A stretch of DNA of 64,000 nucleotides. Source: Mesaphorura yosii (lineage: Eukaryota > Arthropoda > Collembola > Poduromorpha > Tullbergiidae). Shown piece by piece: positions 1-64,000 of this stretch (position 1 is the stretch's first letter; every line of letters begins with the position of its first letter). A program made the position numbers and the translations under genes. Below the pieces are notes generated by a model. The model searched no databases. It was not told the origin of the DNA and worked only from the letters and a program-made list of their open reading frames with translations. The stretch is taken from assembly GCA_009869945.1 (NCBI GenBank), contig WIXG01000082.1, forward strand, positions 62,001 through 126,000, in the 5' to 3' direction.

Positions 1-3000
1 ATTAATTTATCACTTTTAACTTTGGCTGGGGCTGGAATAACACGTCTAGCGTCGTGATGACCTTGTCTTTTATCACGCCTCAAACGAAGAGATCTGCTCT
101 AATTCAATCTATTCAACTTCTCATCACGCTTATAATTTGACTCCATTTAACAATCGTTACAGTTGACTGATATAGTTGACTGTCACGAGATGTTGGCTAT
201 GTCAATTTGAACATGTGCGAATTAAACGAAAGGTTGAACAAAGAATCCAACGCTGCAAAGTTTAGCGATTTCAATTAAGATAACTCCATTACCCGTTAAC
301 TCTTTCTCAAGCATCAGGCACACTTTAATTGCTGCAAGATAAATTACCTTGGCACATGTCCATGAAATGAAGTGCTTCTGTCTCAAGTGGGTAAAAGCTC
401 CAGCTGAAGGGCATAACTGCGGCTGCAATGAAGCTATTATTTGACCAGGCGGGTCCGCATTTGCCGTTGATATAAACTGGAGGAGTCCTTGACTTCCGTC
501 ACAGATTTCTAAATAAAGACAATAGGTTTAAGTTTAACCTTTCGCGAAAAACGATAGGTAAAATTGCGACACCCGCTTGGTTAATGGAGTGTGGAGGTCT
601 CACGTGCTAATATTGATTTCGGACAACGAGATATTGGCTCATGAATGATAAACCAGGTCAATGGTTCATGAACCTCAAAATAGAATGGGTGTAACGGCAT
701 CATGAACCTCAAATAAATGCATATTGGCTTTGAGAAATGCACATCGACAATAGATACAAAATAATATCCCTCATAGACATGTTCCAATATTCAAACAAAC
801 GCAGGATCATGCCATCGTTATTTTCGTTATTGAGGTTGTCGTGATTCACAAAGAGATTGATTTGGGAATTTAGTCTGATCTATTTTGATACGTAACACGA
901 TAGATTCACGACTGCAGTTCAGCGCTTGCATGCAATTGTATAATCTTTCAAATATTTTACTTATTTATTTAGGACAGTTATGGGCCATCATGTTTCTCAT
1001 TCAAAACATTAACGGACGCATTCATCCGACCTTGCTTCCCAACAAACACACAGGTTTGACATTTTATGGGCACACGAGAAGTGAACAGAGCGTCAGCAAT
1101 TCAGGTACTAACATTTTCAGCTGAAATCGAGAATTTAATGGTGAAATAATCATATAAAAAGTTGAGCTTATCGAAATATCAGGGAACAGTCGGTGTCAGC
1201 CCGTTAGTGCCGTTACCCTTGAATAACGTGCGCAAGAGATAAAAATCTATGGCACAATTTTTATTAATGAGCATAAACTTTCCCGTGAACAGACAGTGAA
1301 AGCATGAATAAGTTACTCTCAAACGCACATAACGCTCACAAAGGGACACGTGGACATGTCGTGGTCGTGAGACTACTACACTCAGTGTCCGGACTGGAAA
1401 GGGAATTTGCGAACTGGTCCCATTGCGTCGTTTTTGTAATAGAAGCAAACACAAAACAGAAATTCCACTGTTCAGGATGCTCAATGTCTGGTGCCTTACC
1501 TTCAGGGCCCAAGATGCTCAGTTTAACTCTCTCCTGCAGAACTTGGCTTTGCGTACGCTGTTCTTCGGCCAGCGCGTGGTGCAGTCCCGAGTGCACAATA
1601 TCATGTATCCAGCTCAAGTTGACATTAATTGGTTCTGGTAATGTGCAAAGTTCCGGAATAATCACATTATAATCTGATCTGGTGAGAGTGCACCATTGGC
1701 ACATGATTATCACAAATAAAAGCTTTCTTGTCCAGTTGTGTCTGGCTGATCTGGTCACAGTGTGCGATTTTCCATTTTTGCCGGAGTCACGGAGCGCAAG
1801 TTGATAGCCAGGGTCGGTCATTCTGTTCAGGGTTCTGGACAAAGGTACCAGTACCAAAAGCGCTATACGTTTCCGGATTTCATAACTGCAATAGCTCGTG
1901 TCGCTTCATCTCGAAGCAATGCTGGTGGTTTTGATTAATTATGCAACGAATTCTGAACAGCACAATGAGGATAGTCACCAATATCTTTGCATGGCTTCGA
2001 TTGTTCCATTCTTGCGAGTAATTCTGTGAAAGCAGAAACGACACGATCAGTTGATTTGTCAATTTCAGTCAGATAAAATTTTGTCGAAAAATTTTCATCC
2101 TTCTCATTCTTCTGAAACGACGCTGAATATTTTTCGTGTTTCAAATAAAATGCTTGAAGGACACAAGTAATATTCCAGCTTAAGCCTAGGCTTTTACGCT
2201 ATGCTGTGAATTTTGGTTAAGGATGCGATATTTCGTAGAAAGTCGGGAAATCCATCATGTTTTCCCTCGCATCAGATCGCTCACTACTTTAGGTACAATT
2301 ACCCCCAGGTTGTGCAACCTTTCTAAGGAGAACAAAGATTAAACATGTCCGGATTGAAATATTAATGCACCGTACGCGACTCAGAATCGCCAGATTGCAC
2401 TTGTACCCAAATTGATTTGGGGTTGAGTTGATAGCAGGACGAATAAGGTTTTAGGCGTGCATGAGCTGCTTGAGCCAATTCCTTTTGGCGACCTTGCACA
2501 GTAGTAATCTTGGAAGGAGTTTTTGTCAGAAATCCAAAGGATTTTTTGCTTTCATCTTCATGCTCGGAGAAAGTACTCGAAGAGGAAAGCCGTGAGTCAG
2601 TTGTGCATGTATTCCCAGTATTAAGAGCATAATAATATTCATTCCCGTTTTCTTGAGCCTGGGAGATATTAAATAAAGCCGAGTCAACAAGTCAAAGGTT
2701 TTAATATTTTATCAACCTTCATCTCCATCCGCATCATACACGTGAACCTGTATGATTTCCCGCATGTGGTCTTACTACGAGCGGTACGAAGAAACCAAAG
2801 TTATTACACGCTTGACAGTGAGATGTGAATTTCTTTTTTACCCAGGAAGGAAATCAGGATCAACGTAATAACTACAACTACATGGTTGCACCGGCTTGAG
2901 GTAAGACTCCGTCCGACGGTGAAAGCAACTTCGTACAACGTGGAAGGAGTAAAAACAAGCGGATGTTCACAGCTTATCACTTCTGATCTGGAAAGCAATT

Positions 3001-4128
3001 TTGGCTAGCGGGAAGGGAAGATGTCCTGGAACTTTATTGTAATACATTACACAATGTTTCTTTTTTAATAGAACTGTCCTGCCTTTATTGCTTCTTGTGT
3101 TCCTTTATTCAAGGTGTGGACCTTGAAACCTCTGACGCCATAATTCTAATTCTGTATTAGTGCGAAGAAAGCTCTTTCAGCAATTGCAACAGCCATTGGC
3201 CCGCGACAATGTACAATGTAATCTCGGCCGGCCATACCCTTTCAAAACTGGAGGCAATTTCGTTGAGTTCTTCGTAATACCCTAATGACTATTATTTCAG
3301 CCCACAAAAATACTGCAATCGCGTAAAAAGATACTTCCATTGAATCGAAGTACGAGCAGATGTATTCTACTGGCCTAATTTCATCAAAAACAAGACAATA
3401 AACATCGACCATATTTTGTCGGTGCGTCGGTGGTAATGTTCGATTCGATCTGTAATACGAAACTCCCAATTTATTTCGATGCGATGGTCTGACTCCAAGA
3501 GTGTCAACTGGATAGCTTTCTTTTTACTTTCGTTTACGTCACACGTAAGTAGCTACCTTTGAATCGGACTTAAATGCAATAATATTCTAGAAGAAACAAA
3601 CTCCGTTGTCAACCCGACTGCGAACCATCGCCACAATTTAATTTTGAACTCTTCAGCGCAGCGTAAGTATATGACCGAACCGGTAACGGTGTCTCTTGTG
3701 TTCTGAGTATTACGATTTAATAAGAAAAGGAACGGCATCCACGAATTTATTATGAAGCATTTTAGCCTTAGCTGATACAATTATTGATAGATATCTGCGC
3801 TCGTAATAGTTCGGAAGGGAGGGTCGTTTCAAAGTTAGATCTACGCTTTTCCGACGGCGACGCTCGGTGATTGTAAATTCTAAAGTCCTAATATTGTAAT
3901 AAAAACACCTTTGGTTAGGGCAGTTTGTGTTTATTTATTCGAATAACGTGAGGTTTAAATAGACAGTACCAATTCGTCTGATTGCAGTTTCCGTAAGATA
4001 ACGTTCTACTGTGAGCACCTTGTACAGACTTATTTACTTCACAACACAAAATAGTTTAAATAAGTCAGTTGTCAGTCATACACCTAGAACATCTTCTGGC
4101 CAGGGTCTTCAAAACATTAAAATACAAT
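1..4128. other. Gene-poor stretch
   Basis: AT-rich sequence with no exon that I can assign to a protein family on either strand. The only candidate is a weak exon-like ORF at 1500-1857 on the minus strand, listed separately. No tRNA, long tandem repeat or transposon protein was seen. Confidence 0.5.
1500..1857 (-). CDS. Possible exon of an unknown secreted protein
   Basis: An open frame runs down the minus strand to a consensus splice donor (GAAG|GTAAGG) at 1499. It contains a hydrophobic stretch LLFVIIMCQWC that could be a signal peptide, then a mixed polar segment ending in the sequence ILGPEG just before the donor. I do not recognise the family and found no following exon. The 5' limit is the ORF limit and may be wrong. 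It may be a chance ORF; the donor and the plausible composition after the hydrophobic stretch are the only support. Confidence 0.2.
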
Positions 4129-4699
4129 ATGCCTGGAAACAAGAGAAGAAAGCGGCGTACTCGTCAAGGAGCAGGTTCTAACAAGAAGTTCAAGGGATAT
4201 ATTCAGCCCTTGCCAACTAAATTTGACTGCCCATTTTGCAATCAAGTGGAGTCCTGTTACGTTACAATGTAAGTTCCATATAATCTGTTTGAACAGTGCA
4301 ATGAGCGTCTTGTGCCACACGAATTGATTATTATTGAACTTGAAGTGATGAGGGATTCAGGCCTGCTGCATGATCTAGGTGTGGCCCGGCGTATCCATTC
4401 GTTCACTCGGATGCCCCCTACTACCCCTATTCGTAAAAAGCCATCAATAATCTCAATAATTCAGTCTACGACTTCTCTCTTCCAGGGATAGACCAAGAAA
4501 GGTTGGGGTCATACAGTGCCACATCTGTCATGAAGCCTTCAAATGTAAAATCGAGCAAATATCGGACCCGATTGACGTTTACAACGAATGGATTGATGCT
4601 TGTGAGGCAGCGAACCCGGATCCTGTTCCCGGAGAACGGCCAACTAACTTGGGAGAAGAAAGTGACCACGAGTATCAGCGAAGTGAAGTTTCCGATTGA
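4129..4699 (+). CDS. ELOF1: Transcription elongation factor 1 homologue ELOF1
   Basis: Two exons, 4129-4268 and 4486-4699, split by a 217-bp GT-AG intron in phase 2; product 117 aa. The protein has a basic Lys/Arg-rich N-terminus and then the Elf1 zinc ribbon: CPFC at residues 34-37 and CHIC at 58-61, followed by the family signature DVYNEWIDACEAAN. Elf1/ELOF1 is a small nuclear zinc-ribbon factor that travels with RNA polymerase II and supports elongation through chromatin and transcription-coupled repair. Vertebrate ELOF1 is about 83 aa. Here the N-terminus is a little longer and an acidic tail of about 28 residues (with EESDHEYQRSEVSD) follows the conserved core. The start is the first ATG of the frame, directly before the basic segment. 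Poly(A) signal AATAAA at 4900-4905. Confidence 0.95.
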
Positions 4700-4899
4700 A
4701 GTTCAAGTTTTCAGCATGCGAGCAAATTGTTCAACCGGCTGAATACCTACCTAGTTTTTACTACCTGTTAGCGTAAGTTAGTTGAACTCGTTACCTTATT
4801 TTTGTTCCAGCTAGCGCACTACTTGTTAGATGTTACTCATTTCCATTTCATTTTTCGTACTTGACAGTTGTACCTTAATATTATAGTTCATATTCGCCA

Positions 4900-4905
4900 A
4901 ATAAA
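4900..4905 (+). terminator. Poly(A) signal of ELOF1
   Basis: AATAAA about 200 nt downstream of the ELOF1 stop codon on the same strand, consistent with a short 3' UTR. Confidence 0.7.
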
Positions 4906-4929
4906 CTTAGTTTGCAGTTCCTCGTTAGT

Positions 4930-7900
4930 TCGTCAGTAAAGGTTGTCATAAGTCTAACTTGATGAGTTTCGAAATTAAAGCAATGGTCCAGGGACCGCTT
5001 GACCCGCTGTTGGAATCTAGGCCGCGCAGCAATGTCATGGTGGATTAGCAATAAAAATGGTCCCAGTTAGGTTATGAGATTTTGAAAACAAAGGAGGCTG
5101 GATTGACGCAAAATGATGCAATAACCCATTTATTTCTATTAAGGAGATAAAAGTAAAGTAGTTTAATAAGAAGCTCAACCACTTTAATAGAATTTCGTCT
5201 GAAACGATATTATTCAATGGGGCGACGCAACATCCAACTCATTCTGCTTTACTATTGGCATCGGGACTGGAAATTGGCGCGCGCTTAACCAACCGACGCT
5301 CGGATGTCTCACGTCTAGGACTTAATATCAAGGTTGGCATTAGACGAAGAATCGTTTGGCTTTCGTTTGATAGTCTAACAGAAAATTTTCCACTGCCGCC
5401 GTCTTGCCATGAACGGGCCCAAGTGCCCAAGTTCAAAGAAGAAGAAAGTTCCGGTGTTCCATGGCGAGTAAACAAGATTCGACGTACTATTGCTGACTGT
5501 GGGTACGGCAGGTTTCGAACTGAAGCAACTGGACTTGGATCAGAATTGAGAACCGGCTCTGGCCGCTCTGGAGTTTGGAGAGAACGCAATCGCAAGAGCA
5601 TATTTTGTAGCATAAAGAAAAAACTTATTACAACATTTTTTTTCGTTTCATCCTTTTCAGCTTCCTCTCTTTTGTGTGCCGACGGACCCAATCGGGCCCA
5701 ACTGACTAGAATTTAAAATTCACGAGTAACTGGCAACTTCGTAAGCACATTAAATTTTCTGGCGACTCAGCACACTTCAATGCGTTCAGAATACTTATTC
5801 GGAATACAGAACACAGCACCAAAAAGTCTTGCTATATTTTTTCGCGGCCTGGTGTGGTCTGACTGTCTTTCTCTGATATCAATATCATTTCATCCGCGTT
5901 CGTTGAAACCTCTAAATTTTCATCCACTGCATTATATTTTCGTTTCTTATTCTCTTTGTGGAACAGGGATTGGAATTGGTCAGTCTTTTGTACTTTATTT
6001 TCGTTTCACACTTGAACGCTTTACGGCAGAATTTTTCAACGTTCAACAGTTCTTCAAAGAATAAATTTTCCTTATCCAAAATTCAAAATGCAGAAACGAG
6101 GAAAACTTTGTGGAAGCGAAGAGAGTGCTCTCGGAGTATGACTGGAATTGGAATACAAAGTAAGCCTGGAATAAGTGTTTAGTGTTGAACAAACATCGTC
6201 AATTTTGAGAGAATCGAATCAGAAATGATCCGTGACAGAGGCTGAAGGAATTGGAAAATCTTAATAAGTCTGGTTTCCGAGGAGTCACAGAAAATACAAG
6301 CCAGGGTTGGAACCAACTCCGAAGCCGAAGCTAGCCTTACAGCATTTCTGCAGCTATCTATCAGTACCAACGCGCACAGCCGAGCATCGTATGGCTATTT
6401 TACAAAAAAACTCGACGCGTGCCATGCAAAATTGTCGAAATATGAAAACTTTGACAGTAAAAGTAATTTTGCGAAGCTGACGTTGTAGCGCACGAATATT
6501 TCACTTTGGGAAGAATGGAACAACTTTGTTTTCAAGTTCAACAAAAAAAAATCTTACTTCACTTTTGTAATATAAATGGAAATTTTTTTCGCAAGGCTCG
6601 TTAAAAAAGACTGCGGCATGAGACCGGACATGTGACTGGGGAGATTGCAAATTGTGTCCGTATATTTGCATACACTGCCTTTCATTAAACGGGATAGAAA
6701 TTTCGAAAAATGTAATGAAAAAGAAACGCCCAATAGATTTCATGGCGTTGAGTGCAGAGTTGAGTTGAGTTGAGGTAGCTACAGAAGCGGTCAACATTTC
6801 CTGGCCTTTGAGATCGCTGAAACTAAAATGCTGGGAGCATCACAAGGAATAAAAGAAAGTGAAAGCATCTGACCGCATCATGTTTGACGTAGAACACATA
6901 CGTTCGTTGTTCGTACGTCTTACAAGGAGACAAAGAGCTGGCCTGAGTGATACTGGCTTCACAATACGGAAGCAGGTTTAATGAATTGGATTTTATTGCA
7001 TTTCCTATTCAATTTCATAAAAGAAACGAGAACATATTGATTCGGCAAAGAGCAAAATAAGCAGCAACGTCTTTTTTCAACTGGAAGAACTGGAATTCCC
7101 TGTGCAATTTGAGACTGGCGATTGCCCGATTGCGATGCGAGATACCTCATGAGCCTGCTGGTACGTGGTACATCACTTTGCGTTTCGTTGCTTTTTCTTT
7201 TATGATTAGACTCAACATAAAAGATCCATAAATCTAGTAGTGAAAGTTCTTAAACTTATGGAACTCGGTACTGGCACTGCATTGTACATAGAGCATTCCC
7301 GAATTGGCGAAATAGGAAATAAAAATGCCCATAAATATTAAAACTTGAGAAAAGAAAGGCACAAAGCTATGAACTCACGGCTTATCAAGGCAGTATACGA
7401 TGTCAGTATAATAAAGTAATAAGTATCGATAGCAAACCGGCAAGCGTCCAATGTTCCTTCTTCGCGAAAACACGAGAAGCATTTAACTTTATTGGCTCAA
7501 TTGCACAACACAACAGTTATGACATTTCAATTTACTTAAGACGTCATCGGAATATCTTTCTTGCAGAATACGAAAACGAGTATCGACAATCGTTTAATTC
7601 CTTTCCAAACACAGAACATCGCTAAGCCAAACGAGTGAAACGGGTTTATGTGGTGTGACTGCCTTCGTCATAATTAAAGTTGGATGAATATTCCCAACTT
7701 TCCATCGCGATGTCATTTTTGGCGCTCAGCGCAGGCCGCCCCGTCATGACTATGAATTCATTCCATGCTTTCCGTCACAATGCAAATTAATGTCAATTAT
7801 AAAAAGCCGAGCTGCAATTTTCGTCGATTATATTCTGGTCCGGAACCAGAACGCGCATCACACAAATAAACTGTTATAATTTCTAGTTCTGCCAAGAAAC

Positions 7901-10900
7901 GAAACCCGAACCGGGTCCGAGACCGTAAACACAGCCGTAAATTCGGTTTGCTCCTTTCATCATCCATTATGCATGCGTATTCTGTTTTTCTATTTGAGTT
8001 GTACGCGCAAACCGAGGCGAGGAGCGGAGAAAGAAGACTGTCGCTTACTGCATTAGTCTTCCTTTTTTTTTTTACTGACGTTTACTCCCGTCTCGCAAAT
8101 AAAAACCGCACATAACCCGAATGCCTACATAATTATTATGTAACTTTATTGTACAAAAATTCCCAAGTTTTAAACAGAATGTGCATCCTCGACATGAACA
8201 TGAACCCACATTGTGCCAAATGTAAATGTATTATGAATGCGTCAAACACCCTCCGGTGCAGTTGCAGCGGTTCCCGCTTCACTTTACTCGCCTCGCCTGT
8301 CTGCCACGGTCATGCTGGAAGGTAGCTCTTTAATTAATATTTCAGAAGATACTTCAAACATGTAGGTCTCTTCTAATAAAGTTGCATAACATCTTGATGT
8401 TGGCCATCTATCCGTAAAATTCGAAATATGCATGATGCAGGCAAATTGACGGTTAGAAGTTTGCAGTCACCCTCTACACGATAATGTAGGTTAATTCCTA
8501 TTTATATCTTCAGCATATAAGTTAATCCACCGCTTGACCGAACCGAAGCAACAAAAAATGGAATTTAAAAATACGGTTGTTGCAAGCAGCCAGGTCACTC
8601 TGACCTTTCATGCAGCCGTGCCTCGTAAATAGTAAATGAAGCGTTTGTCTAGCATTCAATTTTGATCACATACGACAACACAAAAAGTGGAATCGTATTT
8701 TGAGAATTGCTCATATGTAAATGGATTCATGTCAAACGCAGATTCGTCCGTGCAAAAATAATTTGTTTTGAATTTTGACTCAACAATTGCGTAGTATTGT
8801 TTCTGGATGGTCAACTTATTACAGTACATAGCGAGAAACTTGCAAACACTGTAGCAGTGAAAAATTGAAGGCTTGAGTTAATGTACGTGTCCATAATATA
8901 TATGTTGATACAATTCTGCAAAAGCGTTAACTCATCCAACCGATTGTGTACTGCGAATGTGCCCTGATTTGAGAAATCTTTTACGGTGCCAAAAAGGCAA
9001 GCTTTGGCTTTGGTTAAATCTTACCTTTTGTATGACTGCGCGAGCCTGATTTTGTATCGCCGTTAGAAATGTTTACAAAACAATTAATTTTAGACAAAGA
9101 AAGCACGCTGAAGTTATACGAGGGAAAGTTATCACGAATCGTCTTGAATAATATTTTGTTGTCGAACAATCAAAATTAGTAGTTAAAAGTTTGGGTAGCC
9201 CAACTTAAACACAAACAAGCAGGTAAACTTTCACGGGAGGAAATCGAGATTTGTGAGACGCTGATTGCACGCAGCACGTACTCCTTCGATTAAGCCAAGA
9301 ATTGCATTACTTCCCGTCCTGACCAGCAAAACTCAACTGAGACTGAAGCGCGTTTGAGTTTTTCGAGGAGAAAGCATAACCTTGTTAACACGAGGACATT
9401 ACACGCTTTCCCTACGACGCGACGCGCACGGCCCACTCCACCACCAGCACTCAGTTCGGCACACATTCCAGTGGCTCTTGTTTACTATCCGTGGAACGGT
9501 AGAATCGCATTCAAGTGCAGAGCGGGCAGCTACGGGACGGGAGAATTGAAATGGGTCCTTTTTCATACGAACTTGATAAAACTTATTCATGCCGTCTTTA
9601 CTTGGGCGATAGTTTTCTTTGTGGCCTTGTCTTCTTGTCATCTACCAAGCAGAAGGTCTCTTCGCGAGATCACAAGAAAGATGATAGAAAGTCAGACTCA
9701 GAGATTCCAGAACAACAGAAGCTGGATTCGAGAGTTGTCTCTTCGCAGTCTATCAACTCACACCAGCGCGGACCCGATGAGATGAGCAACGAGATGATTT
9801 TCTCATCATGACTTACTTTACACTTACTTTCTCCGAGAATCCAAATTCCTTTTGCTCGGTCGGTTGATTTCTTTATGTAGAAATTCCGTTCCCATTAGTG
9901 CGAACGACTACGACTGCAACTATTGCTATTGTCCTTACTTTTACCGCTCGTTCATGATACATAATATCATCATCAGCGGAGTGGCGGCCCGCACGAACAA
10001 AAATTCCCAGTAATTAAGCGATGCAGTAGCACAAGATTAATAGGACGATAGTCGTCTCTTGCGGGAATACGCGAAGACGAAGCCGTCTAGCCAATTCAAG
10101 GAGCGTGATCATGAAAAGCCTTGTCGAGCTTAAACAGTCTCGCATCTCCAGAACAATTTATATCGTTCGGAGAATTAACTTATACGATCTGACTTGCTGT
10201 TTCTTTCTCATCAGTTCCACTTACTTATTCTCGACTGATGGCTCGTTGCTGCAATGGGTAACGGTCATGGTGCACACGCGCCCGAACATAAAAACTCGTA
10301 AAACGTACCATGTTCATTCAAGGCCGCACGGCTATTGATTCCAAGAATAGAATTTAAAGAATCTGTTCTGTTCCGAACGGATGAGAAAGCAGACACAGAC
10401 GCAAGATGCTGTAACCACAAGAATGAGGAGTGAAAATGGAAAAAGCCTCAAGTCAGTGCCAGGACAAATTGATTGAATTGAATTTCAAGCTTCTAATAAA
10501 GTTTCCGTCATAAAAATTCGTCGTTCACCGCAACACAGTCGAAATTGCGCCGGTGCCTGTATCAAACAACCTGAGCCAAAATGAGTCAAGAAGGCAGCTC
10601 GTTGCCAGTGTAAATATTAAACAGTATTGGCAGTGAGCAAACTGTGCATTCCATTAGCTCAACTCTCAACTCCCAGCAGCCAACGAAAGATCTAAGTCTT
10701 TGCCTTGCATACGCCAAGGACCAAGGCAATGTTCGTGAGGTAGCGGTTTCATTTCATTCGCTCTTAACTTCATTGTCTCAGGACTCGATTCGCAAATTAA
10801 AAGCATGCCTTGTAAATTACTTCTTTGCCTGCCAGATGCGGGCTGCAATTAGTTATACCTAATACCGACAATTTGCATGCAACCGACGAATTTCGCGCAA

Positions 10901-13690
10901 AGGAGACGAAAGTCAACGCGAATAAGCGCTCTCCTCCACATAAACTCGCAACCGTAACTCGTTCACTAATTTTCAATGAAAGTTCACATAATAATTTGCG
11001 TGTACGGAATTTTACAGTCTCAACTAACGCAATGGCAACGCCTTTGTCAAATCGAGTAGGTCACAAGCTTTTTTTTAGTTACAACATGCACAAATGTAAT
11101 TGTGAATTGCGCCCCATTGCCCAATAAGTGCAAGTTATAACAAAGGCTGGCTCACTGGCTGCACTTCTTAAATGTTAATGTGTAACTCCTTCCTATTCTC
11201 GTAGTTTCAATTCCAGTCCTCTAAAGGGCAGTTCCGCATTAGTTGAGGCCGACTTAGCTTGTAGTCTACCACTTTCTCCTGCCCTACAATGCACTGGGAT
11301 TCAGTATGAAGAAGTGCAGAACGAATCAGCGCAGCGGTTCACATTCTACACAATTCAATGTCATAACCCGAAACCCGTACCATGCCAACTTTCGCGAGCA
11401 GTGGGGCTCGAGTGCGTGCTCAATGACATGGTCCAAACGAAGCCAGAAGCCATTCTGCAGCCAGTCTGCGCCTTGCGCCTGCACTTGATTAAGTTTGAGA
11501 AAATTGGGAAAAGGCATTTCATTAGAAGTACTCCAGGAGAAGAAAGAAGTAGGCGGTCAAGTGAAGTGGAAGAGCCAGCTAGATCAGTGAAATCCCTTCC
11601 GTTTCAGGTACAGTACAAGTGCAAAAGCCTTGGGCACTCGTATTTTGATTGCCAGTCATTTACACATGATTACCAGGATTTTGCATGTAAATTATAGTCG
11701 CGCCCCACCCAGAAAACTTATTCTCGGCAAGTAAGCGGTTTAAGCGGACATTTGTTCTATTTACTCAAGACCAGTGACTATATAAGCCAGATTCCTGCCT
11801 GGTCTGCGTCTAATGGGTTCCTTTTGCTTTGCATGCAAAGTGAATTCAGTTTACATTTCTGAAAGCATCTCATCGCATTGCATATGAATTGCATTGGCAC
11901 TGCATTGGCATTGCATTGCAGACTCAGACTTCTGATTGAAATTCCGATGTCAACTTAATTTCATACCTCATTTTGAAATGTTCTCCGAATCGCGTCGGCC
12001 CTTCTCAGCAAGGCCACCCTGCCGAAGTTTACCGCATCGAATCTCGAGAAATATTATTCACGAATCGGGATTATCTTTCGCGTTTTATGCTTCATTTTAC
12101 AACTTGTGAGAGGAGAAAGCACTCCAAAATTCCAATATGCTGACTGCTGACGCTGTCAATAAAGACAAGAGCAAACAGTTCGCATTTGAATTTCGAATAT
12201 AAAAACTTGGAATTGAGGAATCCCATCGCTTTATTGTCTTTGCAGTCAGGTTGCGAATTTCCAAGTACAGTGTCTCATCCTTCTACCACTTCTGCACTGC
12301 AACAATTTCATCTGAGGGTTTGAGCGAGCAGAATAGATTAGGAACTAGCAGGATGGAAGAAACAGTACTCTGATGTGTTGTACCCGTTCCTTGCTTTCAC
12401 TGAACGTGTGCGTCAACATAATCAAGTTCAGTACAACTGCAATATAATATAAAGCATAACTTTGGTTGTGGTTCCATATCTCAAATGGAACGGAATAAAT
12501 GGTTCATTTTACAATTCCTTTCCCGTTCCGTTTGTGTTCCTCAGTCAGTTTAGTTTTGCGTGTATCGCATTTGTTCTCGCTTGCGTTCATGCCCGATCAT
12601 CATATTTCTAACTACATCGCGCAGAAAATGTAATTCGAGATGATTCCTTTTTCGAGACTTTCCATGTCGGACGGATGCCAGTCTCATGTGCTTGATAACT
12701 CTAACCTGATAAGGCCGGTGTTTGTTCCTGTCCCTGCCTGTCCCGCACAATCATTTTTCATAGCCTCAATTGATTCAGCCCGACACACGGCAGCACGGTA
12801 CTGCACGGCACATGTGCTCGGTGTTTGTTTGTTTTATTGTTCTCCATTCCAGCTCATTGCTTTCAATTTATATAATAACACATCAAATGCACAAGGAGGC
12901 CCGGAGTAAATAAAGCGAATGAAATCCGCAGCAGCAGCAGCTGTATGATCAAACGGAAGGAGCTAACGAAGAAAGAAAGTTGGTGAAAGAAAGAATCTTG
13001 ATCAAACAAAATGTAAATAGGAGCTGAGCGATGGAGGAATAATACAAAGTTTTGATGAGTTTTTATTTTGGGGATCGAAGGAAAGTTTGCCAATCTTCGC
13101 CATACCTTTCCATTCACATTCAGGGGTTGGGCCCATGACCCATGTGCCATGTGTAATATTGGGCTGACGCTGGCCCTGATGTACCTTTGTTTTCGTGTAC
13201 GGCACACTTGACTATTTGTTGTTCAATCTATCTAACAACACGAAAAAGCGAAAGAAAGGCACGCCTGTACGCAATAATTTTGCTCAAAACGCATAGCTCG
13301 GTAATGAGGCAAACGATGAAAGCACTAATGAAATAATTTCATGAGATTTGTTTAACCTGGCCAAGTCCTACATCCCATCTGTTCAGGATGATGATTTTGA
13401 TGCACAGAACTGAAATGTGTCAATGGAATCTGAATCTCATCCGTGCAGTCTCACATCTTTCCTTTTTACTTTTTCCTGTTGTCATGTCTCACTAGATGCG
13501 AACTGTACTGCGAGTGCAGTGCAGAAGGTGACTAAACTCCAAGCTGGACATTAGCGTCCGGCTTGGCCAAGCGCGAAGAGGGCAAAGAGGGAAGACGAAA
13601 CTTTAGTTTGCCCATCTCCGTCTTCCAGTTCGGACGTCATTTCGCCACTCTCTTCCTCCTGCCGAAACTCACCAAATTTTGGTCAAATTC
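4930..13690. other. Long gene-poor stretch
   Basis: About 8.8 kb without a gene I can name. Some ORFs of 100-150 codons occur (5239-5716 on both strands, 9354-9811 and 11306-11697 on plus), but none shows a known motif. A short degenerate run built on gcattg occurs near 11,875-11,925, too short to call a tandem array. It may hold distal regulatory sequence or non-coding transcripts; the sequence does not say. Confidence 0.5.
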
Positions 13691-13691
13691 A

Positions 13692-14151
13692 TAGGTGAGC
13701 ACCCAAATTATGACTTTTCTATACAAGTAACAGATATGGGTCTAGTCAATTTAAGAGTTTGCAACTTAATATGGTGTTGTGTTTTCAGTGTCCACTTCTG
13801 TCATCGGAAAAATCAGTCATCATGGGTAACTGCTGTGGAAAGAAGCCTGCTGATCCAGGATTGCCTGCCGCTCCTTCTCAAGCTGGAATGGAATTAGGTA
13901 TCCCGTGCCCCGGTGGCGATAAGTGTACTCACGTTGGCTGCCCAGGTGGGCGAAACTGTCCCCATGCTCATGGTGGTTGTGGTTGTCCTCCAGGTGGTGG
14001 CAAGCCTCGAGAAACTAGCGGCGCCGGAAGTGGTGGTGCTAGTTATAATGGTGGTTCGTAACTTCAACCTTCCTGCTTAATTCTCTTCAGATATGATGAT
14101 ATTGCCAATCTAAATTATATTCACTTACCTTATTTTCGAAATTCAATTAAA
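13692..14151 (+). CDS. Small Cys/Gly-rich, probably N-myristoylated protein
   Basis: The coding part is 13822-14061, 79 aa, starting MGNCCGKK. It follows a good 3' splice site (tgttttcag) about 25 nt upstream, so a non-coding 5' exon probably ends near 13,691 at ATAG|GTGAGC. Gly2 followed by two Cys and Lys is a textbook N-myristoylation plus palmitoylation signal, so membrane anchoring is inferred. The centre holds a Cys/His cluster, C-x10-C-x5-C-x3-H (ending CPGGRNCPHAH), which fits the loose spacing of a CCCH zinc finger; a preceding half-unit CPGGDKCTH resembles it. The rest is Gly/Ser-rich and probably disordered. No family recognised. ATTAAA at 14146-14151 is the likely poly(A) signal. 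It converges with the minus-strand gene at 14617-15561. Confidence 0.7.
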
Positions 14152-14217
14152 GTCTACTCATAATTGCTTCCTGAGTAAAGCGGTTAAACTGTAATCGACG
14201 ATGTGGACACGTGTTTC

Positions 14218-15561
14218 TTTATTTCACTAGAGATAAGTACAGAAAACTAGTTGTAGTTTATAGTTTTAATATTCAGAATGTAGAATAGTACTAGCAGATA
14301 AGATAAGAATAAGATAACGAATTTTCTTGATGCATGCCTTTTGTTTTCACTTTCGATTTCTGTATGTTAACATGATAAATGATAAGTAATAGTCTTAAGA
14401 TAAACCGAACATTCTTACATCCTTATAATAGGGCTGCTAGCCAAGTGGTGAAGTAGGGTTTCATTCGAAAGGTATCGACAATTCTTACAGAATCTCTAAT
14501 AAGGTTAGGCAAGACATTTCTAATAGTCAACCGGAGGAGGTTTCAAACACAAGGCAATTGTTGGCACATGAGAACTAATATTCTAGAAGCCTAGACACGT
14601 GCATGCACTGATTAGCTTACTGAAGTTTACTACGACTATTGCGGTTATCATTTAGAAAACTTTTTCTATCTGCGTTATCATTCGGTACAAGATGGCCCTT
14701 GATTACCCTCGCGTTTCTCCAGGTGAAGAATTTGTCTTCGGGAGCGTCAGGAACGCGTTCACCGACGATTATCTTTACTCCCTGCACGTCAATAGTCTTC
14801 AAACTGCGACCACGTTTTCCGTCTCGTGGTCCATCGGTGACGAAAAGAGGCTGGGATTGAATTGTTGACGGTTTCCCGTACTTAATTTGACGTGTCTCGT
14901 TCAACCGAGAAGTGCTTGCTGCTGCTGCAATTTGGCTCGTGGCAGTCACCAATTTTGAAGCTGCCGTGTCAATTGAGGGTGAAAACGATACATCCCGAGA
15001 CTTCATGGAGAAAGGAATGTCAAAGTTTGTACTTTGTTGCTTTTCATTCGTTCCGAAGGTTGGACGAGCGACTCGTTCAACGGTGCCCATTCGAATCGGT
15101 CGTCCGTCGGCGCCCGTGCGTACACCTGGATATCGCGATCCATCGAATGCTAATCTCGCTGTCCTAGACGAAAGTGATTCAGAAGGGTAGAATTCAACCT
15201 GTGGCTGTTCTCGCGTTTCTGGCGTTTCGTCTGGAAATCTGAATGTAGCTGGCATTTGATCCAGTCTTTTCTCAGCTTTGTCATTTAAAGACGAGGAGAG
15301 CTGAGACAGAGATGACGCCGGGTAATTCTTCAGGGTTGAACTCAGTGCCCTGAGCAAGCGGCCGACAAACTGTCGGAGATAGCGCATATTGTTGTCGTTG
15401 CTACTCGAGTTCGAGTCTACTCCTCCCGCAGAAATCTTCAGCGCGGTAGAGAAGGGCTGATCTTGCTCCTCCTTGTTCTCAATGGGACTGCCAAGCGTCA
15501 TATTCACCAGCAGCAAAACGAGTGCGATGTGAAATGGCTGAGTGGGCCAATTTAGTTTCAT
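14218..15561 (-). CDS. Uncharacterised secreted protein, 314 aa
   Basis: Single-exon ORF at 14617-15561 on the minus strand. It opens with a clear signal peptide (MKLNWPTQPFHIALVLLLVN, cleavage likely after TLGS). The mature part is polar, rich in Ser, Arg, Pro and Asn, without transmembrane segments and with only isolated Cys. A basic cluster DGKRGRSLK near residue 240 could be a furin or dibasic processing site. The last 70 residues (VQGVKIIVGERVPDAPEDKF and onwards) look the most ordered. No family recognised; a lineage-restricted extracellular or matrix protein is a guess. AATAAA on the minus strand (14218-14223) gives a 3' UTR of about 390 nt that ends just short of the convergent plus-strand gene. 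Confidence 0.65.
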
Positions 15562-15569
15562 TTTGTTGC

Positions 15570-17630
15570 CTGGAAGCCCGAGTCGAGTCGGATCGAGTCA
15601 GGGTAGTTTAGCGTACAGGATTTGGAAAATTTCCAACTTTCACGGATCGCCGTTTGTAATTTCTTGTTTTCAACACTTCAGGTTAATTCACATGATACCT
15701 TGTTCGAAGATCCGGCCTAGGCAGCACAACTTCACTTGAATAGTAAAATACGAAACCAAGATGCAGTTTTTGTGGAGGCAGTTTGGGAGCGCGAGCGAGC
15801 AAGAACTCGTTACGTCGTTGCTGGTCGAATCACTCCAAGCCGGCCACACTTCGTTGGACAGATTTTTGAAGTTCCAAGCAAAGAAGCAGCTTCAGCTGTC
15901 AAGATCCCAACTCAGAATGAACTTGAATCGGAGTTTTGCTTTGTTTTAAATTCAGGAAGGAGCCCACACGGTTTAAGCTTCGGCTGAACGACGAGCATGC
16001 ATAAAATTTTGTGAAAGCTATGAAAATGTATCTTTTTATTGCATTGCGATAAAGACAAAGTGGAGAATTCCCCGTGATGCAGGCTGTAAATAATAATGCA
16101 TTCGCTGCAGTTAGTCATAGTGCTGCTCAAAGTCAGATGTAAACGTAAGGAAAAGTACTTTCGTTCTTCGTGCCGTGCATTGTGTGCGTCAAATTTATGA
16201 TGATGCATGTAACGGGGGTTGTTGTACGTCGTGAGAATTGCATAGACTGCATTGTGGCTCGAAAGAATCGTTGAAAGTAAAGTACGTGCTTAAATAGGTC
16301 AACCCTTCCTTACAACTACAATTACGCTCGCTGCTAATAAAAGCCTCGTGGTCGTGTTTCGAAAGAGAAATTTTGTAGGTAAGTAATGTAAAGGTTAAGG
16401 CGAAATCAGAACTTAAGGCGGTGAGACAGACGAGTGATGTGAGGAGATGCGTGTCAGACAGACTAAAGACTATATACAGAGCGGCTCCACAAGTGCGTGG
16501 AGGGTGGATGACGAATGAGATGCGATGCTCCGCTGTGCCGACTGCTGAGAGATGCAATTTTGCGAATAATTACACAAAAGACTCGAATTGAAAAGAGAAG
16601 GAGTCAAGATGCAAACTTAAACTGCCTTTTTTATAATGACAAATTTTGTAGAGTGTGCTTTATGGCGATCATCATCATCATTAAACTTACTCGTACGAAG
16701 AAGAAGAAGCGTGCTCGGTGGTTAAAGTAAGGTAAAGTAATGTCATGGTTTAATGCACTAAAAATTAAATAGAGTTCTTTCTCTTCTCTACAGCGAGGAA
16801 GCGAAACGTGCGTGCCTCAGTAAATGGCCCATTCATAGGCACGCATTCAGTCGTCAGTGAATCCATAAAGTCATCAGGTGGGTTACGGGACATGAATTCG
16901 AGTTCGAGTTGATTCAGCCATCGCAATCGCAATTTGCAAAGTGCAACAGCAGCATGAAGATCATTCGAAGCCTAATTTGCATGTAATTGCTACCGTTGTC
17001 TTGTCTTTCTCGCTTTTATAGGACAACAGCATTCAGATTGGTGCATTTCTTGAATGAATGCTACTTGAACTCTGTTTACTTTGCTGCTGACTTGGCTTTC
17101 ATTCCATTGTTGACGAAAGGCAATTTAATTTTGGAATCATGTGAATTAGAGTTTAATTGCCGAGCACATAAAGAATTCCTTGAACTTGAATTGAGCTTGA
17201 AATTAAACCAATTCAAAACTGTGCCTATGTCGTGCCACAAAAACGCCAAAAAGATGACTTTCAAAAGCTGAGGCTCCGCTGTAATTGGCATAAAATTCTG
17301 AAATTCCCAAACGCAGCACAGCAAGAAATCATTGCTAATGAAGCACAACGAGCACCGGCGAAGTACATAATTAAAGGACTGCGACTTACGACTTGTGAGT
17401 AGCATGCGAGAAATAATGGTGCATGCCGGCTACTAATTTTTGTGTGAAAAATTCGTTGCCACCGCACTTTCTAAAACTTTAATTATAACCATTGTCAATT
17501 TCTGTCCTTTGTATTGTGAGAAACGGAGGAAATGGATTGATAAATGTGTGCAAATGCATTTGTCGCGAAACTGAATCTTCCCAAACTATGTGTACACCAG
17601 AGCTCAGAAGTCATACTCATTCATAGTGAA
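15570..17630. other. Intergenic stretch
   Basis: No recognisable gene. Only short ORFs without motifs on both strands. Near 15,570-15,600 there is a short direct repeat of gagtcg units close to the probable promoter of the secreted-protein gene; nothing else stands out. Confidence 0.45.
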
Positions 17631-17876
17631 TTTATTTCATAGTTGCAAATTTTAATTCGAAGTGTGTGTAAGTGTTCGAAAGCATAGCAAGTTAATTGGT
17701 TCTCTCTAATTTTAAGGCTTTAGGCAGAATCGATATAAACGGCACATATTTGCAAATAGCAGCTCAGTCAATTATCAGCAGTGATATAACATTGTAGAGG
17801 GTAGAAGGATCCAGCTTCAGGAGAGCCGAAGAATGGCCCATGATGATGTGAAAATTCGTTGTAACTTGCATAGCAA

Positions 17877-20806
17877 TTAGTCCACCTTGCCATTGTGCAG
17901 ACACTGATGAGAATCCTCACGGACGAGTCCATTGATGGCAGTAGGTTTCAGTTTTTCTTCAGACTTCTCAAGTTCAATTCCAACTCCATACCACCTCGGT
18001 AGCAGCGACACTTTTCGGCCATGATAGTGACTGCGGAGGTGTAGCCTGCAAAAAGCCTTACTTCATTTTCAAGGCTTCAATAAAATCAGTGCCCTGTCAG
18101 TCCGCACTTACAAGAACAGAATGTGCCCATACGCTGCAAATCCAGCCAAAATGTGCCAGTAGGCATGAAACTGTGTGAGAAGGCGCACACCCGATGCCAG
18201 TCCATCACGCAGGTTGCTGAAAGTCAGGCAAATCTTACAGTGATGTTCATGTGATGAAGCTTTCATGATTAAGTCAGCTAATGAGGATTTTGACGATGAA
18301 TCATATCTGGCCGTTCGTTTTGCACTGCACGAACTGGCGATAGCCCTTTGATTTTACGTTAAATCGACTCAGCCAAAAATGCATTTCACGCCCTGGAAAT
18401 TTTAAAGTTGCATGTGCGAAGCTGAAGCGTGAGACTGGACGATCACGAAAGTTAATTATTTTACTGAACACTGGAGACGACAGGCGATAATTATTGGGAG
18501 TGTGAGGCGAGGTGATACATTTATGAAATTGTGAGAATGCTGAGAATCAAACTCCTTTGAACACAATGGTTATTTTATTATGGCAAAGCATAAGTAACGT
18601 TTGACACAGGACAGATACAAAGTGATAAGTACATTTGATAAGCATTCAATTGGTCATCATTAGATCACATCTTAAACTCAAGCATTTCCGCCATGAATAT
18701 TATTGTGACTGAGATGCAGACATTGTCAAGTGAAGGTATAACGCTCTATTTTATCACATACATGCCCGCCCAAGAAGACTGCATTTGAGATTTGGAAGAC
18801 CTAACATACAGGAGTCAGGAGAAAATCTTTTCACAGGAATACAACCTCGTTAATCCTATTATCAATAAACGGACTGAAATGTTGCATTGAGACGGAAACC
18901 GTTCAGGTTCATGTGAACTAAAAACTACGCATAGTTTTCGTCTAGAATTTTCGAGATGTCATATGGGAAATAAAATACTACTTACTGTCAAGGGTTTCAC
19001 TACTGGTAAACGTTGATTGCCTGTCTTTGACTGACTTATCTACTCAATACAACCTTTCTTCACTGGGACAGACTGATTGCGCAACAATTCGGTCATTAAT
19101 TTTCATAAACTCTTGACTTATTGTACTTTTTCCGTAGCATGATAATTTGGATCCATGGTTGTGAGCCCAACGCCGTAATACTTGCCACACACATAAATTT
19201 TTGGTTTGAAAAAATGACCTCTTGCATGAATCCTTTTGGAAAAATAAAGTGCATGTTATAAATGATAAGCATTTCAAAACTGTTAATGAAAGTATGCAGT
19301 CAGTACCCGAACAGTATGTGAAGATATGTGGCTAACGCTGCAGCCAGATGCCAAACAGCGTGGAGCTGGCTAAATGGTCTAAGTGGTCCTGGCATCATCC
19401 GTCTCAGTTCACTATCATTTATTAACCTCAATTAATCACGACCTCAATAGAACCATGAACCAGTAGGAAAGTTTTACAAGCCCACTAAGAAAATTCATTC
19501 GAAATTGTAGACAAATTGAAATTATAGCATGCACGTGAATCCTTCAGCCTTCAAGTGAAAAAGCAGGGACTGACAATTGACATTGCCGGTAAAAAATGCA
19601 AGACCGGACCAAAATTAGATAAGCGACATGCGACAGGGTGAAACGGAAGGCTTTCAAATCGCGAATTTCTTTATCAGTTCATTCTTCATGCTCACTTTCA
19701 TTTCAAGAAATGCCGACAAAACGACTTGGCAGCAAAGTCCACAACTTAACGAGGCATGCAATTCTTCGTCCACCGTCAAAAATTCTTGTCGGATAAAGTC
19801 GGGTGACTAAACGGGCATTCGTGTCAGTTCGACGAAAAACTTCTAAGTCGCAACTCTCGCAACGCAACAAGCCGGTGATATTAAAATGAGCTTACGTGAG
19901 TTGAGGACACATTTGATTGTCTATATTCCACAGTCCAAACCCAAACGTATACAGAAAGAACCCAGTGGACAGCAACTTTGTGCAGGTTCGGCATTGATTT
20001 TGCTTCACCAATTTGAGGTCCAGTCCAACCACAACAAAAACGAGAACGCCATACATGCCCTGGGTACGACAAACGAGAAGATAAGAGGAATATTGATTAA
20101 AAGATGTGCAACCGCCAAGATGCGATGACACTGACTCTAATCGAAAGCCATAACCTACGTTAAGTCTTAGTTGGCAAACATTTTACTTCTACGGAATATA
20201 GACGACAAACTTGATTACATGATGAATCCAAGGAATCTTGAAAATGAGATAGATAGCAGTGAAGAAGAAGCAGTACGTGAAGCACAAAACAATTATGAGC
20301 CAATTCACTTGTCGCTTTGCAGACTTCCTGATTTCCCAAAGTTGGTAGATCAAAATTGAGTTTCCCCATACCTGTAACAAGGCATTAAGCAAGGGATAGC
20401 ATCAAATGCACTCGTACCTAAAGCTTCATGATATTTAAGAGTTTCTGAACTTTACCATCGGTAATTCATCAGCCAGCTGCATAGGCCAAAGCAATGTCAT
20501 GTGGAAGGCCCAAGAACCCAGTCCAACCACTGCGTCACAAAAATGAGATAAGGAACTTCGAATTCAGAATAGAAACCTTTTTAAGAATAAGAACTTACCG
20601 ATTAAAAACAGGTGTGTTAGAATGAACTTCTTCTCTAATCCTAAATGGACCACTTCATAAATACCAAACATCGGCGGGACGATCATGGCCAAGTTACTGA
20701 CAGTATTCCAGAACTCTGCGATGAATGGGCTCACTTCATAGTTCATTTCACACCAGTCTAGCGTAGATGTAGGTGTTCCCCAAAACTGATCAACAACTGG
20801 AGCCAT
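17877..20806 (-). CDS. ACER3: Alkaline ceramidase, ACER3 type, with alternative exon 5
   Basis: Six-position gene. Exons on the minus strand: 20599-20806, 20456-20529, 20219-20371, 19896-20059, then either 19307-19411 (5A) or 18112-18216 (5B), then 17877-18045. All phases match and each isoform is 290 aa. Alkaline ceramidases are seven-helix ER/Golgi enzymes that hydrolyse ceramide to sphingosine and fatty acid using a zinc ion. Visible hallmarks: N-terminal DWCEMNYEVSPFIAEFWNT, then GSWAFHMTLLWPMQLADELP, giving catalytic Ser75, His79 and Asp90, and the pair His217/His221 in HAxWH, at the same numbering as I recall for human ACER3. The GLWNIDNQMC segment is ACER3-like rather than ACER1/2-like. 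Possible AATAAA at 17631-17636. The unusual point is the duplicated exon 5; see the separate entries. Confidence 0.93.
18112..18216 (-). other. Ceramidase exon 5B (alternative)
   Basis: 105 bp, acceptor GACTTTCAG and donor TT|GTAAGT, phase 2 at both ends. It encodes NLRDGLASGVRLLTQFHAYW then HILAGFAAYGHILF, with the same HxxxH. It is closer than 5A to the usual ACER3 form (QFHAWWHILTG in recalled human protein). Confidence 0.9.
19307..19411 (-). other. Ceramidase exon 5A (alternative)
   Basis: 105 bp, acceptor AAATGATAG and donor GG|GTACTG, phase 2 at both ends. It encodes ELRRMMPGPLRPFSQLHAVW then HLAAALATYLHILF, including the two zinc-ligand histidines. It aligns position for position with exon 5B. 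Confidence 0.9.
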
Positions 20807-20809
20807 GCT

Positions 20810-22940
20810 GCAGACGATGTGGTTCCAGTTCCAGTTTTGGAATCGTAATGCTTTTCACTTGTCGTGCCGACTTCAGGACTCGGTCAAAGGTTAAGAAACC
20901 TTATCGACGCGACGATGGCTTGGTTGCATCTAATTTTGTGAATGATTCTGTACAACATTAAAACCGGACGTCCTTCAAAAGATTTAACTTGGCTGTAAAT
21001 GCTAGAGTTGAAATGATTAGTGTGATAACTTACCGTGCAGATTTTAATCTGACGACTGGTTATGAGCCAATTTAGAAGCGTCTCTTGCTGACACTTCGCC
21101 TCGCTCAGCAGTAACAGTTCGTTGATACAGTACGATAATAACTACACAATTATTATGCTAATCAATATCCTGTTCTGGTGTTCCTGTGCTAAATTAAAGC
21201 CGAAAGTTCACAGCTACTCCATGAGGCGAGGACGACGTTCAACGTTTACTATTATTAAGGAATTAAGGTGAGGTTGTTTTGCATAGAAAATGGGAGAGGC
21301 ATGCAAAAAGTATGATTGCTTGAGGCTCGAAACGAAATCGACAATAATTAGGCAATTGATAGACCCCACAGAAGGGTGGCAAAGATTCGTTATCAAAAAG
21401 AAGAAGCACGAGCAGGCTCATTAATTCACAGCGACGTTTAATTAGAATAATGTGAGCAATAAATTAATTACGTTGGATTTAGGTACACACAGAAAGGGCA
21501 GGAGCGAGGAAAATGTGCGACAAATGCTTCAGGTATAAATTGTTATAAAGCTTTGCGTATGACAAGTTGCTAATTTTTGCCTAGCACGAAATCCATTTCG
21601 GATATTATCTTATCTGAGAGCCGCACTCTGCACTTGACTACTTAGCGCAAAGTAAACAAACCAAAATGTCAAATAAATCTCAATTTCGCTCTCGTATTTT
21701 TTGTAATGATCTCTTTGTCTATGGGCGATGGTGTAATTGAATGATGTGTCAATAGTAGTATCAAACTACAAAGACTGTGAGACGTCTCCTGAATCCGAAT
21801 CGTGCAGCAAAACTTTTTTCTGAATTCTGGGCTACGGTTGTGCAATGGAAAAATCAATAAACGGAACGGTTACTCCTTTCCTTTGTACTCTCTTTCAACC
21901 AAAGCCAAAATTAAGGGCTCGAAGAAATCTAATATCGGAGAAAGCACTCTCGAACGGTGGTGCACTCGCTTTCACTCGACGTGGATTGCAACCGATTCAA
22001 CACACAGGACACGGGTTGAAAACTTGAGACAACAGCCGGGCTCAACTTTTCAGGCGTGGAGTGGAAAGCGAATAGCGAAAAGTTGTGTTTCAACTTTTTT
22101 TTAGCGTCCCTCGGTAACATATCATATCATCACTTGTGAAATTGAGACAGCGCAATGCAGTCACTTTCGTTCCGAGTCCAAGAAAATAAAAGAAACTAAG
22201 AACAGTTCCATGTCCATTTGTGTATCGATCCCACAAAGAAGTTGGGAACAAGTAGAATTTTTAAGTTGAACCCAATGTCCTGAAGACTTAATTGAGCGAT
22301 ACAGTATGATTTATTCAGTGATGATGTATTATTCGAAGTGCGTCGACTTCTCGACTGCACTCTAGCCACTCAAGACAGGAGTTGGGTACATTAGACGAAT
22401 GAAGCCGGAGTCGCACGTGTATGCTGCACGGTATCAAGTCATAAATTGACGATGTTACGAAATGTCTCTCTCTGTTACCTTTATAATGTATGAACCTTTT
22501 ATCAACTCTTACTCCGTTTTTCGCAAGGAGACCCATGAATCAATTTTTAAATGTCGCGTTTGAAAGGAAAAATGAAAGACGCTTTGTACAAATATCAATG
22601 ATGGCAATCAGACTTCTTTAATGCTTGTCTTAATTGAAGGAATGAATAAGTGTCATAGCTGAAGTCCTTGAAATCAAATTATAACCAAGTCCCATAAGAA
22701 TTTAGGCAACGTTTTTGAACGAAATTGTAATGTATATTAAGGTAGTTGTCAAGAAACGGATCAATCGGGCTCCGACCCCTAAATAATACTTGCCAGGTGA
22801 ACATGAAATACTCCAATTACATGGGGTTGTCTCCAAATGGCATCAGATTCCTTTATCGAAGTCTGCCTGCTTCTCGCCATTTGAATGTTTGCTCGCATGC
22901 AAAAATATAGCAACGAGGAAAAACAAGTCGACCATGACAC
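20810..22940. other. Intergenic stretch
   Basis: Region upstream of the ceramidase start. AT-rich with scattered short ORFs; no family motif, tRNA or long repeat seen on either strand. Confidence 0.45.
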
Positions 22941-22944
22941 ATTT

Positions 22945-23260
22945 CGGGCCAAAACTATCTCCTCCTTCAATATTGGACAGAATCATTTGGGGTGGAGTTT
23001 CTTGGATTCCCAGATATGTTGACCACAGAGTATGTGTTTCACTTTTTCACAAGCACATCTCTGGGGCGCGTGACAAGTGATCAAAGACACCAATTAGCGT
23101 CAAAATCACGAAGAAAATGTTTGGTAATTTATTATGACTCCCAGTTAGAGTTTTGTGGAAAGCAGAAACACATACTCTGGGGTCAAGATATCTGGGAGTC
23201 CAGAAAACTCAACTCTGACCCATGCCGGCCAATTTTGAGGGAGGAGATAGTTTTGGCGCA
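22945..23260. repeat. Imperfect inverted repeat with 96-bp arms
   Basis: Positions 22945-23040 match the reverse complement of 23165-23260 over 96 positions with about 19 mismatches (roughly 80% by hand count) and no gaps. The best-kept blocks are GCCAAAACTATCTCCTCC and GAGTATGTGTTTC. The spacer is about 124 bp and weaker similarity runs into it. No transposase frame is inside. It could be a decayed foldback or MITE-like element, or a sequence whose RNA folds into a long hairpin. No target-site duplication is obvious at the arm ends. Confidence 0.85.
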
Positions 23261-23594
23261 AACTGGTTTTTATAAAGCGATTCTCAATCTAAAATCTTAC
23301 TGCTGAAAATCTTCTTGACCACTACCTTTATTTACTAGCGTCCATTAACTTTGAATTCAGGCTTAGCTACGTAAATGTAAACTACTACGGCAATGCCACG
23401 ATGGATTGATTGCATGGCAATGTGCAGTACAATTAAGTTACTGCTCTCACTGTCACTCTCTGAATTGTTTCGACATACGAAAGCCATACGCGGAGCGGTT
23501 ATGGGCTCTCATGTCGTCGCTGAAATAAAAAAAAAACCATAGCCCCATCTTTCCGGTTGGTGCGTCCATTGACGCAAACAAAATTTTCGCAAGC

Positions 23595-24085
23595 ATGAGC
23601 TCGTCGAAGAATGAGCCTCAACAAAATTCGAGCTTGGACAAAGAAAACGGGATCGCAGTTCCAGAAATGTGTTACTTCTGTTTCGAGACAGTTCACAACA
23701 AACTGACAGGCCAAAGCCAAATATTCTCGCTCATCCGAATTTCTCCAATGATTCCTAGTACGGATTTTACAGTTTGTTTAGTGCCCCATTTTGGCCGCAA
23801 GTTTTGCCATCCAAATGTACGTCTTTCAGTTTTCTTTTCGTGAGCTGGAAAACTGAAAGAATGCGCTCAGGGGTTGCATCGGGACTTTCTCGCCGATGCC
23901 ACTTCATAAAGGACTTCGTCAATACAGCCTCCATAGCTCAGCCTTCTACCAATAGCATTCTAACCCATGGTATCAGCTTTGCATTCTTTCTCTATTATCA
24001 TTTACTGGCGGATGAAGACTAATGGAACTCGGTACCAGACGACCAAATTTTAGTTTCATACCGCGACTATCTCAATCACTGCCCT
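23595..24085 (+). pseudogene. AMMECR1: AMMECR1-family pseudogene
   Basis: Collinear but broken matches to AMMECR1 proteins on the plus strand. Frame one holds the N-terminal block GIAVPEMCYFCFETVHNKL (23595 on). Near 23840 comes FVSWKTERM. One base is then missing and the next frame reads LRGCIGTFSPMPLHKGLRQY, the most conserved AMMECR1 motif (LRGCIGTF). After that come a remnant of the FED region (LLADED), a jump over roughly 70-80 expected residues, then TRYQTTKF, another frame change and VSYRDYLNHC, the family C-terminus, ending with TAA near 24085. At least two frameshifts, an in-frame stop and an internal deletion make it non-functional. Introns between blocks are not clearly needed, so a processed copy is possible, but no poly(A) tail was seen. 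It converges on the RRM1 3' end. Confidence 0.82.
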
Positions 24086-24323
24086 CAATAAAATCAATGC
24101 TTGTGGATATTTAGCAGAAGAGTTGTTTACTGTAGTGGTAAAGATTTTATTTTCGTTTTTTTATTCAGAAACCATTTTTATGCCTCAACCTCTGAAAACT
24201 TTGAATTCTGGAACGCTGAAGTGAAAATGTGCAAAATACAAAGTGGCAAATACAAAAAGTACGCAATACAAAAGCCGAAAAATTAGGAAAGTTGAAATGA
24301 GTATTTAAGTAGAAAATGCGAAC

Positions 24324-27300
24324 TCAGGCACTGCACATGGTACACTCATCCTTATTTTGCAAAGAACAAATCAATTGAGCTTCAGATCTCTCCTTGGGAG
24401 TCGAAACCGAATTCTTCAACTTTGTTTTGTCCACAGTAAACTGAATAGCGTTGACAGCTGGCTTGGTCCTCAAATAGTACATTCCAGTTTTGAGACCCTA
24501 TAGAAATAAGCAGAAAACGAAACACACATGGCACATTAAACATGATGACATCAGAGCAATAATAGTTCAGAATGATCACCTTTTTCCATGCGTAAAAGTG
24601 CATAGACGTGAGTTTGCTGAAAGAAGGTTCTGCAACATGCAAATTCAGAGATTGTGACTGGTCAATAAATGCTCCACGATCAGCAGCCATATCAATTATA
24701 TCCCTCTGTGACAATTCCCAGACAGTTTTGTACAACTGCTTGATATTTGTTGGAATTCCCTCAATTTTTTGAACTGATCCATTCGATGCGATAAGCTTGT
24801 TCTTCAAATCATTGTTCCAAATCCCGAGCTCCGTCAAGTCTTTCATCAAATGTGGATTCACGACCTAACGAACAGTTTGCAAAAACAGGAGAAATATAGC
24901 AACCTGAACCTGGGGAGCTGGTCATTTGTTCAAAGTACCTGAAATTCGCCGGAAAGAACTCTTCTGCTGTAAATGTTTGATGTGTAAGCTTCAATGGATT
25001 CGTTGTTTCCCAATATTTGAGCTGTTGACGCGGTAGGCATTGGAGCCAAGGTCAACGAATTTCGAATACCATGCTGAGCAATTTTCTGCTTCAATGCTTC
25101 CCAATCCCACAGTTTTGTTGGAGTTACTCCCCACATGTCATACTGAAGAATCTAAAATACAGGGCAACAGAAATTTTAAGTGATAATTGTAACAACGTAA
25201 CGTAGGACAAAATGCTAGTAACTTACGCCTTTGCTAGCTGGAGAACCTTCATAGGTTTCATATGGACCATCAACTGCTGCCAATTCCGCGCTTGCCTCGA
25301 GTGATCCATAATATAGGGTCTCAAATATTTGAATGTTCAGCTGTTTAGCTTCCGGTGAGTCGAATGGGAACCTCATCAGGATAAAAGCATCTGCAAGTCC
25401 CTGAATGCCAATTCCAATTGGACGGTGTCTCATGTTCGACTTTCTTGTCTCAGGCACTGGATAGTAGTTAACGTCAATAATTTTGTTCAGGTTTCGTGTG
25501 ACAACCTTTGTAACTTCTTTCAACTTCTCAAAATCGTAGGTTCGATTTTGTTTGACAAACATATTCACCGCAATTGACGCCAAGTTGCAGACCGCAATCT
25601 AAACCAAAGTAAAGTTAGTGATAATTCTGAATTACATGCACAATTCTTTCATGATGGAGCAACCCAGTTGTCGTACCTCATCCGGGGCAGAATACTCGAC
25701 AATCTCCGTGCACAAGTTGGAGCACTTGATTGTGCCCAGATTTTGTTGGTTTGACTTGCGATTGCATGCATCCTTGTACAGCATATAAGGCGTTCCAGTC
25801 TCAATTTGTGAGTCAATTATATGAGCCCAAAGCTTCTGTGCTCTAACTTGCCGTTTGAAACGACCTTCCTTCTCATACCTAGCAGTTCGCAAAACAAAAT
25901 GAACAATATTTCTTTTTCAGAATTCACAGCATGACAGTGATCAGTTATGGAACTACTCTTGTTCTTCTTACTTTGTATACAGTTTCTCAAACTCCTCTCC
26001 CCAAACTTCATGAAGACCAGGAGAATCCTTTGGGCACATAAGGGACCATTCACCATTTTCTTCAACGCGCTTCATGAACAAGTCCGGAATCCACAATGCA
26101 TAGAATAAATCTCGGGCTCTGGCTTCATCCTTACCAGTGTTCTTCTTCAAATCCAAAAATTCGTAAATATCTGCATGCCACGGCTCCAAATAAATAGCAA
26201 ATGCTCCAGGTCTCTGTTGCAAAAACAAAGAATGTAAAGCCTAAAATAATTACATGCCGGATGTCAATGTCAGCTAATGACTTACTTTATTGCCACCTTG
26301 ATCCACATATCGAGCGGTATTGTTGTAAACTCGCAGCATTGGAACAAGTCCATTAGATGTCCCGTTTGTGCCGCCAATGTACGACCCAGTGCTTCGAATG
26401 CAATGAACATTGAGGCCAATTCCTCCTGCGCTTTTCGAAATTAAAGCGCATTGTTTCAGTGTGTCATAAATGCCTTCTATGGAGTCACTTTGCATTGTTA
26501 AGAGAAAGCAGGATGATAACTGAGGACGATTAGTGGCAGCGTTGTACATAGTTGGCGAGGCGTGTGTGAACCATCTCTGGAATTGATAACTTTCAATTAT
26601 AGTAAATGGATACATCGAACAACATACTCGAAGTGCATTTTTATACCTCTGACATCAAATTGTAAGTTTCAATTGCGGCATCAATATCCTCTCCGTGAAT
26701 ACCGACAGCCACCCGCATAAGCAGATGTTGAGGACGTTCAGCAACTTTACCATTGATCTTTAGAAGGTAGGAACGCTCTAACGTCTGAAATTGAGAAGCC
26801 ATTTATTATTCTTAGCCTTACATGATTGTTATTATTGTACATTGTAGTGCACTACCTTGAATCCAAAGTAATTGTAGCTGAAATCACGATCATACACAAT
26901 AGCCGAATTAAGACGCTCGGCATTGTCCATCACAATTTTGTAATACTTGTCCGCAATCATGGGACACGCAAGCCCGCTCTTCTTGTCCACCATGTTGTAC
27001 AAATCCGTGATTACATCTGTAGTTTAAATCATACTCATTTTATGCGGAACCTTTTTACATTTGTACTTAAGGCATTGATTTTTAATGTACTGACCGGAAA
27101 ACACCTTCTTTGTTTCTTTATGCAGATTCGAAACAGCGATTCTTGCCGCAAGAATAGCGTAATCGGGATGTTTGGTAGTTAAAGTTGCAGCAGTTTCTGC
27201 GGCTAAGTTGTCCAGCTCGACAGTAGTGACACCAGCATACAGGCCATTGATAACCTTCATTGTAATCGACGGTGGGTCAACAAAATCCATGTTTAAGCCA

Positions 27301-27395
27301 TAACAGAGTTTCTCTATTCTTGAGGTGATCTTGTCAAAGTGGACTTCCTCCTGGCGTCCATTTCGCTTCAAGACGTACATCTTTGTTTTCCCCAT
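24324..27395 (-). CDS. RRM1: Ribonucleoside-diphosphate reductase large subunit
   Basis: Ten exons on the minus strand: 27095-27395, 26856-27016, 26647-26784, 26286-26576, 25972-26213, 25677-25878, 25227-25598, 24939-25151, 24580-24864, 24324-24497. All junctions keep phase and sum to 792 aa, the length recalled for human RRM1. It makes deoxyribonucleoside diphosphates for DNA synthesis as a class Ia enzyme with the small subunit in the cytosol. Visible: N-terminal ATP cone ([20 protein letters not shown]), substrate-site [20 protein letters not shown], specificity loop region [21 protein letters not shown], catalytic [20 protein letters not shown] (Asn-x-Cys-x-Glu), [18 protein letters not shown], and the C-terminal redox pair in DECTMCSA. 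All key Cys are present, so the copy looks functional. Possible AATAAA motifs lie near 24145-24175 in the 3' flank. Confidence 0.98.
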
Positions 27396-27399
27396 TTTC

Positions 27400-30200
27400 T
27401 CTTGAGTGTTAGAAATGCAAACGTTTCAGACCTCAATCTCACTGCATCTTTGGGGTAGGAATTACGAGAAATTATGAGACTTACCGAATTTATTTTTGGT
27501 TGACTGGAAGATCGTTCTTTACAATCGAAAGCAGCGTGGAAATGAGTTCAACTGAAAATTGCAGTAGGGAAAAATAATATAGCAATAGGAATTCAGAATT
27601 CAGATTTAAATGTATCTTAAACTTGTTGAGTTGAAGGCACTGCAGGATCCAATCAATAGAGACAGACTGACGGACTTGGATTGAATGAAGTTTATCAACG
27701 GAAGAAGCTGCAATTGAAAGGCTTTGTTCAGCTTCATGACCGAACATGATGGAGAAAAACCTTGAAGCAAAGCAAAGTTTACAACTACATTCAGAACCGC
27801 TCTTGGTACTTTCCCACTCTTTATAACGACACAGGATTCCATTGGATGGTTTCAGAATTCAAAACCATACAGAAATGAACGTGGTCAGGACCAACAAAGA
27901 AAAGGGGAGTATAAAAATGAATTCGCACAGTGCAATTGCAAGATATTTTTGCATTTTGCATGGAATTCTAATTTATGAATTATTCAAGGCATACTAGACA
28001 CAAAGAGACTTTCCGTTGATAGTTTCGTTGCGCGTGTTGGTGTAGTCTGGCCTATACCCATGATTTCCTTCAAAATTCCAATTGCTCTTTCATTCTCGTG
28101 TTATGTTGGCTCGTAGCGTGGGCATTCTGGGCATGCCTCCACGTCTACGTAAAAGTTTGACCGGTATGACTTCCAAGTATTGTACCATATTGGGGCTCTG
28201 AATTCAATTTCCACGGACTTCATTCCAGTCCAGTTACGCAAATATTTTTTGAATAATCGACTCATTCGCATAGAACATGCTGCTTTGGACTTGGGCTATA
28301 CGATTACAATTTCTCATGTAAAGGGCTCCTCGTCTTTGGAAGTCAATGCATTATTTCGTGATTTGATGTTAAAGCTTTAAGTTTCATTCCTTCGTTGAAC
28401 CGTATTTATGTAAGGTTCGAATTCATACTTTTGCATGCTACATGGACACAGCACAGGTTGTGCTGGACCGTTGTCCTTCTTACATTTGTGAAGGAGGGTG
28501 AGACTGACTGAGACTAACAAAGGAAGCATAAAATCACACGAAATTAGAGTCACACTCCAATCAATGCATTCCAAAACAGTGAGTCATCACGTGACAACTG
28601 GCATATGGCTTTCCAACGAAAACAGCCAAGAGGGTGAGTAATAAAAACATGACTGATTGTGTTTGTTTTGTATATTTGAAAATAACCATGTTCAGAGTTT
28701 CGTTTTTTGTCGTCTCATCCCGCGCACCTGCAAAGTTCGTGATCCGTGTGAGAAATCTGCGCCTGCGATTAAAGTGTGATTCTGCAAATTCTTCTGATAC
28801 TTCTGTTTTGCATGCTTAATGGTGCCAAAGCAAATATGATTTCTTATAACCGTACATTTGTGCGAACATAATCATATTCATATTCAAAATATTCATATGT
28901 ACTTCAAGCGTCGATGTCTTAAAATAACCTGAACTGTTCTACAAATATTTTGATCACGGGAACTCGGAGAGTACGCGAGCAAAAGGCTCTAGATTCGGAG
29001 CCTGCCTGCTTTTCTCTTAATTTCCCACATGATCTTTTAAATTAAACTTTTCTCAACGCAAATATGACAACTGAGTCTTCAACTGAGAGACATCACTGGT
29101 GATACGGTCCGTGTGAAATCACAACATCCAGTGTCCAGTACTAGCTGCCTATACTCTAATTTCATATAATGGCCGGCACTAAATACAGAATCTCATTAGC
29201 GTGCCATTTTATTAATGACAGTGATAGATATGTGGCTGATGTGGCTTGGTGGCTTGTCAACTGACCCTATGCGTAAAAGACCAGCAACATCATGCAGTCT
29301 TTAGCTACTTTTTCTGAAAAATCGTTTAATATCAACATATGATATGATATGAGTCCAATCCTACGCTGTGATTCGTGTGTCGCATATTGCAGTTCTCCAC
29401 GCTCGCATTTCGCATTCGTGGAATTCGGCATCGAGTATTTTAGCCATTTTACGAATGCGACATGCCAAATACAGCATGCATCAGCTATGCATAAGAGTTT
29501 TACGGTGCAAGCAAAAGCAAGAGTTAAATAACAGCTCAAGCTATGGATAGTGGCAAGCGTAATTCAGCAGTGATCGAATTCTGGTTGGTTATTCTGCCAT
29601 GCATTAAACAAGGCACTCGCACATTCGTTCACGCATACGCTACAAAAAATCAGCTCGCAAAAGTTGCTCGAACACCTCGTTCATCCTCGCATTCACGAAA
29701 AAACTCCGACGAACGAAAGCGCATTTTAAATATTTTAAGTTCTTTTAATTTAATTTCATTAATAAAATTTTGTTTTTACTATTACTATTTGATCGACTGA
29801 CGTGCCCGTGCGATAGAACTCGGCCTTCGTAGTTGCTTTCCAATAAGCAGAAACCCCAAGTTTTTGACTAGAACTTTAACATTTTAATACTAGCTGTTAT
29901 AAGGTTAAGTTTAATCAAATTCAATGGTCTGCAAGTCATCGTGGTGAGTGTCATCGACTTTATTCACATTTTGAATTCATAAAGTTATGTCACGTTTGAT
30001 GCGTTAATTTCCTTTTACGCAACGTCGTTTCTTCTTTCTATGAAATGGGAAGTTTTCAAACAAAAAACTTAGAGATTCTGTGAAGCGAACGCTGTAAATT
30101 GATTAATTGGTAATTGTTGGGCATATGAACTGAAATGTTGTTCTTCCTTAGACATGAGACATGATGCTTCTTTAAGTCAATGACACTTTTAGTTAGGCTA
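27400..30200. other. Intergenic stretch
   Basis: Upstream of RRM1 on the left and angiomotin on the right, so both 5' ends and their promoters probably lie here. A 66-codon plus-strand ORF at 28180-28380 (with RLIRIEHAALDLGYTITISH) has natural composition, but I cannot assign it to a family. No CpG-rich promoter-like block stands out. Confidence 0.4.
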
Positions 30201-30306
30201 TAATTTGGCTATTATTTGCAGAATAAGCGTACAATCCCAAACCTTGAAGAAACCATTGATCGTAAAGTGGCAATGGACAAAGCTGATCGTGGTGATATTT
30301 GAAAGG

Positions 30307-33300
30307 ATGGATCAAAATCTTAAAAGGTTGTCACAAACGAAGCAACAGCAGCCTCAGCAATTGACTGCCACCGGGAATACGTCTTCCATTAAGCTTGGCT
30401 CGTCCTCAGAGGAATTAACCCCGGAGGAGAAATATATACTCAGGTCGGGAAAGCGTCAAGAGCCACAAGGAGAGGAGTATTCAAGCGTCTCTGCATCCTG
30501 CGATAGTAACGTAGCGCAAAATAAGACTACCACAGTGCCAAAGACAGCAGCTGTTGCCAAGAGCCAAGTGGACTGTAGTAGAGAATTGCCAACCCAGCAG
30601 CCATTTGCAGCCATGATGAAGCCAAATAAACAACCTGCTAATTCAAGTGGGACCGCATCTGGGGGACCAGTGAAATCAACCCATCCAACCGACAGCGACA
30701 ACCGTGATCACACGTCCCCTTCATCCTCAGAAAGTTCTAGAGATCAGCGAGAGTCGGTCACGCCAACATCTTCAGACGACGAAGGTGACGATAACCATCG
30801 AAATCAGCAAGCCCAGAGGACTGAGCGTCAGTACCGAGCTTCGAATAACAGTGCTGAAAGACTGAAGTCGAAAAAGAAGTCAGGATCAGGTGGAAGTTCA
30901 GCGTCTCATTCGAAAAGCAAGAACATGAGTTTAGACTCGACACATTCTGGTCACTCAGCATACAATACTCTGATCATACATCACAATAATTCTAGTCTAC
31001 TGGCGGATACATGGTTGTAAGTGAACTAATTTCTTCTACTAGCGTACGTCAGCTGGAAAGTATATAGGACGCAGTGTACTTTCAGTATTCCTTTAAGATT
31101 ATTGCATGAAGATCACTAATGAGGTCCTAAGAGTGTGCTCGTGCACGCCACTGCTTGGCGGCACTTATGTGCACGCCCCCTTCAGTGGGCGGAACATAGA
31201 ACCGACAAAGGGTAGAATTATGAAACATTAAAAGCGGGCCGACGACAGGCTGCCTCGTGCCACTGTTGTGCTTTGGCGTCTAATCAACTTGCGACAGAAT
31301 GAATTGAAAATGGTCAATATTTATTGCTTAAAACGGCCTTGGCACGGTTTCTAATCAACAGCGATACGCTTTATTGCGCATTAAAATGCATAAAACGAAA
31401 TTAGTCTTATGCATGCATGCATTCAATTTCAGACCAGCAAATCACGAGTTTACTTCAATTGGTATGGGAGGAAAGTCAAGCAGCTCTGCAAATGCTGAGA
31501 ACAACAACGATACGAGTGGTTCGCCTTTCGCCAACTCTCGTAGTTCTATTTCGCCGTCTATGACCGACACGTTTTCGCAGCAGCAGAGTCAACACCAGTC
31601 CAAAAATGCGACCAGATCCGTAGCACATTATAGTCAGATGTCACCGACTAACTTGTACGAAAACATAGAATATCAAGCTGCAAATTCAGGCGGTACTTCG
31701 AGCGAGCTTTCGGATATTCCAAGAGACTATCTTGATCAGTTAACTGTTCTTAAACATCTTGCGAAAAATCTTCAGGTAAAATGCTAAGCAGAAAAGCCAT
31801 TTTTTGCAATGCTGAATAAATGTTCTCTTGTCTCATGTCTTCTGAAATTACAGCAAGAACCTCCTATTGGTTCCTCTTCTTCCAATCTGAAAAGATCTGA
31901 AAGTTTCTCACGCTCTCAGCCCGATCTGACACAACAGAGGCAGTACAACGTGTACCCAAATACTGCTGTGGATATTGTAAAACCACATGTCCAGCCAGCT
32001 TCAGGAACAGCATCTCTCAACGCCAACTGGCAACAAACCAAACAAGGTATACTGTTGATGAGTCATGCCATTGTAGGATCCTAACTAATGTGAGACACTT
32101 TTATCAAGGCCAAGGCTCTAGTGGGGAAGAAGTGCTGCCTTCAGTGCAAATCTTAGAAATCCTTATGCGAGAAAACGCAAACTTGAAGACTGAGCTTTTG
32201 AACGCAAGGCGCAAAATCAGTACAATCAACAAGGTAATAATTTTTAAGTTTCTTGCTTTAACCATTATTCATTATTACATGGTCCATGTTCCATTTATTT
32301 CAGCTTGAGGCAGAGTTATCTCGTCTTCAAGAGTCGCACGCTGCTCTCTTTGAATCCGCCGAAAGAAGAGAAAGTCTTGAACGATCCGCTCGGGTCAAAT
32401 TAAGTAGTGAATTGAAGCGACTAACCGCTGTAAATCGAGAACTAATGTCTTCTTCGGGCTCCTTGCAAAATCTGTCTCCTTACACTGGAAATCTTCCAGT
32501 GGACATTGAAGCTTTCAAGAAAGAACTCTCAAACAAAGATTTGGTCATCGCTCAATTGGTTTCTCAAAGTGAGAACCGCTTCTAGCGTGGGTGTTATGGT
32601 CATAATTTTGACGTTTACTGTTGTTTTCAGATAAAGAGCTGGTAGCAATAAAAGAACGGCAGGAGATCGAATTGAATGCACAGAGTGCAACATTGGCGGA
32701 ACAAAGAACTCATATTGACATACTGGACGGTGCATTAACTAATGCTCAGAATAACGTACTGCGTCTGGAAGAAGAGGTGAGTCACAATAATAGTAATGAG
32801 ATAATGGCAGCGACCGATAACTGCATTTTTGGCATTTGTTCTCTGAAGTGCCGAAAGAAGCAAGAGTATGTTGACAAAGTCTCTCAACTTCAGCGCGCCA
32901 TGTCGACACTTCAGCTCTCAAATGATAAAAGAGAACAAAGCGAGAAGAAAATTCGGACGCAATTGGAAGGTGAAATCAACGACTTGAAGTCGCGTTTGAC
33001 AACCATAAATACAAGCGCTAGTCCGGCACCAAATGCGGCTGCCTCTCGAGGAACACCGACACCTCATGCGCAACCGCCCAGAATATATCAAAGCCCTCCA
33101 CCATATCCAGGAACATTTGCTACACAATCTCATCAAAATATGATCAATGCTGCTAATCAGGAGTCTTCTGATCCTGCACATTCGGGTAACAAAAATGCAA
33201 ACGATGCTCAATTGCAACTGCTACAAGAAAAGCTTAAGGCTTCAGAAGAACAGATATATCACTTAAATTCACAAGTGGCTAAATGGCAGAATGTATTTTC

Positions 33301-36300
33301 AGCATCCGACTTTCCCAAGCAAGGCCAAAGTAACGTTTCGACTCCTACTTCCTGGAATCAGTCTCCTTCGCGTGACAACGGTGGTGGAAATGCAGCCCCG
33401 GGCAATCCTTTTGGTAGTCCTGCTTAAATACTGCCTACGCGCGAAACAAACTGTGCCAATAATTATTGTTGCAATTCGTATGTTAGATTTGGAATGGAAG
33501 ATAAAGGAATTGGAATCCCGTCTGAACGAGAAAGATGCCGTGATACGCATTTTGCAAACTGGTTCGAGCACAGTTTCATCCCCTGTGCGCCGATCACCGG
33601 TTCAATTCTCGCCATTGAATTCATCAAATTCATCGTCTGTGCCGACCATGCCATTCACAAACGTTGCACCACCGAGCTACAGAGATTCTCCAGGTTACCA
33701 GCAAGCCGTTGGGGTCGCCTCAGGGTTTGCTCCAGTGCAAGGCATGTCACGGCATCACGCGAAAGAGGCAAGTGGCAGTCTCGGATCTGGACTCGACCGT
33801 AGGTCACCGAGCGTTACTGGCGCTGCAGCATCATCAATGTACGCCAAGATGGGACTTATCCAGCAACAGCTGAAGTCTGACAGCGAACCTCCGAACTATG
33901 CTAACATTTCGCCAAAGCTCAGACTAGGAGGAAGTGGATCGAGCTTAATGAAAACGTCAAGCGAAAGTCTACAACATGGCCTTGGAAACTCGAGTGCTGG
34001 GAGTGGAAATAGCCTGGCTGGAAGTATTTCAGGCCCATCTTCTACATCCGGTGCTAGTGCTGTTGGGCATCCCACTGAAAGAAAGAGCATTGATGACCAA
34101 CTCAAGGAACTTGATACTCAGTTACTTTCTAAGGTACAGAATGAACTTTCTGAATTGCTTCGTCGTAGTGTGCTTTCCCGGGATTTTTTGTGGTCTGCTA
34201 ACCGAATAACGCATGAATGTCCTAAGTGAAGAGATTCGATGTACGCGCAATGTGGGAGAGATGTGATTCACCTAACCATATTGACTAATTCTGATTGTTG
34301 TGGGGTTTCTGTTGTGAAACGTGCATGGTTGAATGTGCATGATGAGCTTTTCGCTTTAAATATTAAAATGTACTGGGAGAAATGGTGGCCTGACCATTAC
34401 TGTTCATGTGTCCACCTGATTTGAAGACTCACCAAATTAATGTTTGCCGTGTTTTGCTTGTTTTATCTTTAGACTATTAGAACTGAGAAAATACTCAAGA
34501 AAAGCGACTGTTGAACTTTTTGATGATGAATTTGAGTTCCTTGAAATGTATGTCAAAATATATTTCTTAATTTTACTGGACAAAACATAAGGGCAAACAT
34601 TAATTTGTATATGGTTTTCAAATTAGGGCGAACCTGGAACGCTGAAAATGCATTCGGGACTCTGCTGTATTCCAGGTAAGATTTAGATTATTTGTAACAA
34701 TTAGATTTATTACTTTACCATCAACAAGAAAGTTTTTAAAACCGAGTAAGTGTTTTACAACAAATTAGAGAGTGTTTGGAATTAGACGAATTTGTTAGCT
34801 CCCAGCATAGAAAAAACAGGCTGAATATTCGGATAGGTTGGAATTTGATTGAACTTAGGGATGATGGTAAATCATCTTCTGCTCGCGAACTTAAGAATAA
34901 GATACCGTACACCATTCATTGTGTTCTTAGTCCAAGATTCAAAAATGACTTCAATATTGATCAGACAAAAATTTCTGGTACAAGTTTCAATTGGAATACC
35001 TTCTTGTTGCATGAAGTAAAAAGCCAAGATGGCCATGGCTTCTGCTTGCGGATTAGTTATCCAACTTGAGTCTTCCTTCAAATAATACAAAATCCTGCTC
35101 TTCAAATCCTTGTTCGCTTCTGGGCATGTTTCCAAAAAATTAGCCAATGTGTCGTGACGAGTTCCGTTAGCGTGTGCTTTGAATACTGTGTACTTACGAT
35201 TTCGGTCTTGAGTTTTGCCGATGTAAACGAGAAGTTTATCCTGGACTGTTAAACATTGTAATTAATTAATAATTAACTGCTATTTACCAGTAACTTTAAT
35301 TACTTAAGAAAATGCCATTACACAAGATACTGCTATCCTACTGCTTGTAGAATAGCATTTAAGGAAAGAAAAGAAAGCAATAATTTCGTAATTCTCTGCA
35401 CTAAATCCAATATGAGATAGAAAACTGAAATCTTGATTTTTTTTTACATCAGCGCTTCTTGTTGCTCTGTACTGTACATGAATTGTTATTACTTTCCTTC
35501 GATGCCGGTTCACAATGTAATGTAGATAGGAATTATGAAATTATACTAAAATCTGTTTAAAAAACTCAGGCTCGCTTTCTATATTCCAGGATTCCCTCAT
35601 CCAGCGGCTCACAAGTCACAAAAAACAATATCCAAGTCATTATTGGAAAGTTTAAGTACGCCGTATCATTTAGCTTCAGCGTCAAAGCATCCCTTGTCGC
35701 CACTGGCCCTAATGGGATTAAACATTATGCCTCCGAAGCCCCCGTCCACATATTACACACAAAATCACGGAGGTGTCGGCACAAGTCAAACGAGGACAAG
35801 TTCTGGCCCGCCGTTTATGTCTTCGGCAGCAACTGCTTTCGTCCCATTGATCCCGTCAGGAGGGAGTAAGACGGCAGCTCTCTCCAATAGTGTCGATTCT
35901 GTGTTGAATGATGCCAATTGTTCTGCAATAAGAGCGAAACCGCCCACAGGCCCTTCAGGAGGAGGTGGAAATGTGTTTGTACCAATTCCCAGAGGGTTGC
36001 CACCAAAGAGCCCGACAAATGTCTTTGATTCGTCTTCAGGTGGAAAAAGCCGGTCCCTGGAACGCAATAAGCCCTCATCTGGTTCCAGCGATCCCTGCGC
36101 TGGCAAGTACACGGTGGTCATGTATGACGCAGCTCGATGCCGAAGCCTTGACCGAAATATTAAGACGACGTCTAACTCCTCGAAGGGATCGAGCACTGAT
36201 GGCAAAAAGTCAGAGAAGGAGTCTTCGAAAGGCTTGAAATCAAGTGTAAGCTCCAAGGCAGCATTCTTCGGTCAACTGCTTACAAGAAGGTCGCCCAGCC

Positions 36301-36824
36301 CCGGCCGTGAGAAGAAGGATAAAGACTATGAAAAGGACTCAAAGAGTTCACAAGGAGTAAGGTTTCCATTTAGCGGAGGTGGTAAAAACTCATCGCACAC
36401 CATGTCTCAGCAGAGCGAGGCCGAAGTTGATGCAATTCTGTTGGACAGGCAAGGCCGAACATCACAAAGCTCAAGAAATAGAATTTCCAGTAAATGGAGC
36501 AGTTCAAATACACTTGAATCTGTCGAGGAGCAAAGTGGATCTGAAAGTCCGTGGATTCAAAGAAAATGTAACAACCCAGGACATGCAGATAGAGCCAAGT
36601 CAGTGCCCTCACCTGACCACCCGAAACAAAAACAAGAAGTTAATGTTACAATAACATCGAGCGTAAATACAAGCACCTCAAATATTGAACCTAGTCTCTC
36701 GACGTCTTCAAGCAGTAAGAAATGGGGGCGAATTGTTAAAACTCCTTTTGGTCTTCGTTACACATTTGGGAGTCCAAGAGTTACTGCAGCTGGAGCCGAC
36801 TCTGAGCTGAATCAACGAAAATAG
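30307..36824 (+). CDS. AMOT: Angiomotin family protein
   Basis: Ten coding exons: 30307-31016, 31433-31775, 31854-32046, 32109-32233, 32304-32568, 32631-32776, 32849-33413, 33487-34133, 34627-34675, 35590-36824; phases all fit, 1425 aa. Angiomotins are junction scaffolds that bind YAP/WW proteins, actin and polarity complexes and tune Hippo signalling. The diagnostic part is the long coiled coil (about 420-650): ENANLKTELLNARRKISTIN, KERQEIELNAQSATLAEQRT followed by HIDILDGALTNAQNNVLRLE. A second coiled segment lies near 715-745, and DLEWKIKELESRLNEKDAVI follows at 783-802. Three PPxY motifs (PPPY 677-680, PPSY 844-847, PPNY 917-920) lie after the first coiled coil. The N-terminal 415 residues and last 400 are Ser-rich and disordered. 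ATG 30307 is the first in-frame start after a splice acceptor at 30221; an earlier start in an upstream exon is possible. Poly(A) signal at 37188. Confidence 0.93.
34627..34675 (+). other. 49-bp angiomotin exon 9, possible frame switch
   Basis: Flanked by AATTAG and GTAAGATT. It links exon 8 (phase 0 out) to exon 10 (needs one carried base) and encodes GEPGTLKMHSGLCCIP plus one base. Skipping it would join exon 8 to exon 10 in another frame, which stops after 21 residues at 35653-35655. Confidence 0.75.
34676..35589. other. Last angiomotin intron with exon-like ORFs on both strands
   Basis: Inside this intron the plus strand is open from about 34,766 to 35,069 after a good acceptor (acaaattag). 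The minus strand reads VQDKLLVYIGKTQDRNRKYT near 35,248-35,190, then a helix-like stretch TRHDTLANFLETCPEANKDL continuing to about 34,990. The two cannot both be functional in full. Neither has a family I recognise. A nested minus-strand gene, an alternative angiomotin exon or a decayed insertion are all possible. Confidence 0.35.
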
Positions 36825-37187
36825 GCTGCAGCAGAGGAACGGCTTTTCGAGTCATTAGGATGCGTTAAAGTATAACTATTTGAAGTTAATTAAGTTACCG
36901 TCCGTATTGTATTCAACTTTGCAATCTCGAGAAATAACTTTCAACCCTCCCTCTATAATTTCGATATTAGATGTAACTTTTAGTTCAAACGACATAACTC
37001 GTCTCTCAAGTCAACCTAGTGCCTTAACTTACGCCTTCCGTATGAAATAGGAAAAAAATCTTCAAATATAGATATTTATGTCCTAACTAGCTGAACCAAC
37101 GGGCTTCCGTTTACTAACATGATTGTGCCAGTTTTCGGAAGAATTTAAAAGTACTGATTGTAAATATTGTACTGCTTATCTATTTGG

Positions 37188-37197
37188 AATAAATAAA
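37188..37197 (+). terminator. Poly(A) signal of angiomotin gene
   Basis: Overlapping AATAAATAAA about 365 nt after the stop codon, on the same strand. Confidence 0.75.
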
Positions 37198-37618
37198 TAT
37201 TGTAATATTTATAAACTCAAAAAATCACATGCAAGTTTTCGCCAGATTCTACGCAGACACTGACAACGGAAATAAACTCTGCGTCCATAAATCGCCATTT
37301 CATACGAAGTACGAACTAGGCAGCATTTTTCAATTTCCTTACTTCAGATTCGCGTTGACCCTCGGATTGAATATGTCATAAATTCGTAAAGCGCTAAGAA
37401 ATGTCAAAACGAACAGCAACATCTCTGATTTATTCTGTTACATCGCTGAGAGGTTACCGAGCCAAAATGGAAGGAGCTGGAGGCACCGCTCATTTTCATG
37501 GTGTTTTAAGCTTTACTCCAATGGTGGAACCTCATCTTCATTCACCACACTATTAGTAAGATTCATTTTACTGGTACAATTTACAATAGGAAAAGAACAG
37601 ATTCAGAATAAGTAGGAA

Positions 37619-39295
37619 TTACTCTGTAAAACAAGTGTCGTCTGGAACACTCGAAGCGGCTGCACTCGGCTCCGGGGTAATTTTGCACAGCTCTCGATTT
37701 TTCAGCTGGACATTTTTGTCCTTGCCTTCCACGTGGCTTTCATTTGTTCTACCAGATATTAAACTTGTGCACTTTTCAGACTTATGTTCTTATATGTAAT
37801 GTAATAAATACACCCTCACCTCTGATTCTTCAGCGTATTTTGGAATTTAATGACTGCACTCTGATCAAGCATTGGCATCGTGAGCACCAGAGTGCCCGTT
37901 GTTATTGACCGCTGAATGGTGCTTGAGTCCGGCTTCACTTCATGCGACAAGGAAATCTGTATAATTTTTTTCTTGACAATCACGCGAGTATACGTTGGTT
38001 GAATATCGACGGAAATTAAACTGGTGTCCAAGTGCCTGTTATAAGTTATGCACATAAAGCAGTAGTGAAACTAGTAGTAGCCTGTGTATTTCTTGTATGA
38101 CTGTCGTACTTCGGAATCCCAATCTCTACAATGACGCATCCTTTTTCGGGTTCGTCGTCTACTCTTATCGGGTATTTCCCGTCATTTATGTTGAGTGCTC
38201 TTCCATCGTCCTTGAAGTATCTTCTTGCTTTGTTGCTGTTCTGAGATTCTTCGCTGGCGCAGATGTCAATTCCTGTTTTCTCCGCATCTTCGAGTTCTAA
38301 TTTCTTTTGAATCAGTGCACGCGCTTCTGGCGTGTTTGGGAGTGACTGCGTCCAAAAACTGTACAATGAATCATGAATCAAATTCTCCATTTATGGACAG
38401 CGCAGCGTGTGACTACGAAATCTTACTCTTCATCATTGATGTCTATGTCACTATTTTTAAATGATTGTCGTTCTCCTTCTCGCTTATCTGCAATAGAAGC
38501 CAAGTTGATCGAGTTTATTCAATCGCCAGCATTCGCGCGTCGCTCGCATACCCTGATGATGCTTCTCATATCGAAGTATCTGACCCTCAATTTCAGAAAG
38601 ACACTGCTTTGCCCGAAGTCTATTCGTTTTCGTAACCTCTTCACCATCCAACGCTTTGATCTGGGGCAAGGCCGAAATTATGTACTCTCTGTATCCAGGA
38701 TACTGGCTGCACGGGTTTCCGGTCAGATAACTGAAAGAAAAGGGTCACATAACTCGAGAAAATTGTAGAATAATGCATCATGAATTGCAAATGGAAAATT
38801 ATACTTACAGAACTTGTAAATGAATGTTGTGAACCAAGGACTTGACTGAAGTAATTTGTCCAATGAAGTTCAGCGTCAAATCCAGCTTTTCAAGACTCTC
38901 GCATGCCTGAAGACCCTCAACAATTTCGATGTTGTTCAATGCCAAATTCAAGTATTTGAGACACTTTAAACGAGATACATTTTCTGCAGAATGAATTTAC
39001 ACCTATAGACGTTGTGTTGGAACCTGCCATCTTCACCAAAGCTTTTACCGTACCGATTTTACTGATGTTGTTGTTTTGAAGCAGGAGGATTTCGAGTTCG
39101 CGACACCAACGATCAAGATTCTCAATTCGATCCAGCTTTTGCTGGTGAAGACTCAGTTCCTTTATGGTGCGTATTTCTCCTTCATTGTGCTCACTTCGCT
39201 TTCGTACAAGGTCAATCGTTACTACAAGCAAGTAGAAAAATTGGAACGCCAGATTTTAATTATGAATCTGCAATGATTTACTTACTTTGGCCCAT
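37619..39295 (-). CDS. DNAAF11: Dynein axonemal assembly factor 11 (LRRC6/tilB)
   Basis: Eight exons on the minus strand: 39286-39295, 39054-39221, 38809-38983, 38552-38730, 38427-38487, 38110-38358, 37820-38035, 37619-37748; 395 aa with every phase matching. The first coding exon is only 10 nt (ATGGGCCAAA) and is needed to give [18 protein letters not shown], the family N-terminus. Then come leucine-rich repeats ([50 protein letters not shown]), the LRR cap [18 protein letters not shown], a charged linker, and a C-terminal CS/p23-like domain ([40 protein letters not shown]). The protein acts in the cytoplasm to preassemble ciliary dynein arms, so the organism probably has motile axonemes in sperm or sensory cilia. 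AATAAA on the minus strand at 37429-37434. Converges with angiomotin. Confidence 0.95.
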
Positions 39296-39299
39296 GTTT

Positions 39300-42085
39300 A
39301 TGGACAGGGACAGGAACAGGAACAGATGCTCATTGCGTTTGTGTTTGTGCTGCCTGTGCGGAACTAGCAGTGAGTGCACTCCGAATAGTGCCACTTTATT
39401 GACTAAACATGACAGGATGATCTCTTTTCCACAGTATTGGCTAGAGCAAAAGTTGCTACGGCCAACGAAGCCATGGGCGAGCATGGCCAGATAGATCAGG
39501 ATCTGACGAGCTAGGAACGGTGGGCTGATGTATCCTCATCAGGCGACATTATGTCGAAAAACTGAAATAACGATGAGTTGGCTTCTTAAATCAAATTCCA
39601 TCTTGATTATTCCATACCCTTTTAATTTTGTACAGCTTAATCGTATCTTATTTTCCAAGAAACATGATCTTGCATAATATTTGCTGTTTTCAATAACTAA
39701 TTATGTTGGAAGTAACTTCATCGAGAGAACCCGTTCAACATAACACGATTGTGCACATTTACACAACCGAGACTGAAGTCGGAGTTTGATCGCTTGTTAG
39801 TTTAGAATCGAGACTGATGGACCAGAAAACCTAGTGGACGTGACGGCGACTGGCGAATACTTGACGTGCTTGAACGACATGTGACTGACAGTCATGTGCA
39901 ATAAAAGTCGGAGGTCAATCACTTCTATCTGAACTTAATTGTAGAGAGACTCTCGCGTTGAGAGTTTCAACAATTCCAGGGTCCAGGAAATTAGAATCGA
40001 AAACGTACGCGTACTTGTCCATTTTGACACGGCACAGATGCTAATTAAACGTCTTGTCATTCACCATCTTGATCTTGGAATGAGGAACCAGAGAAGCCAG
40101 CGATTTTTAGAGCCAATGCGTATAGTTCAACAAACACTAAATAAAAAAAGGAGCCATTTTGAGACTTCCGCGAACACAATTTTCATTGGGAACACAGAAG
40201 TCAGCATTGCCTCAGTGCTCTCTGCTCGAGAAAGAATTTAGTAAAGTTTTATTAACTCGCATTCGTGTACCCTGTTTTATCAACACAACCTGACCCGGCA
40301 TGGCGTGGGAGAATAAAGGGCAGAGGTAATGCGTATTGATTTATCACTCGTTTAAGACAAGAATGAATCAAACAAGATAACACCACGAACATAGCCAAGT
40401 TCCATTCTTGCACGCTGCAAGCCGTGCACTACAACAATCCGTAATTCGTATCCATTCTTTCCCACTTTATGAAGAAATATTTCCTCCACTTTTCTTCCTC
40501 ATCTTGTCCTCAGGAACGGAAAGTACGACGGGATTTCCAATTGGATTCTTCGTTTCGCGTGCCACGTGCCGTGTTCTGCGGTATGTGACATCATTAGGAT
40601 GTGGTGATGTGGAGGAGGCTGTTTTCTCCCTCCAGCACAAGCATTCGTCAAATCCAAATCCTTTAATTCTTCATCTCACAAGGAAATGTTGTAATCTGCC
40701 ACGATATGCCAGCTTTGAGTAATTTATTTTCATCCTTCAGCGACAATTATATTGCTTTTCTTTTATCGTGGATCCCAGACCCAGCCACCATCGAGATCAG
40801 GCAAATGAGGTCGTGCCGTCCAATGAGAAACTGCATTTTACCATGCCTCTCATGCCTGGCTGAGCATTGAGCATAATTCTTTGTGACCGGACGGGTACTG
40901 GAAACAATGACCCGCGATCTAGACCCTTCATCTTTTTTATTAGATTTGTGTCTTATGTTAACATGCAACCTACGATTAAGGTCTCAAGCAAAACTCTGTA
41001 ACTTGTACTTTGTGTTTTAAAAGCACTCTGGAGAACCTTTTATGTCTTCTCTGCCTGTCTGCCATGTTTTCGTTAGTTAAGTAAAGTGAGGGAGAACATT
41101 GTCAACAGCATAATATAAGTTGTAAATTGAGTTGCGTATTACAAGAAAATCTTTCGAGAGAAATCTGCCTCAACTTGGGCCGGTCTCTTCTGTAATGCAG
41201 ACATTCTCTTGCATTGCATTGCAGCTCGTGCTCGTGACATGGCTTGGCGTGGAGCACGTCGAGAGAAACTTAAGAAAATAAATGAGTCGGTTCTTGTTTT
41301 CTTTCGGTTTGATCTCTGAAAAGCACTAAAAAAGCAAAACGTAACTCAATTTTTCTTCTCTTTTCAGTTCTTTTACGGCAAAGATTTTATTATCTGTCGA
41401 CTTTCATATTATTACTCTGCGCCTAAAACTTGTAGAGCAGAGTTGCACTTTGAATACTAAACTAAGGACGGCAAGTAGACGAGCTTCCGACAATCCGGCC
41501 TGTTGTGCAATGTGCAGGTGTCAGCCAAGAGTCCAGTTCAGCTCGGCTTTATTTTTTCAATTTTGTGAATGTCCGAAAAGTTTACAGTACGAAAGTCCAG
41601 CTCACTCTTTCTCTCTGAGCGGACTATACAAACAACTTCTTAAGTTGTTAATCATACAGACCGACAACGAAAAGCAGACGGACGGCGATTTTACTATTGC
41701 CGTCTTGGGACTGCGCGTACGTGTTTAATATTCAAACAAGTGCTCGACCAGAACGGTCAAGCCAAAATTGAGTGTTGGAGCACGAGCAAAGTGAAAGATG
41801 ACATTTCAAATTTGTTATCTATTCGGACTTTAGTTTACGGGACAGTTGCAGGAATTTTTCAACAGCAAATGAAGAACCGACTAAAAGACAGGGACTGTTG
41901 TACTGTTTGTCAGAATTTATTACACGAGCCTAACAAGTCCTTGGGGTTAAACATTTAACTTTCTATAGATAGTAAGGTTTGAAACAGATTGATTCAAGAA
42001 CACTAAAGGGAATGGAATATTAACGAGCATCCATGAATGCAGCAAAAACGAACAAACTTCAAAGCGTCGACAATTTCTTGCGCAA
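39300..42085. other. Intergenic stretch
   Basis: No gene recognised. ORFs up to about 104 codons (for example 40408-40722 plus) lack motifs and splice support. It contains the probable DNAAF11 promoter at the left edge. Confidence 0.45.
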
Positions 42086-42089
42086 CAAA

Positions 42090-43652
42090 TCAACTGCTGC
42101 TGTTGATTAAACTCCAATCATAAGCGAGAACAGCACTATTCCTCTTGGCGTCTTCAATCAGTTTCCGAAACAGGGACCGAAGGTATGCATAATCAGGAAC
42201 CTCTTCGAAGCCAAGTCTTCTGCAATAGTCGACACATTTTGCGAATTCGGCTGGCAGACCCTGCGCACAAAATGAGACTAACCTTTAATCTGCGCCGTAA
42301 CTCCTTCAACAAAGAGAACTTCGCTTGTTCTTCATTACCTTGCATAAATCAGCAGGCGAAGTGTTCATTTTAATTTGACAGATTTTTGCGTGCTTCTCGT
42401 TCTTGTTTGCACCCGGTTGGTTTTGCCACGGTAGTTTTCCTTGCATAAAGTATACGAGCACGTACGCTATTGACTCCAGATCATCGCGTCGGCTGTACAA
42501 AAAGGGCGCCAATGTTACACCAACACTGGCTAACTTTGTTATTGTTTGTAGACTTTAAATAACTTACGATAGTTCACCGCCAGTATGAGAATGGATTGAC
42601 GTGTACCGAACTGTGCCTGTGATGCTTCCACCGTTGTTTGCAGGGCGTATATGATTGAAATTAGAATCGCGAAAATGTTTTGCAAGTCCATAGTCGATTA
42701 AATACACCTGAGGACATTGAGAATATAAACGAGTGTCCTGTAAATTGTACGAATGAATTCCCTCACCTCTTCTCCACAAATTCTTTTCCAATAACTCGTT
42801 AGTTTGTCTTTTCCGGATCCTTTCCGTCCAATTAGAAAGTTCTCTGGCTGCAAAATAGGTTAATGAGAGATGCAATGAAAATTCACCTAGATTCGTAGGA
42901 GAGTATTTTAACAAACATTCCAAACACCGACTCACTATACCTTTATGTCCCTATGTAAGATGTTCCGCCCATGAAGGTATTCAACTCGTTCTATCATTTG
43001 ATCAGCCAACATAACAGTTGTTGTACAAGAAAATTTGCCTCCGCACTTGGTCAGCAAATCCTGAAGCGATGGGCCCAAGTTTTCCATTATTAAGATTGGA
43101 GATTTCGTCTTCTTGTCGGCACTAAAGAGTCTGAAATTCAAAAACTGACTCAGAATACAAATTCACACATAAGATGAAATCATAAGTTACCGTATTTTCG
43201 GTATTCCAACTCCGCCCTTAATTTGTTCATAAATTTGGCTTTCGACTTGCAAAAGGCTGAAGGATGCCTTCCCCGTCTTTTCTACTTTCAGCGCCAACTC
43301 CTGTACAAGGCAATACATTAGATTCGGTTATGCAGAAAATGAAAGCAATTAATCTAGAGTTACAACATACCTGTCCTCTTTGTTGCTCGTCAGCTACGCG
43401 GTATACTTCACCAAAGCTGCCGGTTCCAAGTAATTGAACAATGCGATATCTTCCGTTTACTAACTCACCCGTCTTGTAAATTGTGGGCACTTTCTTCGAC
43501 GAGGAGACAACTGACGAGGTTACTGACGCCACCATCTGCTTTCTCTTCTTAACCCCATTTGCTTCTTGGATGTTCTTGTTACTGGTATTGTCGACTTTTT
43601 CTCTCAAGACCCCACCATTATGATTGGCCAATTTTCTCTTCGGTGGATCCAT
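42090..43652 (-). CDS. Divergent casein kinase 1-like Ser/Thr kinase
   Basis: Seven exons on the minus strand: 43371-43652, 43191-43300, 42941-43130, 42767-42847, 42568-42707, 42339-42492, 42090-42260; 375 aa from the first in-frame ATG. A basic, probably disordered N-terminus of about 65 residues ([20 protein letters not shown]) precedes the catalytic domain. Visible: glycine loop [11 protein letters not shown] (GTGSFG 76-81), Lys99 in ALKVEK, catalytic HRDIKPENFLIG (190-201), [11 protein letters not shown] where the usual DFG is DYG (226-228), a CK1-style substrate region [20 protein letters not shown] followed by [13 protein letters not shown], and LPWQ. SIN is changed to SIH in the CK1 signature. 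These features place it in the CK1 superfamily but outside the close alpha/delta types. The frame is open upstream of ATG 43652 to a possible acceptor near 43,726, so an upstream coding exon is possible. Confidence 0.9.
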
Positions 43653-43869
43653 TTGCTTCCACTGGTGTCCAGCTGCACTCAATATAGAACCCGTTTTGAC
43701 CTTCAAACTGTGATGCGTCTTAATCTATAAAAAACAGAGATCTGAAACGTTAATTTAGTCAACTCCTAAAGGATTCCACGAGATAAAATCAGCAGGAAAG
43801 TCAGACAAGAAACGAGCTTCAAAACCCGGCAACGACCATTTCCGAGCTCGACTCGACGACATATTGAAG

Positions 43870-46800
43870 AAAACAAGATCGTTTGTTTTCAAAATATTAA
43901 CTCGGCTGTGTATTTGCATTTAAAATGGCGGCGAGACAAAACATGCTTGCTGTCGCAACCAATTAGCATTGAGCATTGCAATGCCATAAGCGCGGCATGG
44001 AAACTCCTGTCTCGACTCTCGTCGTCGAGGTCTCGTCGAATTTTCGTGCGTGCTTGCAATATCTTTAAAGCTGGTATTCCGCAGTTAATAAAAAAATGGC
44101 TCGTTCCAGGACCACGACTTCCAGGCCTGTTATTTGTAGCAGCCAGTCAAGACACACGCGACGCTAGGACGTGAGAAGTCGTGTAAACTGCAGAGCTTAC
44201 AATAAACCATTATTGAGGAAGTGGATTCACAAATTCACGCGGACGGACAGCAGCCAGGAGCTTTTGTTTTGCGTGGAGTAGAAATATTCTCCACTTAAAA
44301 ATGATGGCTACGACCAACACAAACAGCTGCAGTAAAAAATGATTGGAATAATAAAATCTTCAAAGCCTCCTTCCGCATCAGCGTCAAGTTTATTCCTCAT
44401 GGGCGAACGAAATCCTCAAGCGAGAAGCAGCAGCAGTGAAGTGCAGCCAGCAGAAGACAAGACATTATTATTTTAAGGTCGAACGAAAAAGTAAAATGTT
44501 TTGAGACCTGCCAAGACCAAGACGCAACTCTGCCTTGTGCGTTTTCTCTAACAATGTGATCAATACAGTGTGCCAACCTTCTATTTAGGCGGCGATGCCG
44601 TCCCTTGCCATGTTGACGTTGATTGCTTTGGAACAATAACGTGAACGTAAAGTGAGGAATGACAGGTAACAAGACGGCCGGCGAATACTAAAACTTTTAA
44701 GAGGCACGTTTCATGGAAAAAGCTTTTGCTGTTGTGTTCGTTTCGTTCACACATTGACCCATGGAGAGCTGAGCGCTTTTCTCTCCTGCTCCTGCTTTAC
44801 AAAAAGTTTTCAAGTGCGTCGTGTTTGCACATAACGAAATAACCTTTCTCCTGAAAGCTGAAAATGCTACCTCGGTCATCTCCAAATCGAAATTCAAACA
44901 ATGAGGCTCAATATTTGGAGTTGAGTTTTCTAAACCCAGTACAGAAGCAGGATAAGACAAACAATGCACAACAAGTACGTAAGCTAAGTTTACGTAAGTA
45001 TGAAAAATTGTTTCCAGCAGGTGCAATGATCTGTCGTCCAAAGGAAAGCTCGCGCACAGCCTCGCTGTCTACTTCGTTTAAAACCACACTAATATTAATA
45101 TGATCATTATGCTGCTGGTTCCAGTTCCCGCATATTTTGCGTTTAATGTAATTTGTGACTGAGGAAATTACCTCACATTTACCTTTACGAATTTCAAAGT
45201 TTTCGTCTCACCCAAAGTCTCGCACCACAACGGCAACTCCGAAAAGAAAGCATTACCGTGTTAAGACGATCATTAACTATCTTTAATAATACGTAAAGTC
45301 TACTGAGCCACCATCCGCTCACCTAGGTGGAAGAACTCATTTTGGGCAGTAAAGGAAGTCATTCTATTTACCAAAATCACTTTTTTCAACTCCGACTATA
45401 AGTTTGCCGACTCAGTCTTATACGTGTCGTTACCTTCCCTTATTCGTCTTGGCCGTCATTTGGCTCATCACGCTATTTGTCCTCGTGCACAATGCGAATG
45501 GAGAATGCCAAGTTGCCTGCCATTTCACTACCTTACTTTCTCTTCTTTGTCATCAATTTCACCAGCCATTATTTTCCAACTGCGAAAGATGAAAAGTTTA
45601 TAGGCACATTACTCGTTTGAGTTTGGTTAATGTCATTTCACCGTCCGGACTCTGACTTGACTTCCTTGCTGGGGACGGTTTCCGCGTCTTACGTGATGTC
45701 TTCTGCCTGAATTGTATAATTACAAGTAAAAAGCTGAGTTTTAACGTATGGCAATAAAAAGTGTTTGGAATTTACTACTTTCTTACCTATCGCAAGCTGG
45801 AAATGATCAAGTCTTTTCGATATGTGAATATTACACACGATGCTGAGCCTTACGGCTCTTTGTAGAGGCGTTTCAAGCGTATGCTGAAATGCTTGATGAA
45901 TGATTTAAGGTGGCCAGAATTTCAGCCGCCTGTTCTGCCCTGATATGAGCTGGCGCTGGCCGCAAACTTTGTTCAGAAATAAACAACGATACGGAATCCA
46001 TTGTTTTGCTTTTCAAAGCTCCTGATAACAAAGAGATTCTGCAAATTCTTTCAAACTTTAATCTTCGCTTTGGCCATGTAAGCCTCAGCCATTGTTCCAG
46101 CATTGCATGTGGCGTATTGTGAACCCTGCCGTGCAATCCTTGAATCCGACAAATAATTTTTGAACGAATTAGCATGCACTGCTGAGCTACAAAAACCATT
46201 TACAGAGCTCGCGGACTCTGCTCGCGCTCGAAGTATGCAAAAGTCAAATGCCAAAATACGGCAAAAAGAACGAGGAAAAGACTGAGCAGTAATTCTTGCT
46301 AAATAAAAAAAAGTTGAGAACTTTTTTCCACTAAACTCATTTCCCATTGTTTTCAAAAAACGTGAATATAAATCAACGATTCCAACTTTGCTCTTTCACT
46401 GCCGCCTCCATTGTTTTGCACCAGAGCTATATTTCTCCAAATTCTTATCTCTTATTTCTAATTCCGTCCGCCTTTGTCATCTCGTTTGGCCGGGATGATC
46501 TTCCTTTGTTAGTCCTTTAATGCAGTTTTGGGCTTGCAAGAGCGAAGCGACTTGGTTGACTCATGGAGGGTTTCCAGCCGGAGAAGAAAATACGTTCAAA
46601 CAGAGATGTAGGTCGAAGGCCCGGAAATCTGAACAATCGCAGGCAGGTTTTCGTGTACTTCATTCTCTCGCCAATTATTGATAAGCAACGTTATTTCGAA
46701 TGATGAACCCCAAATTAGCGGCAGGAGAATGGAAGAATCTAAATTGGTTTGCGTGTCTGGGATGATTAAGAATTTTTATTAAAATTCTTCATGGCGAAGG

Positions 46801-49020
46801 CATGCGTCAAACGTCAACCAAGGAAAAGAATTCGCAATTTATTGTTTTCAAATCGAAGAAATTCTTTGGGCGCTCATTCGGACTGATGGACGTCGAGGTG
46901 AAATACAGCTACAGCCGCTACTTGTCCAATTCTGTACAGCATTTATTCCGAGACACCAAACATGATCTACTCGGTAGCGTAGCTAATACGTAGTCATAAT
47001 TTAGGGCTTAATATTGCTTTAGTGTGACATGTTTACTTCTATTAGTGAAATATTGCCAATATCACGAAAATGCAATATAGAATACTACGCGATTCGCTCA
47101 GTTCCGGTGAACCCAGCGTAACTGTTTCCAATTTCATGCATCTTGATTCGTTGTGATCTCTCGAAATGCCTGAGCCGAGCAACGAGCAGCAATAACCATC
47201 CAGTGCGTGAATGTTGCGACTTTAGCATGCGTCCCTTGCAGTCACATTGCATTGCAAAATGTGAAGTACGTAATTTACAATTCTCAAGAAGTATGGAACG
47301 GAATGAATATTTATTGGACATGCGAAAGCGTGACTCACTTCTTTGATGCTTCTGGAGTCTGCTGAACTATTTCGTTTGTTAACAATTGTATCGATCCATT
47401 CTGAATGCGATTATCGCAATTTTATGTACCGACTAAGTGCTCGCATCCCAGCAAATGCTTTTATTACTCTTATGGCTAACAAATTGACAGGGCAAATCGT
47501 TTGAAATAAAATTCTATGCACGAAGTTACAAGGTACAAAACGTTACGAATGTGCATGTTTAACGTAGTTAATGCAACAATAGTTTTGTAAGGTCAGGATT
47601 CGCCTGTGCGCTGCACACGCCTGAGACATGAAGGAACTTTTCCAGTTGTATCGGTACTACAAAAAGTACAGCAACGGGCGCTACGAAACTTCTTTCAAGA
47701 GCGCTTGTATCTCTCTCGCATCAATTTCCTCTCTTTCATAACCACGTTTATGTGCAAATAGCTTAGCAGAAGAAAGCAGGAAGAGATGACCAGATGATAA
47801 AATCATATTGGAAAAAGTTTCTAACGAGAAATAGGATTTATCTGTAATCTGAATGTATAAATTTTCAAAGTTAATAGAAAAGTTGTTGCTTCTCGTGTAA
47901 GCGAGCTGCGTTCGGACAAGAACAATATCTTCTCACTTGCGAAAACAAAAACCATTCATGCTGCCAGTACAAGCTGGAGGTACATGCATGATAATGGATA
48001 TTTCCTGAGTTTTTACTTGTAAAATATTGTAATGGTCTTTGCACTCGACCCGCCGTTCCGCTTTTGCGAGTTTCGATGTGTGTGCTAGAGAATTGCAAGT
48101 CCTGCTCCCGATCTTCCTGGAGTTGGTACTTTGCTACTTTGCTCTCTGGCCGGGCTCAGGCTCAGTGTTTATGCAAAAGTTTTTCCCGATTTCAGGTTCG
48201 GAAAACTTCAGAGCGGGATGCGAAGAAACGTTAAACTACGATTACGGCCTCTTTCATGACTGCCTCCGACGAATTGGAAATGAATTTTCAGCAATTTGTT
48301 ACAAAATTTCGTAGGTTCGATTCGTAGCGCATGCCAGCGTGCGCGATTAACTGCACATCTCACATTCCGTGCACTATAAAAATGATGTCGCCAGTTGTTT
48401 CAATTTGTAATGGCAGTAATGGACTTGCTAATTGTTAATCCGGAGACGACTGCCAAAATAAAAAAATTTGGAGCTTCTGGCGTTGTTGGCAAAGTATAAT
48501 GGGTTCCTTTAAGCCAGGAAAGCTCACCTTGCTATACAAACAAGGAGTTCGATGCAATTTTGCACACATTTTAATTTACCGTTCTTTCCATTTATCATTT
48601 ATTTTGGCTCTTTTCCCCGACGCGATAAATAATAGTTTCTGTGAATGTTATCTGAGGCCGCAATCTATCAGTGCAAACGACAAAGCGTATCCGAGCCTAC
48701 ACGATAATCCAAGGTGTGAAACTATTATTATAGGATCCAATGTGGTGCATGCTGTACATCTGAACGGGCTGGGTAGGGAGAATTAAATTTATGGGGAACT
48801 CAGCTCCGAATTGGGATCATTTTTATAAGGAAATTCCTAAAAATAGAATTCTGGGGTATGAAAAGGGGAGACGTGTATGACTTCATTTATATGCAGGTCC
48901 CAAGAATTTTATTACATCCTGCTCGACTGAACTGTATGTTTCCTTACGTTCCCGCTGCCTCCTGCCTGTATCCATTTTGTCTTGAGCTATTTTGAGTTGT
49001 AACTCCTCACGAAACCAAAT
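43870..49020. other. Long gene-poor stretch
   Basis: About 5 kb without an assignable gene. A 62-codon plus ORF at 45404-45592 has a strongly hydrophobic N-terminal segment (LPLFVLAVIWLITLFVLVHN) like a signal anchor but nothing else to support it. Other ORFs are short and motif-free. The troponin C promoter and 5' UTR should lie at the right end. Confidence 0.45.
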
Positions 49021-49083
49021 TGTACTCATTCAGCCAGTGTCTAATTTGGTGCTTCATCGAACTCACTTCAAAGATTCATCAAA

Positions 49084-50199
49084 ATGGTAAGATTTTTAAT
49101 GTCAAATCATTAGCAGCACTTTAATTATCCATTAAACGTTTTTCAGTCGGACTTGGACAAGGATCAAATTGCCAGTAAGACCAGCATTCAATCCAGGCAC
49201 ATGTGCCGGTGCCTAATAAGCTCCTGATTCCTAATATGCTTGTTGCTTTGCTAGTCTTGCAGAAGGCTTTCGACAGCTTTGCCCAGGGCAAGCCCTTCAT
49301 CACTCCCGAAATGGTCGGCTCCATCCTGAGAATGATGGGAACAGCATTCACTACTGAAACATTGCGGGAAACAATCGCAGAAGTTGATGCCGATGGTATT
49401 AACAATTTATTCTTGCTGTGGCGGGTTAAGCGTTCAGCATTTTGCCATCGGCAGTATCAGCACAATAACAAAGGATGAATTTGTTCACGCTTCCACCGAT
49501 CCGAAGTGTGCTGTGCAGGCAGGAACTTCTTGCCTAGCTTGTGCACATTCCGTGCACCACGAGGCTTAAGCGGAAAGAGCGCAAACAAGCTAAAAATAGC
49601 ACCTGTCATGTCTCACTGTCTTTTGGCACCACCACATACGTACAAGATGGATTCGGAACGGATTACAAAAAGAAATGGAACTGAATTGTGGGCCGCGGTC
49701 GTGACGCTGAAACTTTTGCAATTCTAATTTCAAGGGAAATTGAGAACCTGAAACTGAGAATCCGTTGTAATTCTTCCAATTCTAGGTTCCGGTGAGATTG
49801 AGTTTCAGGAGTTCTGTATTTTGGCTGCAAAATTCATTATTGAGGAAGACGACGCCGATGTGGCTAGAGAACTCAAGGAAGCGTTTCGGCTTTACGACAA
49901 AGAAGGTAAGTTGTACGCGGCTGGCATGTAGAACCCTTATAGCATAGCAGAGCGGTACGGTGACTCTGAATATAAAACGCAGGAGCCGGTTTCATCAGCA
50001 CCAAGATCTTGAAACAAATTCTGCACGAAATTGATGACAAATTATCCGAGGCTGAGCTGGATGGAATCATCGAGGAAGTCGATGAGGATGGTTCCGGCAC
50101 CGTTGATTTTGATGGTGAGCTCAGAAATTAAGCAATCTCAGTATTGAGTTTTAATTTATTATGGTTGCACTAGAATTCATGGAGATGATGACGGGTTGA
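49084..50199 (+). CDS. TpnC: Troponin C
   Basis: Six coding exons: 49084-49086 (ATG only), 49147-49174, 49255-49395, 49786-49905, 49983-50114, 50174-50199; 149 aa. Troponin C is the calcium sensor of the thin filament in striated muscle. Four EF-hands are visible. Loop I ([12 protein letters not shown]) lacks calcium ligands. Loop II ([12 protein letters not shown]) is canonical. Loop III ([12 protein letters not shown]) is degenerate at positions 5 and 12. Loop IV ([12 protein letters not shown]) is canonical. Calcium binding at II and IV only is the common arthropod pattern. The protein ends EFMEMMTG, as arthropod troponin Cs do. The start codon is separated from the rest by a 60-bp intron, giving [16 protein letters not shown]. 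Poly(A) signal AATAAA at 50430-50435. The 3' end faces the minus-strand receptor gene. Confidence 0.97.
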
Positions 50200-50429
50200 G
50201 CTGTCGAACTGGAGCTCCGGAATTGCAGAAGAGCAGTGCACCATTTGAACCTCGAACTTATCATAGATTTAGGCCAGTACTCAACTTTTGCGACTTCGTC
50301 ATTCAATAGCCATAACCATTTCATGCCTTTCTGTATTTAGATTCAGTTCAGTTTTTATTTGTTTCAAAATTCTCTGCGTAATGTAGCATTTCTTTGTATT
50401 TCGTTGTTTCAGTCTCTGTGCCGTTACAA

Positions 50430-50435
50430 AATAAA
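50430..50435 (+). terminator. Poly(A) signal of troponin C
   Basis: AATAAA 230 nt downstream of the troponin C stop codon. Confidence 0.75.
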
Positions 50436-50571
50436 TTCGGGCTTTAAATTAAAGTACCTACGCCACCAACAGGTTGAATTGCTTATAGAGGCAGTTTCGT
50501 AGTAGACTGCTATATGAATCAACTACGAAACTGAACTCTCTTTGGATATGCTTCTCCTCTACATTTTACAT

Positions 50572-51847
50572 TCATCTCAAGTTAGGGATGAAACTCTGAG
50601 TTTGGCTCTGAGTAGTCGCACCAGGAACAGACGACTGTTGAGTACTTGCGCAAGTTGAACACGTCATTCGGGTCAAGATGGGACAAAGCACCGCTTTCAT
50701 CGCAGAACGAAACTCCTTCAGATTGTACGCGTATAAAAATGGACTTATGGCCGAGTTGGCGTGAGAAAGTATAATTGTGAACTGAATCAGCTCCAACGGG
50801 GGAGAAAATGTCGGCCAAAATCCCTGCGAGTAGAGGAAGATGTTATCATTCACTTCACGTCATTCTGACGCATGCGTCGGGATTTTATGGGCATGACGAA
50901 TAGGAAGCGCGGAGTGCGCGCGTACCTTAATACAGTTGAGCGTGTTCAAGGGCATCCAACAGATCCAGAAGAAAATGATAATGCTGCTCAACTTCTTCCC
51001 AGCTCTTGCCTCTCTTCGCTTTGCTCTGTCATTCTTTATCGCTTCCGTTTCAAACTTTGGTTCTTCATTGGAATCCTCTGACCGGTCATTGGGCAGCCCC
51101 GGTTGACCGTAATTCTTCTTGGACTGTGTTCCAAAGCATTGAATTGGTATGCATAATATTGTGAGGAATGAATGAGCGGGCTCAGCAAGCACTTACGTGT
51201 CTACTTCTAATGAAGCGATAAATGTATCCGTAGAATCCAGCCATGCAAATTGCTGGGAACACAATCGCCGTGAAGTACTTGAAGATCAGGTAATCGTAAT
51301 CCATAATCTGGTCAAATCGGCATATGCCTAGTGTCTCATCCCATCCATTCTGATTGTACCATCCGAGCAATGGCAACGAGCCAAGAATCGCGCCCAGAAG
51401 TGTGCATAGAGCTAAAATACCTGCCAGCAACGGTTAACATCAAACATTCTGACTTTTCAATCAAAACATTTCATGCTAAAGTTTACCATTTGCGATTTTT
51501 GCGCTCATGTGATTATAGTAGGACACTGAATTGAATGTTGCCCAGAATCGATCCACCGACACAGCCAGAAGGCAGAAAATTGATGTGACGCAGCACGAGA
51601 TTATCATGGAGCATGTGAACAGGCATCCGTACAGATTTCGTGGCAACCCGAAGCTTGCGAGAATTGCCAGCGGCACACCGATGACCCCGATTAATAAGTC
51701 AGCAATTGCCAGTCCAAGAATGTAGTAATTGCGAAATGACCGAAGCCGGCGATTCGTGCAAAAGACGTACACGATGAGCAGGTTCCCAAAAGTGGCCAGA
51801 ATTGCAACGATCACTTCACCAGCTACGTACAGTTCATGGTTAATCAT
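50572..51847 (-). CDS. AdoR: Adenosine receptor-like class A GPCR
   Basis: Four exons on the minus strand: 51487-51847, 51197-51420, 50926-51123, 50572-50823; 344 aa, phases consistent. Seven hydrophobic segments are visible. Adenosine-receptor hallmarks by position: extracellular loop 2 ending C154-R-F156-D157 (Phe/Glu in vertebrate receptors), CWMP at 250-253, Asn258 in LNTLNC (the Asn6.55 that holds adenine) and His282 in LSHANS (His7.43). D50 (2.50) and C75 for the loop disulphide are present. It is expected at the plasma membrane, coupling to G proteins and sensing extracellular adenosine. Odd points: the DRY motif is DRF (99-101) and NPxxY is SPFLY (288-292). Loop 3 is long and charged (SEDSNEEPKFETEA). 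The start ATG 51847 gives almost no N-terminal tail, as is normal for adenosine receptors. Confidence 0.92.
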
Positions 51848-51849
51848 TG

Positions 51850-52740
51850 TGCACTCACTTCAAGCACTACGTTACTTATTGATGGACGATAAGATTGCGA
51901 ATGACGTTTCTGACGCAGGTTGACGGGCTCCGGCGTGCTCCGCGGAAATTATTCCATATTTGCTCGGTTGTCAAACTGACAAGTGATAAACCAAGTGACC
52001 GATGAGTTGCTCTGCGCTGCGCACTGATTTTGGACTGACTTGCTCACTTCAGGTCACCATACGAAAATGTAAGGAGTCTCAGTTTCAATTCATTTGATGC
52101 ACGCTGACGACGAGTCGACGGCAAACTCCACGTCCACACATGGCAAGCAGTTAACTGTTTTAGCACTCAACAAAACCAATTTCCGCATCCGTATAAAAAG
52201 CGACATTTTACGATTATGATTTGTTTACGAGACACGAAGTTATTTCTCAGTATGCGGAGGGAAATGCGTTGGCCATCGGCCGGCAGCAGCAACCACTGTC
52301 ATGTCAAGACTCAAGAATGTGGTTGTACGCGACGCCAGCACTAGTACAACAACCACAACATGCTCCACAACGTGCAAATGCTATTAGCAAAGTGTTCGAC
52401 TTCTGTCTTTTATCAATTGTCGCTCTTTTAAGAAGTTGCACATTTGCGAATTTGCACAGCACGTATTCGTAGAGCGAATGGAGCTCCTGCTATAAGTTTA
52501 TTTTTTATTCCATCAAAGAAATTGGCTGGTTTCTTGGTACCAGTACCAGCTATCAGCAAACGTGTGCGTAATAATGCATGAGTCATCTATTCTTAGTCAA
52601 GCAGTTCATTAGGGTAGATCGATACCACAAAATCTCCTGCTGGTGGAGTCCATTACGCCAACAAATACTTTCTAAGTGCAAGTACTCGGTGGAAACTTCC
52701 AACGCAATACCACCATGCTTGTAGAATCCAGATTAATACT
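51850..52740. other. Intergenic stretch
   Basis: Upstream side of the receptor gene and downstream side of the tetraspan gene. No assignable ORF or repeat; AT-rich. Confidence 0.45.
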
Positions 52741-52742
52741 GA

Positions 52743-53673
52743 TTTATTCAAGTACACATTGCAGAGAACAGAGAACACTAACAAATAGCAGATCAACAAA
52801 CTGAAAGCTGAGGCGTAAGTTTTAATTGCATTAGTTCTATTTCAGGTCTACTACGTCTACTGCTCAGGTGGAATGTGATATTGAACCGTGTACACCTCTC
52901 CAGATTGCCCACTCATCACATGTCTACGCAGTTGTTGGGAGTAAAAGCAAATAATTATTACTGCAATTATTCTAAAAATTTGATGCACTACATTCACGAT
53001 TTCTATTTGTGACAAGAAGTTTGGCACAAGAACGATGGCTGGCAATAAGTAGATTAGGTTCAAAATGAGAAACACGGTCATGATGCAGATCCATATGCTG
53101 ATAACTGCAGGCCGTTTCTGTAAACAATACGCAGATATGTGTGGTTAACATTTGCTGGCTTGTGAAGGCCAAATATCAAACGTAACCTCATTTACCTGCG
53201 TTACTCCGTACGCTAGCACACAAGTCAAGATCAGCGAGCACGTGAAGACCACAACTTCAAATAAGAAAAATTACGATTAACTTCTTCATAAGAAATCTGA
53301 TCACTAATAGCGAATCATCACTTACCATTAACGCCAAGAATGACGGGAATGAGGATAGTGTCAATGACGGCTTCCACCTTTTCTTGCTCCTCTTCAGTCT
53401 CAAATACTGACTGATCGTTTCGGCTTCCGTCTTTGAGTTTCTCCAGGAGCGTCGCCTTGAGATCATCTTTCTGGCTGATTGTGATTCCAATTATGACAGC
53501 TTCAAAGGTGATGAATCCCTGCAACGCGATCAAAAACAATGTCGGTTACGTGACGGTTGCGAATGCCAAAATGTTAGCGTTATTAACATACAGTTCAGAT
53601 CGAAACTTACGAATTCAATGGCCAAAGTAATGATGCTTGCAATTTGCAAATGCGTTGGGCTGGTTCGACTCAT
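52743..53673 (-). CDS. Small four-helix membrane protein, 191 aa
   Basis: Four coding exons on the minus strand: 53611-53673, 53326-53518, 53196-53254, 52857-53117, in phase throughout. Predicted helices by eye: residues about 10-38 (ASIITLAIEF joined to GFITFEAVIIGITI), about 75-105 (IDTILIPVILGVNVVVFTCS and on), about 108-138 (ISIWICIMTVFLILNLIYLL), and about 147-170 (HQIFRIIAVIIICFYSQQLR). A charged loop of about 35 residues rich in Glu, Asp and Lys (KDDLKATLLEKLKDGSRNDQ) lies between helix 1 and 2. The short cytoplasmic-looking tail ends HIPPEQ. It lacks the CCG motif of tetraspanins. The architecture resembles arthropod four-TM proteins of the MARVEL or DUF4728 kind, but I cannot assign it. 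AATAAA at 52743-52748. Confidence 0.8.
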
Positions 53674-53679
53674 TTTCGA

Positions 53680-55560
53680 GTCACACTCACTAGCTCAAGC
53701 TCAAGGAGGTTGTCAAAAGTCTAAAAATGCCAAAGCCGCTTGCCGGTTCCAGATGCGATCGAATCTCATGAAAAAAAATTACACTATAATCACTGCAGGG
53801 CTTGTTAAGTCGTAAAATTAATGTACGCAAACAAGTGATTATGTGTTGGTATTAAGAAGTTACTTGTTAATCTGTTAATTGCAAAGGTAAAGCATGAAAA
53901 GCGTGAATTTATAAACAGCATAATCAAACGCTTGCTAGACTTAAGCGTGAAACTCCCTTTTGTTACGTAATAGTAAACTTTAAACGCGATTGTTGACTCT
54001 CTACTTAAAATGATTGCACCATTCAAATTCAAAACTTGTAAATAAGAAATGCGGTGCACATATGCATCGCTCCTCGCGTTCGAGGCTTAATAATCTCCAA
54101 TGACTCATGTCATAAATGCCAGAGCTAGAACTCAAGAACCGCAGAATGCATAAGGGTAATTGTACTTCAAAGATCGTACCTCTCAATTGCATTGTAAAGT
54201 AAGACGTTTTTGAAGGTCAGTCTCAACCCTTTTCGAACGAAATGCATGTGTGTGCAGCGGAGAGAAGCTACGAAGCTTAAAACAAACACGGAGGAGACGA
54301 AACAAAGGCATTTGTTTATTTTCTTCCACGAAGACCTAGAAGTTGGGCAACTGTCGTACACGTACAGTCGTACAGTCCGATCTTATTAAGCTAAGCTGAA
54401 GAGTACATCACATCTGGATTTCAATCGTGTGGTACATCCAAATAAAAAAAGAAAGGAGTTGTCCATTAATTTCCTGTGATGACTACTTCACTGCATTGAA
54501 TAGCAGAACATTGATGACCGTTTTCAATTTCAAATTCAACTATTCGATTTATCAAAGTATGAAGACTTCTATCCGTCAGAAAATGACAAGGAATTTCATG
54601 CATCGCGCCGGTTTCATTTCCACGCCTGAATGAATCGGACTGGCGACTGGCACATCAAAAACGTGGTTGCTACCGCGCTTTCAGCACGGAGGATTTTCTC
54701 TCGCACGGGTGTAGCATGTGAGCTCACCATGTATAGCTGCGTAAACAACGCAACGGTATGCACGGCATAGAGCGGTAGAAAGATTGAAGTGAATATTGGC
54801 AGGATGATGCATCTTTCTCCTTTTGAAGAGTGAAAGTAAAGCAAATACAAGTAAAACCTATTACTTTTGTTCACATGAATTAATGGAACATGAAGAAGGC
54901 ATTGAATTGAACGAGAGAAAGAAAAAAAAAAGTCGAGCGCGGAGAGAAGTGCCATCAAAACTGTAACTATTGTGAGGCATATTTTGTGTGATGATATATT
55001 CATTCTGTATTCATCCACATTTCTTTCATCGCGGCTGTTACCTATTTCCTCAGTACATGAACCGAAAAACGAAATACGCAACATACCGCAGCTGTGCTGC
55101 AACTGGAAGTTTGATTCCTTCAGTCCACGTCCACCGCGCCGCGCCATGCCGTTGACTCCTGCTATTATGATTACCATACTTTACACATCGTAAATATAAA
55201 GAAAAAGATAAAATCATTTTGAAAAGTCAACATGAGTAATTTATGAGCTTTTACATTTAACATATTACTGAACCAGATACCAGACGCTGCAAGCTTGAAG
55301 CACACGCACAAGCGTACGCACATTTACTCGTACTCTAGCAAGGTAAAAAATATAAATAATTCAATACTCTGAATGAGCGGGTGAAAGCTTGATCTACTTT
55401 ATAGTGCGTGCGCTGCTGCACTGCATGGTGGGATGCCACGTGCAACTTTGGCCGTCTCATAAAGCCATTAATTATTACGAGAGTCTCCCGGCAATACCGA
55501 AATGATTCACTTAGCTGACAACCTCTAATCTATTTAACTAATCCGGTAGCAATGATCTTT
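53680..55560. other. Intergenic stretch with one doubtful ORF
   Basis: No firm gene. A minus-strand frame of 187 codons at 54614-55177 contains two hydrophobic stretches (ICLTIVTVLMALLSALDFFF and ILPIFTSIFLPLYAVHTVAL) but no recognisable family and no splice context. AT-rich DNA can yield such frames by chance. Confidence 0.4.
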
Positions 55561-55575
55561 TAATTTAAAAGCGTA

Positions 55576-56218
55576 TCAAGTGTTGGTACGTGTATTAAAA
55601 CTGGCATTGTCATTATCGGCATCTTGCCTGAGTGAATATGAGGTGGACAGAGTGTCGAAATACGAATCAGAGTACCCATACGCACTGCAACTCACTTCAG
55701 TAACATCATCCTCTTCTAAAATGTCATAGTCGCCGATCTCGTGAATGCGACACCCGAAAACTTTCTTTTCTATCTCAGTCTCCACAAAATATTTCTCTGC
55801 AGGAGTCTTTGAATAATGCAGGTGAACCTTGCTACTGAGCATAAGTTGGACGAGCCTAAAATGGAACTAAATCTACACTGCTTCACTCCCAGAGCAAATA
55901 ACGCTTGCCATATTTTCAAATTCCTTTGTAGTTTACGAGCCAATTTGGCCCGACCAATTTTATCTACGAGTCGACTTCAATTTTTTAGGGTATGCGGTTC
56001 AACTTCAAATGCATCCAGTATTCAGCCTCAGTTTTGAATTCAGCATCAGACCACCGGCAAGTAAGACAACGGATACGAAGTGCAGACAAAAAGAAGCAAT
56101 AAGAGTAGAAAATCAAATTAACCTGCCTCATGTCCTGTAATGTATAAATGAATTCACACGACACCTTGTATAAATTCTGGTTAGTCATTCCCGTTTTGTA
56201 AGACTTTTCAACGCCCAA
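55576..56218 (-). CDS. Hypothetical protein, possibly two exons
   Basis: A possible model joins 56218-56123 (MGVEKSYKTGMTNQNLYKVS and on, to donor CAG|GTTAAT) to an exon starting after AG near 55,868 that runs to the stop at 55576. Phase 0 on both sides gives about 128 aa. The second part is acidic, rich in Asp, Glu, Ser and Tyr (GDYDILEEDDVTEVSC), with no motif I know. The proposed start lies only about 40 nt from the poly(A) signal of the upstream selenoprotein gene, which makes exon 1 doubtful; the second exon alone is more convincing. Confidence 0.35.
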
Positions 56219-56256
56219 AGTTTGCTTTTTTCTCCAACTTTCACCATTTGTCTGTG

Positions 56257-56262
56257 TTTATT
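56257..56262 (-). terminator. Poly(A) signal of selenoprotein L gene
   Basis: AATAAA on the minus strand, about 240 nt after the stop codon and about 115 nt after the SECIS, so the SECIS lies inside the 3' UTR. Confidence 0.8.
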
Positions 56263-56377
56263 GGTAATTGAATTGTGTGGGGTAACAAATTCGGTGATCA
56301 GATTTTTCTTGGCTTTCTTTCACCTACCTAAAATCCATCGCTCCTGCTTAACACAGACAGAAGAGTCGTTTCATCAC

Positions 56378-56449
56378 TTTCAAATTATATAATCAAAGTT
56401 TTGACTTTGCGGGCAGCAATTTGGCCAAAACTCGTCATTGAATTTGAAA
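56378..56449 (-). promoter_or_regulatory. SECIS element, form II
   Basis: In the 3' UTR, about 55 nt after the stop. Read on the minus strand: lower helix TTTCAAATT (56449-56441) pairs perfectly with AATTTGAAA (56386-56378). The SECIS core is ATGA (56438-56435) opposite TGAT (56395-56392), giving the non-Watson-Crick U-G-A/G-A quartet. The next helix GAGTTTTG pairs with CAAAACTT and is extended by GC/GT. An unpaired AAA (56422-56420) sits about 12 nt after the ATGA, as required. A mini-helix TTGC/GCAA closes the apical loop TGCCC, making it form II. It would recruit SBP2 and eEFSec to decode UGA. Confidence 0.93.
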
Positions 56450-56502
56450 CTGGTATGGTGTCTCTCCGCTGGGTTACAGATCGCCCACTTCTTTAGTATT
56501 AT

Positions 56503-57537
56503 TCATTCATGATTTTGCAGCATACCCAGAATCGCTTCAATATCTGGTCGCTCCACGACATTGTCATCCGCTACAAATGTGTAAATTTGTTCCCCAGTTT
56601 CATTGTTTATTATGACGTCGCCACCAGTCATATTTAAGTCATCTCCATCAATGTAAGGACGTTTGACGACTTTTCCAGTTGTAAGGTTTTCCACGACCCA
56701 GTAAATCGTTTTCAATCCAAACGTCTACAAAGAGAAAATATCTACGACCAAACGTGCAAACGACTAAATTTCAACCTTCAGCTTTCATTTCATTTTCTCA
56801 CCTTGGTTAAGGTATTACCCATTCCAAAGTGGGCATAAACAGAGCGATCTGGATCCCAATAATATTCATATTCACTGGCCACCTCTTTCTTATAAACTCT
56901 TACCGCGTCTTTCGGACTGAACGAAACAACAACCACGTGACACTTTGAGGCGGCCAGTTGTTCCTGGAGAGTTGTCATTTAGTGTAATAGAATGGATTAT
57001 CATTGATTGATAACGAATTCTTACCTTGGCTTCCGCAAGTAGTGTCAAATGGATTTGTCACGGAGGTCAAGAAAGATGGCGAACGAAGACCATCCATGTG
57101 TACTTTGCTCCGGATGTCACAGCCATTTGGAATATTTCCAGCAGGCTGATTTTGTTCTCATCCTCGATGTATTCGAGTTGAAGTTTCTGAATATCACCAG
57201 ACTTGATTGGTTTAAATTTTGAATCTAGTCGGCCAACAAATTGCAACCAATTTTCTTCTGCTTTGTGATACGCATTGAAAGCGGCGACAAACTCTTGATC
57301 GTCCTGATTAGTTGCACATTGCGCTTGAAGCCTTGCTTGGAATTGAGTGCCAACACTCGTACCAAATCCATTCATCAACTCCCGGTAGTATCCAAAGATT
57401 GCGGACAACTTGAAGGTGTCGGAATACTGCGCCAGAAATTCTTCGATGCTACTTCTATCGAAGGCTGCTTCGACCTCAGCGTGAAGCGCAGAAACATTCT
57501 TAGCGAAGTTATTTAGGAGTTTTGTGTAATCTGCCAT
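56503..57537 (-). CDS. SELENOL: Selenoprotein L with UxxU redox centre
   Basis: Three exons on the minus strand: 57025-57537, 56802-56963, 56503-56724; all junctions in phase 0; 298 aa if UGA is read as selenocysteine. The frame holds two TGA codons, at residues 157 (57067-57069) and 160, and no TAA or TAG before the end. They fall exactly where a thioredoxin-fold CxxC belongs: MVFVRHLS-U-P-P-U-QIHLT, followed by AEAKEQLAASKCHVVVVSFS, then YYWDPDRSVYAHFGMG and TFGLKTIYWVVENL, the hallmarks of peroxiredoxin-like 2/AhpC-type redoxins. Selenoprotein L is the known member with a UxxU, capable of a diselenide bond, reported from aquatic animals. The N-terminal 130 residues form a helical region (MADYTKLLNNFAKNVSALHA and on). 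A SECIS in the 3' UTR supports recoding. It is probably a cytosolic thiol/selenol oxidoreductase; its substrate is unknown. Confidence 0.93.
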
Positions 57538-57794
57538 AATGTGACGAGCTGAGCTGTGGTATCTCCAGTGAAAAAACCATGAGAAGATAGAACCTGAACT
57601 CTCAACCTCCAGGTTGAAACTGGCAATCTAACATGGAATATTTGTTTCGATGTCAATATGTTAGTCAATACGTGATTGAGAGATGTACCGTTTAAATTCT
57701 CGTCGTACGGGCTCATTGCGGTTATCGTGCTCAAAAGTAGGCCCTGACCTCAAATAAGAAACTTCAGTTTTAGTAGTTATGGATGAAGATCACG

Positions 57795-58268
57795 TTTATT
57801 GGACATGATAAGCTTGTCAATATAAAGTCACCGATTCGCGTGTGTGCGCATGCTATCATGGACGGAACAGGAGCATGTACCGTGATAGCCAACAACTTTT
57901 TTTATTTTACTTCAATGACACTTGAACCCTTTTCGTCTCATTTTAGTAATGATATTTGTATTTCCTATATCAAATGTCCACACTTTCTGAAGGAAAACTT
58001 TCGGTCATCTTTGTTTTCCTCGTCTGCGCCTCGCTCTGATTCGTACTATTCATTGAGGTTTTTGTTGTCTAAACTTTCTCCTTGCTTTGGCCCGGTTTTA
58101 CTGCTTACAATCGTCGGCACAGCTTCCACAGCTAACTGAGAGCATATATTGTTTGACAATATGCTCGATCTGCTTGTTTGTTTGAAGTGGGTGGCATTCG
58201 CAGTCGTAAACAATGAAACACTTTCCAGACTTTTCTTCATGAGCGGCAACAGCCACCGAGCAATTGTA
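57795..58268 (-). CDS. Candidate Cys-rich C-terminal exon, family unknown
   Basis: A frame not starting with ATG runs on the minus strand from after a TAA at 58269-58271 to a stop at 58098-58100. It reads YNCSVAVAAHEEKSGKCFIV, then YDCECHPLQTNKQIEHIVKQ and a terminal SCGSCADDCKQ. Seven Cys in about 55 residues and an AATAAA at 57795-57800 suggest a real 3' end. Upstream of the TAA the same frame continues plausibly (FDFPNFVHVSIPVPLDEV), so either an intron begins nearby or the locus is a pseudogene with a stop. I cannot name the family. Confidence 0.35.
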
Positions 58269-58609
58269 TTAGACTTCATCCAATGGCACCGGTATCGACA
58301 CGTGTACGAAGTTTGGAAAGTCAAATAGAAGAGAAAACCATCAAGTGCTCTTCCAAGCACAAAGTCGGTCTACCTGTTTGATCCTCCCATCTGGGTATTC
58401 AGATTATGCTAAACTTTTGAATTGTAAACACAGCCTGGTAATTGGCATCAATAAGTTATAAGAGGCTTATTCAAAGTTTGCGACTGACATTCCAAGTGGC
58501 CACGAAAATATTTTGAGACAAGAATCCGTACAATAACAGTTTTGAGACTCCCTTATTTATCCCAAAAGCTTAACAAGCTACAAATCACTTGAGTAAACAT
58601 TTTGGTTAG

Positions 58610-61600
58610 CGAATGGTTTCTATTTTCTTATCATTAACTTGGTTAGTGACTTGGAAGCTTCAGGTGGGCTGGCAATCATCTTTCTCACGATGTGAATGCT
58701 GGATTGCTCTTGCCCAAGTGTCATCGGGGCATTTAATCCGAGACTGTTCGTCAACCGACAATTATTTCCTTGAGAAACCAATTTATTCAGCTTTGAACCA
58801 GAAAAAGTAACAGAGGAGGACCAAATAACAGTCTCCCAGGACTCAAATGGTTTTATGTGTCTAAGGGCAGGGTCAATGCGGGCGCAGGCATTGTTGCCTC
58901 CAACTGCGGCCCAGACGCTTACACCTACTCTCTATAATGATAAGAATAACGCAAATGTTCTATTCAGACTTCAGGATCAGACTGCACTCTCAGGCAGTTC
59001 CTACCATTCAACACACACTGCCGTAAGTATGAGCATTCTTGAAATACTTATTTCAAAGCACACAATCACATTTAAACGCCGAATTCTGCAAAGCAATGAC
59101 TTCCTTTCACTCGCAACATTTCGTTATAAAATATTGCAACGGTTCTTCTTTCTCTCGCCCGCACTATTTCTCTTCCATCCAACGCTGGCATTTTTTCTCC
59201 ACTCGATCCTATTATTGTTGTGTTCAGTGCTAAAAAAACTGAAAAATGCGAATCCACGATACTCTGATGCTTGGTGAGGCGAGAGCTAAAGTGAGGGAAT
59301 TTCTCCAGAGAGACAAAATGAAACGTACATTACAAGGAAAACTCGGAAAAGGCATTTTGATGATAGTTTATAAGTAAATTTTTGGAATTCCTTCGCTACT
59401 TTAAAAATGGGGAGTCACGAGAAGCGAGAAAACCTAGAAACCTATTTACGATGATGTTTCATGGGAAAAGGTACGTAACTTGAATTTACAATGAGCAAAC
59501 ATGCACAAGGGGCATTACATGCACGCGGCCAATGGTACAAGTTATTTCAGAAGCCAATGGATCATGAAGCAATTGTTTCTAAATCGAAACCAGACCAGAT
59601 TTTACGAAACAGCTTCTGGACTTTAAGATCATCAAGCATCAACCACTCACGCAACATGAGATCCAAAACATTGAGAAACTCGTGCTGCTGGAAAAGGAAA
59701 ACTCTTACTTATTTCAGGTAGAGCTTCAAGTTACACCAATTGCAAATTAATTGCAACAAAAGCACAACAAATGCGTGAGCTATAAGCTTAAGGCCAAGAC
59801 ACACAAAGCTAATTCATTTGAATTCATTGAGGATGCTACGCTCCGTCTGCGAACAATTAAGAAGTCAACTCTCGTCCTCAGATGAAAGATTAGTTACAAT
59901 ATGAGTGTGAGCGAACCGGCTCGGGCGGACGCATGCTTGTTTTTCAAATACAATTGTATTAAGGATCAAGGCGCCCAGTGTTGATGTTGATGATTATTAT
60001 TGTGTAGTAATTGTTCTTCCTTACATTCGCATTCGAGGGCCATTGCTTCATTTTCAGTCCTTGCATGCTCCGAAGCTCCGATCACGCAAGAGGGCAAGTT
60101 TGCTCAAGTGAAGTCAGAGATGAGTGAAAGTTGTAACTTATAAGCTATGGAATGGAAGGCGCTTGGACGTATACCCATGCTTGAGACGGAAAGCCCAGGC
60201 TAATTTAATTAGTAGCAATAACTTATATTTTTCTAGAATTTCACTTGTGTTAGTACTTGCTTTTACGCCTTCTTCGTTCATGATCAGTTCTGGCGTCTAA
60301 AGTTACTTCTTCATGCCTGTGGAATATGAGGAAGCTTATGAAACGAACACGAAGAAAGTATGAAGGAAGATCTGCTCTTCAGCACATTAGAAATGCAATT
60401 GGAATTACTCGCACGTGTTACGCGAACGGAGTGCAGAAGAGTGTGCCCATGTCTCTCTTGCCGACTCCTTCCAGCTATTTTAATTACGGAAGTATAATTT
60501 GGCGGCTGCTCTTTCTCCTTTCCCATTAATACTTGTTTTTCGCGTTCTCATTTGATTCGGCGGGCTCCTTTTTCTTAATTAACTTAATGTGAATGATATT
60601 CAACTTTGCACACGGCACACGATGTGAACACTCCGGCTCTAATCAGGTCAAATCTTCTTCAATTTATTCTTATCACATTGTGTTCATTACTTATTTACAT
60701 TGGTCGCATCGGACCTGCACTCGACTCGGGCTCTCTTGCATTTGATCTTAATCAGCAGAAGTGCGATAGCGAATGCGATTGTAGCAGGGAATGGTGCCGT
60801 GAACAGGGAGAGGTTCTTCTTGGATTCGATATTTCTCGTAAGTTAGACAATTTAGAACACCCTGGAGAAAAATGAGGACTTTGACCTGGACTTCACTTCC
60901 ATCCGCATTAAGATTAGCTCATCTACTCGGTACTGCTACTCGCACCAAGATTCGGATCCCACGTTGCGTTGCGTTATTGTTCCGCGTTTGGTCTTGGTTT
61001 GTTGTTTGTCGTTTGCCTGGAGTCAACTCGAATCCGCTGTTGTGTGCGTTGCGTCTTTGTGTCTGTCGTGTTGCAAGTTACATTGTGCACACGGTGACTT
61101 ATCGATTCGATTTGTGTCCAAACTTGACTGAACGGGTTGTTTTCTCTCGTCTCCTTTGAACTTTAACACTTAGGCATTGTGAAAACAGGATCTTAATGGT
61201 TCTGGACTAAAACGGGCATTAAACATTAGTCTTCTTTCATTTTGATCAAACTGTACAGCGAAAGATGTGACCTGAACCTGTGTACAAAGTTAGTAAAGAC
61301 GAGCGAAGTTAAAAGGTGAGCAAGGCTTGATTAAAATAAAGGCACGCACCAAGGAACAAATGTTCGTTGTACGTGGTGGCAGGTCTGTGCCCGTGCAAAA
61401 GTTCCAACCCGACTTGCTTTATTTATTATTACAAGTTGGGAAAGGCTCGTCCTGCAGAGTTCGTCTTTATGAAGATGAATTGCGTGTACTTTGGATAAGA
61501 CGAGACACTCAATAAATAACAATGCAACTAGTGTAATAATAAAGAGTCAGGCTAAAAGCCAAGTTACACGAGTTAGGTAAACAAAACGCCACCGGGTTCA

Positions 61601-62705
61601 ATGCGGCACCTGTCCAACTAACGGCGGGGGAAAGAAGAATGCTTCCTTCAGTTCCTACCGACGCTTTTTGCTTTCTTCAAAGTTTCTGCGACAAGTTGTC
61701 ACTCGAGTCACATCCGCATCGGTTATCAAAGGAGGTGTGGATTTGCACTTCAGTCGTTTCACAACTATAACCACACTGTTTCACGAATAATTTTAATTAA
61801 AATTTAAAGAGTGCGGATTGGCAACTGATGGGGTTTCAAGCCAATGATTTTTATGACAGTAACCTGTCTTGCGATGGATTTCTGTGTCTCTTCCCATCTG
61901 ACAAATTATCAACAATCCATAACTGACATTTGTTCAACTCTGAAATGTCATCACTTGTCAAATTGTACTCTTGTCTACGATTGCGTCAACATTCAAGCAC
62001 GAAGTTTCACGTCGTGACTATCTTGAAGAAATAGAAAAAGTTGCCCCCAGCATTTTCTTTCAAGAGCGTGCATGAGGTCCATCCTAACTTTCTCCTCCAC
62101 CTTTCTTTTCCTTCGAAAGCAATGCACGTTGGAAGGTTACTTCATAAGCATAAGGAAAGCACAAAGTTTAATAACAGGAGATGAAAATGAACCCAAAACT
62201 GGGTGCCAGAAGTAAGTGTTCGGTTTTACACATTGTGCGCTTACTCGCAGTTCGCTTTCTTCAGCAAAAGCAGAGCGAGATTCTCTCCAGTTCCGCCGGG
62301 AACGCCAGAGCTAGACGTAAAATACTGCGGTCTTGACATAAAATTGATGGTCGAAGACGAGATGAAACCATCAACAAAAGGAAATGAGCGCCTATAACAG
62401 GCATCAATTTTTATCAGGCCTCTCTTGAACATGTCTCCCACGTATCATCAGCAAAAGGAATTCGCTCGGAGCGGAACCTCACTAATATACATAGGCATGG
62501 CTTGTCAAGTATTACAGGATTAGAACAGTGTGGAACACGTTTATCTCGTCCGGGCCTAGCTCTGGGCGATTTGAAGGTTCAAGCATTTAGAAAATCTCTG
62601 GGGAAGATTCCAATTTTTCACAAGAATAATCGAGTCAGAACAAAGAAAAAGAAAGCAAATCATCAAAGGCGTAAAACAGTTGACCTATTTTATTACATTT
62701 TGTAA
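58610..62705. other. Gene-poor stretch with isolated exon-like pieces
   Basis: No gene can be assembled. Two exon-like pieces on the plus strand are worth noting. About 59,599-59,718 reads DFTKQLLDFKIIKHQPLTQH and on, ending in TTTCAG|GTAGAG. About 60,752-60,838 reads QKCDSECDCSREWCREQGEV and on, between CTTAATCAG and GTAAGTT. Neither could be joined to other exons. The rest is AT-rich sequence with chance ORFs. Confidence 0.4.
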
Positions 62706-62710
62706 GCAGG

Positions 62711-63429
62711 TTTATTACGTAATTATCCACATATTGTACACATTTGTATACAGTTTGAATCAACATAACATCAATTTGTTTTGTCCTTACTTTTATCTTT
62801 CAAGTTGGAGTAGAAAACAGTTCCAAAAGGATCCAATGGAATTTCGAAGTGACGGTTGATGCTTTCGGCACCAGCAACGCCTTGCCCACCGTAGAAACCT
62901 GCGTCGGCGTTTCCTCCCATGTAGCCTGAAATAAATTATGCGTTATTAACTATCAAAAGTGGCACAGGCTTAGAATTTTTATGCGCACAAGCTTACCATT
63001 TCCAAACCGGGTGTTCCCGTTTGCATATGTCAACGGAGCGTAGGGCCCCTGCGAGTAACTTGAACCATGGCCACCAGTGTGAGAAAACAGTGGCCTATTA
63101 AAACCTGGACCACGGATTCCTCCCTCTAAACCATACGTTTCAGCATCCGAACCAGAAAATGATCCGTAGGGTCCTGATAAAAGACGATTTTGCAAGAGGG
63201 CAATTTATTAATTGCCAGTGTAGTTCTGAAATTCTAATCACCTTTTCAGTAGAAGTAACTCACCAAAGGCATGAGCGTGACCTCTATTCAAGTTTAAGTT
63301 CAATCTGTCCTCAGTTCCAATTTCAGCGTCCTTTGTGGCTTTCTCGGCAACCTTTACTTCCTTGGAATCGATGCTGCCAATTCCCAGAACCAGCCCAGCA
63401 ACCACAAGCAATATTAAATTACGAAACAT
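62711..63429 (-). CDS. Secreted glycine-rich protein, 165 aa
   Basis: Three exons on the minus strand: 63264-63429, 62997-63173, 62771-62925, in phase. It starts at ATG 63429 with a clean signal peptide (MFRNLILLVVAGLVLGIGSI). The mature protein has a charged N-terminal part (KEVKVAEKATKDAEIGTEDR), a Gly/Ser/Tyr-rich middle (GPYGSFSGSDAETYGLEGG, GGHGSSYSQGPYAPLTYANG) and a non-repetitive tail (ESINRHFEIPLDPFGTVFYS) ending in a Lys-rich KDKSKDKTN. There is no Cys in the mature part. The composition suits a cuticle, silk or extracellular matrix component, but no chitin-binding R&R motif is seen, so function is unassigned. AATAAA at 62711-62716. Confidence 0.8.
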
Positions 63430-63439
63430 TTTGTTTGTG

Positions 63440-64000
63440 TGATTCACGACTATTGAACTTGATCAAGACTCGCCGCACTGAACTTTGAGATTGGTATCTC
63501 AATTGAGCTAGGGACCCGGAACTTGACAACTTCAAAAAGCTGCTTTTTAGTTAAAAATAGCCTCTGAATTATGGTAATGCCCAAGCGCAGAGGTCAAAGT
63601 ACTCTTTCATAATTTCTAATAATAATTTACTAACCTTTTCTGAAATACCGGCCTGCAAGCAACTGACCCTTGTAGCAATCTGCTTATCGAAATGCAAGGA
63701 ACACAACAAAATGAAATGACGGAATGCTTGTCTAGTGCATGCTTATGTATTCATGCATTGTCATTTTAGTAGAAATCATTATCTTATCCAACTTTCAAGG
63801 GCCGAGAAGCCTAGTCATGATTACCTGTTATTTCACACATCAAAAATTAAATGGAGTTATGAGCTGTAGTTGATACGAAGTATTGCTTGCTGACCACGAG
63901 TGAGGAATTACTTCGATGCGATGGTATTTTCTATGCTGCCATGCCGAATTATTGAACACTAAAGATTGATTCCGTCGTCCAGTTCCAAACCTTCGTAAAT
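63440..64000. other. Upstream flank of the Gly-rich gene
   Basis: About 560 bp to the window end with no ORF or repeat that I can support; probably the promoter region of the minus-strand secreted-protein gene. Confidence 0.4.

Follow-up and report, generated by a model that had tools for sequence, protein, structure and literature searches.

The locus described here raises the question of whether a gene that standard translation cuts short at a TGA codon is broken, genuinely short, or recoded. It lies in a window of 64,000 nucleotides (C82:62001-126000), which is the whole stretch of DNA that we analyzed, in a genome of 93 Mb distributed over 1127 contigs. The gene, hereafter gene A, has a second in-frame TGA three codons beyond the first, and a preliminary description had proposed that both are selenocysteine (Sec, U) codons of a SelL protein. 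We examined the reading frame, the encoded domain, the 3' UTR, related genes in the same genome and in databases, and the genes for Sec insertion.

Results and discussion

Gene structure and reading frame

Gene A occupies positions 57537..56503 on the minus strand, and its three exons encode a predicted protein of 298 amino acids (Table 1). As originally described, standard translation halts after 156 codons at a TGA, and the open frame goes on to 298 amino acids. The two UGAs, reported as three codons apart, were checked in the sequence at codons 157 and 160; the motif codons, TGA CCT CCG TGA, would be read as U-P-P-U. Both of the proposed phase-0 introns, of 61 and 77 bp, have GT-AG boundaries.

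Table 1. Features of gene A and members of its family. Positions without a contig name are those of the window.
Feature	Position	Strand	Evidence or remarks
ATG start of gene A	57537	-	
Exon 1, coding; N-terminal region, start of AhpC/TSA-type domain and UxxU	57025..57537	-	Frame, domain match
First in-frame UGA, codon 157 (predicted Sec)	57067..57069	-	TGA in paralogs B, C and E too
Second in-frame UGA, codon 160 (predicted Sec)	57058..57060	-	TGA in paralogs B, C and E too
Intron 1, 61 bp, GT-AG, phase 0	56964..57024	-	Same position in B, D and E
Exon 2, 162 bp	56802..56963	-	Gene model
Intron 2, 77 bp, GT-AG, phase 0	56725..56801	-	Same position in B, C and D
Exon 3, coding part; terminal TGA at 56505-56503	56503..56724	-	Gene model
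Predicted form II SECIS element	56378..56449	-	Anatomy, descriptor, covariation among paralogs
AATAAA, possible polyadenylation signal 3' of the SECIS	56257..56262	-	Motif match only
Gene B	C82:228620-229648	+	UPAU; 52.4% identity to A
Gene C	C1062:9557-10540	+	UQPU; 32.9% identity to A
Gene D (locus L006)	C23:90635-89310	-	WPLC; 26.6% identity to A
Gene E	C1082:9690-8668	-	UPPU; 25.4% identity to A
Copy F, apparently decayed (locus L022)	C95, ~215038-214540; motif at 215038	-	TGA TTG CCC TGA TGA
G, C-terminal fragment	C552:15306-15572		

The terminal codon of gene A is also a TGA. Because paralog B ends in TAA no more than two residues from the end of A in the alignment, termination at this final TGA is likely; rare read-through, with an occasional third Sec at this codon, is possible. 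Beyond the terminal TGA the frame stays open for another 40 codons (56502-56380, minus strand), crossing the SECIS.

Domain and family assignment

The gene A protein matches the Pfam families AhpC-TSA (3.1e-09) and AhpC-TSA_2 (3.2e-09), both above cut-off. The AhpC-TSA match covers residues 142-233 and takes in residues 157-160; the UxxU sits at the CxxC position of a peroxiredoxin/thioredoxin-like domain. The first ~120 amino acids give no Pfam match above cut-off. An AlphaFold model of exon 1 alone was set aside, its mean pLDDT being 46.

The preliminary description had called for a search of the 298-aa product against SelL families. In NCBIfam, the only match at E <= 0.1 is NF040769, "SelL-related redox protein" (E 5.5e-27), which aligns residues 144-293 of gene A to profile positions 24-172 of 173 with a score of 94.5 bits, short of the curated 120-bit cut-off of a model used in prokaryotic annotation. 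The model is matched by all four of the family domains in the set searched (A, B, C and D; E was outside that set). In genome searches, the model stays below cut-off in every control genome yet matches 12 of the 14 weakly; a weak match therefore says little, and only the strength of the 94.5-bit score counts. Together with the UPPU at the CxxC place, the AhpC-TSA domain and the one predicted SECIS described below, this match bears out the assignment to SelL that had been proposed.

The predicted SECIS element

Eukaryotic form II SECIS elements have an AUGA/UGAU core, an additional apical mini-helix and, some 12 nt above the core, an AA(A). A complete element of this form, with ATGA/TGAT, AAA, mini-helix and a 9-bp stem, had been proposed for the 3' UTR of gene A, and every part was located at 56449-56378, where the element has all the form II anatomical features. 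The lower stem is a perfect 9 bp, TTTCAAATT/AATTTGAAA (56449-56441 with 56386-56378), and the core consists of ATGA at 56438-56435 and TGAT at 56395-56392. The AAA lies at 56422-56420, 12 nt beyond the ATGA, and the mini-helix, TTGC/GCAA, falls inside 56419-56407. This single element in the 3' UTR is predicted to function for both Sec codons. A 75-nt piece without the 5' strand of the lower stem had a folding energy no better than that of shuffles (z -0.84).

At its gathering cut-off, the Rfam model RF00031 (SECIS_1) has no match in the whole window or in the 3' region of gene A, nor did a scan with SECIS_1 of loci L005, L007, L021 and L006, which include paralogs B, C and E, give a SECIS match. 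Because the element of gene A is not a member of the Rfam model, we name it a SECIS by its anatomy and its covariation.

We used a descriptor that comprises ATGA, 11-13 nt, AAA, a mini-helix, TGAT and a helix with at least six of nine pairs; it was composed after the elements had been inspected, and its counts are therefore not blind. On both strands of the window it matches three distinct places, one of them the SECIS of gene A. Within 600 nt past the stop codon, each of the four UGA-bearing family genes has one match (A, B, C and E), at 64 nt from the terminal TGA to the core in A and at 55, 54 and 46 nt from the stop in B, C and E, respectively. Past the stop of D, which has sense codons at the motif, and of the decayed copy F, the descriptor finds no match; one extra match falls in another locus, L023. 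A looser pairing score was reached by 67, 144, 73 and 144 of 3000 random 450-nt pieces for A, B, C and E, respectively, and is weak evidence by itself.

The four elements were also aligned with one another. Across 14 stem pairs, 89.3% of cells are paired, and nine of the 14 pairs show two-sided changes; none of 500 shuffles attains either figure. When the partners were slid by one to three columns, paired cells fell to 30-48%. The structure used in this test was that of A, a choice that gives the unslid version an advantage, and the test covered stem pairs other than those of the lower stem. The lower stem is perfect in A only, and the minimum-energy fold of C is without it.

Paralogs and database relatives

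We searched the same genome with NF040769, segments of the gene A protein and the paralogs themselves, and recovered the genes and remnants in Table 1, whose counts are lower bounds. Gene A belongs, on this evidence, to a SelL family with at least four predicted Sec-coding genes, one Sec-less WPLC relative, one decayed copy and one fragment. Both motif sites are TGA in four of the five intact genes (A, B, C and E), with A and E sharing UPPU. The four UGA-bearing proteins have diverged to 21.5-52.4% identity while keeping both UGAs and a SECIS-shaped element. Intron positions are shared as well: A, B and D have both, C has the second only, and E the first only, where the splice sites of B-E were deduced from the alignment and the donor of E, GTTAGC, is unusual. 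A Cys residue beside the motif, Cys179 in A, is invariant across the five intact proteins. Copy F, in which the frame is broken and a TAA stands in frame, appears to have decayed.

Between A and B, dN is 0.36 and dS 1.45 over the 137 codons 3' of the UGAs, compared with 0.35 and 2.41 over the 155 codons 5' of them; dS for this pair approaches saturation, and several other pairs gave no computable value. These values indicate that protein-level constraint runs on past the UGAs in A and B.

Gene D has the codons TGG CCG CTG TGT opposite TGA CCT CCG TGA in A, one base different per Sec codon. TGG and TGT at the motif sites, together with the descriptor-negative 3' region, form the pattern that would be expected on giving up Sec. 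Either a later ATG serves as the start of D, or its protein would carry an extended N-terminus.

In database searches, the full-length gene A protein yielded no relatives among 1188 candidates, and a PDB sequence search gave no match. Domain-alignment searches returned four and three matches, which correspond to six distinct proteins (P0001-P0006). P0001 is a 117-aa fragment drawn from public JGI data; past the motif, its identity to A and to B is 53-54%. P0002 has CxxC at the motif and scores 129.8 bits with NF040769, above the cut-off. P0003 and P0004 are short and without the motif region, and P0005 is distant (65.9 bits against C, 55.5 against A and 52.0 against E). P0006, a 72-aa sequence from public data, is by eye one residue off the last exon of D; because a nearly identical sequence exists in public data, at least that exon is no assembly artefact. 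Pattern scans of viral_contigs (11 stretches) and genome_contigs (14 stretches) gave pattern matches and no relatives. In a seven-row tree, P0001 clusters with A and B (support 86/98, not starred), and the branching of C, D and E is not resolved; these three lineages may represent paralogs that predate the A/B group.

Selenocysteine machinery

Genes for Sec insertion are present elsewhere in the genome. A tRNA-Sec gene at C32:318770-318855 scores 74.6 bits against a cut-off of 47 and has the anticodon TCA according to ARAGORN; three weaker places lie under the cut-off, and the model also matches in all 14 control genomes, above cut-off in five. SepSecS is represented by eight exon matches on C190, the best at 94.1 bits, with each exon under the whole-protein cut-off; one of the 14 control genomes matches. 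Domain 4 of eEFSec was found on C108 (64.3 bits; cut-off 27), with no match in any of the 14 controls.

Proposed mechanism and alternative interpretations

We propose that both UGAs of gene A would be decoded as Sec under the direction of the one form II SECIS in the 3' UTR, Sec insertion being served by the tRNA-Sec, SepSecS and eEFSec whose genes lie at other places in the genome. The two Sec residues, placed where CxxC lies in related proteins, would most likely form a reversible diselenide, which could serve redox chemistry linked to thiols or peroxide. We infer Sec insertion and the diselenide, and likewise a substrate and a reductant for the protein, from sequence.

Sec might also be inserted at both sites with no diselenide cycling, one residue attacking peroxide and the other resolving, or a Sec-Cys pair forming, for example with Cys179. 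The peroxidase-like fold family and the invariant Cys179 next to the motif speak for such chemistry; however, a diselenide is described for SelL in two reports (PMC2397514, PMC12822975), and we consider chemistry of this kind unlikely. More drastic readings would deny Sec altogether. That gene A is a decaying copy, its two TGAs plain nonsense mutations, might be suspected from the presence of the decayed members F and G in the same genome. Yet the same codons are TGA in four of the five intact genes, constraint persists past them and the SECIS covaries across four genes, whereas F, unlike A, lacks a SECIS match and is interrupted by a frame break and a TAA; decay of gene A is consequently very improbable in our judgment.

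We give similarly little credence to a true stop at codon 157, which would leave a 156-aa helical protein and an untranslated remainder. Standard translation without recoding does yield this product, but the coding sequence and introns past codon 160 are conserved in paralogs, and the SECIS sits after the distal stop. A UGA read as another amino acid such as Trp, by read-through or an altered nuclear code, could explain the TGG at the first motif site of D, but not the TGT rather than TGG at its second site; moreover, A and C appear to terminate with TGA, and the genome contains tRNA-Sec and SECIS elements, which together leave this reading with next to no probability. We are highly confident that gene A is an intact animal SelL (SELENOL) gene, with both UGAs predicted to be read as Sec via the 3' UTR SECIS and a likely diselenide in its product.

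Comparison with described SelL proteins

The SelL family was reportedly founded by a paper of Shchedrina and others in 2007, and to our knowledge its physiological role is still open. In earlier reports, SelL has two Sec residues two residues apart, inserted with a single SECIS (PMC3316567); it has a diselenide bond and is confined to aquatic organisms (PMC2397514), the diselenide also being described in PMC12822975; and it occurs in fish, invertebrates and marine bacteria (PMC3316567, PMC2397514, PMC12822975). Gene A resembles these proteins in its two predicted Sec residues two residues apart and its one SECIS, and differs from the proteins modeled by NF040769 in its longer N-terminal part and a score under the cut-off. 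With AhpC/TSA-type thioredoxin-fold proteins (AhpC-TSA, AhpC-TSA_2) it has the domain in common but differs by two UGAs and a SECIS. The UxxU motif itself is shared with SELENOW of amphioxus and Ostreococcus lucimarinus (PMC7539508), by name a different protein family.

The two-Sec SelL is already a described family, and the motif of gene A by itself is not new. The unusual part is the occurrence of several predicted Sec-coding SelL genes and a Sec-less relative in one genome. As far as Table 1 of PMC3473315 records, five of six marine invertebrates have one SelL gene and the sixth has none, in contrast to the at least four Sec-coding genes and the WPLC relative predicted here. Our literature search found no multi-gene SelL family and no Trp/Cys form of SelL; either may have been published elsewhere.

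We rate at about an even chance the broader proposal that diselenide chemistry has diversified in this animal, giving a family with four or more UxxU proteins that have diverged separately and differ in their inner residues (PP, PA, QP, PP), and that one branch (WPLC) has given up selenium. If so, WPLC would leave D unable to form a diselenide or a disulfide at this site, and D would probably have taken on a new role. Several diverged SelL genes that code for Sec, alongside a relative naturally lacking it, would constitute a ready comparison set in one genome, which bears on the residues kept without selenium, on the loss of the SECIS along with the UGAs, and on the roles of distinct UxxU proteins. 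Such genes escape both standard translation and the Rfam SECIS model.

Other candidate selenoproteins and features

In a genome search with Rfam SECIS_1, in which 133 of 1771 candidates were scored, the cut-off was reached at one place, C322:13387-13456. The frame that precedes this element on the minus strand (C322:13456-13387; locus L037, C322:12500-17500) ends GGRQGG-TGA-G-stop, an ending that we take to be that of SelS; the C322 gene would thus be SelS-like.

Locus L020 (C56:106000-115500) has three tandem AhpC/TSA-like genes at ~108783-113329. Two carry RRFGCxFCR, and the third has RRFG-TGA-LFCR, in which the TGA at 112861-112863 replaces the first Cys; we presume this gene to be a possible SelU-type UxxC selenoprotein. 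Over positions 113300-114600 of L020, the SECIS descriptor has no match.

A search for COX1, meant to place the animal taxonomically, gave no match. The window of gene A also includes an angiomotin C-terminal domain (within 32612-33427, plus strand; E 1.1e-11), which we take as a sign of an animal genome and which is likely part of a larger gene.
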